This document shows positions 1-57,794 of a stretch of 57,794 bases of DNA, piece by piece. Each line of letters opens with the position of its first letter. Position 1 is the stretch's first letter. Source of the stretch: an uncultured Draconibacterium sp. (GTDB lineage: Bacteria > Bacteroidota > Bacteroidia > Bacteroidales > Prolixibacteraceae); assembly GCF_913060805.1 (NCBI RefSeq), contig NZ_CAJXTC010000033.1, forward strand, positions 1-57,794. Direction: 5' to 3'. A program made the translations under genes and the position numbers. Below the pieces are notes generated by a model. The model saw nothing but the letters and a program-made list of their open reading frames with translations, ran no database searches and was not told the DNA's origin.

Positions 1-705
<705 letters not shown>

Positions 706-727
706 TTTTACAATTATATACTGTATT

Positions 728-758
728 AAAAGGGATGTCGAAAGGCGTCCCTTTTTTA
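728..758 (+). terminator. Intrinsic terminator after gap
   Basis: A stem of about 12 bp (728-739 with 744-755, two or three G-T pairs) closes on a GAAA tetraloop and runs into a T-rich tail. It starts about 22 bases after the gap stop codon. Confidence 0.85.
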
Positions 759-759
759 T

Positions 760-976
760 TTGTTGAAGTTTGAAGAATTAAAGGACTGATCATTGAAGAA
801 CTACATACGTAGATTTTCAGTTGATGAGATTGATGTAGATTGAATTAAGATTGATGAAGATTGAATTCGTATCAGTACTAACAGATCTCTCGCATTCGCT
901 TCGAGATGACAATAACTTTTGCTCCTGACGCTACGCTCAACTTTTGCCTTTCAACTTTTTACATTTGCCTTCTCTT
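760..976. repeat. Intergenic repeat stretch (no gene)
   Basis: This gap holds short direct repeats (gattgatgtagattgaatt then gattgatgaagattgaatt, about 826-868) and a copy of a dispersed motif, taacagatctctcgc ... cttcgagatgaca, followed by cttttgctcctgacgctacgctcaactttt. The same composite recurs at about 14357-14460. No open reading frame with coding character was seen. Confidence 0.6.
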
Positions 977-2221
977 CTACTCGTAACGCAACGATTCTAT
1001 CGGATCGAGTTTTGAAGCTTTTTGTGCCGGGTAGTATCCTGAAATAATTCCCACGATAAAACACAGTACAACACCCAAAATTATCCAGGTCCATGGAATA
1101 AAGAAAGGCGAATCGATAAGGCGGGCAACGCCATTTCCGGCAAGAATTCCCAGAATAATTCCAACAAAACCGCCCATTTGCCCTACCAGAACTGCCTCTA
1201 GCAGAAACTGTTGCTTAACGGTTGAGCTTTTGGCACCGATAGCTTTCCGAACTCCAATTTCGCGGGTACGTTCAGTTACAGTAACCAGCATAATATTCAT
1301 TAAGCCAATAGCAGCACCAAACAAAGTTATCAGTCCAATTATGGTTGCAACAAGCGTAATATTCTTAATATTTTCTAAGAGCATGTTGGCGAGGTTGTCG
1401 CTTTTTTCGATGCTAAAATCAGAGTCATCGAGCGGATCAAGATTTCGCACAACTCTGAATATAGCCTCGGCCTGACCGACTGCTGCATCCATTAATTCCG
1501 GTCGGTCGACTTTTACCTGCACATCAAAATTCATATTCGGACGGGAGAAATAAGCTCTCGAATTGGTGTACGGAATAAAACAAACCATGTCGCTGTTCAT
1601 TCCAAATCCACTTCCCTTTTCTTTTAAAACACCAACTACTTTGTATTTTCCACTACCTATACTCACCACTTTCTGCAGCGGATTTTCACCTCCTTTAAAT
1701 AAGCGGTTAGCCAAACTACTTCCCAAAAGGACAACACTCCTTCCATCAGTAATATCGTTATTGCTAAAACTTCTTCCGGTGCCAATTTCGTAGCCCGCTG
1801 TTCCTAAGTAATTCTCGTCGATACCACGAACAGCAATATTTGGATTGGTTTTTTCCGACTGGTATTTTAATGTAGCTGCCCCGGTGGATGAAACCGAAAT
1901 CGACGTTGTAGCCGGAAAATCGAAAAGCTCCTTAAATTCCTTTGCCTGGTAGTACGAAATGTACGAGTAGTTTTTTGTGCGATAACGAATATTTCCCTGC
2001 GTGCGCAAGCCTCCACTTGTTATTGAAAAAGTGTTGGCGCCCATCACGGCAAACTCTTTGGTAATCGAGTTTTTTATCGAATCGATAGCCGTTAAAATCC
2101 CAACCAATGCGGTTATCCCCACGGCAATAATCATAACGGTTAGCGTTGTGCGCAACAAATTGCTCTTCACCGAGGTGAAAGCAACTCTCAAATTTTCGAA
2201 AAATAACGTGGTCGATCGCAT
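977..2221 (-). CDS. ABC transporter permease, MacB/FtsX-like
   Basis: A 414-residue inner-membrane protein with one N-terminal helix (about residues 20-42), a periplasmic domain of about 230 residues (MacB_PCD-like) and three C-terminal helices forming the FtsX domain. The cytoplasmic loop carries [20 protein letters not shown], the signature of MacB/LolC-type permeases that contact the ATPase. Such permeases use ATP-driven motion to move substrates from periplasm or membrane to an outer-membrane partner rather than to translocate across the inner membrane. No ATPase gene (Walker A/B) or membrane-fusion gene is next to it, so its partner must be encoded elsewhere. The substrate cannot be inferred. 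Start at ATG 2221. Confidence 0.85.
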
Positions 2222-2399
2222 CAGACTAATTTTGGCTTTAATTACGGTATCAATTCATTTGTAAAGTTAAGCAGCTAATAATTACCAATAAAGAATATTT
2301 TTTTTGAATTTACAATCTTTACCACATTATAAACCTTCAAACAGCTTATTACCAAAAAATTAATTTATCTTCGCCCTCTTGAATTCAGAAAAAAATAAA

Positions 2400-3014
2400 A
2401 TGGCAGATTTCGAATTAAAAGACGATTTACAAAAGTTTAGTTATGCATTAGGAATGAGTATTTCTGCAAATCTCATCCAGTCAGGAGTTAAAACCGTTCA
2501 TCCAACCGCTTTCATTACAGCTTTGCAGGATGTATTTTCAGGTGTTCCACCAAGAATGAAACCTGAAGAAGCCAACCAGATTCTCGAGTCGTTTATGGCC
2601 GAATCGCAAGCCGCCGACGGTAGCAAAAACCTGGAAGAAGGTACAGCCTTTTTAGCCGAAAACGGACAAAAAGAAGGCGTAATTGAATTGCCCAGCGGAT
2701 TACAATACGAAGTAATAAACGAAGGCGAAGGAGATATTCCAACAGCCAGCAACCAGGTAAAATGTCACTACCACGGAACATTGATCGACGGAACTGTTTT
2801 CGATAGTTCGGTAGAGCGCAACCAACCTGCTACATTCCCTGTAAACGGTGTAATTCCGGGATGGGTTGAAGCATTACAACTGATGTCGGTTGGCTCAAAA
2901 TGGAAATTGTATATTCCTGCAAACCTGGCTTACGGACCAAACGGAGCAGGTGGAGTTATCGGACCAAACGCTACTCTGATTTTCGAGGTAGAATTATTAG
3001 AAATTGTAGAATAA
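2400..3014 (+). CDS. FKBP-type peptidyl-prolyl isomerase, cytosolic
   Basis: About 204 residues from ATG 2400 (MADFELKDDLQ); an in-frame TTG at 2379 is a less likely start. Residues 1-100 form the helical dimerisation domain of Mip/FkpA-type proteins, and residues about 105-204 the FKBP domain with [26 protein letters not shown] and LAYGPNGAGG. It accelerates cis-trans isomerisation of X-Pro bonds during folding. There is no signal peptide or lipobox, unlike its neighbour, so it should act in the cytosol. The next gene encodes a paralogue that follows after 40 bases on the same strand; the pair looks like a tandem duplication in which one copy gained an export signal. A promoter-like TATCTTCG lies at 2366-2373. 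Confidence 0.92.
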   Translation: MADFELKDDLQKFSYALGMSISANLIQSGVKTVHPTAFITALQDVFSGVPPRMKPEEANQILESFMAESQAADGSKNLEEGTAFLAENGQKEGVIELPSGLQYEVINEGEGDIPTASNQVKCHYHGTLIDGTVFDSSVERNQPATFPVNGVIPGWVEALQLMSVGSKWKLYIPANLAYGPNGAGGVIGPNATLIFEVELLEIVE

Positions 3015-3054
3015 TAAAAAATACGGCCGCGTTTAGGCCTAAAAAAATTAACAG

Positions 3055-3759
3055 ATGAAGAATAGTATTATTTATGTATTTGTAGTGGCATTGATTGTTG
3101 CTGCTACATCGTGCCAGCAAGGTGGTCCGGCAGCTGTAAAACTGGAAACCAGTGCCGACTCAGTAAGTTATGCAATTGGTGTTTTGGTTGGTGCTAACAA
3201 CAAACAACAATTGGAGACAGCTCCCGGAAGTTCAGAAATGAACATCGAAGCAATGGCAGCTGCTTTCCGTTTAGCATCGTTAGGCGAAGAAGTAGAAATT
3301 GCTGAAGAAGATGCAAACGCAATTGTACAGAACTTTTTCCGTCAAGCTGCTGATCGCGAATCTCAGGCAAACCTTGAAGAAGGCAACAAATTTTTGGAAG
3401 AGAACAAAGCACGCGAAGGTGTTACAACTACCGAAAGCGGTTTACAATACGAAGTTTTAACTGAAGGTACAGGCGCAAAGCCAACTGCAACCGACAGAGT
3501 TCGTGTACACTACCACGGAACTTTAATCGACGGAACTGTTTTCGACAGCTCGGTTGATCGTGGCGAACCTGCAGTATTCGGTGTTAACCAGGTAATTCCG
3601 GGTTGGACTGAAGCATTGCAATTGATGCCAGTTGGATCAAAATGGAAAGTATTTATTCCTTCTGACCTGGCTTACGGTCCTCGTGGTGCCGGTGCCGATA
3701 TCGGTCCTAATTCAGCTCTTATTTTCGAAGTTGAACTACTCGAGATTGTAAAAGAATAG
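3055..3759 (+). CDS. FKBP-type peptidyl-prolyl isomerase, lipoprotein
   Basis: A 234-residue paralogue of the upstream isomerase. The N-terminus has a hydrophobic segment ending in the lipobox AATSC (Cys about residue 20), so the mature protein should be lipid-anchored facing the periplasm. Helical dimerisation domain about residues 35-125, then the FKBP domain with [26 protein letters not shown] and [10 protein letters not shown]. Likely a folding factor for envelope proteins, comparable to FkpA. It probably shares a transcript with the cytosolic copy, and a terminator follows at 3861-3904. The FKBP domains are far more alike than the N-terminal domains, consistent with duplication followed by divergence. 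Confidence 0.93.
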
Positions 3760-3769
3760 TAAGTTTTAT

Positions 3770-3850
3770 CATTCCGAAAGAGGAACAACTGAGGCATCTC
3801 AGAAACAGCGTTTTGCTGTAACCGGTTTCTCTCTTCGTTCGAAATGACAA
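3770..3850. repeat. Dispersed palindromic intergenic repeat
   Basis: The segment reads gaggcatctcagaaac ... gtttctctcttcgttcgaaatgac and forms an inverted-repeat pair. It belongs to the same family as 4373-4412 and 29540-29627 (tcatttcgaacgcagtgagaaatct type). Confidence 0.5.
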
Positions 3851-3860
3851 AACTTGTTGA

Positions 3861-3904
3861 AAAAAACCCTTTGTCTGTTTTTAGGCAAAGGGTTTCTTTT
3901 TTTA
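3861..3904 (+). terminator. Intrinsic terminator after the FKBP pair
   Basis: A 10-bp perfect stem, aaaccctttg (3864-3873) with caaagggttt (3886-3895), followed by a long T run. Confidence 0.9.
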
Positions 3905-3910
3905 TCTTCG
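3903..3910 (+). promoter_or_regulatory. Candidate -7 promoter element for the DUF3127 gene
   Basis: TATCTTCG resembles the Bacteroidetes TAnnTTTG element and lies 23 bases before ATG 3934, overlapping the tail of the preceding terminator. No clear TTG -33 box was seen. Confidence 0.4.
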
Positions 3911-3933
3911 TTCCTGAAATTAAAAATTAGGAA

Positions 3934-4305
3934 ATGGCATTAAGCGTAAAAGGAAAAATTGAGCAGATTTTAAAACCTGAATCTGGTGTGAGCCGGGCAG
4001 GAAAAGAATGGAGCAAACAAGAATTTGTAATTGAAACAGACGAGCAATATCCACGTAAGGTTTGTTTTACCTTGTTTGGCGATAAAGTTGATTTGGTGAA
4101 GGGAATATCTGCAGGAGAGGAAGTTGATGTATCTTTCAACCTAGAGTCGCGCGAATATAACGGACGCTGGTTCCATAACATTAATGCCTGGAAGATCGAT
4201 AAAGTAAGTGCCGACGGCAACTTGCCAGAGCCTCCTCCGGAATTTGGTATGGATGATATTCCACCAGAACCATCGGAAGATTCGGCCGGAGATTTGCCGT
4301 TTTAA
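3934..4305 (+). CDS. DUF3127 protein, OB-fold-like with SSB-type acidic tip
   Basis: A 123-residue protein that I recognise as the Bacteroidetes DUF3127 family (SVKGKIEQIL, GKEWSKQEFVIET, YPRKVCFTLFGDKVDL). The beta-rich body of about 95 residues is compatible with an OB fold. The C-terminus is an acidic, proline-rich tail ending in GDLPF, which closely resembles the C-terminal tip of single-stranded DNA-binding protein (DDDIPF) that recruits repair proteins. This suggests, by inference, a nucleic-acid-binding protein docking to SSB-tip clients. It sits alone between two terminators, so it is a single-gene transcript. No biochemical role of the family is known to me. Confidence 0.8.
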   Translation: MALSVKGKIEQILKPESGVSRAGKEWSKQEFVIETDEQYPRKVCFTLFGDKVDLVKGISAGEEVDVSFNLESREYNGRWFHNINAWKIDKVSADGNLPEPPPEFGMDDIPPEPSEDSAGDLPF

Positions 4306-4330
4306 GGGATGAAGGATTAACGATTAATAA

Positions 4331-4366
4331 AAAATGCCAGTTGAGTTTTCAGCTGGCATTTTTGTT
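4331..4366 (+). terminator. Intrinsic terminator after the DUF3127 gene
   Basis: Stem aaaatgccag (4331-4340) with ctggcatttt (4353-4362), then T-rich sequence. Confidence 0.88.
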
Positions 4367-4372
4367 TGTTGT

Positions 4373-4555
4373 CGTTTCGACGAAGAATGAGGAGAAATCT
4401 GTTACAGGTTGCAGGTTACAAGTTATCAGTCGCAGTGTACAGTCTCAGTTCCGGCGTCCGGCGCCAACATTTTAGCAATTCAACAGTTTGACAATTTCTC
4501 ACAGTCGCAGTTCTCATTGTCTCATAGCCCAGTGACTAATGACCAATGACCAACC
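4373..4555. repeat. Intergenic repeat remnants
   Basis: Contains gtcgtttcgacgaagaatgaggagaaatctgttacag, matching in inverted sense the arm at 29588-29625, then short low-complexity direct repeats (caggttgcaggttacaagtt; agtgactaatgaccaatgacc). No gene seen. Confidence 0.5.
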
Positions 4556-4558
4556 AAA

Positions 4559-5326
4559 CTAACCCCTCGTAAACAACGGATTACCTGGCTTCGATAAACG
4601 TGGATTATAAACGTATCCCTCAGCGTCAAACGCCTGCAGGTCGTCCACATTGTTAATGTCGTTCTCAACAATAAAACGTGTCATCAGGCCACGTGCTTTT
4701 TTGGCAAAGAAGGAGATCATTTTGTACTGACCATTCTTCATGTCCTTAAACTGAGGTGTTATAATCTCTGCATCCAGTTTTTTGGTGTCGATACTTTTAT
4801 AGTATTCGTTCGATGCCAGGTTGATCAACACTTTACTCCCCGACTCATCAATGGCTTCCTGCACTTTTGGAGTAATCTTGTTTTTCCAGAAAGCATACAG
4901 ATCAGCCGAGCGCTGTATTTTAATCTTTGTTCCCATCTCTAGTCGATAGGGTTGCATCAAATCGAGCGGACGTAATACTCCGTAAAGACCGGACAGAATC
5001 CGCAACTTCGATTGTAACTTTAGCAGTTGTTCTTCACTCATTGTAGGTGCTTCCAGTCCCTGAAAAACGTCGCCGCTAAAAGCCAGCACAGCCTGTTTGG
5101 CATTTTCGGGAGTAAACGGCTGGTGCCAGGTTTGAAAACGGTCGTAATTCAATTGCCCAAGGTTAGCCGAAATCCTCATTAACTCCGAGAGTTGTTTGGG
5201 TTTCATTTTCCGCAGTTTCGGAAGTATCTTTTCCGACTCGTCGAGCATGTCGGGCATGGTGTACGTTGTGGTTACCGGCGGTGTTTTATAATCCAGCGAT
5301 TTGGCCGGCGATATTACTATTAGCAT
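4559..5326 (-). CDS. yaaA: Peroxide stress resistance protein YaaA
   Basis: A 255-residue protein starting MLIVISPAKSLDY, the hallmark N-terminus of the YaaA (DUF328/UPF0246) family. Further family signatures are AFSGDVFQGLEA, LRILSGLYGVLRPLDLMQPYRLEMGTKI and LINLASNEYYKSID. In E. coli YaaA limits free iron under hydrogen peroxide stress and binds DNA; the exact activity is unsettled. Length is typical. It is monocistronic here: repeats lie on its 3' side and a non-coding stretch on its 5' side. No peroxide-regulator site was recognised upstream. Confidence 0.93.
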   Translation of the reverse strand: MLIVISPAKSLDYKTPPVTTTYTMPDMLDESEKILPKLRKMKPKQLSELMRISANLGQLNYDRFQTWHQPFTPENAKQAVLAFSGDVFQGLEAPTMSEEQLLKLQSKLRILSGLYGVLRPLDLMQPYRLEMGTKIKIQRSADLYAFWKNKITPKVQEAIDESGSKVLINLASNEYYKSIDTKKLDAEIITPQFKDMKNGQYKMISFFAKKARGLMTRFIVENDINNVDDLQAFDAEGYVYNPRLSKPGNPLFTRG

Positions 5327-5709
5327 ATGTTCTGATTTTGTTTTTCAAAATTAACAGCTTTTCTTTTTTAATGTTCAGTACGATGGTATTTATTAACCTA
5401 CCCCGGGTTTCACCCACGGTTATTTATATTTTATCCCTTCAGGAAATTGGCGCTGAAAGCGGCGAAAGTGAATAACCCGGTGCATAGCGCCGGGGTTAAA
5501 CGGCTGAATAAAAATCGTCCGGCGAAGTAGGCAGATCGAAGCCAAGTGGTTCTTCCGGACGAAATGCAAATGGCAATTCTTATAAAAAGATGGCGACTTT
5601 CAGAAAATAGACAACAGTACTGCGACTTCATTTTACCAAATAATTGTGTTTTTGGAGAACTCTCGAAGACCGTTAAATTAAACCAATGATGCGGAGTCAT
5701 TAATTGTAG
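5327..5709. repeat. Non-coding stretch with REP-like hairpins
   Basis: No convincing gene lies in this gap. A hairpin taacccgg-tgc/gc-gccggggtta (5473-5498, one bulge) and the related ccccgggtttcacccacggtta (about 5400-5421) belong to the same sequence family as the palindrome at 9131-9156. The open frame on the minus strand at 5431-5700 runs through these repeats and has no coding character. Confidence 0.5.
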
Positions 5710-5819
5710 TATCTTTGCCGCGGTTTAGAACAAAAACAGAGGGGAAGCGTTTTGGTAGCAATGTGCTCTTTATCCACGGTTATTATTTTGTGAGCCCTTG
5801 TTTACCATAGAAAACGATA
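5710..5819 (+). promoter_or_regulatory. Promoter element and about 95-base leader of the helicase gene
   Basis: TATCTTTG (5710-5717) matches the Bacteroidetes -7 consensus. Transcription would start near 5723 and leave a leader of about 95 bases before ATG 5820, long for this phylum. DEAD-box helicase genes often have regulatory leaders (cold-shock control), but no specific fold was recognised here. Confidence 0.45.
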
Positions 5820-7088
5820 ATGAAATTTGAAGATTTAAAATTGCATCCTGCCATACTTAAGGCATTAAAGGATGAAAACTACTCGGAACCAACCTCCATT
5901 CAGGCGCAGGCAATTCCACTGGTATTAGAAAGAAACGATGTTTTGGGAAGTGCCCAGACCGGCACCGGTAAAACGGCTGCTTTTGCCATTCCAATCATTC
6001 AGCATTTAATAAACACTACCCGCCACGAAAAGGGTAAACGACAAATAAAATCGCTGGTGGTTACCCCTACCCGCGAGCTGGCCATACAAATTGGCGAAAG
6101 TTTTAACGCTTACGGCAAATACAGCAACCTGCAAAACACGGTTATTTTCGGAGGGGTGCCGCAAAATCCGCAGGTACGTCAACTGCAAAAAGGTGTTGAT
6201 ATACTGGTTGCCACTCCCGGCCGTCTGCTCGATTTAATCAGTCAGAATTACATTTCACTGCGCGATGTGAAGTATTTTGTGCTGGACGAGGCCGACCGCA
6301 TGCTCGACATGGGTTTTATTCACGACATTAATAAACTGCTGAAGCTATTACCCAAACAACGGCAATCGTTGTTCTTTTCGGCTACTATGCCAACGAAAAT
6401 ACTGAAGCTTTCGCAACAAATACTGGTGAATCCGAAAAAGGTGGCGGTGAACCCGGTTTCCTCAACTGCCGAAACCATACAACAGCACATCTATTTCACC
6501 AACAAAAGCGACAAAAAGAACCTGCTGTTGCACATTCTTAAAAATGAAGAACTGGAGCAGGTACTGCTTTTTTCGCGGACCAAACATGGTGCCGACCGTA
6601 TTGTACGCAACCTGAGGAATAAAAATATCGAAAGTGCGGCCATTCATGGGGAGAAGAGTCAGAACCAACGCCAAAAGGCCTTATTGCGGTTTAAAAAAGG
6701 AGAAATACGCGTGTTGGTAGCCACCGATATTGCGGCAAGGGGAATTGATATTGACAAGCTGCGGTATGTGATTAACCACGACATACCCAACGAGCCCGAA
6801 ACCTATGTACACCGTATTGGCCGATGTGGCCGGGCCGGCGAAGAAGGTGTGGCGATATCGCTGTGCGAACCGGAAGAAAATGCCTATGTAAAAAGCATTG
6901 AGAAGTTGATAAAACTACGGATTCCGGTAGCCAACAACAATCCTTTTCCGCAGACCGACAAGCCAATGAACGCCAGCGAAAAGAAAGAGTTTGAAGCAGA
7001 AAAAAAACGTAAACGACAGGAGTTTTTTGAAAACCGGAATAAGAAGCGCGGAAATCAGAATCCGGGTTTTAGACGGAAGAGACGGTAA
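5820..7088 (+). CDS. DEAD-box ATP-dependent RNA helicase, RhlE-like
   Basis: A 422-residue protein with all core motifs in order: Q motif (PTSIQAQAIP), Walker A AQTGTGKT, PTRELA, GG, TPGRLLD, DEAD box VLDEADRMLDMGF, SAT, then the second RecA domain with ATDIAARGIDID and HRIGRCGR. The tail after about residue 375 is strongly basic (KKRKRQEFFENRNKKRG), as in RhlE-type helicases that bind structured RNA. It unwinds RNA duplexes in ribosome assembly or RNA decay. The gene is preceded by a long leader and stands alone. The exact subfamily name is less certain than the helicase call. Confidence 0.95.
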   Translation: MKFEDLKLHPAILKALKDENYSEPTSIQAQAIPLVLERNDVLGSAQTGTGKTAAFAIPIIQHLINTTRHEKGKRQIKSLVVTPTRELAIQIGESFNAYGKYSNLQNTVIFGGVPQNPQVRQLQKGVDILVATPGRLLDLISQNYISLRDVKYFVLDEADRMLDMGFIHDINKLLKLLPKQRQSLFFSATMPTKILKLSQQILVNPKKVAVNPVSSTAETIQQHIYFTNKSDKKNLLLHILKNEELEQVLLFSRTKHGADRIVRNLRNKNIESAAIHGEKSQNQRQKALLRFKKGEIRVLVATDIAARGIDIDKLRYVINHDIPNEPETYVHRIGRCGRAGEEGVAISLCEPEENAYVKSIEKLIKLRIPVANNNPFPQTDKPMNASEKKEFEAEKKRKRQEFFENRNKKRGNQNPGFRRKRR

Positions 7089-7101
7089 CGTTTGGTGGTT
7101 C

Positions 7102-7197
7102 CGCTGGTGCGGATTTATAATCCGTACCTCAGCCACAGGCTGATAAGTTCATATTAATTCTGTCGAATTGCACACCGATTGCAAATCGACGCGAGCA
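7102..7197. repeat. REP/MITE-like element, copy A
   Basis: A 96-bp element with terminal inverted repeats: left end gctggtgcggatttataatccgt, right end accgattgcaaatcgacgcgagc. The middle reads cctcagccacaggctgataagtt. A second copy at 10353-10447 is about 80% identical by eye over its whole length. Confidence 0.75.
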
Positions 7198-7220
7198 GGG
7201 CGAGCGGAGATATAAAAATG

Positions 7221-8132
7221 TTAGCTTTGGTTCTTTCTTAGTTTTCTCATCGCATCTTTTACCGCTCCGAGCTGATATTTCTCTTCATTAATCTTTTTAA
7301 CTACATAGTTTAAAAGGACATCAATACTCTCTGACATTTCAAGACATTCAATATCCGAGAATTCATGAATTCCTCCAGACAACTCTTCGTACAATAATTT
7401 TATTGGATTATCCCCCAACTCCTGCATTGATATTGGAAGGTGTTTATTTACAATAGATATAAGATTTGACATTTGATGATCTTGTTCAAATTTATCAAAA
7501 GCTTCTTTTATTTGAAATGATCCTTCAAAATCTAATTGGGAAATATCTTTAATTATTCTTTTAATTTCATTCTCAATGATTCTTCTTAAATATGAGTAGG
7601 CTCCTATTCCATAACTATTTGACAAGCATATCAAAGCCTTCTTATAATTCTCTTGATCTTCACTATTTAGATATTTCTTCAAATCATTACTCAAGTTAAT
7701 TTCATAGCTTGGGTATTGTCCTACTTTTTGAATATAAATGTTTATTCCATCCTTTCGTAAATCCCAGGTATTATCTGAGAATACACGTAGTAAAAAGTCA
7801 ATCTTCTTATTACATGATTGACACACTCCTTGCAAATGAAATGTTAAATCAAGTTGTCGACTATTTTCGTCGAACATATAAGGAAGTTGATCCTCACTTT
7901 GCATTATGATTCTGGACATCCTCATGTGATGGTCTTCGGGCAATTGAGTTCTAAAAGTCTGAATATCGTTTTCATGCGGACATTTATATTTAAAGGCTAT
8001 ATCAGTATAGTTGTGGTGAGCTAAAAAAGAATTGCTTTCAAATTCTTTTAAATCTTTAACTGCGGTAAGTTTATAGTATAATGGTTTTGACTGTAATAAT
8101 TCGACAAGTTCTCTGTTGGTTATTTTTTTCAT
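7221..8132 (-). CDS. Hypothetical protein with Cys pairs and a helical C-terminal domain
   Basis: A 303-residue protein I do not recognise. Residues about 45-150 contain YKCPHEN and VCQSCNKK, two cysteine sites that could bind a metal together. The C-terminal half is helical; IGAYSYLRRIIENEIKRII followed by LYEELSGGIHEFSD is reminiscent of DUF4145/HEPN-like domains found in defence and abortive-infection proteins. That resemblance is by eye only. The gene is visibly more AT-rich than neighbouring housekeeping genes and lies between repeat elements, with another orphan on the same strand 157 bases upstream. This is consistent with horizontal acquisition. No signal peptide or membrane segment. 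Confidence 0.7.
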   Translation of the reverse strand: MKKITNRELVELLQSKPLYYKLTAVKDLKEFESNSFLAHHNYTDIAFKYKCPHENDIQTFRTQLPEDHHMRMSRIIMQSEDQLPYMFDENSRQLDLTFHLQGVCQSCNKKIDFLLRVFSDNTWDLRKDGINIYIQKVGQYPSYEINLSNDLKKYLNSEDQENYKKALICLSNSYGIGAYSYLRRIIENEIKRIIKDISQLDFEGSFQIKEAFDKFEQDHQMSNLISIVNKHLPISMQELGDNPIKLLYEELSGGIHEFSDIECLEMSESIDVLLNYVVKKINEEKYQLGAVKDAMRKLRKNQS

Positions 8133-8289
8133 CTTATTTAGGTATGGTATTCTTTAATCTTGAATAATTCGTGCCGTATGAAGAAAGCTAACTGTTACTT
8201 GAATATGCCGAGCAATCCCGGTTAAATCGGGAGTGTCAGACCGTCAATACACCCGCCTGCCATAAATAATTGGTTGGCACACGTAGTTT
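8133..8289. other. Gap between the two orphan genes
   Basis: Holds aatcccggttaaatcgggagtgtca (about 8214-8238, an imperfect hairpin) and no gene. Too weak to call a terminator, although it lies downstream of the 8290-8847 gene. Confidence 0.3.
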
Positions 8290-8847
8290 TCATTGAATCA
8301 GATTTGACAACCTGACAGCAAATTTTTCAAAATAATCTTTTAAGAGAATATAGTTAACAATATCAAACGCTTGTAAAATTTCAATTTCCGAATTGAAAAA
8401 AGAAATTAATTCTTTTCTATCAAATGAGTCTTCAGGATCTGCAGAGAAATACAAGAATGGACGTGAAAGACCATAATGTTTACAATTCATGACGCGTTTT
8501 ATCTCGTCATATATTTTTGAAATAAAATAATTTTCAAGAACGAGACCTTGATTTCTTGAAATTGGAAGGTCATATTTTACATCCATAATTGATGCTCTCA
8601 TTTCATAAAACATTTGAATTAGATAATGTCTAATCTCAATGCTCGCCTGTGGATTTTCAATTTCAGTTAATTCTAAAGCCAATTGTTCTCGAGTTGCAAT
8701 TAATTCTGTAATCGAAGATTCAATTTTAACTATTTCTGCATCATCTGTACAAAATTGAAATTCAATTTTTTGCTTTCGAATTTGATTCTCAGCAGCTAAT
8801 AGACCTCCAATTAGTTTGTATTCTTCTTCTTTTGTGATTGCTTTCAT
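8290..8847 (-). CDS. Hypothetical helical protein
   Basis: A 185-residue protein of unknown family, soluble, with no signal peptide. Residues about 1-85 look like a coiled coil or helical hairpin (EEEYKLIGGLLAAENQI, ITELIATREQLALELTEIE). The second half (FLYFSADPEDSFDRKELISFF) has no motif I know. AT-rich like the next gene and on the same strand; the two may have arrived together on an accessory insertion, since they lie in the most repeat-dense part of the window. No function is proposed. Confidence 0.6.
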   Translation of the reverse strand: MKAITKEEEYKLIGGLLAAENQIRKQKIEFQFCTDDAEIVKIESSITELIATREQLALELTEIENPQASIEIRHYLIQMFYEMRASIMDVKYDLPISRNQGLVLENYFISKIYDEIKRVMNCKHYGLSRPFLYFSADPEDSFDRKELISFFNSEIEILQAFDIVNYILLKDYFEKFAVRLSNLIQ

Positions 8848-9259
8848 ATCTCATTTTTTTACGACGTGTACTAACTGATTTATCATCCCAAAGTGATTTC
8901 GTTTTCATTATCTCATTGCCCGAGGTATTGTTATCCGCCCAAAATGGAGGTATAACAACACCTATTATGCTTAGTATTTTCTCTTGTTATTTCAGGGTAT
9001 GTATTCAACGGGTTGATTCTTTTTTGTTTAAAGTTACAATTCTGTTTAACAAAAACAATATGGCTTCGGCGAAAAGTAGGGGTATACAAAAGTAAGGGCT
9101 AAAGCCCATTTACTGGTGGGAGTTCACTAACCCCGGGCTTAAGCCCGGGGTTAAGCAGCAAGCCTCACCGGGGTTTTAACCCCAAACTCCCGCTCCACGC
9201 GGTTTTTCGAGGCTTCCGCAATCTGCAAAATCCATAACTATCTGATTTTAAAGCTCCCT
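8848..9259. repeat. Non-coding stretch with long palindrome
   Basis: Apart from AT-rich sequence without genes, it holds agggctaaagccc (9095-9107), a 26-bp perfect palindrome centred on gggcttaagccc at 9131-9156, and accggggttttaacccc (about 9168-9184). Together these look like clustered REP units. Copy 2 of the palindrome-flank sequence is at about 10451-10481. Confidence 0.6.
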
Positions 9260-9594
9260 CAGGTGACAGAAGTTGGTTTCAAACGCGTTTTATTGCATCC
9301 CCAGGTGACCGATATCAGTTTCAAACGTATTTTTTTGCTTCCCCAGATAACAGAAGTTGGGTTCAAACAGGTTTTCTCGCTTCCTCAGCAGCTGGGGAAG
9401 CTTTCAAACGCATTTTTTTTCATCCTCAGGCAACAGAAGTCGGTTCCAAACGCGTTTTTTTACACCCCCAGATGACAGAAGCGGGTATAAAACTCATTTT
9501 ATAGCGCCATCAGGTTCGCGAAGTAGGCATAAATCGTGTTTTTTCTTATGCCCACGGCTCAACTGGTGGTTCCAAAATCATGTTGCAGGGGCAT
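9260..9594. repeat. Degenerate 42-bp minisatellite, eight units
   Basis: Direct repeat units start with CAGG or a variant at 9260, 9302, 9344, 9386, 9427, 9469, 9511 and 9553: spacing 42, 42, 42, 41, 42, 42, 42. The unit reads CAGGTGACAGAAG, then GGTTTCAAACG, then CGTTTTTTTGCTTCCC, with many substitutions. Because 42 is a multiple of three, reading frames stay open and give 14-residue repeats (TEVGFKRVxxLPQ). The single 41-base unit shifts the frame, so it is not one long gene. No spacers, hence not CRISPR. Confidence 0.88.
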
Positions 9595-9599
9595 TAACT

Positions 9600-9905
9600 T
9601 GGTGAGCATACAAACAAATGCGTTTGTGATAGGGAACCGATCCATTTGGATGCCCTTTAAATTTGTGCGTTAATTAGATTCCAGTGCGATTTCTCACGCG
9701 AAAGGATTCGCACGACAGCAGGGATTAGATTACTTCTCCCGATTCGTTTACTCATCGGTATCGTAATGACACACAATTTATAGGTTCAGTGCAGCGGACA
9801 GTATTGAATCGTTCCGGAAGGATTTATCTCATTGTCCGCTGCCGGATTTCGTTAACTAATTTCGTAGTTGCGAGCGAGGAACGTGAGAAGCCAGCCTACC
9901 GGCAT
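9600..9905. repeat. Non-coding stretch with REP-like hairpins
   Basis: Contains an inverted repeat gcagcggaca (9791-9800) with tgtccgctgc (9833-9842), plus the motif attccagtgcgatttctcacgcgaaaggattcgcac related to the aagtgagaaatct family. An open frame crossing this stretch on the plus strand (9789-10061) is not convincing. Confidence 0.5.
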
Positions 9906-9908
9906 GCA

Positions 9909-9937
9909 AAAAGCCCGGCATTAACTACCGGGCTTTT
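9909..9937 (-). terminator. Intrinsic terminator of the small membrane protein gene
   Basis: Stem aaaagcccgg (9909-9918) with ccgggctttt (9928-9937). On the minus strand it lies about 45 bases after the stop at 9984 and ends in a T run. Confidence 0.8.
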
Positions 9938-9983
9938 CATCAATCAATTATTCAATTTAAAACCAAATGCATATGCTTTTATT

Positions 9984-10187
9984 TTAAAGTTTATCGTTTC
10001 CGATACTCATTCCGCTTTTCATTTTATGATCATGTTGTTTTATGATGGCAATTTGGTTTAATACGGCCAATATCATCAAAGCAATTCCAACTACCATCAT
10101 AAGGATTGAATGGTTTCCTGTTCCAATACCGAATAAAATTGATCCGGCAAAAAAGGTGATTATCTGTAGTACATCTAATATTTTCAT
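9984..10187 (-). CDS. Small membrane protein, two helices
   Basis: A 67-residue protein with two hydrophobic segments (about residues 5-23 and 27-48) separated by a short GTGNH loop, and a charged tail KQHDHKMKSG. No family recognised. It has its own start (ATG at 10187), a clean terminator downstream and coding-like composition, which supports a real gene. Upstream lie 384 bases of repeats, so it is monocistronic. Function unknown. Confidence 0.6.
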   Translation of the reverse strand: MKILDVLQIITFFAGSILFGIGTGNHSILMMVVGIALMILAVLNQIAIIKQHDHKMKSGMSIGNDKL

Positions 10188-10352
10188 CTGATTGTTTATT
10201 TGTTCGGTACAAAGATGTGGGCTTTCTTTCCGGCATTTTGCTCAAAAAGGTTCAGATATTATCCCAAAAGGTTCAATCTGCGAAATTCTTTAAATGCTGA
10301 TTATTATAAGGATAGTAGCAAGGGTATATTTATTTACAATGAATTAATCACT

Positions 10353-10447
10353 CGCTGGCGCAGATTTGTAATCTGTACCTCAGCCACAGGCTGATAAGTT
10401 GATTTCAATTCTATCGAAGACACACCGATTACAAATCGGCGCGAGCA
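10353..10447. repeat. REP/MITE-like element, copy B
   Basis: A 95-bp copy of the element at 7102-7197: gctggcgcagatttgtaatctgt at the left, accgattacaaatcggcgcgagc at the right, shared cctcagccacaggctgataagtt in the middle. The ends are inverted repeats of each other. Confidence 0.75.
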
Positions 10448-10450
10448 GGA

Positions 10451-10568
10451 GAGTTCACTAACCCCGGGCTTAAGCAGCAAGCAACTACCTTGGGCTTTAG
10501 CCGTGCATAAGCGGCGCGATAGCCGTTGCTAATGACTAGTGACTAGTGACTAGTGACTAGTGACTAAT
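10451..10568. repeat. REP fragment and 7-bp tandem repeat
   Basis: agttcactaaccccgggcttaag repeats the sequence at 9121-9143 but lacks the next 12 bases of that copy. At 10534-10568 there are five tandem copies of actagtg (the last one actaatg), ending just before the stop of the methyltransferase gene. Confidence 0.65.
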
Positions 10569-10571
10569 GTC

Positions 10572-11201
10572 TTAAACCGCCAATCTCCTGAAACTGCAAA
10601 AAATAAAATTCTGAAGCGTATTTGATGGCGTTCTATGGTCGATGGTGATACACCTGATTTTATTGAAGAAATCCGTTAGCAGACTCGTCATTGTATTCTC
10701 CGAGTATTGTTTAATTTCTATGCCGCTGCATTTTGTCGGGCCTTGGTCCGAGAAGGTGCCCAGCACCAGGTAACCACCCGGTTTTACATACGAACGGATC
10801 GTATCTACATAATTACTGATCTCCTGCTTATCGGTCAGGAAATGAAAGGCTGCCCTGTCGTGCCAAAAATCGTAGGTTTCGGTTGGCTGAAATCCTGCAG
10901 CATCGGCAACGATCCATTTCACCGTTTTGGCTTTTTCACCTAATCGCTGCTGAGCTTTTTTTATGGCCGTTTCCGAGATATCGAGCACGGTAATGTTTGT
11001 GTATCCCATTTCCAGCAAACGGTCTACCATAAAACTATCTCCCCCACCCACATCAATAATTCGGGCCGACAACGGCAAGTTAAACTCCTTAACAAATTGT
11101 AGCGATGTTATTGGCGAAGCCTGAAACCAGCTCACCTCCGCGGTGTCCTTACTCTGATAGATATCTTCCCAATGCTTTTTTCGGTCCATAATCGTTCTCA
11201 T
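10572..11201 (-). CDS. Class I SAM-dependent methyltransferase
   Basis: About 205-209 residues; ATG at 11189 (MDRKKHWEDIYQSK) is the likelier start, with another ATG at 11201. The SAM site is IIDVGGGDSFMVDRLL (motif I), followed by ITVLDIS (acidic residue for the ribose), WIVADAAGF, and WHDRAAFHFLTD typical of small Methyltransf_11/25 enzymes. The substrate is unknown; relatives act on small molecules, and no protein or RNA recognition domain is attached. Flanked by repeats on both sides, so transcribed alone. Confidence 0.88.
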   Translation of the reverse strand: MRTIMDRKKHWEDIYQSKDTAEVSWFQASPITSLQFVKEFNLPLSARIIDVGGGDSFMVDRLLEMGYTNITVLDISETAIKKAQQRLGEKAKTVKWIVADAAGFQPTETYDFWHDRAAFHFLTDKQEISNYVDTIRSYVKPGGYLVLGTFSDQGPTKCSGIEIKQYSENTMTSLLTDFFNKIRCITIDHRTPSNTLQNFIFCSFRRLAV

Positions 11202-11329
11202 TTACTATTCATTTGCCCGGGAAGAATGGCAGGAAAAATAATAATTATCATTGGGATTCTCAACCAATGGGAATTGATATATAGCATGTTCATGCTCCTT
11301 CAAATCACCTATTGGGAATTGAATATTGA

Positions 11330-11636
11330 TCATTGGGTATTGGATATTGGATATTGGATATTAAAAACCCGGCGCTTACGCACCGAGCTACCGATATCTC
11401 GTCCCTACGGGACGTTTTGCCAATTGTCATTTGCCGATTGCCAACTCCTTCAGAATTCGGAATTCGTTAATCATCATTCTACATTCATTCTTCCGACATA
11501 TTAAAACCCGGCGCTTACGCACCGGGCTATTTGATTTCGCCCCGTTGGGGCTCTTTGCCTATTGTTATTTGACTGCTGCCAACTCCTTCTGAAATCAAAA
11601 ATCGTTAATCATCATTCTACATTCATTCTCCGCCTG
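11330..11636. repeat. Two about 140-bp intergenic repeats (R1, R2) and a 7-bp tandem array
   Basis: attggat is repeated in tandem just before 11362. R1 (11363-11502) and R2 (11503-11636) both begin aaaacccggcgcttacgcaccg, continue with a second hairpin (gtccctacgggac in R1, gccccgttggggc in R2) and end in gttaatcatcattctacattcattc. Three further copies in the same orientation lie at 14006-14350, on the other side of the alpha-galactosidase gene. No gene in this stretch. Confidence 0.8.
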
Positions 11637-13832
11637 CTACTCTACTTCATTAACCTCCAAAATAACACTGGTGCTGTTCAGGGTTACGTGCGGATTAATG
11701 CCCACTTTCATCAGGAAATCGCCGGAGTACACTTTTTCGGCATCGATCCATGAGCGTCGTCCCGGGTACACGTTCAGTTCTTTTATGGTGTATTTTTTAT
11801 CCGCATCAAGACCCGCAAATTTCACCGGAAGAACAGAGGCCGTTTGCATGTATCTAAAGTTCGAGAGGTAATTGAACACCACTGCCCTGCTTTTTTCTTC
11901 GTTAACATACATCAGCGCGGCAAAATCGTTTTCGTACGGATTGACCAGACGATACTGGTCGCCATGCCACACTACATCTTTAAACGAGTTATAATTCTGC
12001 ACCGCCTGTTTGGCAAATGTCAGATCGTTTTCGCTGAGTTCATGCGCTACGATATCGAAACCTAGTTTTCCCATGCTGGCCACATCAACGCGGTATTTCA
12101 GCGGAAGACCACTCCAGTCGGTTACGTGGCAATCGGTCACAATCGACGGAAAGAAATACGAATAATTCCACTGCATAAACACGCGTTCCAACGGATCTGT
12201 ATCGTCGCTTGGCCAAAACTCGGTAAAGTATTTAAACATTTCGTAGTCGCCGCGGCCGCCACCACCCGAGCACAACATGATCGGCACTTTCGGAAATTTC
12301 TCACGCACACGCTCCATCACATTGTACAGGCCTTTGGTGTATTCGATGTAGATATGTGTTTGCGGAAGTCCTTCTTTTTCGAGATAAGCCGAATGTGCAT
12401 TGTAAATTACCGAGTTGCAATCCCACTTAATAAAGGCCAGTTCCGGATTTTCAGACAGGAGCTTATCCACCACACCAAACACAAAGTCCTGCACTTCGGG
12501 ATTCGACAGATCCAACACCAGTTGGTTACGGAAATATTTCTCGGGGCGCTCCGGCTGACGGATCACCCAATCGATATGATTCTCGTACAATTCACTTTTG
12601 GGGTTCACCATTTCAGGCTCAATCCATATACCGAATTTTACGCCCGCTTTAGTGGCTTCCTCTACCAGATAACCAATTCCATGCGGCAGTTTCTTTTTGT
12701 TCTCCTGCCAGTCGCCCAAACCTGCATTGTCACCGTTACGTGGATATTTGTTGGCAAACCAGCCATCGTCGAGCAAAAAAAGATCAACACCCAGTTCTTT
12801 GGCATCTTTAAAAAGGGCGGTGAGTTTATCTTCGTCAAAATCGAAGTAAGTCGCTTCCCAATTATTCAGCAGCGTCAGGCGTTCGCCATTTCCATCCAGA
12901 ACGCGGTAATCGCGTGCCCAGCTGTGCAGGTTTCGGCTGGCTTCGCCAGTTCCTTTGTGCGACACCACGTAAACCAACCCGGGAGTTTTGAACACCTCGC
13001 CAGGCTGCAATACATATTCCGATGCAAACGGATTGATACCGGCAATAAAACGAACATTGCCTTGCGGATCTACCTCAAAATCGTAGCGGAAGTTCGAAGT
13101 CCAGGCCAGTTGCCCCAACACCACTGTACCGTTGTTTTCGGCAGCTTCGCCATCAAACGAAAGAATAAAATTGGGCGATTGCAACAAATAAGCACGCGTA
13201 CCCAGTTTCGAGTCGATCGATTTTATTCCGCGGGTGAGTTTCTCCTCGTTGCGCTGCATTTCTTTGGCCCACTCGTTACCATAGGTAGTGAGGTAAAACT
13301 CGTTGCCGGTAAAAAACAGGTTTGCTGACGCAAACTTTTTCAGCGTTACAGCATCTTTTTGGTTCTGCTCAATCTCGGTCCATTGCTCAATTACATTTTC
13401 GTTGGTCCACGCTTTGTAAAACAGCTTCACCTGAAACTCGTATTGCGCATCTTCCAACACAATGGTTGTCAGTACTGCATTATCCGAAGTATTTTCGGCG
13501 GTGTGGCTCACGTATTTCAACTCCAAAGAAGTATTTCCATCGCTTTGAATCACCTCCATGGCCGGCTCCACAAGGTTCCATGTTCCGGCAGTGGTGTAGG
13601 TAGCGTTGTTAATTGCTCCGTTGTTATCGCTCAAATTGTAGCCTCGTGCCACCTCGGCATACTCCGATTCATTTTCCAGCGGCTCGCCAAAATACACGGT
13701 ATTTAAACGGCCGTCGGGCGATGTTTGCAGCAACATCAGGTTATCTTTGGTTGAAATGGGAATAATCGTTTCCTGCGCATAAACAGCGGCAGACAGCAAT
13801 AAAACGATCGTCAACAGGTATATCTTTTTCAT
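11637..13832 (-). CDS. Alpha-galactosidase, GH36 family, secreted
   Basis: A 731-residue protein with a signal peptide (cleavage after AAVYA, about residue 19). The N-terminal beta-sandwich (to about 300) precedes the TIM barrel with LLDDGWF, GIWIEPEMVNP and FIKWDCN, whose Asp (residue 471) is the family nucleophile. WPSDDTDPLER follows; Asp543 is the probable acid/base. A C-terminal beta domain completes the usual GH36 layout, and length is typical. It hydrolyses terminal alpha-galactosyl residues from oligosaccharides, probably in the periplasm. No SusC/D pair is adjacent. The gene is bracketed by five same-orientation repeats, which could allow its deletion or movement by recombination. 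Confidence 0.93.
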   Translation of the reverse strand: MKKIYLLTIVLLLSAAVYAQETIIPISTKDNLMLLQTSPDGRLNTVYFGEPLENESEYAEVARGYNLSDNNGAINNATYTTAGTWNLVEPAMEVIQSDGNTSLELKYVSHTAENTSDNAVLTTIVLEDAQYEFQVKLFYKAWTNENVIEQWTEIEQNQKDAVTLKKFASANLFFTGNEFYLTTYGNEWAKEMQRNEEKLTRGIKSIDSKLGTRAYLLQSPNFILSFDGEAAENNGTVVLGQLAWTSNFRYDFEVDPQGNVRFIAGINPFASEYVLQPGEVFKTPGLVYVVSHKGTGEASRNLHSWARDYRVLDGNGERLTLLNNWEATYFDFDEDKLTALFKDAKELGVDLFLLDDGWFANKYPRNGDNAGLGDWQENKKKLPHGIGYLVEEATKAGVKFGIWIEPEMVNPKSELYENHIDWVIRQPERPEKYFRNQLVLDLSNPEVQDFVFGVVDKLLSENPELAFIKWDCNSVIYNAHSAYLEKEGLPQTHIYIEYTKGLYNVMERVREKFPKVPIMLCSGGGGRGDYEMFKYFTEFWPSDDTDPLERVFMQWNYSYFFPSIVTDCHVTDWSGLPLKYRVDVASMGKLGFDIVAHELSENDLTFAKQAVQNYNSFKDVVWHGDQYRLVNPYENDFAALMYVNEEKSRAVVFNYLSNFRYMQTASVLPVKFAGLDADKKYTIKELNVYPGRRSWIDAEKVYSGDFLMKVGINPHVTLNSTSVILEVNEVE

Positions 13833-13989
13833 GATTGTAGATTTGATTGTTTCTATTAGAAAGACGAAGATAAGCAGGAAAGTACCTACTCGGAAGGATT
13901 TGGTTCAGAGTTTAAGATTCGATGAAAAGATTAACACAGGATTGATACAAATTGGGCGATTAAAAATCAATCTATTCGATGGTATTCGA

Positions 13990-14350
13990 CCGATTCGGCA
14001 TCAAGAAAACCCGGCGCTCACGCACCGGGCTATTTGATTTCGCCCCGTTGGGGTTTATTGCCTATTGAAATTTGTCTATTGCCAACTCCTTCAGAATTCG
14101 GAATTCGTTAATCATCATTCGTAATTCATTCTAACGATTTATTGAATCCCGGCGCTTACGCACCGCGCTACCGATATCTCATCCCTACGGGACGTTTCGC
14201 GTATTGATTATTGGATATTGGATAGAAAACCCGGCGCTCAAGCACCGGGCTATATGATATCGCCCCGTTGGGGCTATTTGCCAATTGTGATTTGCGTATT
14301 GCCGATTCCTTCTAAAATCATAAATCGTTAATCGGCATTCTGCAATCTGT
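13990..14350. repeat. Three intergenic repeats (R3, R4, R5)
   Basis: R3 (14006-14144), R4 (14145-14224, shortened) and R5 (14225-14350) share the core cccggcgct[t/c]acgcaccg and the second hairpin, either gccccgttggggc or tccctacggga. R1 and R4 share the variant ccgatatct[c]; R2, R3 and R5 share the gatttcgcccc type. Thus two subtypes alternate. Confidence 0.8.
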
Positions 14351-14465
14351 TTTAAAGTAACAGATCTCTCGCTGCGCTTCGAGATGACAGATACTTTTGC
14401 CTTTTAACTTTTGCTCCCGACGCTTCGGTCGGGATTTCGCTTCGCTCAACTTTTGCCTTGTTCCC
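14351..14465. repeat. Dispersed repeat, second copy of the 884-972 composite
   Basis: taacagatctctcgctgcgcttcgagatgacag followed by cttttgctcc[c]gacgct...gctcaacttttgcctt repeats the composite at about 884-960, with an added tcggtcgggatttcgctt segment. Confidence 0.55.
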
Positions 14466-16823
14466 CTACATACTCTGCTGCAACATGGTTATCGATTGCT
14501 GGATAGCGGCTCTTTCCTGTTCTGAAATTCCTTCAACCTTGAGGGCATTTTTATACAGTTGCAGTGCTTTGTTTCGGTTTCCTTCGGTCAGGTAGATCTG
14601 CGCCAGGTAACCTGTTGCCGAAAGATACGCGGGTGATATGCTTATCACATGCTCCAATGTTTTTTTCGCTGCCGGTATCTGACCATTCTGCATTTGAAAG
14701 TAGGCCAGTGTATAACCATAATCCGGATCATCAGGGCGTGATGTATAGGCTATTTCGGCATATTTTACAGCTCCCGCCAAATCGCCACGTTGCGCCACGA
14801 TCACACTCAGGTTTTTGGCTGCAACCGGTTGGTTTTCAGGATTCGCTTCCAGGGCAGTTCTCAACGCATTCTCTGCCTCATCCATACGTCCCTGCTCGGC
14901 CAGCAACAATCCCAGGTTCAGGTTGGCTGCTTCGTTCTTTGGTTCGTATTTCAGTACCTTTTGCAGATTCTCCTCAGCTTTTTCGTTATTGCCCACATAC
15001 GAATACAACACACTGCTGTTGATCAGCGGCAAAACTGACGGCGGATATAAACGGGCAGCCGTTTCGTACGAGCTCAACGCCTCAGTCATCTCTCCTTTAT
15101 TCTGATGATACAATCCAAGATTATAGTGATTGCTCCAGTTATCCTCACGCGAGGTTAACGATGCTACGTATTCCTTCTCGGCACTGGCAATTATTGTTTT
15201 TTGCTCTGCCGTGAACTCATCTTCAGGGAAAGTTAAAATGGCATTGGCAGCCTGTATCCGCACCAAACGAATATCATCCTGACAAGCTTTCAGCAGGGCC
15301 GTTTTCACCTCGTCGGTAAAAATTCCTCCCAAACCATATGCTGCCGACGAACGCACCAGCTCTGATTTGTTATTCAGCGCATCGATCAGCACTGCCGCTT
15401 TCGATACATCGGGGTAATTACCCAACAAGCGGATAAATGAATTTGCCACAACATCGTCGGTTTTTGGATTACGGATATAGGCGAACATCTTATCCACATT
15501 ATCCCACTTCAATTCGCGGGCTTCTTTAATCAGCTGTGCCCAACGCAATGTTTCCTCCTGATAGTTGCCATTGGGGCGCGCTTTTACAATTGCATTGGCC
15601 CACTCGGGCGATTTATCTTTATGACACAGATTACACGCATTTGGCGAACCAAACTTAATGGTTGCCTCGGGCATTGGCGGACGAAACGAGTGATCGCTGC
15701 GCAGGAAGCGGCCAACAAATTCGCGCTTTGGCATGTGGCAGTTTAAACAGGTAAGCCCTGCCGAAGCCGGGTGCCCCGTGTGTGTTGCCATATCTTCGGT
15801 GCGCTTATTATGGCATTTCAAACAAGCCTGGTTAGGGTTATCCTTATAGCGGTCGCGGCCACTCGATGTATGGCAGGTAACACAGTGCAGCTCGCTGTTA
15901 TCGGCACACGCATTCATCATCCACTCGGTAAGGGTGTAATTCTCTCCTAACGAACGGCCATCGGGGTAAAAATCACGATCCTCAAGTGTCGTCAGATTAT
16001 AATTATCGAAATACTTATCGCCGGGCATATAACTTGGTGTAATCGGCGTCATTTTGGCATGACACGGCGAACAAGATGCAACGTGCTGCTCTTGTGTAAA
16101 TACTTTTGTACTGATCAGTCCGAGCTCTTTTGCCTTTTCGCCTTCTTTCAACGATTTGAAAATACGAACGTGCTCGCCAGCCGGCCCGTGACAAGTTTCG
16201 CAGTTAATTCCCGGCTCTTTCCAGGTAGTGTGATAAGTATCGCTTGCCAAATCGTAATTGGTATTCAGCTGGCTGATGTGACAGCTGTAACAACCGGTGT
16301 TAAAAGCAAACATATCGTCTTTCCATGGCAAAGCCTCATCATCCGGCATATCTCCACCAAAATGGCGCATTCCGGCCATCGGGTAATTGAACCACTCTTT
16401 GCGGTTGGCATCAAAAGCCAGTGGAATATTCTGCAGTTTCCCTTTCTCAAAGGGTGTGAGAAAAGTATACACATTATGTCCGCCCATGGCCCAAATTACG
16501 TCGTAGGTTTTTACCAACTCATTACCATCACGTTCGTACAGCACCATCGTCGAATCTTTAAACTCTACCTGAAACTGGTGTCCTTCCACATCGATAGGTT
16601 CACTGTTTGGTAACTGATGCTCCGCCATAAAAGCTGCGTTTATCGGCATCATTGCCTGCGCGTGATACGACGGCTCCCAGAGCTTATAAAAGTTTTCGTG
16701 ACATTCGATACAACTTTCCGATCCGGAAAATTCGTTGCTTACCTCTTTGGGTTTTTGCTTACAGGAAATGGCCATTAGCAAAACGGCAGCAAGTAGTAAA
16801 ATTTGAGCTTTCTGGTGTAACAT
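14466..16823 (-). CDS. Octahaem c-type cytochrome lipoprotein with HEAT and TPR repeats
   Basis: About 785 residues from ATG 16823; an upstream in-frame TTG (16859) is less likely because the ATG places the lipobox AISC at Cys21. The first half has eight CxxCH haem sites (CIECH, CYSCH, CETCH, CSPCH, CVTCH, CLKCH, CLNCH, CNLCH), resembling cytochrome c554-type domains (SESCIECHENFYKLWEPSYHA). HEAT-like repeats follow (VANSFIRLLGNYPDVSKAAVLIDAL), then at least five TPRs to the C-terminus. It should be a lipid-anchored electron carrier or oxidoreductase with a protein-interaction platform. No redox partner is adjacent, and substrate (nitrogen or sulfur oxyanions in relatives) cannot be decided from sequence. 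Confidence 0.88.
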   Translation of the reverse strand: MLHQKAQILLLAAVLLMAISCKQKPKEVSNEFSGSESCIECHENFYKLWEPSYHAQAMMPINAAFMAEHQLPNSEPIDVEGHQFQVEFKDSTMVLYERDGNELVKTYDVIWAMGGHNVYTFLTPFEKGKLQNIPLAFDANRKEWFNYPMAGMRHFGGDMPDDEALPWKDDMFAFNTGCYSCHISQLNTNYDLASDTYHTTWKEPGINCETCHGPAGEHVRIFKSLKEGEKAKELGLISTKVFTQEQHVASCSPCHAKMTPITPSYMPGDKYFDNYNLTTLEDRDFYPDGRSLGENYTLTEWMMNACADNSELHCVTCHTSSGRDRYKDNPNQACLKCHNKRTEDMATHTGHPASAGLTCLNCHMPKREFVGRFLRSDHSFRPPMPEATIKFGSPNACNLCHKDKSPEWANAIVKARPNGNYQEETLRWAQLIKEARELKWDNVDKMFAYIRNPKTDDVVANSFIRLLGNYPDVSKAAVLIDALNNKSELVRSSAAYGLGGIFTDEVKTALLKACQDDIRLVRIQAANAILTFPEDEFTAEQKTIIASAEKEYVASLTSREDNWSNHYNLGLYHQNKGEMTEALSSYETAARLYPPSVLPLINSSVLYSYVGNNEKAEENLQKVLKYEPKNEAANLNLGLLLAEQGRMDEAENALRTALEANPENQPVAAKNLSVIVAQRGDLAGAVKYAEIAYTSRPDDPDYGYTLAYFQMQNGQIPAAKKTLEHVISISPAYLSATGYLAQIYLTEGNRNKALQLYKNALKVEGISEQERAAIQQSITMLQQSM

Positions 16824-16885
16824 AATCGAACGTTTAGATCCTATTGTTGATAGTGGCAAGATACAAATTTCAGTTTTTCAAACAC

Positions 16886-16924
16886 AAAAAAGCAGCTTAT
16901 CCATAATGAGAATAAACTGCCTTT
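16886..16924 (-). terminator. Probable terminator of the esterase gene
   Basis: Read on the minus strand: aaaggcagtttatt, loop, ataagctgctttttt. The stem of about 12 bp has one mismatch and a T run, 18 bases after the esterase stop. Confidence 0.7.
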
Positions 16925-16941
16925 ACTATAGTTAGATAATG

Positions 16942-18171
16942 TTAGTTACTTGGATAAAATACTGAATCGAAGAAGTTTTCCATTTCACCGATATACTTTA
17001 TTCCGTATTCTGCAAAAGTTGCTTTGGTTCTGTCATCAGGTTTCCAATCAAAAAAGGCATGCCCCGCACCTTCTACCTGATCATATTTCACACGCTGTCC
17101 GGCTGCTTCCAGTGCATCGGCATAAACCTGCACCATCTCGTCTTTAATCAACATATCGTTAGTACCGCGAGTTAGGTAATGAGGAATCTGACGCTCTTCA
17201 GCATTCGGAATATTGCTCAAAGGTGCAATTCCTTCTTTCCATGTATCGTCGGCTTTCGGGTCTTCAGAATAATGATTCAGCATATCGCCACCAAACACAC
17301 CATAACTTGGTGCCGCAACCTGAATGGCTGCCATCATCTCTTCTCTCACCTGGTCAACAGTTTTGTTTTCGGGAATATACGAAGGCATAAATTCGAATAC
17401 CCCCGGAGTTTTACCAAAACCACCATCGCCAATTTTGTTAGGCATTGTTCCTGCCACTGCCGATAAATGTCCTCCGGCACTGTCGCCTGTTACCGCAATT
17501 CGTGTAGGATCGCCGCCATAAGTTTTAGCATGTTCCATAATGTGTGCGATGGCACCAAAAACGTCTTCGATTAAATCGGGCATGGTATTTCCAACTTCGT
17601 CGCCATCGCCTTTTCCGGCCCAGCGGTAATCGATACTGAACACAACATATTTACCGTCTTTTACCAATTCACGCGCCATTCCTCGCATAATGTCTTCTGT
17701 ATTCGAAACCCAGCCTCCCCCATGAATAATAACAATACATGGCAGGTTTCTGGCTCCCTCGGGTGCAAACACGTCGTATTTCAATTTTTTCACGCCGGGT
17801 TGCGCATATACAATATTTGAAGCTACCATCAGGTTTTTCACCTCTTCCTTATCGATAAACGAAGCCCCAAGGTTTTTATCCTGATCGATAACCACCTTAA
17901 AAGTGGGCGCCGTACATTCGTGATACATTGCTCCCCAACGTCCTTTTACCGAATAGTAAACAGCATCGAGAACGTAGCCTTTATCGGCTTTTGCAGTAAT
18001 CGTTAATTCAGTTCCTTCCTTTACCTGCCCATCTTTCGGGATTGCAGGCTGAACTTTTATTTTTCCGTTTTTTACTTCGTCAACAGCTACTGAAAATGTG
18101 TTTTGCGCTTGTAGAATTCCTGAACACGAGAACACGATCAGAAAGACAAGAATAATTGATTTTTGAATCAT
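16942..18171 (-). CDS. Secreted alpha/beta-hydrolase (acetyl-esterase/BD-FAE-like)
   Basis: A 409-residue protein with signal peptide (to SGILQAQ). Residues about 25-110 form a beta domain of the bacterial repeat type (GTELTITAKADKGYVLDAVYYSVKG). The catalytic domain has the oxyanion motif IIHGGGW, nucleophile elbow GDSAGG, and a probable catalytic His in GAGHAFF near the C-terminus. This matches carbohydrate esterases and lipases of the acetyl-esterase/BD-FAE group, which remove acetyl or feruloyl groups from polysaccharides. Neighbours are an exported sulfatase and alpha-galactosidase on the same strand, supporting a role in glycan breakdown. Substrate not determinable. Confidence 0.87.
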   Translation of the reverse strand: MIQKSIILVFLIVFSCSGILQAQNTFSVAVDEVKNGKIKVQPAIPKDGQVKEGTELTITAKADKGYVLDAVYYSVKGRWGAMYHECTAPTFKVVIDQDKNLGASFIDKEEVKNLMVASNIVYAQPGVKKLKYDVFAPEGARNLPCIVIIHGGGWVSNTEDIMRGMARELVKDGKYVVFSIDYRWAGKGDGDEVGNTMPDLIEDVFGAIAHIMEHAKTYGGDPTRIAVTGDSAGGHLSAVAGTMPNKIGDGGFGKTPGVFEFMPSYIPENKTVDQVREEMMAAIQVAAPSYGVFGGDMLNHYSEDPKADDTWKEGIAPLSNIPNAEERQIPHYLTRGTNDMLIKDEMVQVYADALEAAGQRVKYDQVEGAGHAFFDWKPDDRTKATFAEYGIKYIGEMENFFDSVFYPSN

Positions 18172-18367
18172 TGGATTTAGTTTTAGTTATTAGAATATCA
18201 GCATCGGTCTTCTTTTTCGGCCATTTATGATCATCCTGTTAAATAACAAGCAAACATAAAATGCTAACGTTCTATAAATTTAACTTTTCAATAGCAATGA
18301 TCTATAGTTTTGGGGCTGTTCTTGAACATCTAAACGATTGTACGCAGAAATTGATGGATAAGTACTA

Positions 18368-19972
18368 CTACCAGTATTTCCAATATTCGATTCGCGGATT
18401 GGCTTTTACCTTTTCCTTGTATTCATCGATAAATTTCTGGTTCAGTTCGTCGTTATCAGCATACTTTTCACGAAGCTCTTCCAGCTGAACATGCAACTGT
18501 GCCTGAACGTCGGCGTAAGCCGGATCGTCGTAAATGTTATGCATTTCCATCGGATCTTTTTCCAGATCGTACAATTCCCAGTCGTCGATATCGTAGTAAA
18601 AATGGATGAGTTTGTATTTATCGGTGGTAATTCCGTAGTGGCGCATTACCGCGTGCTCCGACGGATGTTCGTAGTAATGGTAATAATGAGCTTTGCGCCA
18701 GTCGGCAGGAGTTTCGCCTTTTAAAATCGGCAGCAGACTTTCTCCCTGCATTTCTTCAGGTACTTCAGCACCGGCAACATCAATCAACGTTTCAGCAAAA
18801 TCGAGATTTGATACTAAATCGTTGTTTACCGATCCGGCTTCAATCACACCGGGCCAGCTAACCAGCAGTGGTGTATTTAACGATTCTTTGTACATCCAAC
18901 GTTTGTCGAACCAACCGTGTTCGCCCAGGTAAAAGCCTTGGTCAGACGAATATATTACAATCGTATTATTGTCTAATCCCGATTCTTTCAGGTAATCGAG
19001 CAATTCCCCAACACTTTTGTCAACGGCCGAAATACACGCCAGGTAATCGCGCATGTATCGCTGATATTTAAAGCGTACCAAATCTTTTCCGGTAGGATTT
19101 TCTTCTTTGAACTTTTCGTAAATGGGCTGATAAACGGCATCCCACTGCGCTTGCTGTTCTTCGGTGAAGCCTCCGCGGGGTTTGTCGGTCATTTTCAAAT
19201 CACGATCGATAAACATCGTATTCGCAATGGTCATGTTATTTTTTGCCGCAGCATCACGGGTGTCGTAATCGTCAAAAAGTGTTTCCGGCTCCGGGAACGT
19301 GGTGTTCTCGTACATTCCCAGTTCATTTGGCCCCGGTTCCCACGGGCGGTGAGGTGCTTTGTGCCACATCATTACCATAAACGGCTGCTCCGAATCTTTC
19401 TCGGCCTCGAGCCAGTTAATCGTTTTATCGGTAATAATTTCGGTAGTGTACCCTTCCATATTGTACTCACCTTCCTGGTTAATAAAACGCGGATTATAGT
19501 AGCGTCCCTGGCCCGGCAAAATATCGAAATAATCGAAACCGGTTGGCGTTCCACCAAGGTGCAGCTTACCAATTACTGCTGTCTTATAACCGGCTTTTTG
19601 AAGCACTTTGGCGTACGAGTTCTGGCTGAAATCGAAATGCGAACCTCCGGTGTTATCGATAAATCCGTTTAGGTGACTGTATTTTCCACTCAGAATTGTT
19701 GCACGCGACGGACCGCAAATCGAGTTGGTAACCATACACTGGTTAAAGCGCATTCCGCCCTCGGCCAGCCGGTCGATATTTGGAGTTGGCGCCAGCTCGG
19801 CTAACGGACCACCATAAGCACTAATGGCCTGAAAAGCGTGGTCGTCACTCATAATGAATACGATGTTTGGTCGCTGCTGGCTTTCTTCTTGTGGCTGATT
19901 GGCGCAACCCAAAACAGTGAAAGCAACTAAAGCAAGGATTAAAATTCGTTGTGAAATAGTTTTGATAGTCAT
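18368..19972 (-). CDS. Sulfatase (S1 family), lipoprotein
   Basis: A 534-residue protein with lipobox VLGCAN (Cys about 23). IVFIMSDDHAFQ supplies the metal-binding Asp pair; SICGPSRATILSGKY is the sulfatase signature, in which Cys86 would be oxidised to formylglycine. YSSDQGFYLGEHGWFDKRWMYKES gives further active-site residues. A C-terminal subdomain holds YELYD-type turns (DWELYDLEKDPMEMHN). It cleaves sulfate esters from host or algal polysaccharides in the periplasm or at the cell surface. An anaerobic sulfatase-maturating enzyme must be encoded elsewhere, none being in this window. The close esterase gene suggests joint action. Subfamily not assigned. Confidence 0.92.
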   Translation of the reverse strand: MTIKTISQRILILALVAFTVLGCANQPQEESQQRPNIVFIMSDDHAFQAISAYGGPLAELAPTPNIDRLAEGGMRFNQCMVTNSICGPSRATILSGKYSHLNGFIDNTGGSHFDFSQNSYAKVLQKAGYKTAVIGKLHLGGTPTGFDYFDILPGQGRYYNPRFINQEGEYNMEGYTTEIITDKTINWLEAEKDSEQPFMVMMWHKAPHRPWEPGPNELGMYENTTFPEPETLFDDYDTRDAAAKNNMTIANTMFIDRDLKMTDKPRGGFTEEQQAQWDAVYQPIYEKFKEENPTGKDLVRFKYQRYMRDYLACISAVDKSVGELLDYLKESGLDNNTIVIYSSDQGFYLGEHGWFDKRWMYKESLNTPLLVSWPGVIEAGSVNNDLVSNLDFAETLIDVAGAEVPEEMQGESLLPILKGETPADWRKAHYYHYYEHPSEHAVMRHYGITTDKYKLIHFYYDIDDWELYDLEKDPMEMHNIYDDPAYADVQAQLHVQLEELREKYADNDELNQKFIDEYKEKVKANPRIEYWKYW

Positions 19973-20125
19973 GTTTTGATATTTAGAAAGATTAGTTGAT
20001 TTGCTGCTAAAAATAGTGATTCTGTTTTGATCGCCAATTCAACTGCCACTTCTTTTCGGGCATTGTTGCCCCGTTATGTATCCGAATATTTAAATTTTCG
20101 TACATTCGGAAAAATTTCACAAACC

Positions 20126-21334
20126 ATGAAAGTAGGTATTCTGAGAGAAGGGAAAACACCTCCCGATAAGCGTGTTCCGTTAACCCCGCAGCAATGTGTG
20201 GAAGTGCAGCAAACATTTCCGCATGTTTCAATTGTTGTTCAGCCCAGCCCCATACGAAGTTATAAAGACGAAGAATACAGTGCTTTGGGCATTCCGTTAC
20301 AGGAAGATCTTTCGGATTGCGATGTTTTACTGGGCGTAAAAGAAGTTCGTATCGAGGATTTTCTGCCTGGAAAGATTTACCTGTTTTTCTCGCACACCAT
20401 AAAAAAACAAGCGTATAACCGGAAGTTGTTACAAACGGTTTTAGAAAAAAATATTCAGCTGGTTGATTACGAAGTTCTGACTGACAAAGAAGGATTTCGC
20501 ATCATCGGATTTGGGCGTTTTGCCGGATTGGTTGGCGCCTACAACGGCTTCCGTGCATTTGGATTGAAACACGAATTATTCAACCTGAAACCGGCGCACG
20601 AATGCGAAGATCTGGAGGAAATGTTACAACACCTCGACGCGGTTACTCTTCCACCGATAAAAATAGCACTCACCGGCGACGGACGTGTGGCACAGGGCGT
20701 TCTCGAAATATTGAATCACATGAATATTATGCGGGTTTCGCCCGAGGCTTATTTAAACGACGAGGAACCGGAGCAAGCCATTTATGTGCAGTTGCTGCCA
20801 CGGAATTATGCCAAACGTACAGATGGGGAACCGTTCGATTTGATGCATTTTTTCAATAATCCAACAATGTACGAGAATAGTTTCCACCCGTTTGCAGAGG
20901 CCACCGATATGCTAATCGCCTCGGCTTACTGGGATCCAAAATCTCCGGTTCTTTTTACCGCCGACGAGATGAAAGACGATAAGTTCCGCATTGGTGTGAT
21001 CTCGGATATTACCTGCGATATTGAAGGTTCTATTCCATCGACAAAACGTGCAGCAACCATTGCCGATCCGTTTTACGATTATAACCCGCAAAGCGGAGAG
21101 TTGGAAGAGGCTTTCTCGAATCCGAATAATGTGTCGGTGCAGGCGGTGGATAACCTGCCTTGCGAGTTGCCGAAAGATGCATCGCTTGATTTTGGGCGTA
21201 ATCTGATTGAAAAAGTGTTCCCAAGTTTATTTGGCGAAGATACTGACGAAATTATCGCACGCGCTTCCATTACAAAAGATGGTGCGCTTACCGAGAAATT
21301 CTCCTATCTACAGGATTTTGCTGACGGGGAATAG
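20126..21334 (+). CDS. Alanine/saccharopine dehydrogenase-family oxidoreductase
   Basis: 402 residues from ATG 20126 (MKVGILREGKTPPDKRVPLTP), the conserved N-terminus of the AlaDh/PNT and lysine-forming saccharopine dehydrogenase family; an upstream in-frame ATG at 20027 would add 33 residues without conservation. The N-terminal catalytic domain holds a KTPPDKRVPL substrate loop and the FFSHTIKKQAYNR segment typical of saccharopine dehydrogenases; the nucleotide-binding domain begins at IKIALTGDGRVAQGVLEIL. The C-terminal half has VISDITCDIEGSIPST. It should be NAD(P)-dependent in amino-acid metabolism. SHTIKKQ favours a saccharopine-dehydrogenase-like enzyme over alanine dehydrogenase, but the substrate is not certain. 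Confidence 0.8.
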   Translation: MKVGILREGKTPPDKRVPLTPQQCVEVQQTFPHVSIVVQPSPIRSYKDEEYSALGIPLQEDLSDCDVLLGVKEVRIEDFLPGKIYLFFSHTIKKQAYNRKLLQTVLEKNIQLVDYEVLTDKEGFRIIGFGRFAGLVGAYNGFRAFGLKHELFNLKPAHECEDLEEMLQHLDAVTLPPIKIALTGDGRVAQGVLEILNHMNIMRVSPEAYLNDEEPEQAIYVQLLPRNYAKRTDGEPFDLMHFFNNPTMYENSFHPFAEATDMLIASAYWDPKSPVLFTADEMKDDKFRIGVISDITCDIEGSIPSTKRAATIADPFYDYNPQSGELEEAFSNPNNVSVQAVDNLPCELPKDASLDFGRNLIEKVFPSLFGEDTDEIIARASITKDGALTEKFSYLQDFADGE

Positions 21335-21427
21335 TTTCTCGCAGATTGCGCGGATTTGCGCAGAAAAAAAAACGATCATGATTCTCAGGAATTACCAATA
21401 GGAATTAATCTTAATTGATTTTCAGCT

Positions 21428-21496
21428 GACTCTCCCTCACTCCCTCTCTGCGTGCAGAGAGGGACGATTGTGTCGTAGGCACAATCAGGGTGAGTC
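21428..21496. repeat. Palindromic element able to form a three-way junction
   Basis: Outer arms gactc (21428-21432) and gagtc (21492-21496) extended by ccct/aggg, enclosing two hairpins: ccctctctgc/gcagagaggg (21442-21451/21454-21463) and gattgtg/cacaatc (21466-21472/21480-21486). It looks like a REP-type mobile palindrome. Confidence 0.65.
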
Positions 21497-21557
21497 AACA
21501 ATTATTGATTCTACCCTTAATAATAAATTATAACACTTCAAGAATTTCAGAACTAAT

Positions 21558-21606
21558 GCCCCGGTCTGTATTTATCGTAAAATATACAGACCGGGGCTTT
21601 ATTTTT
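21558..21606 (+). terminator. Strong hairpin terminator
   Basis: A nearly perfect stem gccccggtctgtat with atacagaccggggc (one bulged t), followed by tttattttt. It could end the transcript of the 20126-21334 gene 224 bases upstream. Confidence 0.75.
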
Positions 21607-21720
21607 ATCTGCGTGAATCTGCGAAATCTGCGCGCAAAAAAAACAAACGCCGATCCAAAATTCATGGACCGACGTTTTACTCACTCTCCCTTCATAATCC
21701 GCCTAAACGGATTTCTCACA

Positions 21721-23775
21721 CTACTTAATCAATTCAACACTGCGCTTCACAAATTGATCAAGGTCGGCACCTTTTAACAGGCCATTCGCCAACAACGCCA
21801 AGTCAACCATTTGTTTCGCCAGTTTATTCTTTTTACCAAATCCGGCCAGCTCCTCGCGTTTTGCTTCTTCAAGTTTTGCCAGTTCCGAATTCAGGGTTTC
21901 CAGCTTTTCTTTATCTGCTGCAGGAACTTCCTCTTCTTTTTTGCCTTCTTTTGCTTTTTCCAATCCGGCAATTTCTTCTTTCTGAGCCGAAATTTTTCCT
22001 GTCATTTCTTCCAGTTTGCTACCCAGTTTTTTGTCTTTGGCATCCAACACTTTTTTCACCAGCGGGTGAGCAGTGTTTACAACCAAATTCAACGAATCAG
22101 GAAGATCGCCATACATGCTCATTCCTCCCTGGGCGGCGCTCATATCTTTCATTCGGCGCATAAATTCGCTACGGGTAATTACCATTGGAGAACCACTTTC
22201 TCCCAAATCCTGGAAATCAACAATGTAGGTATGATCGTTATTTTGTGGACAAACTGCCTGGAACACCGGCGACAATTCTTGTTTTTGCTCCCAGCTCCAT
22301 TCTTCTTTTGCCGAATCCTCTTTTTTAATCAGGTTTTCAACCACGTCAGAGTCAACACGCACAAAACGTTTGTCAGTGTATTTCTGCTCAAATTTGTTGA
22401 TCAGGTGAGGTGCCAGCACGTCATCCATAATCAGCACATCATAACCTTTGTTTTTCGCAGCTTCAACAAAAGTGAATTGTTCTTCAACATTGGTTGTGTA
22501 CAGGTAAATGGTATTGTTATCCTTATCTGTCTGGTTTTCTTTTACCAGTTTTTCATATTCTTCCCAGGTGAAATACTTGCTTTCAGTATTTTTCAACAGG
22601 AAGAAATTCATTGCACGATCGTTGAATTTTTCTTCGGTCAACATTCCATACTCGATAAAGATCTTCAGGTCGTCCCACTTGCTTTCAAAATCTTCGCGGT
22701 TGTCTTTATAGATCTGGTGTAATCGGTCGGCCACTTTTTTATTAATGTGGCTGCTGATCTTTTTCACATTCGAATCGCTTTGCAGGTACGAACGCGATAC
22801 GTTCAACGGAATATCCGGTGAGTCGATCACACCGTGCAGCAATGTCAAAAATTCAGGAACGATTCCTTCAACCGAATCGGTAACAAAAACCTGGTTGCTG
22901 TACAACTGAATCTTGTTTTTCTGAACTTCGAAATTGTTTTTGATTTTTGGGAAATACAAAATACCGGTCAGGTTGAACGGGTAATCAACATTCAGGTGAA
23001 TATTGAATAGCGGCTCATCGCCCATCGGGTACAATTTTCGGTAAAAATCTTTGTAATCTTCGTCTTTTAAATCGGCAGGCATTTTTGTCCATGCCGGAGC
23101 AACATCGTTAATCTGGTTGTCTTCATCAGTGTCAACCTGCTGCCCGTCTTTCCAGTCTTTTTTCTTTCCGTAAATTACCGGAACAGGAAGGAATTTACAG
23201 TACTTATTCAGGATCTCCGAAATTTTTGCATCATCAAGAAAACCTTTTTCCTCTTCGCTGATGTGCATTACAATGTCGGTTCCAACGTCTTCTTTTTCTA
23301 CTTCTTCCAGCTCGTATTCAGGGCTTCCGTTACAACTCCATTTTACCGCCTGCGAACCTTCTTTATGCGATTTTGTGATCACATCCACTTTTTCCGACAC
23401 CATAAACGAACTGTAAAAACCCAGTCCAAAATGGCCGATAATCGCATTTGCATCGTCTTTGTATTTGTCAAGGAATTCGTTAGCGCCCGAGAAAGCAATC
23501 TGGTTGATGTACTTCTCCACCTCTTCGGCAGTCATCCCGATACCGTTATCCGAAACTATAATTGTTTTGGCTTCGGTATCCAGTTTTACAACCACTTTTG
23601 CATCGCTTACATCACCTTTGTACTCGCCTTTTCCGGCCAGTGTTTTTAACTTTTGTGTTGCATCAACTGCGTTTGATACAATCTCACGCAAAAAAATGTC
23701 GTGATCAGAATAGAGAAACTTTTTAATAATTGGGAAAAGATTCTCACTGGTTACTCCAATTTTTCCTGTTTGCAT
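21721..23775 (-). CDS. htpG: Molecular chaperone HtpG (Hsp90)
   Basis: A 684-residue Hsp90. The N-terminal ATPase (GHKL) domain has ReIVSNAVDATQKL, DNGIGMTAEEV and GHFGLGFYSSFMV; the middle domain has LNVSRSYLQSD and FIEYGMLTEEKF; the C-terminal dimerisation domain follows a charged segment (AGLEKAKEGKKEEEVPAADKEK, near residue 615) that is longer than in E. coli HtpG. As in other bacterial Hsp90s there is no MEEVD tail. It folds client proteins in the cytosol under stress. Transcribed alone and divergently from the toxin-antitoxin pair. Confidence 0.97.
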   Translation of the reverse strand: MQTGKIGVTSENLFPIIKKFLYSDHDIFLREIVSNAVDATQKLKTLAGKGEYKGDVSDAKVVVKLDTEAKTIIVSDNGIGMTAEEVEKYINQIAFSGANEFLDKYKDDANAIIGHFGLGFYSSFMVSEKVDVITKSHKEGSQAVKWSCNGSPEYELEEVEKEDVGTDIVMHISEEEKGFLDDAKISEILNKYCKFLPVPVIYGKKKDWKDGQQVDTDEDNQINDVAPAWTKMPADLKDEDYKDFYRKLYPMGDEPLFNIHLNVDYPFNLTGILYFPKIKNNFEVQKNKIQLYSNQVFVTDSVEGIVPEFLTLLHGVIDSPDIPLNVSRSYLQSDSNVKKISSHINKKVADRLHQIYKDNREDFESKWDDLKIFIEYGMLTEEKFNDRAMNFFLLKNTESKYFTWEEYEKLVKENQTDKDNNTIYLYTTNVEEQFTFVEAAKNKGYDVLIMDDVLAPHLINKFEQKYTDKRFVRVDSDVVENLIKKEDSAKEEWSWEQKQELSPVFQAVCPQNNDHTYIVDFQDLGESGSPMVITRSEFMRRMKDMSAAQGGMSMYGDLPDSLNLVVNTAHPLVKKVLDAKDKKLGSKLEEMTGKISAQKEEIAGLEKAKEGKKEEEVPAADKEKLETLNSELAKLEEAKREELAGFGKKNKLAKQMVDLALLANGLLKGADLDQFVKRSVELIK

Positions 23776-23925
23776 TTTTCTATATTTTAAATTTTACTAT
23801 CAATTTTTACGCTCGCCAAAAGTCAAACGCTGTGCCATTCGTTTTTTGTGACGATTTGACAGAAACCAGACTTTTATGAATGTTATTAAGACATACTTGC
23901 ACTTTTTATTCTTACCTTTTTGTCC

Positions 23926-23933
23926 TAATTTTG
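23926..23933 (+). promoter_or_regulatory. Candidate -7 element of the toxin-antitoxin operon
   Basis: TAATTTTG fits TAnnTTTG and lies 4 bases before ATG 23938, so a transcript from it would be nearly leaderless. Confidence 0.4.
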
Positions 23934-23937
23934 AATT

Positions 23938-24132
23938 ATGGAACTGGTATTAAAATTAAATCGAAAGCAGCTTAAAATTTTCACCGATCTTGCCAACAAG
24001 CTCAACATTAAACATTTTGTTGTTGATGATGAAAAAGAAGATGCGGCAATTTATAATGCGATGCAAAATGGCGACCAACAAGTTGTTGAAGAGCCGGAAG
24101 CCGATGCTTTTGACAAATGGTTGGACGAATGA
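23938..24132 (+). CDS. Antitoxin-like small protein
   Basis: A 64-residue protein, helical N-terminus (MELVLKLNRKQLKIFTDLANKL) and an acidic, disordered-looking C-terminus (EEPEADAFDKWLDE). It has the size and charge of antitoxins that wrap RelE-type toxins. Its stop overlaps the toxin start by four bases (ATGA at 24129-24132), typical of coupled antitoxin-toxin operons. No DNA-binding fold is obvious, so autoregulation is uncertain. Confidence 0.78.
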   Translation: MELVLKLNRKQLKIFTDLANKLNIKHFVVDDEKEDAAIYNAMQNGDQQVVEEPEADAFDKWLDE

Positions 24133-24389
24133 AAACCCAATACTCCAAACAATTTATAAAAGATTCAAAAAAATATCCTCAGTATAAAACACTACTCAGG
24201 GAAGCCATAAACAATATTAAGAATGCATCATCACTTTCTGATATTCCTAATGTTAAAAAATTACATTCGCCGAATGACGATTACCGGTTAAGAATAGGAA
24301 ATTTTCGTATTGGATTTTCAAAAATTGGCGACACCATTATTTTCAAACGATTTCTCCACCGAAAAGATATTTATAAATACTTCCCCTAA
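24129..24389 (+). CDS. RelE/ParE-family toxin
   Basis: An 86-residue basic protein (start ATG 24129; a longer frame from 24117 is out of keeping with the ATGA coupling). Family features: KTQYSKQFIKDSKK at the start, VKKLHSPNDDYRLRIGNFRIGF in the core strands, and FLHRKDIYKYFP at the end. These match RelE/ParE toxins of the HigB/RelE-like plasmid-stabilisation type, which cleave mRNA at the ribosome or poison gyrase. The KDIYKYFP tail is characteristic of chromosomal RelE-like toxins in Bacteroidota. Overlap with the antitoxin gene makes a complete pair. Confidence 0.88.
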   Translation: MKTQYSKQFIKDSKKYPQYKTLLREAINNIKNASSLSDIPNVKKLHSPNDDYRLRIGNFRIGFSKIGDTIIFKRFLHRKDIYKYFP

Positions 24390-24481
24390 GTAAAATGAGG
24401 CTCCCAAAAGGATTTCATGATTTTTCCCCTACATTTTATCACTTAAAGTCACTTATTTTGTGGCATTAATAAAAATACAGA

Positions 24482-25957
24482 ATGAGCAGTCTGGAAAAAT
24501 ACTTCGAAAAATTCAGGAAAAATATTGTTGGTATCGATCAGGAATTTGAAACTCCCTATGGCACAATGAAAATCAATTATGGCGACTGGATTGCCAGTGG
24601 CCGATTGTATCGCCCTATCGAGTGTAAAATTACTGACGAGCTGGGACCGTATGTTGGTAACACCCACACCGAAACCAGCGAAACCGGGCTGCGCATGACA
24701 CATGCTTACCACAAATCGCACCAGCTGATAAAACAACATGTAAATGCCGGGCCAAACGACATTATTATTACTGCCGGATTTGGAATGACTGCCGTAATCA
24801 ACAAATTTCAGCGTATTCTGGGATTAAAATACTGCGGAAAAGTGGCAGGAAAAACCTGTATTGCCGACCGTGAAAAGCCGGTGGTTTTTGTCACCCACAT
24901 GGAACACCACTCTAACCATACTTCGTGGTACGAAACCAGTGCCGACGTGGTGGTTGTTGAACCCGGCGAAGGCTTGTTGATCGACACTGACAACCTGCGA
25001 AAAGCGCTGGAAAAATATAAAGACCGCCCATTTAAAATTGGTTCGTTTACGGCTTGCTCGAATGTAACCGGGGTGCGCACGCCTTATCACGAAATGGCGA
25101 AGATTATGCACGAATACGGCGGTGTTTGTTTTATCGATTTTGCTGCCTCGGCACCGTACGACGAAATAAATATGCACCCTGAAGATCCGATGGAGAAACT
25201 GGATGCGGTTATGTTTTCACCTCATAAATTTTTGGGAGGTCCGGGATCATCAGGCGTAATTGTTTTCGATGCCAGCATGTACAAAAATACGGTTCCTGAT
25301 AATCCCGGCGGCGGTACTGTCGACTGGACAAACCGTTGGGGAAAATATAAATACGTTGACGATATTGAAGCCCGTGAAGACGGTGGAACTCCCGGATTTT
25401 TGCAATCGATACGAACAGCACTTTGTTTCGATTTGAAAGATCAGATGGGGATTGAAAATATCCGGAAGCGGGAAGAAGAATTGCTGGAGCGCGCTTTTAA
25501 AGGGCTCGATTCCATTAAAGGATTAAATATTCTGGCAGATAACGTGCGCGACCGATTGGGTGTAATCTCCTTTTATGTTGAAGGAATTCATTACAACCTG
25601 TTGGTGCGTTTACTCAACGACAAATACGGTATTCAAACGCGCGGAGGTTGTGCCTGCGCCGGAACTTACGGACATTTTCTGTTGGAAGTATCGCTGGAGC
25701 AATCGGAGGAAATTACCGATAAAATCAACCACGGCGACCTGTCGGACAAACCGGGTTGGGTGCGCTGGTCGCTTCACCCGACGATGACCGACGAGGAAGT
25801 TGATATAATGATCGACGCCTTAAACGATATCGTTTCGAACATTAAGGAATACGAGAAAGATTATAACTACGTAAATCGCACCAACACTTTCTGGCACAAA
25901 GATGAAAAAGATGATCAGGAATTGCTGAAGAAGTGGTTTACGCTCGAGCACGAGTAA
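24482..25957 (+). CDS. Class V aminotransferase, cysteine-desulfurase-like
   Basis: A 491-residue PLP enzyme. The PLP lysine is Lys249 in SPHKFLGGPGSSG; the cofactor aspartate is in VCFIDFAASAPYD; HMEHHSNHTSW binds the ring. RGGCACAGTYGH holds Cys390/Cys392 where cysteine desulfurases carry the catalytic cysteine, so sulfur transfer is plausible. It is about 80 residues longer than IscS/SufS, mostly in an N-terminal extension and a C-terminal tail (YVNRTNTFWHKDE), and no Fe-S scaffold gene is nearby. It is better called a family member of unknown substrate than a housekeeping desulfurase. Confidence 0.87.
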   Translation: MSSLEKYFEKFRKNIVGIDQEFETPYGTMKINYGDWIASGRLYRPIECKITDELGPYVGNTHTETSETGLRMTHAYHKSHQLIKQHVNAGPNDIIITAGFGMTAVINKFQRILGLKYCGKVAGKTCIADREKPVVFVTHMEHHSNHTSWYETSADVVVVEPGEGLLIDTDNLRKALEKYKDRPFKIGSFTACSNVTGVRTPYHEMAKIMHEYGGVCFIDFAASAPYDEINMHPEDPMEKLDAVMFSPHKFLGGPGSSGVIVFDASMYKNTVPDNPGGGTVDWTNRWGKYKYVDDIEAREDGGTPGFLQSIRTALCFDLKDQMGIENIRKREEELLERAFKGLDSIKGLNILADNVRDRLGVISFYVEGIHYNLLVRLLNDKYGIQTRGGCACAGTYGHFLLEVSLEQSEEITDKINHGDLSDKPGWVRWSLHPTMTDEEVDIMIDALNDIVSNIKEYEKDYNYVNRTNTFWHKDEKDDQELLKKWFTLEHE

Positions 25958-25971
25958 GCAAAAAACCAATT

Positions 25972-26928
25972 CTATTTACGATTCCCCAACTTAGTAGCAA
26001 CAAAACTGATTATAAGTATCTGTATCGGGTGGAAGATCATTATCGGCAGCAACATAATTCCGGTAGTTGCCGACTGCTGAAATAATATTTTGGCAAAAAC
26101 AGTTCCATGTACCAACGACTTTTTTGTTCCACAAAATTGCGCTGTAATCTGATCTTCGATATTAAACCGTAACAGCTGCGAAAGTTTTAGCGTCAGGAAA
26201 TAAATCAGATAAAAAAGGATAATAACAGCCGTTACGATCAGCGATAGATCGACAATATCAACAGCACTAAAAACCTTGTTCTCGAATGAATGAGAAAAAC
26301 TTTTGAAGATAATCAGCAGAATCACCGATTTATCGAACAAGGTAAGGTAACGACTGTATTTACGTGCATAATCGCCCCAACAACGTTGCAAAATCACACC
26401 AAGAATTACAGGAAGCAGAATTTCGGTAAGCAGTTTGAAATAAATTTCGCCAAGGTTAAAATCAATTGTGGTTTGTTTTAAAAACAATCCCATCCAAAGT
26501 GGCGTAATCACAATACCGATCAGGCCTGAAATGCTGGCATTAAAAATGGCCGCCGGAATATTTCCCTTTGCAATGGAAACCATCACCACCGACGAGGAAA
26601 CAGTAGACGGCAACGCTGCCAAAAACAAAAATGCCAGCCAAATCGTTTGTCCGTTTTCGGTTTTTATAAATGGATAAAAAGCGAGTGTAATTAGTGGAAA
26701 AACCAAAAAAGTAGTAGTTTGTACCACCACATGAAGCTTCCAGTTTCTGAGCCCCATTTTTATATCGCGCGGGCTGAGTTTCAAACCATAAAAGAAGAAA
26801 ATCAGCGAAATACCGATACTCGCAATTAAATCAAGCGGCACACCACTTTCCGGACTTCCAATGCCGGGGAAAAACCAGGCCAGAATAATTACGCCGATAA
26901 TGGCTAAAACGAATTTATCTATCTTCAT
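25972..26928 (-). CDS. Bile acid:sodium symporter-family transporter (YfeH-like)
   Basis: A 318-residue integral membrane protein with about nine or ten hydrophobic helices and no signal peptide. The motifs GISLIFFFYGLKLSP and AALPSTVSSSVVMVSIAKGN (discontinuous helix with the SST/SSV crossover) are those of the SBF-like family (YfeH/UPF group, PF13593 type). Substrate unknown; relatives take up organic anions with sodium. Convergent with the aminotransferase gene, only 14 bases between the stops. Confidence 0.85.
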   Translation of the reverse strand: MKIDKFVLAIIGVIILAWFFPGIGSPESGVPLDLIASIGISLIFFFYGLKLSPRDIKMGLRNWKLHVVVQTTTFLVFPLITLAFYPFIKTENGQTIWLAFLFLAALPSTVSSSVVMVSIAKGNIPAAIFNASISGLIGIVITPLWMGLFLKQTTIDFNLGEIYFKLLTEILLPVILGVILQRCWGDYARKYSRYLTLFDKSVILLIIFKSFSHSFENKVFSAVDIVDLSLIVTAVIILFYLIYFLTLKLSQLLRFNIEDQITAQFCGTKKSLVHGTVFAKILFQQSATTGIMLLPIMIFHPIQILIISFVATKLGNRK

Positions 26929-27069
26929 TATATAATAGTAACATGATTACAGCATGGAAACATGCTTTGCTACGTCAGTAAAAATACCCCCGAAATTTTC
27001 TTTTCCAAAATAAATAGCGAGCGAAGGATTTGAAATCTCTTTTTATTAACACCATTTCAATTGATTTTC

Positions 27070-27077
27070 TACCTTTG
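27070..27077 (+). promoter_or_regulatory. Candidate -7 element of the patatin gene
   Basis: TACCTTTG fits TAnnTTTG; it lies 6 bases before ATG 27084, implying a leaderless or nearly leaderless transcript and supporting that start. Confidence 0.45.
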
Positions 27078-27083
27078 AGAGGT

Positions 27084-27833
27084 ATGACAAAGAAATACGA
27101 AAACGGTCTGGTTTTAAGTGGTGGCGGCACACGTGGCTTTGCCCATTTGGGCGTTATTGCGGCACTCGACAAACTGGGTATTCAACCCGATGTAATTTCG
27201 GGAGTTAGTGCCGGTGCAATTGTTGGTGCTTTTATTGCTGCCGGAAAATCGCCCGAAGAGATACGCGATAATTTTAAACGCGGCTGGTTTTTTCAATATA
27301 CCAAAATTCATTTGCCGGTTGATGGTTTGCTTAAACTTGATGGTTTAAAGGAAATTCTGGAAAAGGAAATCACGGTTAAAAACATCGAAGACCTTAAAAC
27401 ACCGTTTTATGTTTGTGTGTCGAACCTGAACAAAGGAACTGTTGAATACCGAAACTCCGGAAGCCTTGGCGATACGGTGCTGGCCTCGGCATCTATACCT
27501 GTTATTTTTGCGCCGGTTGAGTTGGGCAGGTATTTATATGTAGATGGCGGATTGATGGACAACATCCCTGTTGCGCCGATCCGGAAAGATTGCCAGCGTG
27601 TTATTGCATCAAACATCAGCCCCATTAATCCGAAGGCAAAAATGAAAAACCTCATACAAATTGCCACGCGAACCGTTTATATGAGCGTAAACCAAAAACT
27701 GGAGGAAATAAAAAAACAGGTTGATTTTTATATTGAGCCAAAGGGAATTGACGAATATGATGTTTTCCAACGAAAACACGCCGATGAGTTATTCGATCTG
27801 GGTTACAAAAAAACGCTGGAAGTTCTGAAATAA
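27084..27833 (+). CDS. Patatin-like phospholipase
   Basis: 249 residues from ATG 27084 (an earlier in-frame start at 27030 lies upstream of the promoter element). The catalytic dyad is visible: nucleophile Ser42 in GVSAG and Asp154 in VDGG, with the oxyanion loop GGGTRGFAHLG (residues 13-23). It is the short RssA/NTE-like form: cytosolic or membrane-peripheral, no signal peptide and no extra domain. It hydrolyses acyl ester bonds of phospholipids or lysophospholipids. Monocistronic. Confidence 0.93.
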   Translation: MTKKYENGLVLSGGGTRGFAHLGVIAALDKLGIQPDVISGVSAGAIVGAFIAAGKSPEEIRDNFKRGWFFQYTKIHLPVDGLLKLDGLKEILEKEITVKNIEDLKTPFYVCVSNLNKGTVEYRNSGSLGDTVLASASIPVIFAPVELGRYLYVDGGLMDNIPVAPIRKDCQRVIASNISPINPKAKMKNLIQIATRTVYMSVNQKLEEIKKQVDFYIEPKGIDEYDVFQRKHADELFDLGYKKTLEVLK

Positions 27834-27884
27834 AAACAGAAAAGATGAACTGTCATCTCCAACAGAGCAGATAGAATAACTGAC

Positions 27885-27987
27885 TCCTCCTAACCTCCCC
27901 AAGGGGAAGGAATAAGTTCTTAGTTTTAAATATCGTCCGCAACTGTTATCAATAGGCCAAAAGTCCCCTTCGGGGATTTAGGGGGCA
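27885..27987. repeat. REP-like inverted repeat element
   Basis: tcctaacctccccaaggggaagg at the left and gtccccttcggggatttaggggg at the right are imperfect inverted copies about 65 bases apart; each arm also forms its own hairpin. Occupies the gap after the patatin gene; no gene is present between 27834 and 28110. Confidence 0.6.
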
Positions 27988-28110
27988 AAATATGAGCCGG
28001 AAAGTAGGTGAATGAATAATAATGTACATGATTTAACGAACCGGTTCTGAAATAACAAAGCCGCTCCGGGAACTTCCGAAACGGCTCAGCCTATATTTAG
28101 TTCTTATTAC

Positions 28111-28494
28111 TTATTCAAACAAGTTCTCATCCCTGATGATCATCAGTATTGCCGAATGTGGTAAAATGATGTACTTCTCATTATTAAACTCGATTTCATG
28201 CCCGCTTTTATTTAAATAAATAGCCAGGTCGCCAATGTGCGTTTGCAGCGGAACATATTTCACTTCTTCTTTTTTTTCTTTCCAGGCTTCGTCTTCTTCG
28301 CTCACTGCCGGAATCGGGTAACCCGGTCCTACTTTTACAATATAACCGCTTTGCACTTTCTCGTTCTCCTGAACCGATGGCGGCAAATACAATCCCGACT
28401 TGGTTTTTCCCGACGGATTTTTTGGTTTTACCAAAACACGGTCGCCTACCATTATAAATTTTTCCAGATCTTTTTCTTCAATTACTAACGACAT
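28111..28494 (-). CDS. GroES-like (Cpn10) protein with acidic insertion
   Basis: 127 residues from ATG 28494 (the longer frame starts with TTG at 28500). GDRVLVKPKN begins a Cpn10 fold, SGLYLPPS corresponds to the mobile loop that contacts GroEL (LYL in place of IVL), and the ending YIILPHSAILMII matches the last strand. Between them lies an insertion of about 20 charged residues (SEEDEAWKEKKEEVKYV) absent from GroES. No groEL is adjacent, so this is probably not the main GroES but a solitary paralogue. A weak hairpin at 28059-28086 may end its transcript. Confidence 0.82.
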   Translation of the reverse strand: MSLVIEEKDLEKFIMVGDRVLVKPKNPSGKTKSGLYLPPSVQENEKVQSGYIVKVGPGYPIPAVSEEDEAWKEKKEEVKYVPLQTHIGDLAIYLNKSGHEIEFNNEKYIILPHSAILMIIRDENLFE

Positions 28495-28738
28495 AAACAA
28501 TACATTTTTTCTGTTGACAAAGATACAAGTTTTCGAATTTGCAGTAAAAAAAGTTGATCGCTCAAAAAATTTTTTTCTTCAATATTGAAACGTGCTAGCA
28601 GATAATCATTCGCTATTTTTCGTCTTATTTAACGTATAGTTCGAATATTTCACAAACCCATAAAACACGTATAGTATTCATTTTCTGCTATTTACATATT
28701 TTTCTCAAAATTATTTTCAAAAAATATACTACTTTGTT

Positions 28739-28770
28739 TTGCATAGTACCATTTTTTGTCCTTATATTTG
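28739..28770 (+). promoter_or_regulatory. Consensus Bacteroidetes promoter of the repeat-protein gene
   Basis: TTG (28739-28741), 21 bases, TATATTTG (28763-28770): an exact fit to TTG-N19-21-TAnnTTTG. Transcription would begin near 28776, leaving a leader of about 155 bases before ATG 28931. Confidence 0.7.
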
Positions 28771-28775
28771 CAATA

Positions 28776-28930
28776 CAAAGTTCAGGTTTTAAACCAGTAC
28801 ATTTTTAAAAAAAGTTCTAAATTTTTGTAACGAATCAATTTTTTGGTCGTCTTAATATCGAAAACGAGAAAACAAGAAACAAAAAAGTCGAAGCAACAAA
28901 AACAAGAAAACAAAAGCAGGAGGAAAAGTC
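28776..28930 (+). promoter_or_regulatory. A-rich leader with a true Shine-Dalgarno sequence
   Basis: The leader is almost free of C and T from 28859 on (runs of aaaacaagaaac type) and ends in aggagga (28918-28924) six bases before ATG 28931. Strong AGGAGG sites are rare in this phylum and here suggest high translation. Confidence 0.6.
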
Positions 28931-29467
28931 ATGAAAACAACAAACAATGTTCAGAAAGCAATCACAAAAACAATGGCGGTTATTATTAGTTTGGTTTTGA
29001 TCAGCATTACAGTAAATGCACAGGACTTTTGGAGAACCGTAATGGAAAACAACAGCTTCAGCCAAATAGCCATGGCAATGACAGATAACACTGAAGCTAG
29101 CTCAGCATCAGCCGATGCATCATCAACAACAGATATGAGTGCCTATGCCGAATATGCAGCAGTTGAAGCAGAAGAAGCATTAGACGTAGAAAACTGGATG
29201 CTTGCCGAAAACAATTTCTTTACAACAGTAGAAGTAGCAACTGAAGCAGAAAACGCACTTGAAGTAGAAAACTGGATGACCAACGAAAGCTACTTTGATG
29301 GAATGGCAAGCTACTTTAAAGCAGAAACTGAAGACGCATTAGAAGTGGAAGAGTGGATGCAAAATACCGACTACTTCGGAGTTCAAACAGTAGACGTTGA
29401 AGAAGAAACAGAAGCAGCTTTGGAAGTGGAAACATGGATGACAGATGCAAAAACATGGAACATCTAA
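28931..29467 (+). CDS. Secreted protein with four ALEVExWM repeats
   Basis: A 178-residue protein with signal peptide (cleavage after TVNA, about residue 30). The mature part is acidic (Glu, Asp, Ala) and carries four copies of a motif E-[A/N/D]-A-L-[D/E]-V-E-x-W-M-x(4-5)-F/W: ALDVENWM, ALEVENWM, ALEVEEWM, ALEVETWM, about 30-35 residues apart. I know similar acidic W-M repeat proteins from other Bacteroidota but no function. A consensus promoter, a long purine-rich leader, a real Shine-Dalgarno site and a strong terminator indicate an abundant single-gene product. Periplasmic or surface location is inferred. Confidence 0.8.
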   Translation: MKTTNNVQKAITKTMAVIISLVLISITVNAQDFWRTVMENNSFSQIAMAMTDNTEASSASADASSTTDMSAYAEYAAVEAEEALDVENWMLAENNFFTTVEVATEAENALEVENWMTNESYFDGMASYFKAETEDALEVEEWMQNTDYFGVQTVDVEEETEAALEVETWMTDAKTWNI

Positions 29468-29491
29468 TTACGAATAACTCATTTTAATAAA

Positions 29492-29531
29492 AAAACCGCT
29501 GCTCTTTAATTAGAGCGGCGGTTTTTTATTT
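29492..29531 (+). terminator. Strong intrinsic terminator
   Basis: A 14-bp stem aaaaccgctgctct with agagcggcggtttt (one G-T), then TTTATTT. Confidence 0.92.
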
Positions 29532-29539
29532 ATTCTATC

Positions 29540-29627
29540 TGTCATTTCGAACGCAGTGAGAAATCTATAGCCTTTATTTATACTGTTACAGATTTCTCCT
29601 CATTCTTCGTCGAAATTACAGTACTTA
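29540..29627. repeat. Dispersed palindromic repeat, full copy
   Basis: Left arm tgtcatttcgaacgcagtgagaaatct and right arm agatttctcctcattcttcgtcgaaattaca are inverted copies separated by about 25 bases. Partial relatives lie at 3770-3850 and 4373-4412. Confidence 0.65.
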
Positions 29628-29640
29628 TTTTATGAGCTAT

Positions 29641-30420
29641 CTAGCTTATCGGATAATCATTATGAATATCGGTTAAAACTTCGCAGCCGGTTGGTGTTAC
29701 AAGTACTGTATGTTCAAACTGTGCCGACAATTTATTATCAATTGTTCGTGCTGTCCAGCCGTCGTTTTTATCAATTACCGCTTTTGGTTTTCCCTGGTTG
29801 ATCATCGGCTCGATGGTAAAAATCATTCCCGGTTTCATTTCCGGTCCCGAGTTTCTTCGTGAGGCATGATCTACCTGCGGCTCCTCATGAAAATCGATAC
29901 CAACACCGTGACCACAAAACTCGTAAACAACACTGTAACCTTGCGCTTTTGCGTAGCGTTGAATAACAAATCCGATATTTCCGAATCGGTTTCCGGGTTT
30001 TACCTGCTCAATTCCAAGGTCGAGACAGTGACCGGTAATATCAATCAAATCTTCAGCCTCGCGACTTACATCTCCCACCGTAAACATACGCGAGGTGTCG
30101 CCGTAGTAGCCATTTAAAATGGTGGTGATATCAATATTCAGAATATCTCCTTCTTTTAAAACCGTTTGTTTTGAAGGAATACCGTGGCAAATCACATTAT
30201 TTAACGAAATACAACTCGATTTTGGATAACCGTTATACCCTTTAGTTGCAGGAACAGCTCCATGGGAACGAATAAATTCCTCCACTTTATCGTCGATATA
30301 TTCTGTGTTTACTCCCTCTTTTACAAACTGCTCAGCAAAATCAAGCGTTTTTGCTGCCAGCCGGGCACTTTGCCTGATGCCTTCGATCTGCTCCGGAGTT
30401 TTAATTATTATTTTTCCCAT
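29641..30420 (-). CDS. map: Methionine aminopeptidase, type I
   Basis: A 259-residue enzyme; metal ligands are visible as D in LNIDITTILNGYYGD and in the DTSRMF segment, H in CGHGVG, E in FTIEPM and E in AQFEHTVLVT. It removes the initiator methionine from new proteins in the cytosol. Length matches type Ia enzymes without zinc-finger extension. Not in its common ribosomal-protein/secY setting; it is a solitary copy and could be a second map gene. Confidence 0.95.
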   Translation of the reverse strand: MGKIIIKTPEQIEGIRQSARLAAKTLDFAEQFVKEGVNTEYIDDKVEEFIRSHGAVPATKGYNGYPKSSCISLNNVICHGIPSKQTVLKEGDILNIDITTILNGYYGDTSRMFTVGDVSREAEDLIDITGHCLDLGIEQVKPGNRFGNIGFVIQRYAKAQGYSVVYEFCGHGVGIDFHEEPQVDHASRRNSGPEMKPGMIFTIEPMINQGKPKAVIDKNDGWTARTIDNKLSAQFEHTVLVTPTGCEVLTDIHNDYPIS

Positions 30421-30577
30421 AAATCAGTTATATTTTGCTGCAAAATTGAACATTTGTTGTTGATTTTCAAAAACCGAACAATAAATTTGCGAAAAAGTTT
30501 ACAAAAAGAACGAAGTCGGAAGTACGAACAGAAAGTCGACTTGCAACTTCGCCCTTCAAGCTTCAAATCGTTTTAGC

Positions 30578-31315
30578 ATGAAACACAAACAGGAATTATC
30601 TACAAAATCATATTTCGTTAGCCGTTTTGGGCAACTTTCAACTTCATTCCTTTTTTGGCAAATTCAGGACATTGCCTGGGAACATGCCGAAAAATTAGGT
30701 TTCGGATTCGATAATCTTCAAAAGGAAAAACAGTTTTGGGTGTTATCGCGCCTGTTGGTGAAGATAAAACGCCGTCCGGAATGGGGCGAAAAATTTACGG
30801 TTGAAACCTGGCCCGCCGGAATTGACGGACTGCTGGCACTTCGCGATATTCATTTTATCGATGCCAACGGAGAAAGTATTATAAAAGCAACTACCAGCTG
30901 GCTTGTACTTAACCAGGAAACCAAACGTATTGTAAAACTCGAACTGGGTTCCATTCCGTTACACGACGAACGGGTTTTGGAAATGAATGCCGGAAAAGTT
31001 AAGCCGGTGAAATCGGAAGATGAAGTGGTTTTTACTCCTGTACTTTTTAATGAGATCGACGTTAACCAGCATTTTAACAGCGGTCGCTACCTTGAACGTA
31101 TTATCGACAGTTACGATTTTGAATTCCACGAAACGAATGAACTCATCGAATTTGAGGTGAATTTTGTAAAAGAAGGCACACAAAACGACCGACTGGGAAT
31201 TAAGAAGCAAATACTGGATAAAAATAATCATATTTGTAGTGTAGTTCGCGAAAGCGACGGAGCCGATCTGATTCGCGCCCGACTCGTTTGGAGCCCGCGG
31301 AATCAGGCGTTCTAA
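30578..31315 (+). CDS. Acyl-ACP thioesterase
   Basis: A 245-residue double hot-dog protein of the FatA/FatB-like acyl-ACP thioesterase family: N-terminal repeat with WVLSRLLVKIKRRPEWGE and ETWPAGID, second repeat with the catalytic-type segment EIDVNQHFNSGRYLERIID (Asp, Asn and His positions as in DVNxHxNNxxY). It releases fatty acids from acyl carrier protein. Divergent from map, single gene. Confidence 0.9.
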   Translation: MKHKQELSTKSYFVSRFGQLSTSFLFWQIQDIAWEHAEKLGFGFDNLQKEKQFWVLSRLLVKIKRRPEWGEKFTVETWPAGIDGLLALRDIHFIDANGESIIKATTSWLVLNQETKRIVKLELGSIPLHDERVLEMNAGKVKPVKSEDEVVFTPVLFNEIDVNQHFNSGRYLERIIDSYDFEFHETNELIEFEVNFVKEGTQNDRLGIKKQILDKNNHICSVVRESDGADLIRARLVWSPRNQAF

Positions 31316-31493
31316 AGAAACAGTTCTTTTAAACAATCAAAGTCTCTTTTCCTTTTAGGAATAAGTAAGACGAAATGATCAAAAAAAAATCAGGCAATTT
31401 CAAACGTTTGCATTGATTTTTAGCAGCTTATTTTGAATTATTTATACTAACAGAAGCCAATAATTAAAGATTTATTAAGGCTACATTACTTAA

Positions 31494-33635
<2,142 letters not shown>

Positions 33636-33645
33636 GTAAAAAGCA

Positions 33646-33678
33646 AGTCAGGATCTCACTCAGAGTGAAATCCTGACT
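33646..33678. terminator. Hairpin between convergent genes
   Basis: A 15-bp stem agtcaggatctcact (33646-33660) with agtgaaatcctgact (33664-33678), one mismatch. There is no long T tract but it lies between the GH97 stop and the converging small gene, and could serve both. Confidence 0.65.
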
Positions 33679-33683
33679 CTCTT

Positions 33684-33863
33684 CTATCTCAAGTGGTACT
33701 GCTGCTTTATTTCGGCACGCTCGGCGTCATCCAATGACTTCATATACCCTTTCCAGCCCGGACACCAGTTAATGTGCCAACGCCAAAAGCGGCCGGCAAA
33801 CGATTTCGGTTTTTCATCGTACTTGGCGCGCAGTGTACAATCTGCACAATTTGATTCAGCCAT
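33684..33863 (-). CDS. Small conserved CxxC protein (59 residues)
   Basis: Read on the minus strand from ATG 33863 to TAG 33684-33686. The protein begins MAESNCADCTLRAKYDEKP and continues with KSFAGRFWRWHINWCPGWKG and YMKSL. Cysteines at 6, 9 and 34 with His30 could bind a metal. I recognise the GRFWRWHxxWCPGWKxY pattern as a small protein recurrent in Bacteroidota genomes, without known function. It starts 43 bases after the miaA stop on the same strand, so it is probably co-transcribed. It is easily missed by gene finders because of its size. Confidence 0.8.
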   Translation of the reverse strand: MAESNCADCTLRAKYDEKPKSFAGRFWRWHINWCPGWKGYMKSLDDAERAEIKQQYHLR

Positions 33864-33906
33864 GATAGTTCGGTTTAAATGATTATTGATTGTTATTTTT
33901 TCCTTT

Positions 33907-34830
33907 TTACGAAGGATTTTGTAACAGTTTCAAAATCTCACCAACTTTTTCTTCCATTGGCAAATGGCCATTTATCCAATAAATTTTTGTTCCCCGCTTT
34001 TCCATTCCCCTGAACCAGGTCATCTGACGCTTTGCAAACTGATGAATGGCAATTTCCAGTTTGCTGAACATTTCATTAAAACTCAACTCGCCAATTAAAT
34101 GCAGCGTCAGAAATTTATATTCCAATCCGTAGTAAATCAACTGTTCGGGTGTTAATCCTGAATCGAGTAACTTTTGCACCTCGTCTAACATTCCCTCATC
34201 CAAACGCTGCTTTAAACGGGTAGTAATTCGCTGGCGGCGCATTTCGCGATCGAAATCAATTCCCACATTCAAGCTGTTTATATCCGGCATCTCCGAATCT
34301 TCCTGCGGATGTTCACGATAATAATATTCTATTTCTATGGCCCGAATCGCACGTCGGTCGGTTTCCACATCAGTTTCGTTGTGTAATTCCGGTTTAAGCT
34401 CTTTTAGAATTTCGGTGAGTTCCTCCAGCGATTTTCCTTCTAATTCTTTACGCAATTCTTTATTCGGCGGCACCTCAATTAAACGGTAGTTTCGTAACAC
34501 CGCCTCAAGGTATAAACCACTTCCTCCACACAACACCGGAAATTTGCCTCGCGATTGAATCTCATTAAAAACCTCAATAAAATCAGTCTGAAAACGATAA
34601 ACATTGTAATGCGCACCGGCATCCTCGATATCTACCAAATGCGATGGCACTTCCTCGCCATCCACAAAATAATCCTCGTAATCTTTACCGGTTCCCAAAT
34701 CCATTCCGCGGTACACCTGCCGCGAGTCGGCCGAAATAACTTCTCCGTTTAACTGTGCGGCCAAATGTGCAGCCAATCCGGTTTTCCCGGTTGCTGTTGG
34801 GCCAAGTATCGTTACTAAATTGGTTTTCAA
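33907..34830 (-). CDS. miaA: tRNA dimethylallyltransferase
   Basis: A 307-residue enzyme with P-loop GPTATGKTGLA, SADSRQVYRGMDLGTGK (the DSRQVY signature), and LCGGSGLYLEAVL. It transfers a dimethylallyl group to A37 of tRNAs reading UNN codons. The C-terminal part KRQMTWFRGMEKRGTKIYWI is typical. Length typical. A small CxxC protein gene follows in the same direction. Confidence 0.96.
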   Translation of the reverse strand: MKTNLVTILGPTATGKTGLAAHLAAQLNGEVISADSRQVYRGMDLGTGKDYEDYFVDGEEVPSHLVDIEDAGAHYNVYRFQTDFIEVFNEIQSRGKFPVLCGGSGLYLEAVLRNYRLIEVPPNKELRKELEGKSLEELTEILKELKPELHNETDVETDRRAIRAIEIEYYYREHPQEDSEMPDINSLNVGIDFDREMRRQRITTRLKQRLDEGMLDEVQKLLDSGLTPEQLIYYGLEYKFLTLHLIGELSFNEMFSKLEIAIHQFAKRQMTWFRGMEKRGTKIYWINGHLPMEEKVGEILKLLQNPS

Positions 34831-34983
34831 AATTCCGTAGTTTTAGCTACAAAATAACAAAATATAAGTGGCTTATCCATTCATTAACTACTTTTTAAAT
34901 TTTTTAATAAATAGTTTTTCTTTTTATAAATTATTATCAAATTGCTGTAACTTTGAAGCCATTTCATACCAAAAAGTAAGCGG

Positions 34984-35616
34984 ATGATTAAGGAAGCATG
35001 TGTTGAATCGTTTTTAGAAGCCAAAGTGGCACAAGCCAAAGGAGCAAACCGAATTGAGTTGTGTTCCGATCTGGCAAATGATGGTTTAACTCCGAATTTT
35101 GAGATGATGAAGAAAGCCTGTTCAGAACTGGAGATTCCGGTAATGGTAATGGCTCGTCCGCGTGGTGGCAATTTTGTGCATTCGGCCCATGAAGTTGAAG
35201 CAATGAAAGCGGCCATCGATCAGGCAAAAGAAGCCGGTGCTGCCGGTGTTGTTTTTGGCTTGTTAACGCCCGACAATAAAATCGATGAAGCAAATACACG
35301 CTTGCTGGCCAAATATGCTGAGCCACTTCCGGTTACTTTCCATAAGGCAATTGACGAAATGGAAGATCCGGTTGAGGGCGTCCGCGTTTTAAAAACCATT
35401 CCGAATATTAAACGAATTCTTAGCTCGGGCGGAAAAGCAACAGCACTTGAAGGACAGGAAGTGATCCGCAAAATGATTGCCGAAGCAGAAGAAAAAATCA
35501 TCATCCTGGTTGCCGGAAAAGTAACCGTTGAAAACGTCAGCGAAATTCAGCAAATTACAGGAACCACCGAGTTACATGGTCGCAAAATTGTTGGCGATCT
35601 TACTTCTGAAGAATAA
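34984..35616 (+). CDS. cutC: CutC family protein
   Basis: A 210-residue TIM-barrel protein: ACVESFLEAKVAQAKGANRIELCS, NDGLTP, VMARPRGGNF, EAGAAGVVFGLL and TFHKAIDEM are the family signatures, ending in TELHGRKIVGDL. It was first described as a copper homeostasis factor; the enzymatic role is unclear. About 30-40 residues shorter than many homologues but with both termini conserved. TAACTTTG at 34948-34955 may be its -7 promoter element. The fucosidase gene starts 28 bases after its stop, so the two likely share a transcript. Confidence 0.9.
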   Translation: MIKEACVESFLEAKVAQAKGANRIELCSDLANDGLTPNFEMMKKACSELEIPVMVMARPRGGNFVHSAHEVEAMKAAIDQAKEAGAAGVVFGLLTPDNKIDEANTRLLAKYAEPLPVTFHKAIDEMEDPVEGVRVLKTIPNIKRILSSGGKATALEGQEVIRKMIAEAEEKIIILVAGKVTVENVSEIQQITGTTELHGRKIVGDLTSEE

Positions 35617-35644
35617 TTATAATAGAAATCAAATAACTACTACG

Positions 35645-37123
35645 ATGAAAAAACTAATGGTGTTGATACCGGTTTTTCTGGCATTTATGGTAAATGCGCA
35701 GTTAGAACATGAAATTACAGACTACGTGTGGCCAACCGACCAGGCAGTGTTGGATAAGCTGGAAGACTGGCAGGATTTAAAATTTGGATTGCTTATGCAC
35801 TGGGGTGCTTACAGCCAGTGGGGAGTTGTGGAATCGTGGTCGATTTGCCCTGAAGATTATGGTTGGTGCGAACGTAAAAAAGGCAGTAATCCCGACGATT
35901 ATTTTACCTACAAAAAGGAATACGAAAACCTGAAGTTGTCATTCAATCCTACCGGTTTTAATCCTGATGATTGGGCAAAAGCAGCAGCCGATGCAGGAAT
36001 GAAATACGTGGTATTTACCACAAAACACCACGACGGATTTTGTATGTTCGACTCGAAATACACCGATTACAAAATTACCAGTCCCGAGTCGCCATTTAGC
36101 TCAAATCCAAAAGCGAACGTAACCAAAGAAATTTTTGATGCGTTCCGTAACGAAGGATTATGGGCAGGTGCCTATTTCTCGAAACCCGACTGGAACAGCC
36201 CGTATTACTGGGATCCAAAATTCCCGCCACTCGACAGAAACGTAAACTACGATCCAAGACTTTATCCTGACAAATGGGACAAGTTTGTGAACTTCACCCA
36301 CAACCAGATTATGGAGTTGATGAGCGATTACGGAAAAATCGATATCCTTTGGTTAGATGGTGGCTGGGTGTGTAAACAATCGGATGAAGCGCTGGAAGCA
36401 TATTACAAAGGTCGTCATGCCGAAGCTCCAAGTGGTTTTATTAAAAACCGCGTAATCGATCAGGACATAAAAATGGATGAATTGGCTGCCAAAGCGCGCG
36501 AAAAACAACCCGGATTAATTGTGGTTGACCGTGCAGTAGAAGGTCCTAACCAAAACTACCTGACACCGGAAAATAAAGTGCCGGAATCGCAATTGCCATA
36601 CCCATGGGAAAGCTGCATTATAGCAGGCGGTGGCTGGTCGTGGTCGCCAAACGCTACTTTTATGACGCCAAAAGAAGCGATTCATATGCTGATTGATATT
36701 GTGGCAAAAGGAGGAAACTTACTGTACAACATTGCTCCCGGACCCGATGGAAGATGGCCCGAAGGTGCCTACGAACTATTAGCTGCAATGGGCGACTGGA
36801 TCGATGTAAACGGTGAGGCTATCTACTCAACTCGTGCAATTGCCCCATTCAAAACCGACAATATTTGTTTGAGCCAGCAAAAAGATACAAAAGCAGTTTA
36901 TGCACTTTATCTGGAACAAGAAGACGGTAGCGGACTACCTGCATCGTTTACCGTTAAAGGAATTAAGGCGGCTAAAAATGCCAAACTTACGCTGCTGGGT
37001 GCCAAAGGCAACCTAAAATGGCAAAACACCGACGAAGGGGTGAAAGTTACTATCCCCGCCAGCATCAGAAAAAACCTGCCTTGCGATTTAGCATGGGCGG
37101 TTAAAATATCGGCTATTCAATAG
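35645..37123 (+). CDS. Alpha-L-fucosidase, GH29 family, secreted
   Basis: 492 residues from ATG 35645 (MKKLMVLIPVFLAFMVNAQ, signal peptide ending at about 18); the longer frame from 35528 overlaps cutC. The barrel contains LKFGLLMHWGAYSQWG, FTTKHHDGFCMFDSKYT and DILWLDGGW, whose Asp238 is the GH29 nucleophile. The C-terminal beta domain is short. It removes terminal fucose from glycans in the periplasm. The residue KNGNLLYNIAPGPDGRWPEG-like segment supports the lower-specificity GH29-A group. Neighbours cutC and a SulP transporter give no clear pathway. Confidence 0.93.
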   Translation: MKKLMVLIPVFLAFMVNAQLEHEITDYVWPTDQAVLDKLEDWQDLKFGLLMHWGAYSQWGVVESWSICPEDYGWCERKKGSNPDDYFTYKKEYENLKLSFNPTGFNPDDWAKAAADAGMKYVVFTTKHHDGFCMFDSKYTDYKITSPESPFSSNPKANVTKEIFDAFRNEGLWAGAYFSKPDWNSPYYWDPKFPPLDRNVNYDPRLYPDKWDKFVNFTHNQIMELMSDYGKIDILWLDGGWVCKQSDEALEAYYKGRHAEAPSGFIKNRVIDQDIKMDELAAKAREKQPGLIVVDRAVEGPNQNYLTPENKVPESQLPYPWESCIIAGGGWSWSPNATFMTPKEAIHMLIDIVAKGGNLLYNIAPGPDGRWPEGAYELLAAMGDWIDVNGEAIYSTRAIAPFKTDNICLSQQKDTKAVYALYLEQEDGSGLPASFTVKGIKAAKNAKLTLLGAKGNLKWQNTDEGVKVTIPASIRKNLPCDLAWAVKISAIQ

Positions 37124-37130
37124 CATCAAG

Positions 37131-37164
37131 AAAGGAGGCGTATTCGAAACGCCTCCTTTTTTAT
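37131..37164 (+). terminator. Intrinsic terminator of the cutC-fucosidase transcript
   Basis: An 11-bp perfect stem aaaggaggcgt (37131-37141) with acgcctccttt (37149-37159), then TTTATTT. Confidence 0.92.
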
Positions 37165-37311
37165 TTCTCCTTCATCATCTTACCCCAACATTAACAATCC
37201 CTTCCCGAACATGCTCTACAATATACTTTCTAAAAATTTGCTCTATTTTCGCGCGCTTTAATTGTACAAACAATTAAACGAATAGTCTTTTTGAATTTTT
37301 ATTAATAATCC

Positions 37312-37395
37312 CCCGGGACGAGACTTCAGGAGCATGCAGAGACATCTCCTCCAACCAGCTACGGAGCTGGGGTCTCCCACCTTCCGGGTTTTTCC
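37312..37395 (+). promoter_or_regulatory. Structured leader (three-way junction) before the SulP gene
   Basis: By eye the RNA folds as P1 cccggga (37312-37318) with ttccggg (37382-37388), extended by P2 gagac (37320-37324) with gtctc (37372-37376), and two hairpins: P3 ggag/ctcc (37329-37332/37346-37349) and P4 ccagct/agctgg (37355-37360/37365-37370, loop acgg). P1 is followed at once by ttttt. TATTTTCG at 37243-37250 could start the transcript near 37257. It is either a cis-regulatory RNA or attenuator, or a REP-type palindrome like that at 21428-21496. Confidence 0.5.
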
Positions 37396-37417
37396 ACAAC
37401 AGAAAATAGTAGCACGA

Positions 37418-39025
37418 ATGAAGTTTGAATTTAAATTTATAGATAAGAAGCAGGGAAGCATAAAAGACGATATCCTTTCGGGATTAACCGTGGCATTGGC
37501 ACTGGTACCCGAAGCGGTGGCTTTTAGTTTTGTTGCAGGCGTGTCGCCAATTGTTGGTTTGTACGGTGCGTTTATGATGGGACTGATCACCTCAATTTTT
37601 GGAGGCCGCCCCGGAATGATATCCGGAGCAACAGGAGCAATGGCCGTTGTAATGGTTAGCCTGGTGCAACAAGGTAACGCCATGGGCGACGGACAAGGTT
37701 TGCAGTACCTGTTTGCCACTCTCATTTTGGCCGGAACAATACAGGCACTTTTTGGCTTTTTCAAACTCGGTAAGTTTATTCGTCTGGTGCCACATTCGGT
37801 AATGATGGGCTTTGTAAACGGATTGGCTATCGTTATTTTCCTTTCGCAGCTGAATATGTTTAAAAACGGTGGCGAATGGTTAAGCGGAACGCCGTTATAC
37901 ATGATGCTTGGCTTGGTAGTTCTGACTATGGCAATCATGTATTTTCTGCCAAAATTGAGTAAAGCAATACCAGCCGCGCTGGTTGGAATTTTGGTGGTTA
38001 CGGCCGTTGTAATTTTCGGAAACATCGAAACGGAAACAGTACGTAGTTTTATCCAAAGTGGCGGTGGCGACAGCATTAAAGCCGGCCTTCCAACCTTTGA
38101 TGTGCCTGTCATTCCTTTCAATCTTGAAACCTTAAAATTGATCTTCCCATTTGCACTGATACTTGCAGCTGTTGGTTTAATTGAATCGTTAATGACACTG
38201 AACCTGGTTGACGAGCTAACCGAAACCCGAGGTAGTGGAAACCGCGAAGCTGCAGCGCAGGGATTAGCAAATATCGTGAACGGATTTTTTGGAGGAATGG
38301 GCGGTTGTGCCATGATCGGACAAAGTATTATCAATATAAAATCGGGTGGTCGCGGTCGCTTATCGGGAATTGTTGCAGCTGTAATGTTGCTTGTTTTTAT
38401 TTTGTTTGCCTCAACCTACATCGAAATGATTCCGATTGCAGCGTTGGTTGGCGTAATGTTTATGGTGGTAATCGGCACCTTCGCCTGGAGTACTTTCAAA
38501 ATCATCAATAAAATTCCGGTTTCCGATCTTATCGTGATTATCCTGGTTACCGGACTCACTGTGGTTTTCGATTTGGCAATTGCAGTTTTGGCAGGTGTTG
38601 TGGTTTCGGCACTGGTATTTTCATGGGAAAACGCCAAGCGTATTCGTGCACGTAAAAGTGTTGACGAACATGGCATTAAACACTACGAGATTTTTGGTCC
38701 ACTGTTTTTTGGATCCACTGCACTTTTCCAAAGTAAATTCGATGTGCAAAACGACCCGAATGAAGTGATCGTTGACTTCAAAGAGTCACGTATTGCGGAT
38801 CAGTCGGCCATTGAAGCGATTAACAAACTGGCCGAGCGTTACCAAAAAGCCGGCAAAACAATTCACCTGCGTCACTTAAGCAAAGACTGTATTAAACTGG
38901 TGAAAAAAGCGGAAGCCATTTGCGATGTGAATGTGGTGGAAGATCCAAACTATTTTGTGGCCATCGACCACTACAACACCTTAATGAAGTTGCAGGCGAA
39001 ATTGAATAAAAATGCAACCACTTAA
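37418..39025 (+). CDS. SulP family inorganic anion transporter
   Basis: 535 residues from ATG 37418 (MKFEFKFIDKKQGSIKDDILSGL); the frame is open further upstream through the structured leader. About eleven to twelve membrane helices follow the SulP pattern: GLTVALALVPEAVAFSFVAGVSP, GRPGMISGATGAMAVV, and ETRGSGNREAAAQGLANIVNGFFGGMGGCAMIGQS. A STAS domain occupies about residues 435-535 (FGPLFFGSTALF, VIVDFKESRIADQSAIEAI). Such proteins carry sulfate, bicarbonate or dicarboxylates with sodium or protons; bacterial forms like this are often bicarbonate or sulfate carriers. Substrate not decided. Confidence 0.93.
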   Translation: MKFEFKFIDKKQGSIKDDILSGLTVALALVPEAVAFSFVAGVSPIVGLYGAFMMGLITSIFGGRPGMISGATGAMAVVMVSLVQQGNAMGDGQGLQYLFATLILAGTIQALFGFFKLGKFIRLVPHSVMMGFVNGLAIVIFLSQLNMFKNGGEWLSGTPLYMMLGLVVLTMAIMYFLPKLSKAIPAALVGILVVTAVVIFGNIETETVRSFIQSGGGDSIKAGLPTFDVPVIPFNLETLKLIFPFALILAAVGLIESLMTLNLVDELTETRGSGNREAAAQGLANIVNGFFGGMGGCAMIGQSIINIKSGGRGRLSGIVAAVMLLVFILFASTYIEMIPIAALVGVMFMVVIGTFAWSTFKIINKIPVSDLIVIILVTGLTVVFDLAIAVLAGVVVSALVFSWENAKRIRARKSVDEHGIKHYEIFGPLFFGSTALFQSKFDVQNDPNEVIVDFKESRIADQSAIEAINKLAERYQKAGKTIHLRHLSKDCIKLVKKAEAICDVNVVEDPNYFVAIDHYNTLMKLQAKLNKNATT

Positions 39026-39072
39026 TCCAACTCTTGTCTTTAAATACTGAAAAGCTTTTACGGAATAGCTTT

Positions 39073-39126
39073 AAAGCAGCCTGAAACAATAACAATGTTC
39101 ATCTTTCAGTTTTAGGCTGCTTTTTT
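39073..39126 (+). terminator. Intrinsic terminator after the SulP gene
   Basis: A 15-bp stem aaagcagcctgaaac (39073-39087) with gttttaggctgcttt (39109-39123, one G-T), then a T run. Confidence 0.88.
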
Positions 39127-39218
39127 GTTGTAGGATCTAGAACACTGACGACGCAGATTTTTCTGATGCTCGCAGATATTTTTCTAAAAATCTTCAGCGA
39201 AATTCTGCTAAATCAGCA

Positions 39219-40286
39219 TTATCTGCGTTCCATTTTCTTTCTTTCTTGAAAATGTTTCGAGTCGCCCCACTCGCCATATCCAATTTCGGAACCGGACATA
39301 TGAATTCGGGCTTCCAAACAATTGCGACACAACTCGGCATCCTCATCCAAACAGGGTTTATTTTCGTAAAGTTGATACTCTTCTCTGTACGAGGTTGGCG
39401 TTAAGTTGGGCATAATTACATTGGCACCAATGGCAAGTGCTTTTTCACGTCCGGCAGGATCAATGGCCTGCAACGCTGTAGCAGCTGCAATATTAATATC
39501 CGGCATTAACAAACGCAAAACGGCAATCATATTAAGTGCCAGATCAAAACGTTCCTGCTTTGTTTTTAGCAAGTGGCGATATTGATATAACGGCGTGTCT
39601 TCATGCTCGAGATATGGTCCCATTCCGCACATGTCAATATCCAACTTTTTGAAAAACAAAAGATCGTCGGCAAGGTGTTCGTAGGTTTGAAAAGGCAATC
39701 CAATCATCACTCCGGTTCCAACCTGGTAACCGGCAGTTTTTAAGCTGCCCAGTGCTTCAATTCTCCGTTCAAACGAATGCGTATCATTTTCAGGATGAAT
39801 TTTGTAATAAAGCTCGCGTGTTGATGATTCGATACGCAATAAATAACGATGCGCCCCACTCTCGAACCAGCGACGATAGGTTTCCAGAGTTTGCTCTCCA
39901 CAACTGAGCGTAATTCCTAATTCACCATTCGAAATCTGCTTTATCTTTTTAAGCAAACCATCTACCCGCTTTACAAATGCCGGCGACGATAATTCGCCCG
40001 ATTGTAACACCACCGATGCAAAACGATTCTCCCAGGCAAATCGGCACGACTCCAAAATCTCGTCATCGCTTACATCGTAACGAATAACTTTGTCGTTTCC
40101 TTTCCGAATGCCACAATACAAACAGTCTTTGGCACAGATATTCGAGAATTCCACCAATCCACGGAAATAAACTTTATTCCCGGTTTCTTTTACCTTCACC
40201 TCCTGCGCACGTTGTAACAACGCAGTTCGCTCATCACCTGTGGTTTTTAGTAATTGTATGATTTCCTGTTTATCCAAATCAAGCAT
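39219..40286 (-). CDS. hydE: [FeFe]-hydrogenase maturase HydE (radical SAM)
   Basis: 355 residues from ATG 40286 (MLDLDKQEIIQLL); the frame extends to a TTG at 40328. The radical-SAM cluster motif is CAKDCLYCGIR (CxxxCxxC), preceded by VYFRGLVEFSNI; the GMGPYLEHEDTPL and AATALQAIDPAGREKALAIGANVIMPNLTP segments are characteristic of HydE and separate it from biotin synthase. A second Cys group near the C-terminus (DEDAELCRNCLEARI) is also typical. HydE acts with HydG and HydF to build the 2Fe subcluster of the H-cluster. It is transcribed divergently from the other hyd genes. Confidence 0.94.
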   Translation of the reverse strand: MLDLDKQEIIQLLKTTGDERTALLQRAQEVKVKETGNKVYFRGLVEFSNICAKDCLYCGIRKGNDKVIRYDVSDDEILESCRFAWENRFASVVLQSGELSSPAFVKRVDGLLKKIKQISNGELGITLSCGEQTLETYRRWFESGAHRYLLRIESSTRELYYKIHPENDTHSFERRIEALGSLKTAGYQVGTGVMIGLPFQTYEHLADDLLFFKKLDIDMCGMGPYLEHEDTPLYQYRHLLKTKQERFDLALNMIAVLRLLMPDINIAAATALQAIDPAGREKALAIGANVIMPNLTPTSYREEYQLYENKPCLDEDAELCRNCLEARIHMSGSEIGYGEWGDSKHFQERKKMERR

Positions 40287-40417
40287 TTTGTGCCACAAAA
40301 ATATGCTTTTCTGTGCAATAAAGCTCAAGAACGAAATGGTATGTTATGTTTTAGAACTAGGTTGCATAACATTCGCACTTTACAACATTTCTCATGTTCG
40401 GAAATTGAAATTAAATT

Positions 40418-40425
40418 TACTTTTG
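40418..40425 (+). promoter_or_regulatory. Candidate -7 element of the TM1266-hydG-aspA operon
   Basis: TACTTTTG fits TAnnTTTG; a TTC sits 19 bases upstream. The leader to ATG 40601 would be about 170 bases. The 314-base divergent gap between hydE and this operon holds no gene. Confidence 0.4.
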
Positions 40426-40600
40426 TAGCATAATCCTGCGGGAAGGCTACGGCTGACTTTAGGGAGGAATATAAAAGATGAAGGATTAATCAATTATCTG
40501 CTTTCCCTGTATTTCCCGTAGAATTTTTTGTAAAACCAAGTTGATGTTTGTTGACTGAAAAAACTTCGGTCTTCCAACAACCGACTTCTAACTTTTATGT

Positions 40601-40846
40601 ATGAAACGACTGGGTTTTGTGGGAATAATAATCGAAAACCGCGAGAAATCTTCGGGCAGCGTAAACCAGGTTCTGAGCCAGTACTCTGAACTTATTCTGG
40701 CGCGCACCGGCCTACCCAACGCAAAAGAAAATTATTCAGTTATCACACTGGTAATTGATGCCACAACCGACGAGTTGGGCAAATTAACCGGAACACTGGG
40801 AAACATACCGGGCGTATCTGTAAAATCTGGTCTTGCAAAAAAATAG
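40601..40846 (+). CDS. TM1266-family iron-only hydrogenase system regulator
   Basis: An 81-residue ferredoxin-like (ACT/NikR-C-type) protein: KRLGFVGIIIENREKSSGSVNQVLSQYSELILARTGLP followed by ITLVIDATTDELGKLTGTLGNIPGVSVKSGLAKK matches the putative regulator family always found near hyd maturases (TM1266 of Thermotoga). It probably binds a small ligand; no DNA-binding domain is present. Its place directly before hydG (34 bases) supports the call. Confidence 0.88.
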   Translation: MKRLGFVGIIIENREKSSGSVNQVLSQYSELILARTGLPNAKENYSVITLVIDATTDELGKLTGTLGNIPGVSVKSGLAKK

Positions 40847-40880
40847 TAGAATAAAAACCGATCTTTTAACGCAATAAAAT

Positions 40881-42281
40881 ATGTACAACGTACCTGCCGA
40901 TTTTATCAACGAAGCCAAAATTTGGGAAGCACTTGAGCAAAACAAAAATCCCGAACCGGCACAAATAAAAGAAGTACTGGCAAAAGCTGCTGAAATGAAG
41001 GGTTTGAACCTGAATGATGTGGCACTTCTTACCGCCATTAACAATCCGGAAATGATGGCCGAATTGTTTAACACGGCAAACACCGTAAAAGAAACAATTT
41101 ACGGGAAAAGACTGGTGTTGTTTGCGCCGCTATACGTTTCGAATTTGTGTAAAAACGAATGTTTGTATTGTGCATTCCGCGCAAGTAATAAAGGAATTGT
41201 ACGTCATGCTTTGTCACAGGAAGAGATTGCAAAAGAAGTTGAAATACTCATCAATCAAGGGCACAAAAGAGTTTTGCTGGTGGCCGGAGAATCTTATCCT
41301 GACAAAGATGGTTTTCAGTATGTGCTCGACTCCATAAAAACAGTGTACAGCGTTAAAAACGAACATGGCGAAATTCGACGTGTAAATATAAATGTTGCTC
41401 CGCTTACGGTTGAAGAATTTAAGCAGGCTAAAGAAGCGAATATCGGAACCTACCAGATTTTTCAGGAAACCTACCATCGCGAAACGTATAAAAAAGTACA
41501 TGTAGGCGGGAAAAAACGCGATTACAACTGGCGCACCTGGGCATTACACAGAGCCATGGAAGCTGGAATCGACGACGTGGGTATTGGCGTATTGCTTGGG
41601 TTGTTCGACTATCGTTTTGAATTGCTGGCCACAATGCAACATATTTTTGAGCTGGAAGATAAATTTGGCGTTGGACCGCACACAATTAGTGTTCCGCGAA
41701 TGGAACCTGCAACCAATAGCGACATGGCATCGCACCCGCCGTTCCCGGTTTCAGATATCGATTTCAGGAAAATGGTAGCTATTTTACGATTGGCAGTGCC
41801 GTACACCGGCATTATCATGTCGACCCGCGAAACAGCCAAAATGCGCCGCGATACTTTTGCGTTGGGCGTTAGCCAAATTTCGGCGGGAAGCAAAACGAAT
41901 CCGGGTGGTTATGGCGAAACTTCAGAAGATGATCCATCAAGCCAGTTTAGTTTGGGCGATCACCGTCCTTTGGATGAAGTGATTCGCGATGTGGCATCAA
42001 TGGGTTACATTCCGTCTTTCTGCACAGCTTGTTATCGTATGGGAAGAACCGGTCAGGATTTTATGGATCTTGCAAAACCCGGCGACATCCGCTTGCATTG
42101 TGCACCAAACGGACTCAGTTCGTTTAAAGAATATCTGCAAAACTATGCATCACCGGAAACCCGCGAAATTGGCGACGAGTTAATTCGCGAAACCATTGCA
42201 GGAATGAGCGGAATTGCAAAACAACGCGCCGAAAAACTGGTTAACCGGGTTAAAGCCGGACGCGATGATGTTTATTGTTAA
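40881..42281 (+). CDS. hydG: [FeFe]-hydrogenase maturase HydG (radical SAM)
   Basis: A 466-residue enzyme that cleaves tyrosine to provide the CO and CN ligands of the H-cluster. The radical-SAM motif is CKNECLYCAFRASNKG; the C-terminal cluster site is CTACYRMGRTGQDFMDLAKPG, with its third Cys distal (LHCAPNGLSSFKEYL). ISAGSKTNPGGYGE and EVNIVLLAGESYPD-type segments are also present (VLLVAGESYPD). Separates HydG from the related thiazole synthase ThiH. Between the TM1266 regulator and aspartate ammonia-lyase. Confidence 0.96.
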   Translation: MYNVPADFINEAKIWEALEQNKNPEPAQIKEVLAKAAEMKGLNLNDVALLTAINNPEMMAELFNTANTVKETIYGKRLVLFAPLYVSNLCKNECLYCAFRASNKGIVRHALSQEEIAKEVEILINQGHKRVLLVAGESYPDKDGFQYVLDSIKTVYSVKNEHGEIRRVNINVAPLTVEEFKQAKEANIGTYQIFQETYHRETYKKVHVGGKKRDYNWRTWALHRAMEAGIDDVGIGVLLGLFDYRFELLATMQHIFELEDKFGVGPHTISVPRMEPATNSDMASHPPFPVSDIDFRKMVAILRLAVPYTGIIMSTRETAKMRRDTFALGVSQISAGSKTNPGGYGETSEDDPSSQFSLGDHRPLDEVIRDVASMGYIPSFCTACYRMGRTGQDFMDLAKPGDIRLHCAPNGLSSFKEYLQNYASPETREIGDELIRETIAGMSGIAKQRAEKLVNRVKAGRDDVYC

Positions 42282-42352
42282 AACAGCGACGAGCAACGAG
42301 CGTTAAGCGACGAGCAACAACAAAATCATGTAATCCGATAATCAAGCAAATC

Positions 42353-43747
42353 ATGGTCAACACAAGAGAAGAAAGTGACTTTATTGGAAAGAAACAAATC
42401 CCTGCCGATGCGCTTTGGGGAATCCATACAGCTCGTGCGGTAGAGAATTTCCCTATCTCGGGGCAGCGGGTGCATCCGGAGTTGATTAAAGCTTACGGCG
42501 AAGTAAAACTGGCCTGTGCACAAACCAATAATACACTCTGCTTCTGGGAAGATAAAACAAAAACAGAGGCAATTGAAAAGGCAGCTTTTGAAATGAGTCA
42601 GGGTTTACTGAATGAGTACATTTTAGTAGATGCAATGCAGGGTGGAGCAGGAACTTCTACCAATATGAATGTGAACGAAGTGCTGGCCAATCGTGCACTT
42701 CAAATTCTTGGAAAAGAATTGGGCGATTACGCTGTTGTTTCTCCGCTTGATGACATCAACCTTCACCAAAGTACCAACGACACTTACCCCACTGCTCTTA
42801 AAGTTGCTGCTATTCGTCTGTTACGTCAGCTGGAACAAAATGTGCTGAACCTGCAGGAGGCTTTTCAGCAAAAAGAAAAGGAATTTGCACATATCGTTAA
42901 AATCGGGCGAACACAGTTACAGGATGCTGTTCTTACAACATTAGGGAGAGAAATGAGCGCTTATGCCGAAGCATTGAACCGCGACAGATGGCGCATTTAT
43001 AAATGCGAAGAACGATTGCGCGTGGTAAATCTGGGGGGCACGGCAATCGGGACCGGTTTGGGAGCGCCAAAACAATTTATTTTTCGGGTGGTTGACAAAC
43101 TCCGAGAAAACACTAACATTGGCTTGGCACGCAGCGAAAACCTGATTGACGGCACACAAAACGTCGATGTATTTGTTGAAGTTTCTGGTATACTAAAAGC
43201 ATGTGCTGTTAATTTACTTAAAATCAGTAACGACCTTCGGTTACTATCGAGCGGTCCCCATGCCGGATTTGGAGAAATAAACCTCCCGCAACTTCAAGCC
43301 GGCTCATCGATTATGCCGGGAAAAGTAAATCCGGTTATTCCGGAGGCTGTAGCACAGGCAGCCATAAAAGTTATGGGCAACGATCAGATTATAGCACAAG
43401 CCTGCAGTGCCGGGAATCTCGAGCTTAACCAGTTTATGCCGCTAATTGCGCACAGTTTTCTGGAGTCGATCGATTTGCTAAAAAATGCAAGTAAGTTATT
43501 CAATGAAAGATGTGTGTCGTGCATAACCGCTAACGAAGATGTGTGTAGAATGCACGTAAACAACTCAACCGCTACCATAACGGCACTGGTTCCTGCTATT
43601 GGTTACGAGCGCAGTTCGGAGATCATAAAATTGGTTGAAAATGATGGGCTTTCTATTAAGAAAGCAGCCTTAAAATCAGGGTATTTAACTGCCGATGAGT
43701 TCGATCAGTTGATTACACCGGAAGCAGTTTGCAGGTTGGGCAACTAA
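42353..43747 (+). CDS. aspA: Aspartate ammonia-lyase (hyd-cluster type)
   Basis: 464 residues from ATG 42353. The fumarase/aspartase family signature GSSIMPGKVNPV contains the catalytic serine loop at about residues 318-319; substrate-binding GGAGTSTNMNVNEV, HQSTNDTYPTA and GRTQLQDA are present. TNMNVNEV and STNDTYPT favour aspartase over fumarase. The reaction aspartate to fumarate plus ammonia would release ammonium, and lyases of this kind recur in hyd maturation clusters, possibly to feed the nitrogen of the dithiomethylamine bridge (inference). It is 71 bases after hydG; the gap contains the direct repeat agcgacgagcaac. Confidence 0.88.
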   Translation: MVNTREESDFIGKKQIPADALWGIHTARAVENFPISGQRVHPELIKAYGEVKLACAQTNNTLCFWEDKTKTEAIEKAAFEMSQGLLNEYILVDAMQGGAGTSTNMNVNEVLANRALQILGKELGDYAVVSPLDDINLHQSTNDTYPTALKVAAIRLLRQLEQNVLNLQEAFQQKEKEFAHIVKIGRTQLQDAVLTTLGREMSAYAEALNRDRWRIYKCEERLRVVNLGGTAIGTGLGAPKQFIFRVVDKLRENTNIGLARSENLIDGTQNVDVFVEVSGILKACAVNLLKISNDLRLLSSGPHAGFGEINLPQLQAGSSIMPGKVNPVIPEAVAQAAIKVMGNDQIIAQACSAGNLELNQFMPLIAHSFLESIDLLKNASKLFNERCVSCITANEDVCRMHVNNSTATITALVPAIGYERSSEIIKLVENDGLSIKKAALKSGYLTADEFDQLITPEAVCRLGN

Positions 43748-43750
43748 CTC

Positions 43751-43775
43751 TTAACATTTTTAACAACACATTAAC
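43751..43775 (+). promoter_or_regulatory. TTAAC triple direct repeat, copy 1 (candidate response-regulator site)
   Basis: TTAAC begins at 43751, 43760 and 43771 (offsets 0, 9, 20). The same offsets occur at 46381/46390/46401 before the second Cys-rich gene. Located about 160 bases before ATG 43936. Confidence 0.6.
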
Positions 43776-43935
43776 ACGCACACAACTGACTGTTTTTCTG
43801 TCAATTACAAATCACCAATCAATAAAAGACTGATTTATCTCATTCTCTGCTTGCTTTTAATCATATTAGTTATTAATATTGAGTCTAAATAAAGATAGAA
43901 ACAAAAAATTTCTTTAATAACTAAAATTGTAAATC

Positions 43936-44241
43936 ATGAAAAAAGTATTATTTCTATTAGCGTTTGTTGCAGTTTACGGAGTATCATTAGCAATGACTGA
44001 AGCAACAGTTGTTACCAACGATGAGATCGTTCAGATTGTAGACAACGCAGATAAAGTAGAGAAAGAAAAAGAAGCGAGCAAGAAAGCCACAAAGTCTGAA
44101 GCTAAAGCTGACGGATGTTCAGGAACTGATGCAAAAGCTAAATCAGCAGCAAAAGCTGACGGATGCTCAGGTGAGAAATCAGCAGAAAAGAAAAGTGACT
44201 GCAGCAAAACTTGTGGTGGCGAAAAATCAGGTAAGTCATAA
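43936..44241 (+). CDS. Exported Lys/Cys-rich small protein, paralogue 1
   Basis: A 101-residue protein with signal peptide (about 19 residues, cleavage near VSLA). The mature part is Lys- and Ala-rich, low-complexity, with four cysteines: DGCSG twice, DCSK and TCGGEK. Its paralogue at 46467-46781 has the same organisation and the same TCG-[G/D]-EK end. Cysteine-rich exported proteins of this size may bind metal or act as thiol buffers; no known family was recognised. It lies between aspA and a two-component system in the hyd locus. A bidirectional terminator separates it from the converging regulator gene. Confidence 0.75.
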   Translation: MKKVLFLLAFVAVYGVSLAMTEATVVTNDEIVQIVDNADKVEKEKEASKKATKSEAKADGCSGTDAKAKSAAKADGCSGEKSAEKKSDCSKTCGGEKSGKS

Positions 44242-44261
44242 TTGATTACCACTCATAAAGG

Positions 44262-44296
44262 AAAGTCGTTCATTAACAAATGAGCGACTTTTTTTA
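44262..44296. terminator. Bidirectional terminator
   Basis: A 12-bp stem aaagtcgttcat (44262-44273) with atgagcgacttt (44280-44291, one G-T), T-rich on the plus side. It ends the small Cys-rich gene and overlaps the tail of the response regulator gene (stop near 44298). Confidence 0.85.
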
Positions 44297-44297
44297 T

Positions 44298-44990
44298 TTA
44301 GCAATGCAAAATGTAACCCACTTTCACCACATTTACGATTGAAATCGAAGGGTCCCCGGAGAAATACTTTCTTAGTTTCGAAATGAATACATCAAGGCTT
44401 CGTCCGGCAAAATAGTCGTTCTCGCCCCAAATGGCAGTCAATATCTGCTCGCGCCGAACCACATTCTTCTTTTCCTTACAAAGCATAAGCAACACTTCCG
44501 CCTCGCGCGTTGTAAGTCGCTTTATATTTCCATCCAAACTAAGCGAAAGATTTTCATAATCGAATTCGTACGCGCCAACCTGGTAAACCGTTTCAGTTTC
44601 CTCCTGGATAAAATCGCTGCGTTTACTGATCGCCACAATTTTACACCACAACTCATCCTCATCAAAAGGTTTGGTAATGTAATCATCGGCGCCAATATCA
44701 TAACCTTTCATTTTATCCTCTTTCATAGCGCGTGCCGTCAGGAAAACCACGGGAATTTCGGGCTCAATAGCTTTCACCTTTTTGGCCAGCGAAAAGCCAT
44801 CCATTTTGGGGAGCATTACATCGAAAATGCAAAAGTTGAAATCTCCTTTCTTTTTGAATCCTTCCAAGCCCTCTTCTCCGTCGCGATAAAGCGTAACTCC
44901 TACCCCACGGCTTTTCAAAAAATCCTCCAACAAAAATCCAAGGTTAAGGTCGTCCTCAACTAAAATAATGTTTAAGTTTTTTTCGTCCAT
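44298..44990 (-). CDS. Response regulator, OmpR family
   Basis: A 230-residue regulator. Receiver domain to about residue 120: acidic pocket EDD at 12-14, phospho-acceptor Asp57 in FDVMLPKMDG, conserved Thr/Lys in FLTARAMKEDK and YITKPFDEDEL. The C-terminal winged helix (FDYENLSLSLDGNIKRLTTREAEVLLML... REQILTAIWGENDYFAGRSLDVFISKLRKYF) is OmpR/PhoB-type, which binds direct repeats. The kinase gene lies immediately upstream, separated by two bases, so they are one operon. The pair resembles RprX/RprY of Bacteroides (by eye only). Likely binds the TTAAC repeats at 43751 and 46381. Confidence 0.9.
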   Translation of the reverse strand: MDEKNLNIILVEDDLNLGFLLEDFLKSRGVGVTLYRDGEEGLEGFKKKGDFNFCIFDVMLPKMDGFSLAKKVKAIEPEIPVVFLTARAMKEDKMKGYDIGADDYITKPFDEDELWCKIVAISKRSDFIQEETETVYQVGAYEFDYENLSLSLDGNIKRLTTREAEVLLMLCKEKKNVVRREQILTAIWGENDYFAGRSLDVFISKLRKYFSGDPSISIVNVVKVGYILHC

Positions 44991-44992
44991 CT

Positions 44993-46258
44993 TTACGATT
45001 TTTCTAGTGGCAGTTGAATCCTAAAAACAGTCCCTTCATCGCTTGTGCTTTCAACAGCAATGGTTCCGTTATGTGCTTCTACGATTTGTTTTACGTAGGC
45101 CAGCCCAATTCCAAAACCTTTGGCGTTGTGCACATCGCCCGTTGGTACCCTGTAATATTTATCAAAAATATACTTTTGAAATTTAACAGGAATACCAATT
45201 CCGTTATCTTTTACCCAAATTACCAGATTATTGTTTTCAACACGGGTAGATATATCGATGTTAGGATTGCGTTTGGAGTATTTTATCGCATTCGAAAGCA
45301 AGTTAACGAATACGTTTACAAAATGCAGGCGATCGATAAAAACCGGGGTTTTACCGGCTTCAAAATCATAGGTAATTCGCCCGTATCTTTCGTTTAGCAA
45401 CATTTCGCAGGTTGATGCGGCTTCTTTTACCACATCCTCTACCAAAGTTTCTTCTTTGTTATAATCAAATTCGTTTCTTTCCACTGCTTCCAGTCGCAAT
45501 AAACTTTCAACCAGGTTTTGCAGTTTGCGGTTCTCTTTGTTTATCAGCTCGGCATAACTGGTTAATTTTTGCTCATCTTCGCCATACCGCTTTTTACGAA
45601 TCATATTCGATGCCAGAGCAATCGACGACAATGGTGTTTTAAACTCGTGGCTCACGTTATTCAGCAACTCTTTGGTATGTTTGGCAATGCGAATCTCGCG
45701 GTTGTAAATGCGTAACAAGTAGAGCAACGACAGAATGAGCAGCAAAATAAGAACTACCGAGCCCACAAACATGTAACCGGCTGTAGCAAAGAAAAAGCGG
45801 GTTCGCGACGGAAATTCCACCACCAACTGATACCCTGTTTGTCCCATTATGCCGCCCATACAACGCGAGTAGTACAGCCCCTTATCGTAGTCGGCTTTTA
45901 GCACGTCCAACTCTTCCGAATCATTTTCGAGGATGTACATTTCAAACTCCAGATCGATGTCGTATGATGTTAATTCATTCTGAATGGCATCGTGAATTTT
46001 TTGCCAAACACCGGATGATGTTAGTTGTGTTTTCAGGCGAACAGAATCGCACTCAACACAAGCTTTAACTTTGTTACACAATGGCTTATCGGCCGTAAGT
46101 GTTGTCATGGTTTCGCTAAGTGCCAGTTCCACACTTTTCTCAAAAACCTTGTCCTGAAAGCGAATGGAATAAACAATCCATTTTATTTGCGTTGCCAGCA
46201 GTGCCAGAATAATCAGTAATGCCAACAAAAATGTATATTTTCTGAATACTGTTTTCAC
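44993..46258 (-). CDS. Sensor histidine kinase with periplasmic Cys-rich domain
   Basis: A 421-residue kinase. Helix 1 about residues 9-30, periplasmic domain about 31-157, helix 2 about 158-182, then phospho-acceptor His204 in NNVSHEFKTPLSS, N box LLSNAIKYSK, G1 VWVKDNGIGIP, and GFGIGLAYVKQIVEAHNG. The periplasmic part has cysteines 61, 67 and 70 (C-x5-C-x2-C) and Cys133, uncommon for a soluble sensor domain and suited to metal, thiol or disulfide sensing (inference). The next genes on both sides are exported Cys-rich proteins, the likely target or ligand of the circuit. No PAS or HAMP domain. Confidence 0.9.
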   Translation of the reverse strand: MKTVFRKYTFLLALLIILALLATQIKWIVYSIRFQDKVFEKSVELALSETMTTLTADKPLCNKVKACVECDSVRLKTQLTSSGVWQKIHDAIQNELTSYDIDLEFEMYILENDSEELDVLKADYDKGLYYSRCMGGIMGQTGYQLVVEFPSRTRFFFATAGYMFVGSVVLILLLILSLLYLLRIYNREIRIAKHTKELLNNVSHEFKTPLSSIALASNMIRKKRYGEDEQKLTSYAELINKENRKLQNLVESLLRLEAVERNEFDYNKEETLVEDVVKEAASTCEMLLNERYGRITYDFEAGKTPVFIDRLHFVNVFVNLLSNAIKYSKRNPNIDISTRVENNNLVIWVKDNGIGIPVKFQKYIFDKYYRVPTGDVHNAKGFGIGLAYVKQIVEAHNGTIAVESTSDEGTVFRIQLPLEKS

Positions 46259-46380
46259 GTATAATTTTTCCTGTTTCTAAACTATTCAATGTTTATTACC
46301 ATAACCACATTGATAACCAATTGTTTTATGGTGATTATAAAAGTCAAAAATAACCATTAAATCAACAAGCACTCCGGCTG

Positions 46381-46405
46381 TTAAAACCATTAACCTCGCA
46401 TTAAC
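46381..46405. promoter_or_regulatory. TTAAC triple direct repeat, copy 2, in a divergent promoter region
   Basis: TTAAA/TTAAC/TTAAC start at 46381, 46390 and 46401. The last repeat lies 22 bases before the -7 element TATATTTG (46428-46435), occupying the -33 region, the place for an activator. The 208-base gap is shared with the divergent kinase gene, so it may autoregulate the operon. Confidence 0.65.
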
Positions 46406-46466
46406 GCTTAGTTTAATCAGTAAACAATATATTTGTCACAACGATCACAAAAAAAACTAAAAAATC

Positions 46467-46781
46467 ATGAAAAGAATTCTCATTGTAATCACTCTTATTG
46501 CTGCTTACAGTGTTGCTATGGCAAGCACAAGTGCAAAGGTTAACACAGTTAAAAAATCGGAAGTTACTGTAGTTGCCGACGATAACACTGTTGTAATCAA
46601 CAAAGAAGAGGACGAAAAGAAGAAGAAAACAGAAAAGAAAGCCACAACCGCAAAAACAGCCGACAAAAAGGCAACAGGTTGTTCCGAAGCACAAAAGAAA
46701 AGTTGTGCAGCATCGGGCAAAACCTGTGGTGACGAAAAAGCCGCTACTGAGAAAAAAAGTTGTTGTGGAGGATCGAAGTAA
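46467..46781 (+). CDS. Exported Lys/Cys-rich small protein, paralogue 2
   Basis: A 104-residue protein: signal peptide to about AMA (residue 19), then a Lys/Glu/Ala-rich region (EEDEKKKKTEKKATTAK) and five cysteines near the end (TGCSE, SCAAS, TCGDEK, SCCGG). It shares with the protein at 43936-44241 the overall layout, Lys richness and TCG-[G/D]-EK motif. Promoter TATATTTG and the TTAAC repeats precede it. A terminator follows at 46805-46830. It sits between the kinase gene and hydF. Likely function: periplasmic metal or thiol handling under control of the neighbouring two-component system (inference). Confidence 0.75.
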   Translation: MKRILIVITLIAAYSVAMASTSAKVNTVKKSEVTVVADDNTVVINKEEDEKKKKTEKKATTAKTADKKATGCSEAQKKSCAASGKTCGDEKAATEKKSCCGGSK

Positions 46782-46804
46782 GATCAACTTCAAATAAATC
46801 AATT

Positions 46805-46830
46805 AAAGGGTGCTTTTGCACCCTTTTTTT
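46805..46830 (+). terminator. Intrinsic terminator
   Basis: Stem aaagggtgc (46805-46813) with gcaccctttt (46818-46827), loop tttt, then seven or more T. Confidence 0.9.
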
Positions 46831-46906
46831 ATGCCTTGCCGCAGACAAAAAGTAAATTTTCACACGAAAAAATCGATCATCCCTGACATTTTGTAAAATC
46901 TCCCGC

Positions 46907-47000
46907 GGGAGAACCGGACAAATGTAAGGGAGAACGACCTCCTTGCATGGGAGAACTGGTCTCAGTCGTGGGAGAAGCACTATTCCTCATGCGAGGAAGA
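46907..47000 (+). repeat. Direct repeats of GGGAGAAC with 21-bp period upstream of hydF
   Basis: GGGAGAAC occurs at 46907, 46928 and 46949, GGGAGAAG at 46970, and a degenerate GCGAGGAA at 46991: five positions exactly 21 bp apart. The first copy also overlaps the palindrome tcccgcggga (46901-46910). 21 bp is two DNA helix turns, which would put all copies on one face. The stretch 46831-47110 otherwise has no gene. Confidence 0.7.
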
Positions 47001-47110
47001 CTGTTTTTTCGCAGCCAAGAACTTTTCTGCAAGACCAGAATTTATTTTTCATTTCAATAATTGCTGAAATTGGATTGAATTTGTACTTTCAGTCGCGCAA
47101 AACAGAGAAC

Positions 47111-48340
47111 ATGAGAGCACCAAAATCATTTCGTTTACACATTGGGATTTTTGGCCGCAGAAATGCCGGCAAGTCAAGTATTTTAAATGCACTTACACAG
47201 CAAGATGTATCCATTGTTTCGGATGTTGCCGGAACAACAACCGACCCGGTTGAGAAACCGATGGAATTGCTTCCGCTTGGGCCGGTACTATTTATTGACA
47301 CGGCTGGTATCGACGATGTTGGGGCGCTTGGCGAAAAACGCATTGCCAAAACACTTGCCGTTTTCGATCGAACCGACTTAGGTGTAATTGTGTCGAATTT
47401 TAACGATTGGGGAGAATACGAAGAGTCATTGATCGGCGAATTCAACGAACGGGAAATTCCGTTTGTAGTGGTGTTTAACAAGTGCGATCTGTACGATGAA
47501 AATTTTGAAATTATCGGTGCCCTCGATGGTAAAAAGATAAAACTGGTTCAGACTTCGGTAACTGAAAACAAAGGATTGCTCGATCTGAGACAGTTATTGT
47601 TGAATTCTGCACCGGCCGATTTTATTAATCGACCAAGTATTTTGGGCGACCTCGTTGGCGCCGGAGAAGCTGCAGTGTTGGTGGTCCCCATCGATAAAGA
47701 AGCGCCAAAAGGCCGGCTGATATTACCGCAGGTTCAAAGTATCCGCGACTTGCTCGACAACGACGCCTTTTGTATGGTCGTTAAGGAACGTGAATTGCGC
47801 GAGGGACTTTCGCGGTTTAACAAGCCACCGAAACTTGTGGTTACCGATTCGCAGGCCTTTTTAAAAGTGGCTGCCGACACACCACCAGAAATTCCGTTAA
47901 CCTCGTTTTCCATTTTATTTGCGCGTCACCAGGGCGATCTTAACGAAATGGTTCGCGGAGCAATGGCCATCGACAAACTAAAAACCGGCGACAAAGTTTT
48001 GATTGCAGAAGCCTGCTCGCACCATCCCATTGGTGAAGATATTGGCACCGTAAAAATTCCACGCTGGCTTACCCAGTATGTGGGCGGCAAACTACAAATT
48101 GACAGTACCCGCGGACACGATTTCCCGCCTAATATTTCCGATTATAAACTCATCATTCATTGCGGAGCCTGTATGTGGAACCGCCGCGAAATGTTGAGCC
48201 GCATTATGAAAGCAAAACAAATTGGCGTTCCGATTACCAATTACGGACTTACCATTGCTTACTCGCTGGGAATTTTTGAGCGTGCATTGGAACCGTTTCC
48301 GGCAGCACTGGACATTTATAAAAACGGAACCGGGAATTAG
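47111..48340 (+). CDS. hydF: [FeFe]-hydrogenase maturation GTPase HydF
   Basis: 409 residues from ATG 47111 (MRAPKSFRLHIGIFGRRNAGKSS); the frame is open further upstream through the 21-bp repeats. GTPase domain: P-loop GRRNAGKSS, switch GTTTDPVEK, DTAG, NKCD. The C-terminal domain has the 4Fe-4S ligands EACSHHP and HCGACMWNRREM, as required of HydF (CxH...HCxxC). HydF is the scaffold that carries the assembled 2Fe unit to the hydrogenase. It is separated from hydE/G by the two-component/Cys-rich insert. Confidence 0.96.
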   Translation: MRAPKSFRLHIGIFGRRNAGKSSILNALTQQDVSIVSDVAGTTTDPVEKPMELLPLGPVLFIDTAGIDDVGALGEKRIAKTLAVFDRTDLGVIVSNFNDWGEYEESLIGEFNEREIPFVVVFNKCDLYDENFEIIGALDGKKIKLVQTSVTENKGLLDLRQLLLNSAPADFINRPSILGDLVGAGEAAVLVVPIDKEAPKGRLILPQVQSIRDLLDNDAFCMVVKERELREGLSRFNKPPKLVVTDSQAFLKVAADTPPEIPLTSFSILFARHQGDLNEMVRGAMAIDKLKTGDKVLIAEACSHHPIGEDIGTVKIPRWLTQYVGGKLQIDSTRGHDFPPNISDYKLIIHCGACMWNRREMLSRIMKAKQIGVPITNYGLTIAYSLGIFERALEPFPAALDIYKNGTGN

Positions 48341-48401
48341 ATTCTCAATGTTTTATCAAACCCGGGACAAAGCTGAGTTGTTGAAAGTATAAAAGAGAAA
48401 A

Positions 48402-49136
48402 ATGAGCCGTATACTTTTTATATTTCTAATGTTTGCAGGCCTGGCCTGTACCGACAAAGAAAATCCTGTAATTATGCCTGCACAACCGGAACCAAGTGAT
48501 TCCAATAACAACGTCAACCAGGATTCTACCTTTTACTACCTTGCTTTAGGCGATTCGTACACCATTGGCGAAAGCGTGGAGGAAAACGAACGATTCCCGG
48601 TTCAATTGGTTGAAAAATTAGAAGCCGAAGGTTTTGAAATGCAGCCGGCAAAAATTGTAGCACGTACCGGTTGGACCACCGATGAACTGGCCGCCGCCAT
48701 TAAAAACGAAAATTTAAAAGACTCATACAACCTCGTAACTTTATTAATTGGCGTGAATAACCAGTACCGCGGAAGAAGCGCCGATGAATACCGGGGAGAA
48801 TTCAGGAACAACCTGCAAACCGCAATTAAATTTGCCGGCAACAAAGCTCAAAATGTAATCGTAGTTTCTATTCCGGATTATGGAGTTACTCCTTTTGGAC
48901 AAAGCCGCAACCCTGAACAAATTGCCAAAGAAATAGATGAATACAATGCCATAAATTTTCAGGAAACGCAGCAGGCCAATGCGCGTTATGTGGAAATAAC
49001 TACCATTTCGCGTGAAGCACTTAACGATGAAACGCTGGTGGCTTCCGATGGTCTACATCCATCGGGAGAAATGTACCGGCGCTGGGTAGAAAAGATTCTT
49101 CCTGAAGCAAAAAAAATACTCGAAAGCCAAAAATAA
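48402..49136 (+). CDS. SGNH/GDSL hydrolase lipoprotein
   Basis: A 244-residue protein with lipobox GLACT (Cys about 16) and a Pro/Asn-rich linker. Blocks of the family: GDSYTIGES (nucleophile Ser), LIGVNNQYRG (Asn), and SDGLHPSGEMYRR (catalytic Asp and His). Such enzymes deacylate lipids, sugars or peptidoglycan; substrate unknown. It ends at the base before the kynU start codon, so translation is coupled; 61 bases after hydF, so possibly one operon. Confidence 0.9.
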   Translation: MSRILFIFLMFAGLACTDKENPVIMPAQPEPSDSNNNVNQDSTFYYLALGDSYTIGESVEENERFPVQLVEKLEAEGFEMQPAKIVARTGWTTDELAAAIKNENLKDSYNLVTLLIGVNNQYRGRSADEYRGEFRNNLQTAIKFAGNKAQNVIVVSIPDYGVTPFGQSRNPEQIAKEIDEYNAINFQETQQANARYVEITTISREALNDETLVASDGLHPSGEMYRRWVEKILPEAKKILESQK

Positions 49137-50417
49137 ATGACGACTGACCAAAACTTTACTTTAGCTGAACAACTTGACAGAGACGATCAGTTACGTAACT
49201 TCCGAAGCCGGTTTTACATCGAATCAGAGAATACGATTTACCTTGATGGAAACTCGCTTGGCCGCCTTCCTATAAAAACCAAAGAGTTACTTTCTGAAGT
49301 GGTGGAAAAACAATGGGGAACGGAACTGATTGAAAGCTGGAACCTACACTGGTACCAAAAACCTGCTCAGCTTGGCGATAAAATCGCTCCAATTATCGGT
49401 GCTACAAAAGGCGAAGTAATTGTTTCCGACAGTACATCGATCAACCTTTACAAACTGGCGCACGCAGCGCTGAAATTGCAAAAAGGAAAAACAACAATTG
49501 TAAGCGACGATCTCAATTTCCCAACTGACCTCTACATTTCACAGGGACTTTTAAAAGAATTTGGCCCTGATTACAAACTCGAGCTGGCAAAAACAACCGA
49601 CGGTATTACCATTGAAACGGAAGAACTGAAATCGAAGATCACAAAAAATACAGCTTTGGTTGTATTGTCGTTGGTGGCATTTAAAAGTGCCTTTATGTAC
49701 CAGCTTGAAGAAATTACCGAGCACGCGCATAAAATGGGTGCGGTGGTTCTTTGGGATCTCAGTCATGCTGCCGGTGCCGTTGAAATTGACTTGAATAAAT
49801 GCAATGCCGATCTCGCTGTTGGTTGCACTTATAAATACCTAAACGGAGGTCCGGGTTCGCCTGCATTTTTATACGTTCGGAAGGATTTACAGGATAAGTT
49901 GTCATCACCAATTCAGGGGTGGTTTGGCGATGCTTTACCTTTTGAATTTGATCTGAACTACCGGCCGGTAGAGGGAATTCGGAGATTCCTAACGGGAACT
50001 CCGCCAGTGCTTAATCTTATGGCAATTGAGCCCGGTATTGATATGGTTAACGAAACTGGAATGAAAAACATTCATCAAAAAAGCACACAGCTGTCCGAGT
50101 TCTTTCTTTCTATGGCGGATTCGGAATTAAGTGATTATGGTTTTGAAGTAGGTTCTCCAACTGAACCAGAAAAACGGGGATCGCACGTTTCTTTAAAACA
50201 CGACGAAGCTTACCGCATTTGCCAGGCTTTAATTCATCCAAAATCATCAACACTGAAAATCATTCCCGATTTTCGCGATCCGGACAATATTCGATTTGGA
50301 TTTACACCGCTCTACACAACTTTTAAAGAAGTATGGCAAACGGCTCAACGACTTAAAGAGATAATCAGGGATAAAGAGTACGAGCAATTTTCAACGCAAA
50401 GATCAGAGGTTACTTAG
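49137..50417 (+). CDS. kynU: Kynureninase
   Basis: A 426-residue PLP enzyme: FYIESENTIYLDGNSLGRLP, DSTSINLYKLA, LWDLSHAAGAVE (PLP Asp), CTYKYLNGGPGSPAF (PLP Lys in TYKYLNGG), and FLTGTPPVLNLMAIEPG. It cleaves kynurenine to anthranilate and alanine, or 3-hydroxykynurenine to 3-hydroxyanthranilate, in tryptophan breakdown or NAD synthesis. No other kyn gene is adjacent. Its start directly abuts the previous stop; its end overlaps the converging hypothetical gene by eight bases. Confidence 0.96.
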   Translation: MTTDQNFTLAEQLDRDDQLRNFRSRFYIESENTIYLDGNSLGRLPIKTKELLSEVVEKQWGTELIESWNLHWYQKPAQLGDKIAPIIGATKGEVIVSDSTSINLYKLAHAALKLQKGKTTIVSDDLNFPTDLYISQGLLKEFGPDYKLELAKTTDGITIETEELKSKITKNTALVVLSLVAFKSAFMYQLEEITEHAHKMGAVVLWDLSHAAGAVEIDLNKCNADLAVGCTYKYLNGGPGSPAFLYVRKDLQDKLSSPIQGWFGDALPFEFDLNYRPVEGIRRFLTGTPPVLNLMAIEPGIDMVNETGMKNIHQKSTQLSEFFLSMADSELSDYGFEVGSPTEPEKRGSHVSLKHDEAYRICQALIHPKSSTLKIIPDFRDPDNIRFGFTPLYTTFKEVWQTAQRLKEIIRDKEYEQFSTQRSEVT

Positions 50418-50841
50418 ATTTTTGTATTGGGTGGTGAAAAAAGCCAAAAAACTCGATCTTTCCCATCGCGTCCTTTTTCAGCAGTTTCAAATTCCCCTTT
50501 TCAAATGCAAACTGAAATTCAATATTGTTTCTGAAATCTTTCGGGTTAATTAATGTAATAAAGTTTCGGGCAACGCTCCAGTTGCCTTCAGTCGTTCCCT
50601 CCAACAATTTTACAGGCGCATTTCCGGCCACAATAAATTCATGATTTTCGAGAAATGAAAGAACAAACAACAACTTGTTTTTTTTCAGTGCATCTTCATC
50701 AAAATGTAACAGCTCCTCTCCCTCATCTACGTAATACTCAAACAAATGCCACTTGCCGGGAATCAGCTTCTTTTTACTGCCAAACACCTCGGGAGATTTC
50801 AGCCAGTCGACAAATTTTGTAAAAATCGATTTTAGTTTCAT
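50410..50841 (-). CDS. Hypothetical protein (lipocalin-like?)
   Basis: A 143-residue protein with no signal peptide and a Lys-rich start. IPGKWHLFEYYVDEGEELLHFDE, FVLSFLENHEFIVAG and GNWSVARNFITLIN alternate like strands of a beta barrel and resemble lipocalin-like domains of Bacteroidota, but no fold can be claimed. Convergent with kynU, overlapping by eight bases. Function unknown. Confidence 0.65.
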   Translation of the reverse strand: MKLKSIFTKFVDWLKSPEVFGSKKKLIPGKWHLFEYYVDEGEELLHFDEDALKKNKLLFVLSFLENHEFIVAGNAPVKLLEGTTEGNWSVARNFITLINPKDFRNNIEFQFAFEKGNLKLLKKDAMGKIEFFGFFHHPIQKSK

Positions 50842-51016
50842 AACGAGCCTGTTACGTTTGGTAAGACCAAAACCCGACCAAAAAGTTTAATGCTTTGCAC
50901 TATTTTAATCTGTCACCGCTCAGAAAAATTCCATATCGAAATCAAATGCAACAATAATCAACTTCCTACGTATTTTGTGGTATGTGAAAAAACCACGAAT
51001 TCATACCTTAACATAG

Positions 51017-53065
51017 ATGAACCATGATTCTATCCAAAAACTAACCCAAATTGTTCAGGAAAACCTGGCGAATGAAGATTTTGGCCCCGATCAACTTGTA
51101 CACGAAATGGGTGTTAGTCATTCCACTCTTCATCGCTGGTTAAAACAATACACCAACAAAAATATCAGTCAATTCATTCGCGAAATCAGGCTCAAAAAAG
51201 CCAGCGAATTACTTCTAAACGAAGAGCTCACCATTTCGGAAGTTGCCTATAAAGTTGGTTTTGGAAGTGCGACTTATTTTAACCGGTGTTTTCATGAGCA
51301 ATTCGGGTGTTCGCCGGGCGAATTCAAAAAGCGGGAACTGGTTGCGGAAACCGAAAACACTCAATCCAAAGAAAGAAATTTTTCAAAAAAATACCTATTT
51401 ATTGCCGCGCCAATACTGGTACTCTCAATTCTGGCATTGTTCCTCGTCGAAAAATATGACTTGTTCAACAATAAGTCTCCGATAGAAAAATCAATTGCCG
51501 TTCTTCCGGTTAATTACCTGGGAGATCCGCAACACAAATACCTGGCAGATGGTGTTTGCGAAGACATACAGAATAACCTGGCAAAAATTAAAGATCTGCG
51601 CGTAGTCGACTTCAATTCGGTAAAGTTGTATCAATCTACCAAAACGTCCGAAGAAGAAATCGTTGAAGAATTAAAAGTTGGTGCTTTGCTAAAAATAACG
51701 TTTCAGGAAATAGAAACGAACATTGTACTTTTTGTTCGACTTATTAATTCTGATGATGGAACAGTCCTATTTTCGGAGATATACAACAGCGATGAAAACA
51801 GAATATTTATAACTCAAAGCGATATTGCGCTAGCCATTGCGAACGAGCTGGAAGCCAACATTACCACCGAAGAAAAACAACGAATTGAAAAAATACCAAC
51901 AGTAAGTTTAACTGCCAACGATTTTTACCAACGTGCACGCGAACAACAATGGAAATACTGGATAAACGAAGATCAGCAAGCGCTTAAAAATGCAAAAGAA
52001 CTTTATTCAAGAGCCCTTGAATACGATGCCAACTTTGCGCCGGTTTATACCGGAATGGCACTTCTGGAATGGAACCAAAATAGTTGGAAAAGCAACATCC
52101 CCGAGCAATATCTTGATTCGGTACTTTGGCTGGCCGAAAAAGCACTTTCGATAGATAAAAACAATTCCGATGCCTATTTTATTAAAGCAGAATATAATCG
52201 TTTAAAAGGTTTTTACAATGATGCGCTTTCGGAATACGACAAAGCCATTCAAATCAATCCGAACGACTGGATGGCCTACTTCGGAAAGGCACAACTGTTT
52301 TATTTCGAAGACCTTTCAAAGACTATACAGTATTGCAATATGGCGGCATCGCGGCATAAGGGAATTATGTTGCCAACAATTTTGCGTCTTTTGGCAACTT
52401 CTTACCAGAGTACGGGATTCCCTGAGAAAGCGGAATATTACCGGCAGGAAGCGTTAAGTCTCGATTTCGATTCCGCACAGTACCTGCTAAATAAGGAATC
52501 GCTTCAAGACATCCCGACATCAATTCATCTGCTAGAAAAAGCGCTTACCTCTAATTCTTCAAATCCGGGAATTCTATGGGACCTGGCCTTTTATAATTCT
52601 TTTGCGGCTAATAACGACGAGGCCTTTTCCTATCTCAAAAAATACATGGCTTTAAATAACTCTCCTGCAGATCTTCCGGTTAATTCAATGCACCGCATTG
52701 CGTACATTTATTACCAACAAGGAATGAAGGATTCGGCAGCCTATTATTTTCAGTTGCAGGAAAAATCCTGCCTCGAAGCGATTGAATCCGGAAGGTATTA
52801 TTCCAATTTTTTGCTTTACGATCTTGCCGGTGTTTATGCCTTTAATGGAGAAAAACAGAAAGCTTATTCATGGCTGAATAAATTTAACGAGTTGGATAAA
52901 ATGCCCGGTTGGATGGTTGAGCTTATAAAAACAGATCCCCTATTTGAAACCATCAGGAAAGAACCTAATTTTAAAGAGATAGTTGCCGAAGTAGAGACAA
53001 AATACAAGGCTGAACACGAACGAGTAAAAGTATGGCTCGAAAACAACCATATCCTGTTACAATAA
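51017..53065 (+). CDS. Membrane-tethered AraC-type regulator with TolB-like and TPR domains, paralogue 1
   Basis: 682 residues. The AraC/XylS HTH is at the N-terminus (about 5-105: LVHEMGVSHSTLHRWLKQYT, FIREIRLKKASELLLNEELTISEVAYKVGFGSATYFNRCF). One helix follows (YLFIAAPILVLSILALFLV, about 126-146). The remainder begins with a TolB-like domain (SIAVLPVNYLGDPQHKYLADG, about 160-290) and then TPRs to the end. The layout is that of CadC-type one-component transmembrane regulators, with an AraC head in place of the OmpR head. The paralogue at 54323 is similar in length and architecture. It presumably senses through the periplasmic TPR part and acts on nearby genes. Confidence 0.87.
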   Translation: MNHDSIQKLTQIVQENLANEDFGPDQLVHEMGVSHSTLHRWLKQYTNKNISQFIREIRLKKASELLLNEELTISEVAYKVGFGSATYFNRCFHEQFGCSPGEFKKRELVAETENTQSKERNFSKKYLFIAAPILVLSILALFLVEKYDLFNNKSPIEKSIAVLPVNYLGDPQHKYLADGVCEDIQNNLAKIKDLRVVDFNSVKLYQSTKTSEEEIVEELKVGALLKITFQEIETNIVLFVRLINSDDGTVLFSEIYNSDENRIFITQSDIALAIANELEANITTEEKQRIEKIPTVSLTANDFYQRAREQQWKYWINEDQQALKNAKELYSRALEYDANFAPVYTGMALLEWNQNSWKSNIPEQYLDSVLWLAEKALSIDKNNSDAYFIKAEYNRLKGFYNDALSEYDKAIQINPNDWMAYFGKAQLFYFEDLSKTIQYCNMAASRHKGIMLPTILRLLATSYQSTGFPEKAEYYRQEALSLDFDSAQYLLNKESLQDIPTSIHLLEKALTSNSSNPGILWDLAFYNSFAANNDEAFSYLKKYMALNNSPADLPVNSMHRIAYIYYQQGMKDSAAYYFQLQEKSCLEAIESGRYYSNFLLYDLAGVYAFNGEKQKAYSWLNKFNELDKMPGWMVELIKTDPLFETIRKEPNFKEIVAEVETKYKAEHERVKVWLENNHILLQ

Positions 53066-53096
53066 TCAAGGGCCAAACCTCGCCATAAATGTGGTT

Positions 53097-53204
53097 TTGC
53101 AATATAATTTCAATTTTTGCAATATAACTTCAACTCATAAGCTATAGATTCTAACTTCTGATGCAGTATTACTAACATAAGTATTGTTTTATTCCCGAAC
53201 TTTG
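53097..53204 (+). promoter_or_regulatory. Repeated motif and promoter region downstream of regulator 1
   Basis: TTGCAATATAAyTTCAA occurs at 53097 and 53117 (20 bp apart). GAACTTTG (-7-like) lies at 53197-53204, exactly 79 bases after the second TGCAA (53118). The same arrangement occurs at 56430/56509 behind regulator 2. Confidence 0.55.
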
Positions 53205-53214
53205 AATTCACTAA

Positions 53215-53376
53215 ATGTCATTTCTTCATCTTCTGTATTTAGGCCATGAAAGTTTAGTAATGTTATTAGTCCTTATCGCCAACATATTTACAGTCTCACA
53301 ACATGAAAAGGAATTTGAAGAAGTGCTGGGTATTGCCTGCCTAACTAACCTACATAAAATTCAGGCAATCACCTAA
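53215..53376 (+). CDS. Small ORF, 53 residues, possibly a decayed secreted protein gene
   Basis: ATG 53215 to TAA 53374-53376, starting 10 bases after the promoter motif. The product has a hydrophobic stretch resembling a signal peptide (VMLLVLIANIFTVSQ) followed by a short charged part (HEKEFEEVLGI). It could be a small exported peptide, the remains of a longer secreted gene like those at 53681 and 56554, or part of a non-coding transcript ending at the hairpin at 53403. Weak evidence; coding status undecided. Confidence 0.35.
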   Translation: MSFLHLLYLGHESLVMLLVLIANIFTVSQHEKEFEEVLGIACLTNLHKIQAIT

Positions 53377-53402
53377 AGCCTCCTTAGATATTAAGTTTTG
53401 GG

Positions 53403-53430
53403 CCACCTCTAGTTGTAGAGGTGGTTTCTT
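53403..53430 (+). terminator. Hairpin terminator
   Basis: Stem ccacctct with agaggtgg (53403-53424), then ttt-c-tt. It would end a transcript of about 220 bases started at the 53197 promoter. The rest of the gap to 53680 has no gene. Confidence 0.65.
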
Positions 53431-53680
53431 ATGAAGAGATGTGTAATGGTTAATGCAACAATAATCTTTTATTAGTAGTTATATAAGCGAACTCTTGAAT
53501 GGAAAAACAACGTAGATCATTATTCCAATCCCCCAAATTCCGGCTGCTGATAATAATGTGAAAGCAGTGTTAAAAAATTTCAACATTCTGTAAACTAGGT
53601 GCTATGCCTCGCCACCTTTTTATACCGAAATTTATTTGACATAAAAATCAAAATTAAAAACTATTTAAAACCCAAGAATT

Positions 53681-54148
53681 ATGAAAGCATTAAGAATCAT
53701 TTTAGCAGTCATTGTAGTAACTTGTTTGTTTACTCTTCCAACATCGGCTCAAAACAACCGAGTTATTAAAGAAACCCAAACTATAACTGATGTAAGCATG
53801 CAATTCCCTTGTATGGAGGAATCTATTACCGGGACTATTGTGCTGGAGTCTAGCTACAAATACTTCACCGACAATAATAACCGTGTAGGATTAATACTGC
53901 AACATTATAAAAATACAGGTACGTTTATTGGCGATATAACAGGAACCGAATACACATTGATAGATAGAAATACCGCACACGACATAGCAAATATGACATT
54001 TGATAAGGAAACAGTAAATGTAACATCTATGAGTTGGCTTCTTCAAGATGGGAAAAAAGTAGCACGCATAAAATATTATTTTCATCTAACATTAGTTAAT
54101 GGAGAACCTAAAGCAACATTTGACATATTTGATGTAAAATGCTTTTAA
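53681..54148 (+). CDS. Hypothetical secreted protein
   Basis: A 155-residue protein with signal peptide (to TSAQ, about residue 24). The mature part is beta-rich with two cysteines (FPCMEE and DVKCF at the C-terminus) that could form a disulfide. No family recognised; likely periplasmic. It lies between the two AraC/TPR regulators and is followed by a terminator, so it is a single-gene unit and a plausible target of either regulator (inference). Confidence 0.7.
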   Translation: MKALRIILAVIVVTCLFTLPTSAQNNRVIKETQTITDVSMQFPCMEESITGTIVLESSYKYFTDNNNRVGLILQHYKNTGTFIGDITGTEYTLIDRNTAHDIANMTFDKETVNVTSMSWLLQDGKKVARIKYYFHLTLVNGEPKATFDIFDVKCF

Positions 54149-54221
54149 ACTTCAGCCCAGATATGTAAATAATACAACCAAAAATCAAACATCATAGATT
54201 TTAAGTATTGCCACCTCACAC

Positions 54222-54246
54222 AAAAAGCGGGAACGTTCCCGCTTTT
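54222..54246 (+). terminator. Intrinsic terminator
   Basis: Self-complementary aaaagcgggaacgttcccgctttt, with a T-rich flank. Confidence 0.85.
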
Positions 54247-54322
54247 ATAGTTTTATAACTACCAGTTGTACAAGCCATTATTTCTTTGTAATTTGAATAC
54301 TATTAAACTGATTACAAACTAA

Positions 54323-56374
54323 ATGGCAAATGAATCAACAAACGGAAATGCTTTTATTGAGAAGATAAAAGGGATTGTTGATGCCAATTTAGAAAATGAA
54401 AAGTTTAATCTTTCATCTCTTGCCCGGGAAAGCGGTTTAAGCAAAATTACACTCTATCGTAAAATTAAAGCGGCAACCGGAAAAACAACCAGTCAATTTA
54501 TTCGCGAAATCAGACTTACAAAAGCTAAAGAGCTACTACTCGATGAAGAACTCACTGTAGCAGAAGTTGCTTATAAAGTAGGTTTTGGTAGTGCAACCTA
54601 TTTCAATAAATGCTTTCATGAATATTATGGATGTTCGCCGGGTGAATACAAAAAAACACACCAATATCAGGATACAAATCAACCGAAAAATAAGATCTTA
54701 AAAATATTAGCTCTAAGCATTTCCATCGTCATTGCTGTAGTAGCTGTTTTTACTCTTAAGCACGAAGCGCAAACTGAAAATGTTATTGAAATAATTGTAT
54801 CACCTATCGAATTTTCAGGAAGCAGCGAGAATGAGTTTTGGGCTATTGGAATAAACGAAGTCATAATTAATGAGCTATCGGCAATTAAGAACTTTTTAGT
54901 TTTAGACCAGAAAATAATAGATGACTATATATCGACAACCGGTAATGAAAAGAAATTAAACAAAAAAGCAGTGCGTGCTTATACGCTGAAATTAACAATG
55001 TTTGAAAAGGATGGAATCAGGATAATCGTGTGGCGCTTAACAAGAAACCACGACGGAGCTGTTGTTCATTCGCAAAAAGATACTATCCCTAAAACTGTTT
55101 CCTATGTAACAGAAAAACTGATTGTTAAAACCATTGCCACCAAATTAGATATTCCAATAAGTGACGAAACAAAACAAAGACTTCAGATCAATGAGCCGAT
55201 TAATCGTACCGCTGAAAAGTATTATCTGCAAGCACTAAAAATTCTCAACGGGAATGAGATTAAAAGAAATCAGGATTTGTACAAAGCAGCAGAAAATTAT
55301 CTATACAAAGCATTAGATGCCGATTCGTTGTTTTACAAAGCTTACGAAGAACTTGCATCGATACACGCCACCAGAAATTACTGGCTTAACATTCATCAAA
55401 CCAACTTTATGGATTCCTCGCTCTACTTTGCTAATAAAGCCATTCAGATCAGCCAGAATTCATACAAAGGACATTACATCCGCGCTTCGTACTATTATCA
55501 CCGAAACGACACGAAAAAAGCGCTTGAGGAGTTGGATGCGGCAACCAACATAAATCAAAGCTATGTTTATGCTTACGAACTAAAAGGTAAAATTTACCGA
55601 TATATTGATTTGGCAAAGTGTATAGAAAATTACCATTGGGCAGTGCAATTAAGTGGCGAAGTTTATCCTCAAATGCTCCACTCCTTATCCTTTCATTATT
55701 CAGAAGCCGGCTTTTTCGATGAATCGAAATACTATGCCAAACTGGCTTTCGAAATTGATAACGACTCCGTGTTGTGGTACATGTCCTTGGCAGGTTACGA
55801 AAACGCCAATCGAAATAATCAAAAAGGAACAGCCTATTTTTTGAAAGCCTATGCCATAAATCCATTGAATTCAAACCTGCTTTTATTGTTGGGCAAAGCC
55901 TATTCCGATGCCGAACAATACGAACAGGCAGCCCGGTACTTTGATGAGTATATTGATTTTTTAGAACAAAGAAATGCCATCGAAGGACTGGGTGTTGTTC
56001 ATCGGCCAGCATACGTGTACTGGCAGATCGGCAAAAAGGAGGAAGCTGCTTATTATTTCGATCTGCAAATTAAAAACACCTTAAAAGATCTCGACCTAAA
56101 ACGCCCGTTCCATCAGTTCCGATTAATAGATATTGCCGAGGTTTATGCTTTCAACGAAGAAAAAGAGAAAGCCTACAAATACCTTCAATTCATTATCGAC
56201 CAACCGGTGTGCATTCCGTTTTGGCTTTATGATATTGTGAAAAACGATCCTCAGTTTGATAAAATTCGCAACGAGAGTCAGTTTATAGCATTGGAGAAAA
56301 GATATAGAGACAGATTTGAAATGGAACACCAGAAAGTTAAGAACTGGATTTCCGAAAATTCGAAATTTAATTAA
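54323..56374 (+). CDS. Membrane-tethered AraC-type regulator with TPR domain, paralogue 2
   Basis: 683 residues. N-terminal AraC HTH (about 5-110: LARESGLSKITLYRKIKAATGKTTSQF, ELLLDEELTVAEVAYKVGFGSATYFNKCF), one helix (ILALSISIVIAVVAVFTL, about 129-146), a diverged TolB-like segment (IEIIVSPIEFSGSSENEFWAIG), and TPRs from about 290. The HTH halves of the paralogues are clearly alike (both end in VGFGSATYFN), the sensor halves less so, so each may sense a different signal while binding related sites. The start ATG 54323 follows a short gap behind a terminator. Downstream comes the TonB-C-domain protein. Confidence 0.86.
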   Translation: MANESTNGNAFIEKIKGIVDANLENEKFNLSSLARESGLSKITLYRKIKAATGKTTSQFIREIRLTKAKELLLDEELTVAEVAYKVGFGSATYFNKCFHEYYGCSPGEYKKTHQYQDTNQPKNKILKILALSISIVIAVVAVFTLKHEAQTENVIEIIVSPIEFSGSSENEFWAIGINEVIINELSAIKNFLVLDQKIIDDYISTTGNEKKLNKKAVRAYTLKLTMFEKDGIRIIVWRLTRNHDGAVVHSQKDTIPKTVSYVTEKLIVKTIATKLDIPISDETKQRLQINEPINRTAEKYYLQALKILNGNEIKRNQDLYKAAENYLYKALDADSLFYKAYEELASIHATRNYWLNIHQTNFMDSSLYFANKAIQISQNSYKGHYIRASYYYHRNDTKKALEELDAATNINQSYVYAYELKGKIYRYIDLAKCIENYHWAVQLSGEVYPQMLHSLSFHYSEAGFFDESKYYAKLAFEIDNDSVLWYMSLAGYENANRNNQKGTAYFLKAYAINPLNSNLLLLLGKAYSDAEQYEQAARYFDEYIDFLEQRNAIEGLGVVHRPAYVYWQIGKKEEAAYYFDLQIKNTLKDLDLKRPFHQFRLIDIAEVYAFNEEKEKAYKYLQFIIDQPVCIPFWLYDIVKNDPQFDKIRNESQFIALEKRYRDRFEMEHQKVKNWISENSKFN

Positions 56375-56429
56375 TTTATCTGCATACAAAATCCGCTAAA
56401 CCTATGGCATGCAACATCATTTATATAGC

Positions 56430-56516
56430 TGCAAAATAATTTCAATTCAAAAGTAATAGCTTACACCAACTGATAAAATGGTTCTACCTTGAACATGACT
56501 TTAATTCGGAACTTTG
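56430..56516 (+). promoter_or_regulatory. Repeated motif and promoter region downstream of regulator 2
   Basis: TGCAAAATAATTTCAA starts at 56430 and GAACTTTG is at 56509-56516: 79 bases apart, the same as at 53118/53197. The sequence around the second motif, ATTCsGAACTTTGAwTC, is also shared. Confidence 0.55.
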
Positions 56517-56553
56517 ATTCAACAATGTTTTTCAAAAATTAAAGTTCAAAGTC

Positions 56554-57300
56554 ATGAAAACAATTACAATTTTTATTGCAATAGTGCTGGCCGCGTCATC
56601 GCTATTAGCTCAGGACATGAAGAGTAATATCGAAGAAATTAAAGTTACTCCACCCCGATTTACAGGAATAATTCAGAATCCTCAAATTTTAGGAGAGGAC
56701 GATTTTGTATCATTCGAAAAGTACCTGATTAATAACTTGCAATACCCGCAAGAAGTTATCAATAGCGGAGCCGAGGGAACAGAGCTGGTTAGGTTTGAAG
56801 TGAGTGCCGATGGCAAACTATCGTCGTTTGAAGTTTTAAACAGTGTTGACCCTGAAATTGACGAAGCCATTCACGCCATTTTACTAACCACCTGTGGAAT
56901 GTGGAAAGCAGGTGAGGCAAACGGTGATCCGGTGTCGATGCCTAAAGAAATTGCGATCGAATTTAAATGGAAACAATATGAATCGCTAAACAACACCCGC
57001 GATTTTGATGCGCTTGCCAAACTCTATATGACCAAAGGCACCGAACAATTAATGCATAAAAACAATGCTAAAAAAGCATTAAAGTTTTTCAACCATGGAA
57101 TTAATTACCGCCCCAACGAAGACTGTCTTTTAATGGGTCGCTGTTTATGCAAATACGAATTAGGCGACGAAGAAGGCGCGAGGGCAGATTGGGCAAGAAT
57201 ACAAAGTTCAGGCGTATCAGACGAAGCAATTTCACTGCTCGACAACTATAACAACCTAAAAGGATCAACTGATCTGGAATTACAACTGGGTTTAAAATAA
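56554..57300 (+). CDS. Secreted protein with TonB-C-like domain and TPRs
   Basis: A 248-residue protein with signal peptide (to SLLAQ, about residue 20). Residues about 50-135 match the TonB C-terminal domain (YLINNLQYPQEVINSGAEGTELVRFEVSADGKLSSFEVLNS, then MWKAGEANGDPVSMPKEIAIEFKW). Residues about 150-235 form two TPR-like helices with LMHKNNAKKALKFFNHGINYRP. Two cysteines (CLLMGRCLCKYE area) are present. No transmembrane helix other than the signal, unlike true TonB, so it is a periplasmic adaptor. Upstream lies the conserved motif pair shared with the other regulator region. Confidence 0.82.
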   Translation: MKTITIFIAIVLAASSLLAQDMKSNIEEIKVTPPRFTGIIQNPQILGEDDFVSFEKYLINNLQYPQEVINSGAEGTELVRFEVSADGKLSSFEVLNSVDPEIDEAIHAILLTTCGMWKAGEANGDPVSMPKEIAIEFKWKQYESLNNTRDFDALAKLYMTKGTEQLMHKNNAKKALKFFNHGINYRPNEDCLLMGRCLCKYELGDEEGARADWARIQSSGVSDEAISLLDNYNNLKGSTDLELQLGLK

Positions 57301-57355
57301 CATCTCAGCACTTTCACCGGGTCCAGTTGACTAAAACCACCATATATTTAAGCGA

Positions 57356-57388
57356 AAAACCACCTCATTGACTTGAGGTGGTTTTGTA
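57356..57388 (+). terminator. Intrinsic terminator
   Basis: A 12-bp stem aaaaccacctca with tgaggtggtttt, then tgtatttt. Confidence 0.88.
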
Positions 57389-57694
57389 TTTTCATGAGAA
57401 AGAAAAAAGGGCAGCCCAACGACCACCCCCTCACATTCGTAAATGTATAATGATAAAAAATAAGGGTATAACAAGTTTAAGGATTCGCATCCGGAAAGTT
57501 CATTTTTTAGTTCGCTACTTATCAACAACTTACCGTGGATAGCGTTCCATCTTTATGGTCGAATTAAAGGAAATCTCTTCAATCCGAAAGTTCCTAACCC
57601 TGTTATTAACTTTTTCAAATTATGGTGAAAAACGTGCTATATTTGCCACTTCAGCGCTGCTTAATTACTATTAATCAGTAAAAAGCACCAAACC

Positions 57695-57726
57695 TTTGTC
57701 AATCAGAAATCTTTTATTTACTTTTG
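57695..57726 (+). promoter_or_regulatory. Consensus promoter near the window end
   Basis: TTG (57695-57697), 21 bases, TACTTTTG (57719-57726). A second possible -7 (TATATTTG, 57638-57645) lies upstream. The 57389-57694 stretch otherwise shows no gene. Confidence 0.6.
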
Positions 57727-57741
57727 CGGCCAATTAATTTT

Positions 57742-57794
57742 ATGCCGTTTCTATTGAAAGCGATGTTGCGGCGTAAACATTGTATAACAAATAG
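57742..57794 (+). CDS. Possible start of a gene, cut by the window edge
   Basis: ATG 57742 opens a frame of 17 codons to the edge (MPFLLKAMLRRKHC). It lies 15 bases after the consensus promoter. Too short to identify. Confidence 0.3.
   Translation, partial: MPFLLKAMLRRKHCITN

Follow-up and report, generated by a model that had tools for sequence, protein, structure and literature searches.

The window, a stretch of 57,794 nucleotides from a Draconibacterium-like genome, carries a two-component system (TCS-A), composed of a sensor histidine kinase (HK-A) and a response regulator (RR-A), which is flanked by two small exported Cys/Lys-rich genes, sm1 and sm2. The features of the locus are as follows.

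42275–43747, forward strand: aspA-like reading frame, as context (NF008909 aspartate ammonia-lyase, 639 bits, cut-off 510; under the cut-off of the TIGR00839 aspA model).
43751–43775, forward strand: TTAAC repeats upstream of sm1, with the 11-bp pair at 43760–43775 (TTAACAACACATTAAC) as conserved core.
43874–43881, forward strand: -7-like element TAATATTG, a putative promoter element of sm1; the last TTAAC starts 103 nt upstream of it.
43936–44241, forward strand: sm1, 101 aa, exported as judged by its N-terminus, Lys/Ala/Glu-rich, 4 Cys.
44298–44990, reverse strand: RR-A, OmpR/PhoB-type response regulator, RprY-like.
44993–46258, reverse strand: HK-A, sensor histidine kinase with a single periplasmic domain containing C-X5-C-X2-C.
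46381–46405, forward strand: TTAAC repeats upstream of sm2, in the divergent gap between the kinase and sm2; conserved core 46390–46405 (TTAACCTCGCATTAAC).
46428–46435, forward strand: -7 box TATATTTG of sm2; the last TTAAC starts 27 nt upstream of it.
46467–46781, forward strand: sm2, 104 aa, exported, Lys/Cys-rich, 5 Cys.
47111–48340, forward strand: hydF, as context (TIGR03918, 562 bits, cut-off 325.55); its start, ATG 47111, was picked by reading.

The genes and orientations that an initial annotation had given around TCS-A match the reading frames found. The order sm1, TCS-A, sm2 is the same in 17 other loci with a kinase orthologue, as far as their contigs extend (one contig begins downstream of sm1, whose position is not covered there). 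Gene names in these loci, and in the TCS-A-less, small-protein-relative, TCS-B and composite loci considered below, were assigned by BLAST to the genes of the window or by eye. On a tree of hydF, hydG and aspA, the gain or loss of TCS-A requires two changes; the tree leaves their direction unsettled, and 10 of its 29 inner branches are open.

RR-A combines a receiver domain (PF00072, 1.1e-24) with a winged-helix Trans_reg_C domain (PF00486, 4.6e-16), both above cut-off, and is thus of the OmpR/PhoB type. Its best NCBIfam response-regulator model is NF051850, RprY (253 bits; next best 147), which is also the best model for the paralogous RR-B (237 bits) and against which RR-C scores 279; however, RR-A falls under the curated RprY cut-off of 370 bits, and the RprY of this genome is encoded by another gene (C56, 390.8 bits). 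The recognition helix of RR-A, YFx(G/A)RS(L/M)DV(F/Y)I(S/T)(K/R)LRK, is common to RR-B, RR-C and the genome's own RprY, in an alignment that omitted G027, where a frameshift splits the regulator; for RR-C, the helix was taken from translations. In the sensor of HK-A, the C-X5-C-X2-C motif, present in 104 of the best 120 of 899 homologues, hints at thiol or metal sensing. The triad was not seen in the other divergent kinases, and redox or metal sensing is therefore no family trait. A model of the sensor domain (pLDDT 68.5) gave no significant structural match in the PDB (best E 0.36).

An identical operator of TTAAC repeats at offsets 0/9/20 had been proposed to precede both small genes, with no further occurrence noticed at this spacing. 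At the sm1 site (43751), all three repeats are exact, while at the sm2 site (46381) the second and third are exact and the first is TTAAA, so that the triplets differ between the two sites. The exact triplet does occur only once, in the window as in the whole genome; the pair, however, also precedes other genes of the same genome. The conserved element consists of the last two repeats, TTAAC-N6-TTAAC, which form an 11-bp pair found upstream of sm1 in 17/17 and upstream of sm2 in 18/18 loci with TCS-A. The sm1 pair is also kept in seven of nine TCS-A-less loci, whereas the sm2 box is found within the genus only together with TCS-A (18/18 against 0/10 TCS-A-less loci). The first sm1 repeat reads TTAAC in 8 of 16 TCS-A-containing sm1 loci, including L045 with its extra repeat, and in none of the seven TCS-A-less loci having the pair. 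Conservation in orthologous loci, by which the initial annotation could be judged, thus holds for the pair and fails for the whole triplet.

The fixed geometry of the pair bears on whether the repeat might be a common promoter or AT-rich feature on which no regulator acts, a reading that we regard as highly improbable. Such a reading would agree with the lack of genome-wide enrichment of the triplet with at most one mismatch (five sites, two of which are those of sm1 and sm2, against eight for the reversed control), and the window excess of the loose triplet with up to three mismatches (10 against 4.5 expected, a count reached in 2 of 100 shuffles) is on its own weak evidence for an operator. 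Yet the pair is invariant, with fixed spacing across divergent loci, and a composite promoter built on it exceeds its matched control. The pair exceeds chance, as it is retained in as many as 18 loci whose flanking DNA varies, in a fixed register and with an order-wide excess over the matched control.

At sm2, the start of the last repeat and TAnnTTTG, the -7 box of the Bacteroidota primary-sigma promoter (PMC7366714), are 27 nt apart in 18/18 loci, the box following the repeat at a constant place that is consistent with a primary-sigma promoter. The composite match in this genome spans 46390–46435. The last repeat, beginning 27 nt upstream of TATATTTG, indeed takes the -33 position that had been proposed for it. 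At sm1, the distance from the last TTAAC to the -7-like element is 103 nt in 15 of 16 loci with TCS-A, across otherwise variable DNA; the sixteenth, L045, has one extra repeat, which lies 92 nt from the element. The TCS-A-less loci with the pair show a spacing of 101–102 nt in six of seven, the -7-like element not being found in the seventh. The 27-nt register is not universal: among 14 small-protein loci that carry the box but do not belong to the main set it is 26–28 nt in seven, 37–38 nt in three and 49 nt in one, with no TAnnTTTG after the box in three, and at TCS-B it is 48 nt in 5/5.

The same genome has a TTAAC box in the divergent gaps of TCS-B and TCS-C as well. An operator private to TCS-A is accordingly rejected, since these paralogous RprY-like systems, with near-identical recognition helices, have the same box and the sm1 box is kept in most TCS-A-less loci; there, either a different regulator reads the box or the box predates TCS-A. 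Another RprY-like regulator (RR-B, RR-C or RprY) might mainly read the boxes, TCS-A being a local insertion with partly different targets. The retained sm1 box, the similarity of the helices and the occurrence of the TCS-B box beside HK-B even in TCS-A-less genomes speak for this alternative, which nevertheless seems rather unlikely, as the sm2 box accompanies only TCS-A in the genus and the CRCR spacer form is found only in same-genus genomes with TCS-A. This strict spacer form, TTAACNNCRCRTTAAC, has 49 matches in 19 genomes with TCS-A and none in 18 TCS-A-less genomes of the genus, while its reversed control has 10 and 7 matches, respectively. The hyd-locus sites themselves account for 31 of the 49, and the remaining 18 constitute a weak excess over the control (10). 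At its fourth base, the 6-base spacer has A or G in 15 of the 17 sm1 sites with the standard pair in TCS-A-containing loci; all 12 distinct TCS-B sites checked have T.

Across 393 genomes of the order, the composite promoter (pair and -7 box) occurs 239 times, in 150 genomes. A matched control with CAATT half-sites and the same -7 box occurs 28 times, in 24 genomes, and the reversed pattern 26 times, in 23. Thirty composite loci, a retained subset of the matches and not a random sample, were read, and a divergent kinase (E <1e-8 to HK-A or HK-B) is present at 17, among 21 divergent frames found. Ten of the 28 products given are at most 145 aa long with at least four Cys, two of them 52-aa FeoB-associated-like peptides; L222 and L225 have no product, those of L211 and L237 are unlikely, and that of L226 is masked. 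In other genomes, the box also precedes phosphate transporters (by eye) and other genes, and it is thus not specific.

From this anatomy, conservation, register and recurrence, we infer, with a probability of about 0.6, an RprY-like circuit in which RR-A would bind TTAAC pairs and activate the sm genes, and for which the hydrogenase locus would be only the place where it sits. HK-A would sense a periplasmic signal through the domain with the conserved Cys triad, and phosphorylated RR-A would bind the paired TTAAC half-sites 11 bp apart. At sm2, the downstream half-site would replace the -33 element, 27 nt upstream of TAnnTTTG, and RR-A would therefore most likely act as an activator, whereas at sm1 the pair would act from its fixed upstream position of 103 nt. 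RR-A may also control its own kinase–regulator operon from the gap between the kinase and sm2, and the box found there is in keeping with the autoregulation suggested earlier. Control of both small genes by the OmpR-family regulator, likewise proposed in the initial annotation, is supported at the sequence level by the conserved 11-bp repeats and the -33 site at sm2, although the operator would not be exclusive to it. The products, small, exported, Cys/Lys-rich and probably disordered, might serve to buffer metal ions or thiols, or else exert feedback on the sensor. The operator would be a family trait, with paralogous RprY-like systems each facing their own exported protein with the same box; as these systems have nearly the same recognition helix, cross-regulation is expected. 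The recurrence of the box before similar genes in related bacteria makes this look like a general envelope-sensing circuit.

Several known systems resemble parts of this arrangement. In the ZraSR–ZraP and CpxAR–CpxP systems of Escherichia coli, a kinase–regulator operon lies opposite a gene for a small periplasmic protein, with a shared regulatory gap. By analogy, TCS-A and sm2 may work alike across their gap, with feedback possible; however, sm1 and sm2 have no Pfam family over cut-off, and no ZraP or CpxP family appeared among their weak matches, which lie under cut-off, look like chance and were rejected. The pho box of PhoB consists of 11-bp direct repeats that overlap the upstream promoter element, a geometry shared by the TTAAC pair and its OmpR/PhoB-family regulator. 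Identity with the pho box was weighed, given that some boxes precede phosphate transporters, and rejected: no TTAAC pair occurs in the 5 kb read of the pst/phoB stretch of this genome, so that the operator is not classed as a pho box. In addition, the pst-linked PhoB-like regulator (C20) has a different recognition helix, and RR-A scores 147 bits against the Bacteroides PhoB model. RprX/RprY of Bacteroides fragilis, together with RprY of Porphyromonas gingivalis, is a further parallel, and the helix of RR-A resembles that of the RprY encoded in this genome. RprY is known to bind the promoter of its own gene (PMC3646045) and is described as a probable repressor, unlike the sm2 site, which stands in an activator position; no RprY consensus site turned up in the available portions of the literature searched. 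The regulator of the HaeSR kinase–regulator pair, from the same phylum (P. gingivalis), binds its own promoter (PMC3764172), but its signal is haem.

A role of the circuit in monitoring the periplasm for hydrogenase maturation, as first suggested, is improbable. The linkage is common in the genus: in the TCS-A-containing loci whose contigs span the stretch, the sm genes are flanked by aspA and hydF, and nine of 13 TCS-A-less hydF loci have the sm pair. The association of kinase, small proteins and hyd genes that had been offered as a check is borne out by the kinase/sm order in the 17 other loci, yet for the hyd genes it is broken in some loci. In G001 the sm pair lies beside sulP with no hyd gene within the 6 kb read, and its one HydF, only 44% identical, is encoded elsewhere; in L175, TCS-A and sm2 occur without hydF in the 1.4 kb covered downstream of sm2; and no sm gene is present at 3 of the 13 hydF loci. 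In other families, genes for relatives of the small proteins adjoin other kinases or lipid-synthesis-like genes, and hyd maturases are cytoplasmic. Coupling to hydrogenase maturation is accordingly rejected, the genes not being constantly linked, and the hydrogenase locus is where this copy of TCS-A sits, not evidently what it serves. The 13 loci were 14 before L091/G028 was reassigned as TCS-A-containing once its regulator had been found, and they exclude five of the 18 TCS-A-less genomes (G001, G011, G014, G015 and G018), which yielded no full hydF orthologue; some TCS-A-less genomes are 70–94% complete, so that TCS-A could have been missed in them.

An sm2 profile also recovers sm1, at E 1.3e-9. 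A protein search with sm1 gave 62 proteins at E <=0.001, none with a Pfam domain, whose displayed names are hypothetical or low-complexity protein (Draconibacterium, Mariniphaga); the name RcnB, used by one source, was rejected for want of support. The small-protein profile, which is short and of low complexity, matched two of 395 genomes across the phylum, including this one, so that the reach of these proteins outside the order is unproven. The genome itself and L190, a false match that is not Cys-rich, were left out of the 17-genome count.

To our knowledge, operators have been defined for few response regulators of Bacteroidota, and a literature search found no paper on the TTAAC operator or the sm1/sm2 family. 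With half-site, spacing and promoter register defined, regulons would become readable from genomes, and a so far uncharacterised class of small exported proteins rich in Cys would be marked as targets; the TTAAC box would be a natural case of one operator shared among paralogous regulators. More tentatively, the order may possess expandable RprY-like envelope circuits, each of which would combine a kinase bearing a periplasmic sensor of its own, a near-invariant DNA-reading helix and one composite promoter, TTAAC-N6-TTAAC-N22-TAnnTTTG, driving a fast-evolving small exported protein. The product would often be a Cys/Lys-rich thiol or metal sponge feeding back on its own kinase, and TCS-A would have taken over sm1 from an older regulator. 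Since the copies would read the same half-sites, their insulation would rest on the 6-base spacer. Separately, two other kinds of box-bearing locus were seen by eye to adjoin LytTR-looking regulators.

The locus reads, in order, an aspA-like gene, the small exported Cys/Lys-rich gene sm1, the regulator-kinase operon TCS-A on the opposite strand, the related small gene sm2 (an sm2 profile recovers sm1 at 1.3e-9), and hydF. The regulator RR-A is of the OmpR/PhoB type, the kinase HK-A is of the HisKA/HATPase type, and NCBIfam models identify hydE, hydG, hydF, and a TM1266-type regulator with scores above their cut-offs. The genome is Draconibacterium-like: orthologues of HK-A with 92% identity are present in Draconibacterium mangrovi, D. 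orientale, and D. sediminis. Among the 36 other same-genus genomes searched, 17 carry a kinase orthologue (at least 59% identity), and in an eighteenth relative with TCS-A, G028, the regulator was found at a contig edge; TCS-A is thus present in 19 of 37 genomes, our own included. Gene order is kept in all 17 kinase-orthologue loci within the reach of their contigs, one of which starts after sm1. At L051 (G027), the regulator gene is broken into two frames, which may be an assembly error. By eye, a hairpin followed by a T-run lies 3' of sm1, where sm1 and the regulator gene converge (positions 44256–44300 of the window), and another lies 3' of sm2 (46805–46830), both looking like intrinsic terminators.

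The initial annotation described identical TTAAC triplets (offsets 0/9/20) before both small genes; the triplet is exact at 43751, but that at 46381 begins with TTAAA. The exact triplet occurs once in the whole genome, and allowing one mismatch yields five sites, two of them in this locus, versus eight for the reversed control, so the triplet itself gives no genome-wide signal. What is conserved in orthologous loci is the pair TTAAC-N6-TTAAC, an 11-bp direct repeat found upstream of sm1 in 17/17 rows and of sm2 in 18/18, but the 0/9 repeat is retained in only 8 of 16 TCS-A-bearing sm1 loci. At sm2, TAnnTTTG lies 27 nt downstream of the start of the last TTAAC in all 18; PMC7366714 reports TAnnTTTG plus TTTG near -33 as the consensus of the phylum's main sigma factor. 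At sm1, a conserved TAATATTG lies 103 nt downstream of the start of the last TTAAC in 15 of 16 TCS-A-bearing loci, the sixteenth carrying an extra repeat, and the distance is 101–102 nt in six of seven pair-bearing loci without TCS-A, although the intervening DNA is variable. Before sm1 (43868–43900), a strongly conserved TTATTAATATTGAGTCTAAATAAA runs beyond the -7-like element and could contain a second regulator site, for which a Fur-like half palindrome is one possible candidate.

Thirteen hydF loci from genomes without TCS-A served for comparison, of which nine hold tandem sm genes between aspA and hydF, one a single sm gene, and three none. The pair precedes sm1 in 7/9 of these and sm2 in 0/10, so the sm1 box is independent of TCS-A, whereas the sm2 box goes together with it. 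For the spacer form TTAACNNCRCRTTAAC, the 19 TCS-A-bearing genomes yield 49 matches (none in G003; reversed control 10) and the 18 genomes without TCS-A yield none (reversed control 7). Since 31 of the 49 are hyd-locus sites by hand count, the excess elsewhere (18 versus 10) is weak. An exclusive link between operator and TCS-A is contradicted by the sm1 boxes in genomes lacking it and by boxes at two paralogous systems, TCS-B and TCS-C. The hydrogenase-linked role once proposed finds no support, the sm genes being missing at 3 of these 13 hydF loci; the core of the initial finding, TTAAC repeats before both small genes, holds in corrected form. The anatomy of the locus and the conservation, register, and recurrence of the box are direct observations; binding and activation by RR-A, the signal, and the function of the products are putative.

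The nearest NCBIfam model of RR-A is RprY, at 253 bits versus a cut-off of 370; RR-B and RR-C score 237 and 279 bits, and the genome's own RprY is a separate gene (390.8 bits). The recognition helices of all four are nearly identical; this similarity would most simply account for their sharing one box, and it predicts cross-talk. Across the 37 same-genus genomes, TTAACANNNCRTTAACA has 95 matches versus 20 for the reversed control, and it lies in the divergent gap between TCS-B, whose kinase HK-B is 28% identical to HK-A, and an exported neighbor that we take to be DUF1573-like, genomes without TCS-A included. TCS-C has two pairs and a composite promoter upstream of an acidic exported protein.

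Across the order, 150 of 393 genomes carry the composite TTAAC-N6-TTAAC-N21-23-TAnnTTTG, with 239 matches in all; the reversed control gives 26 matches in 23 genomes, and CAATT half-sites combined with this -7 box give 28 in 24. A divergent frame is present in 21 of the 30 composite loci listed, and 17 of these 21 match HK-A or HK-B, a match that runs through the kinase core and does not by itself prove a common subfamily. Ten of 28 products among the loci listed are at most 145 aa with at least four Cys, two being FeoB-associated-like peptides; by eye, other products resemble phosphate transporters or exported proteins of an acidic and coiled kind.

The sm2 profile matches in 19 of the 393 genomes, or 17 after removal of our own genome and one false match. 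The pair lies shortly upstream of the small gene in 14 of the 17, and the three in which it is absent belong to one family. From the last TTAAC to TAnnTTTG, the 14 box-bearing loci measure 26–28 nt in seven, 37–38 nt in three, and 49 nt in one; the element was not found in three, among them L191, a second copy in G019. A kinase is divergent from the small gene at seven loci outside the genus (L173, L175, L177, L179, L186, L188, and L189). The periplasmic domain of HK-A contains C-X5-C-X2-C, which recurs in 104 of the best 120 of 899 kinase homologues and in the HK-A relatives at L173 and L175; of its three Cys, two are present in the Mariniphaga kinase at L202. The triad was not seen in the other divergent kinases aligned. 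By eye, cdsA-like and psd-like genes precede the small gene in L176 and L184, and a psd-like gene does so in L187.

At L154, L166, and L118, a TTAAC pair stands upstream of exported 198-aa proteins adjoining a LytTR-looking regulator. At L241 and L157, it stands before a gene for an exported protein rich in Cys and His and a TonB-receptor-like gene, as part of the composite promoter in L241; an HMA-like protein is next in order at L157, a gene set suggesting a metal operon.
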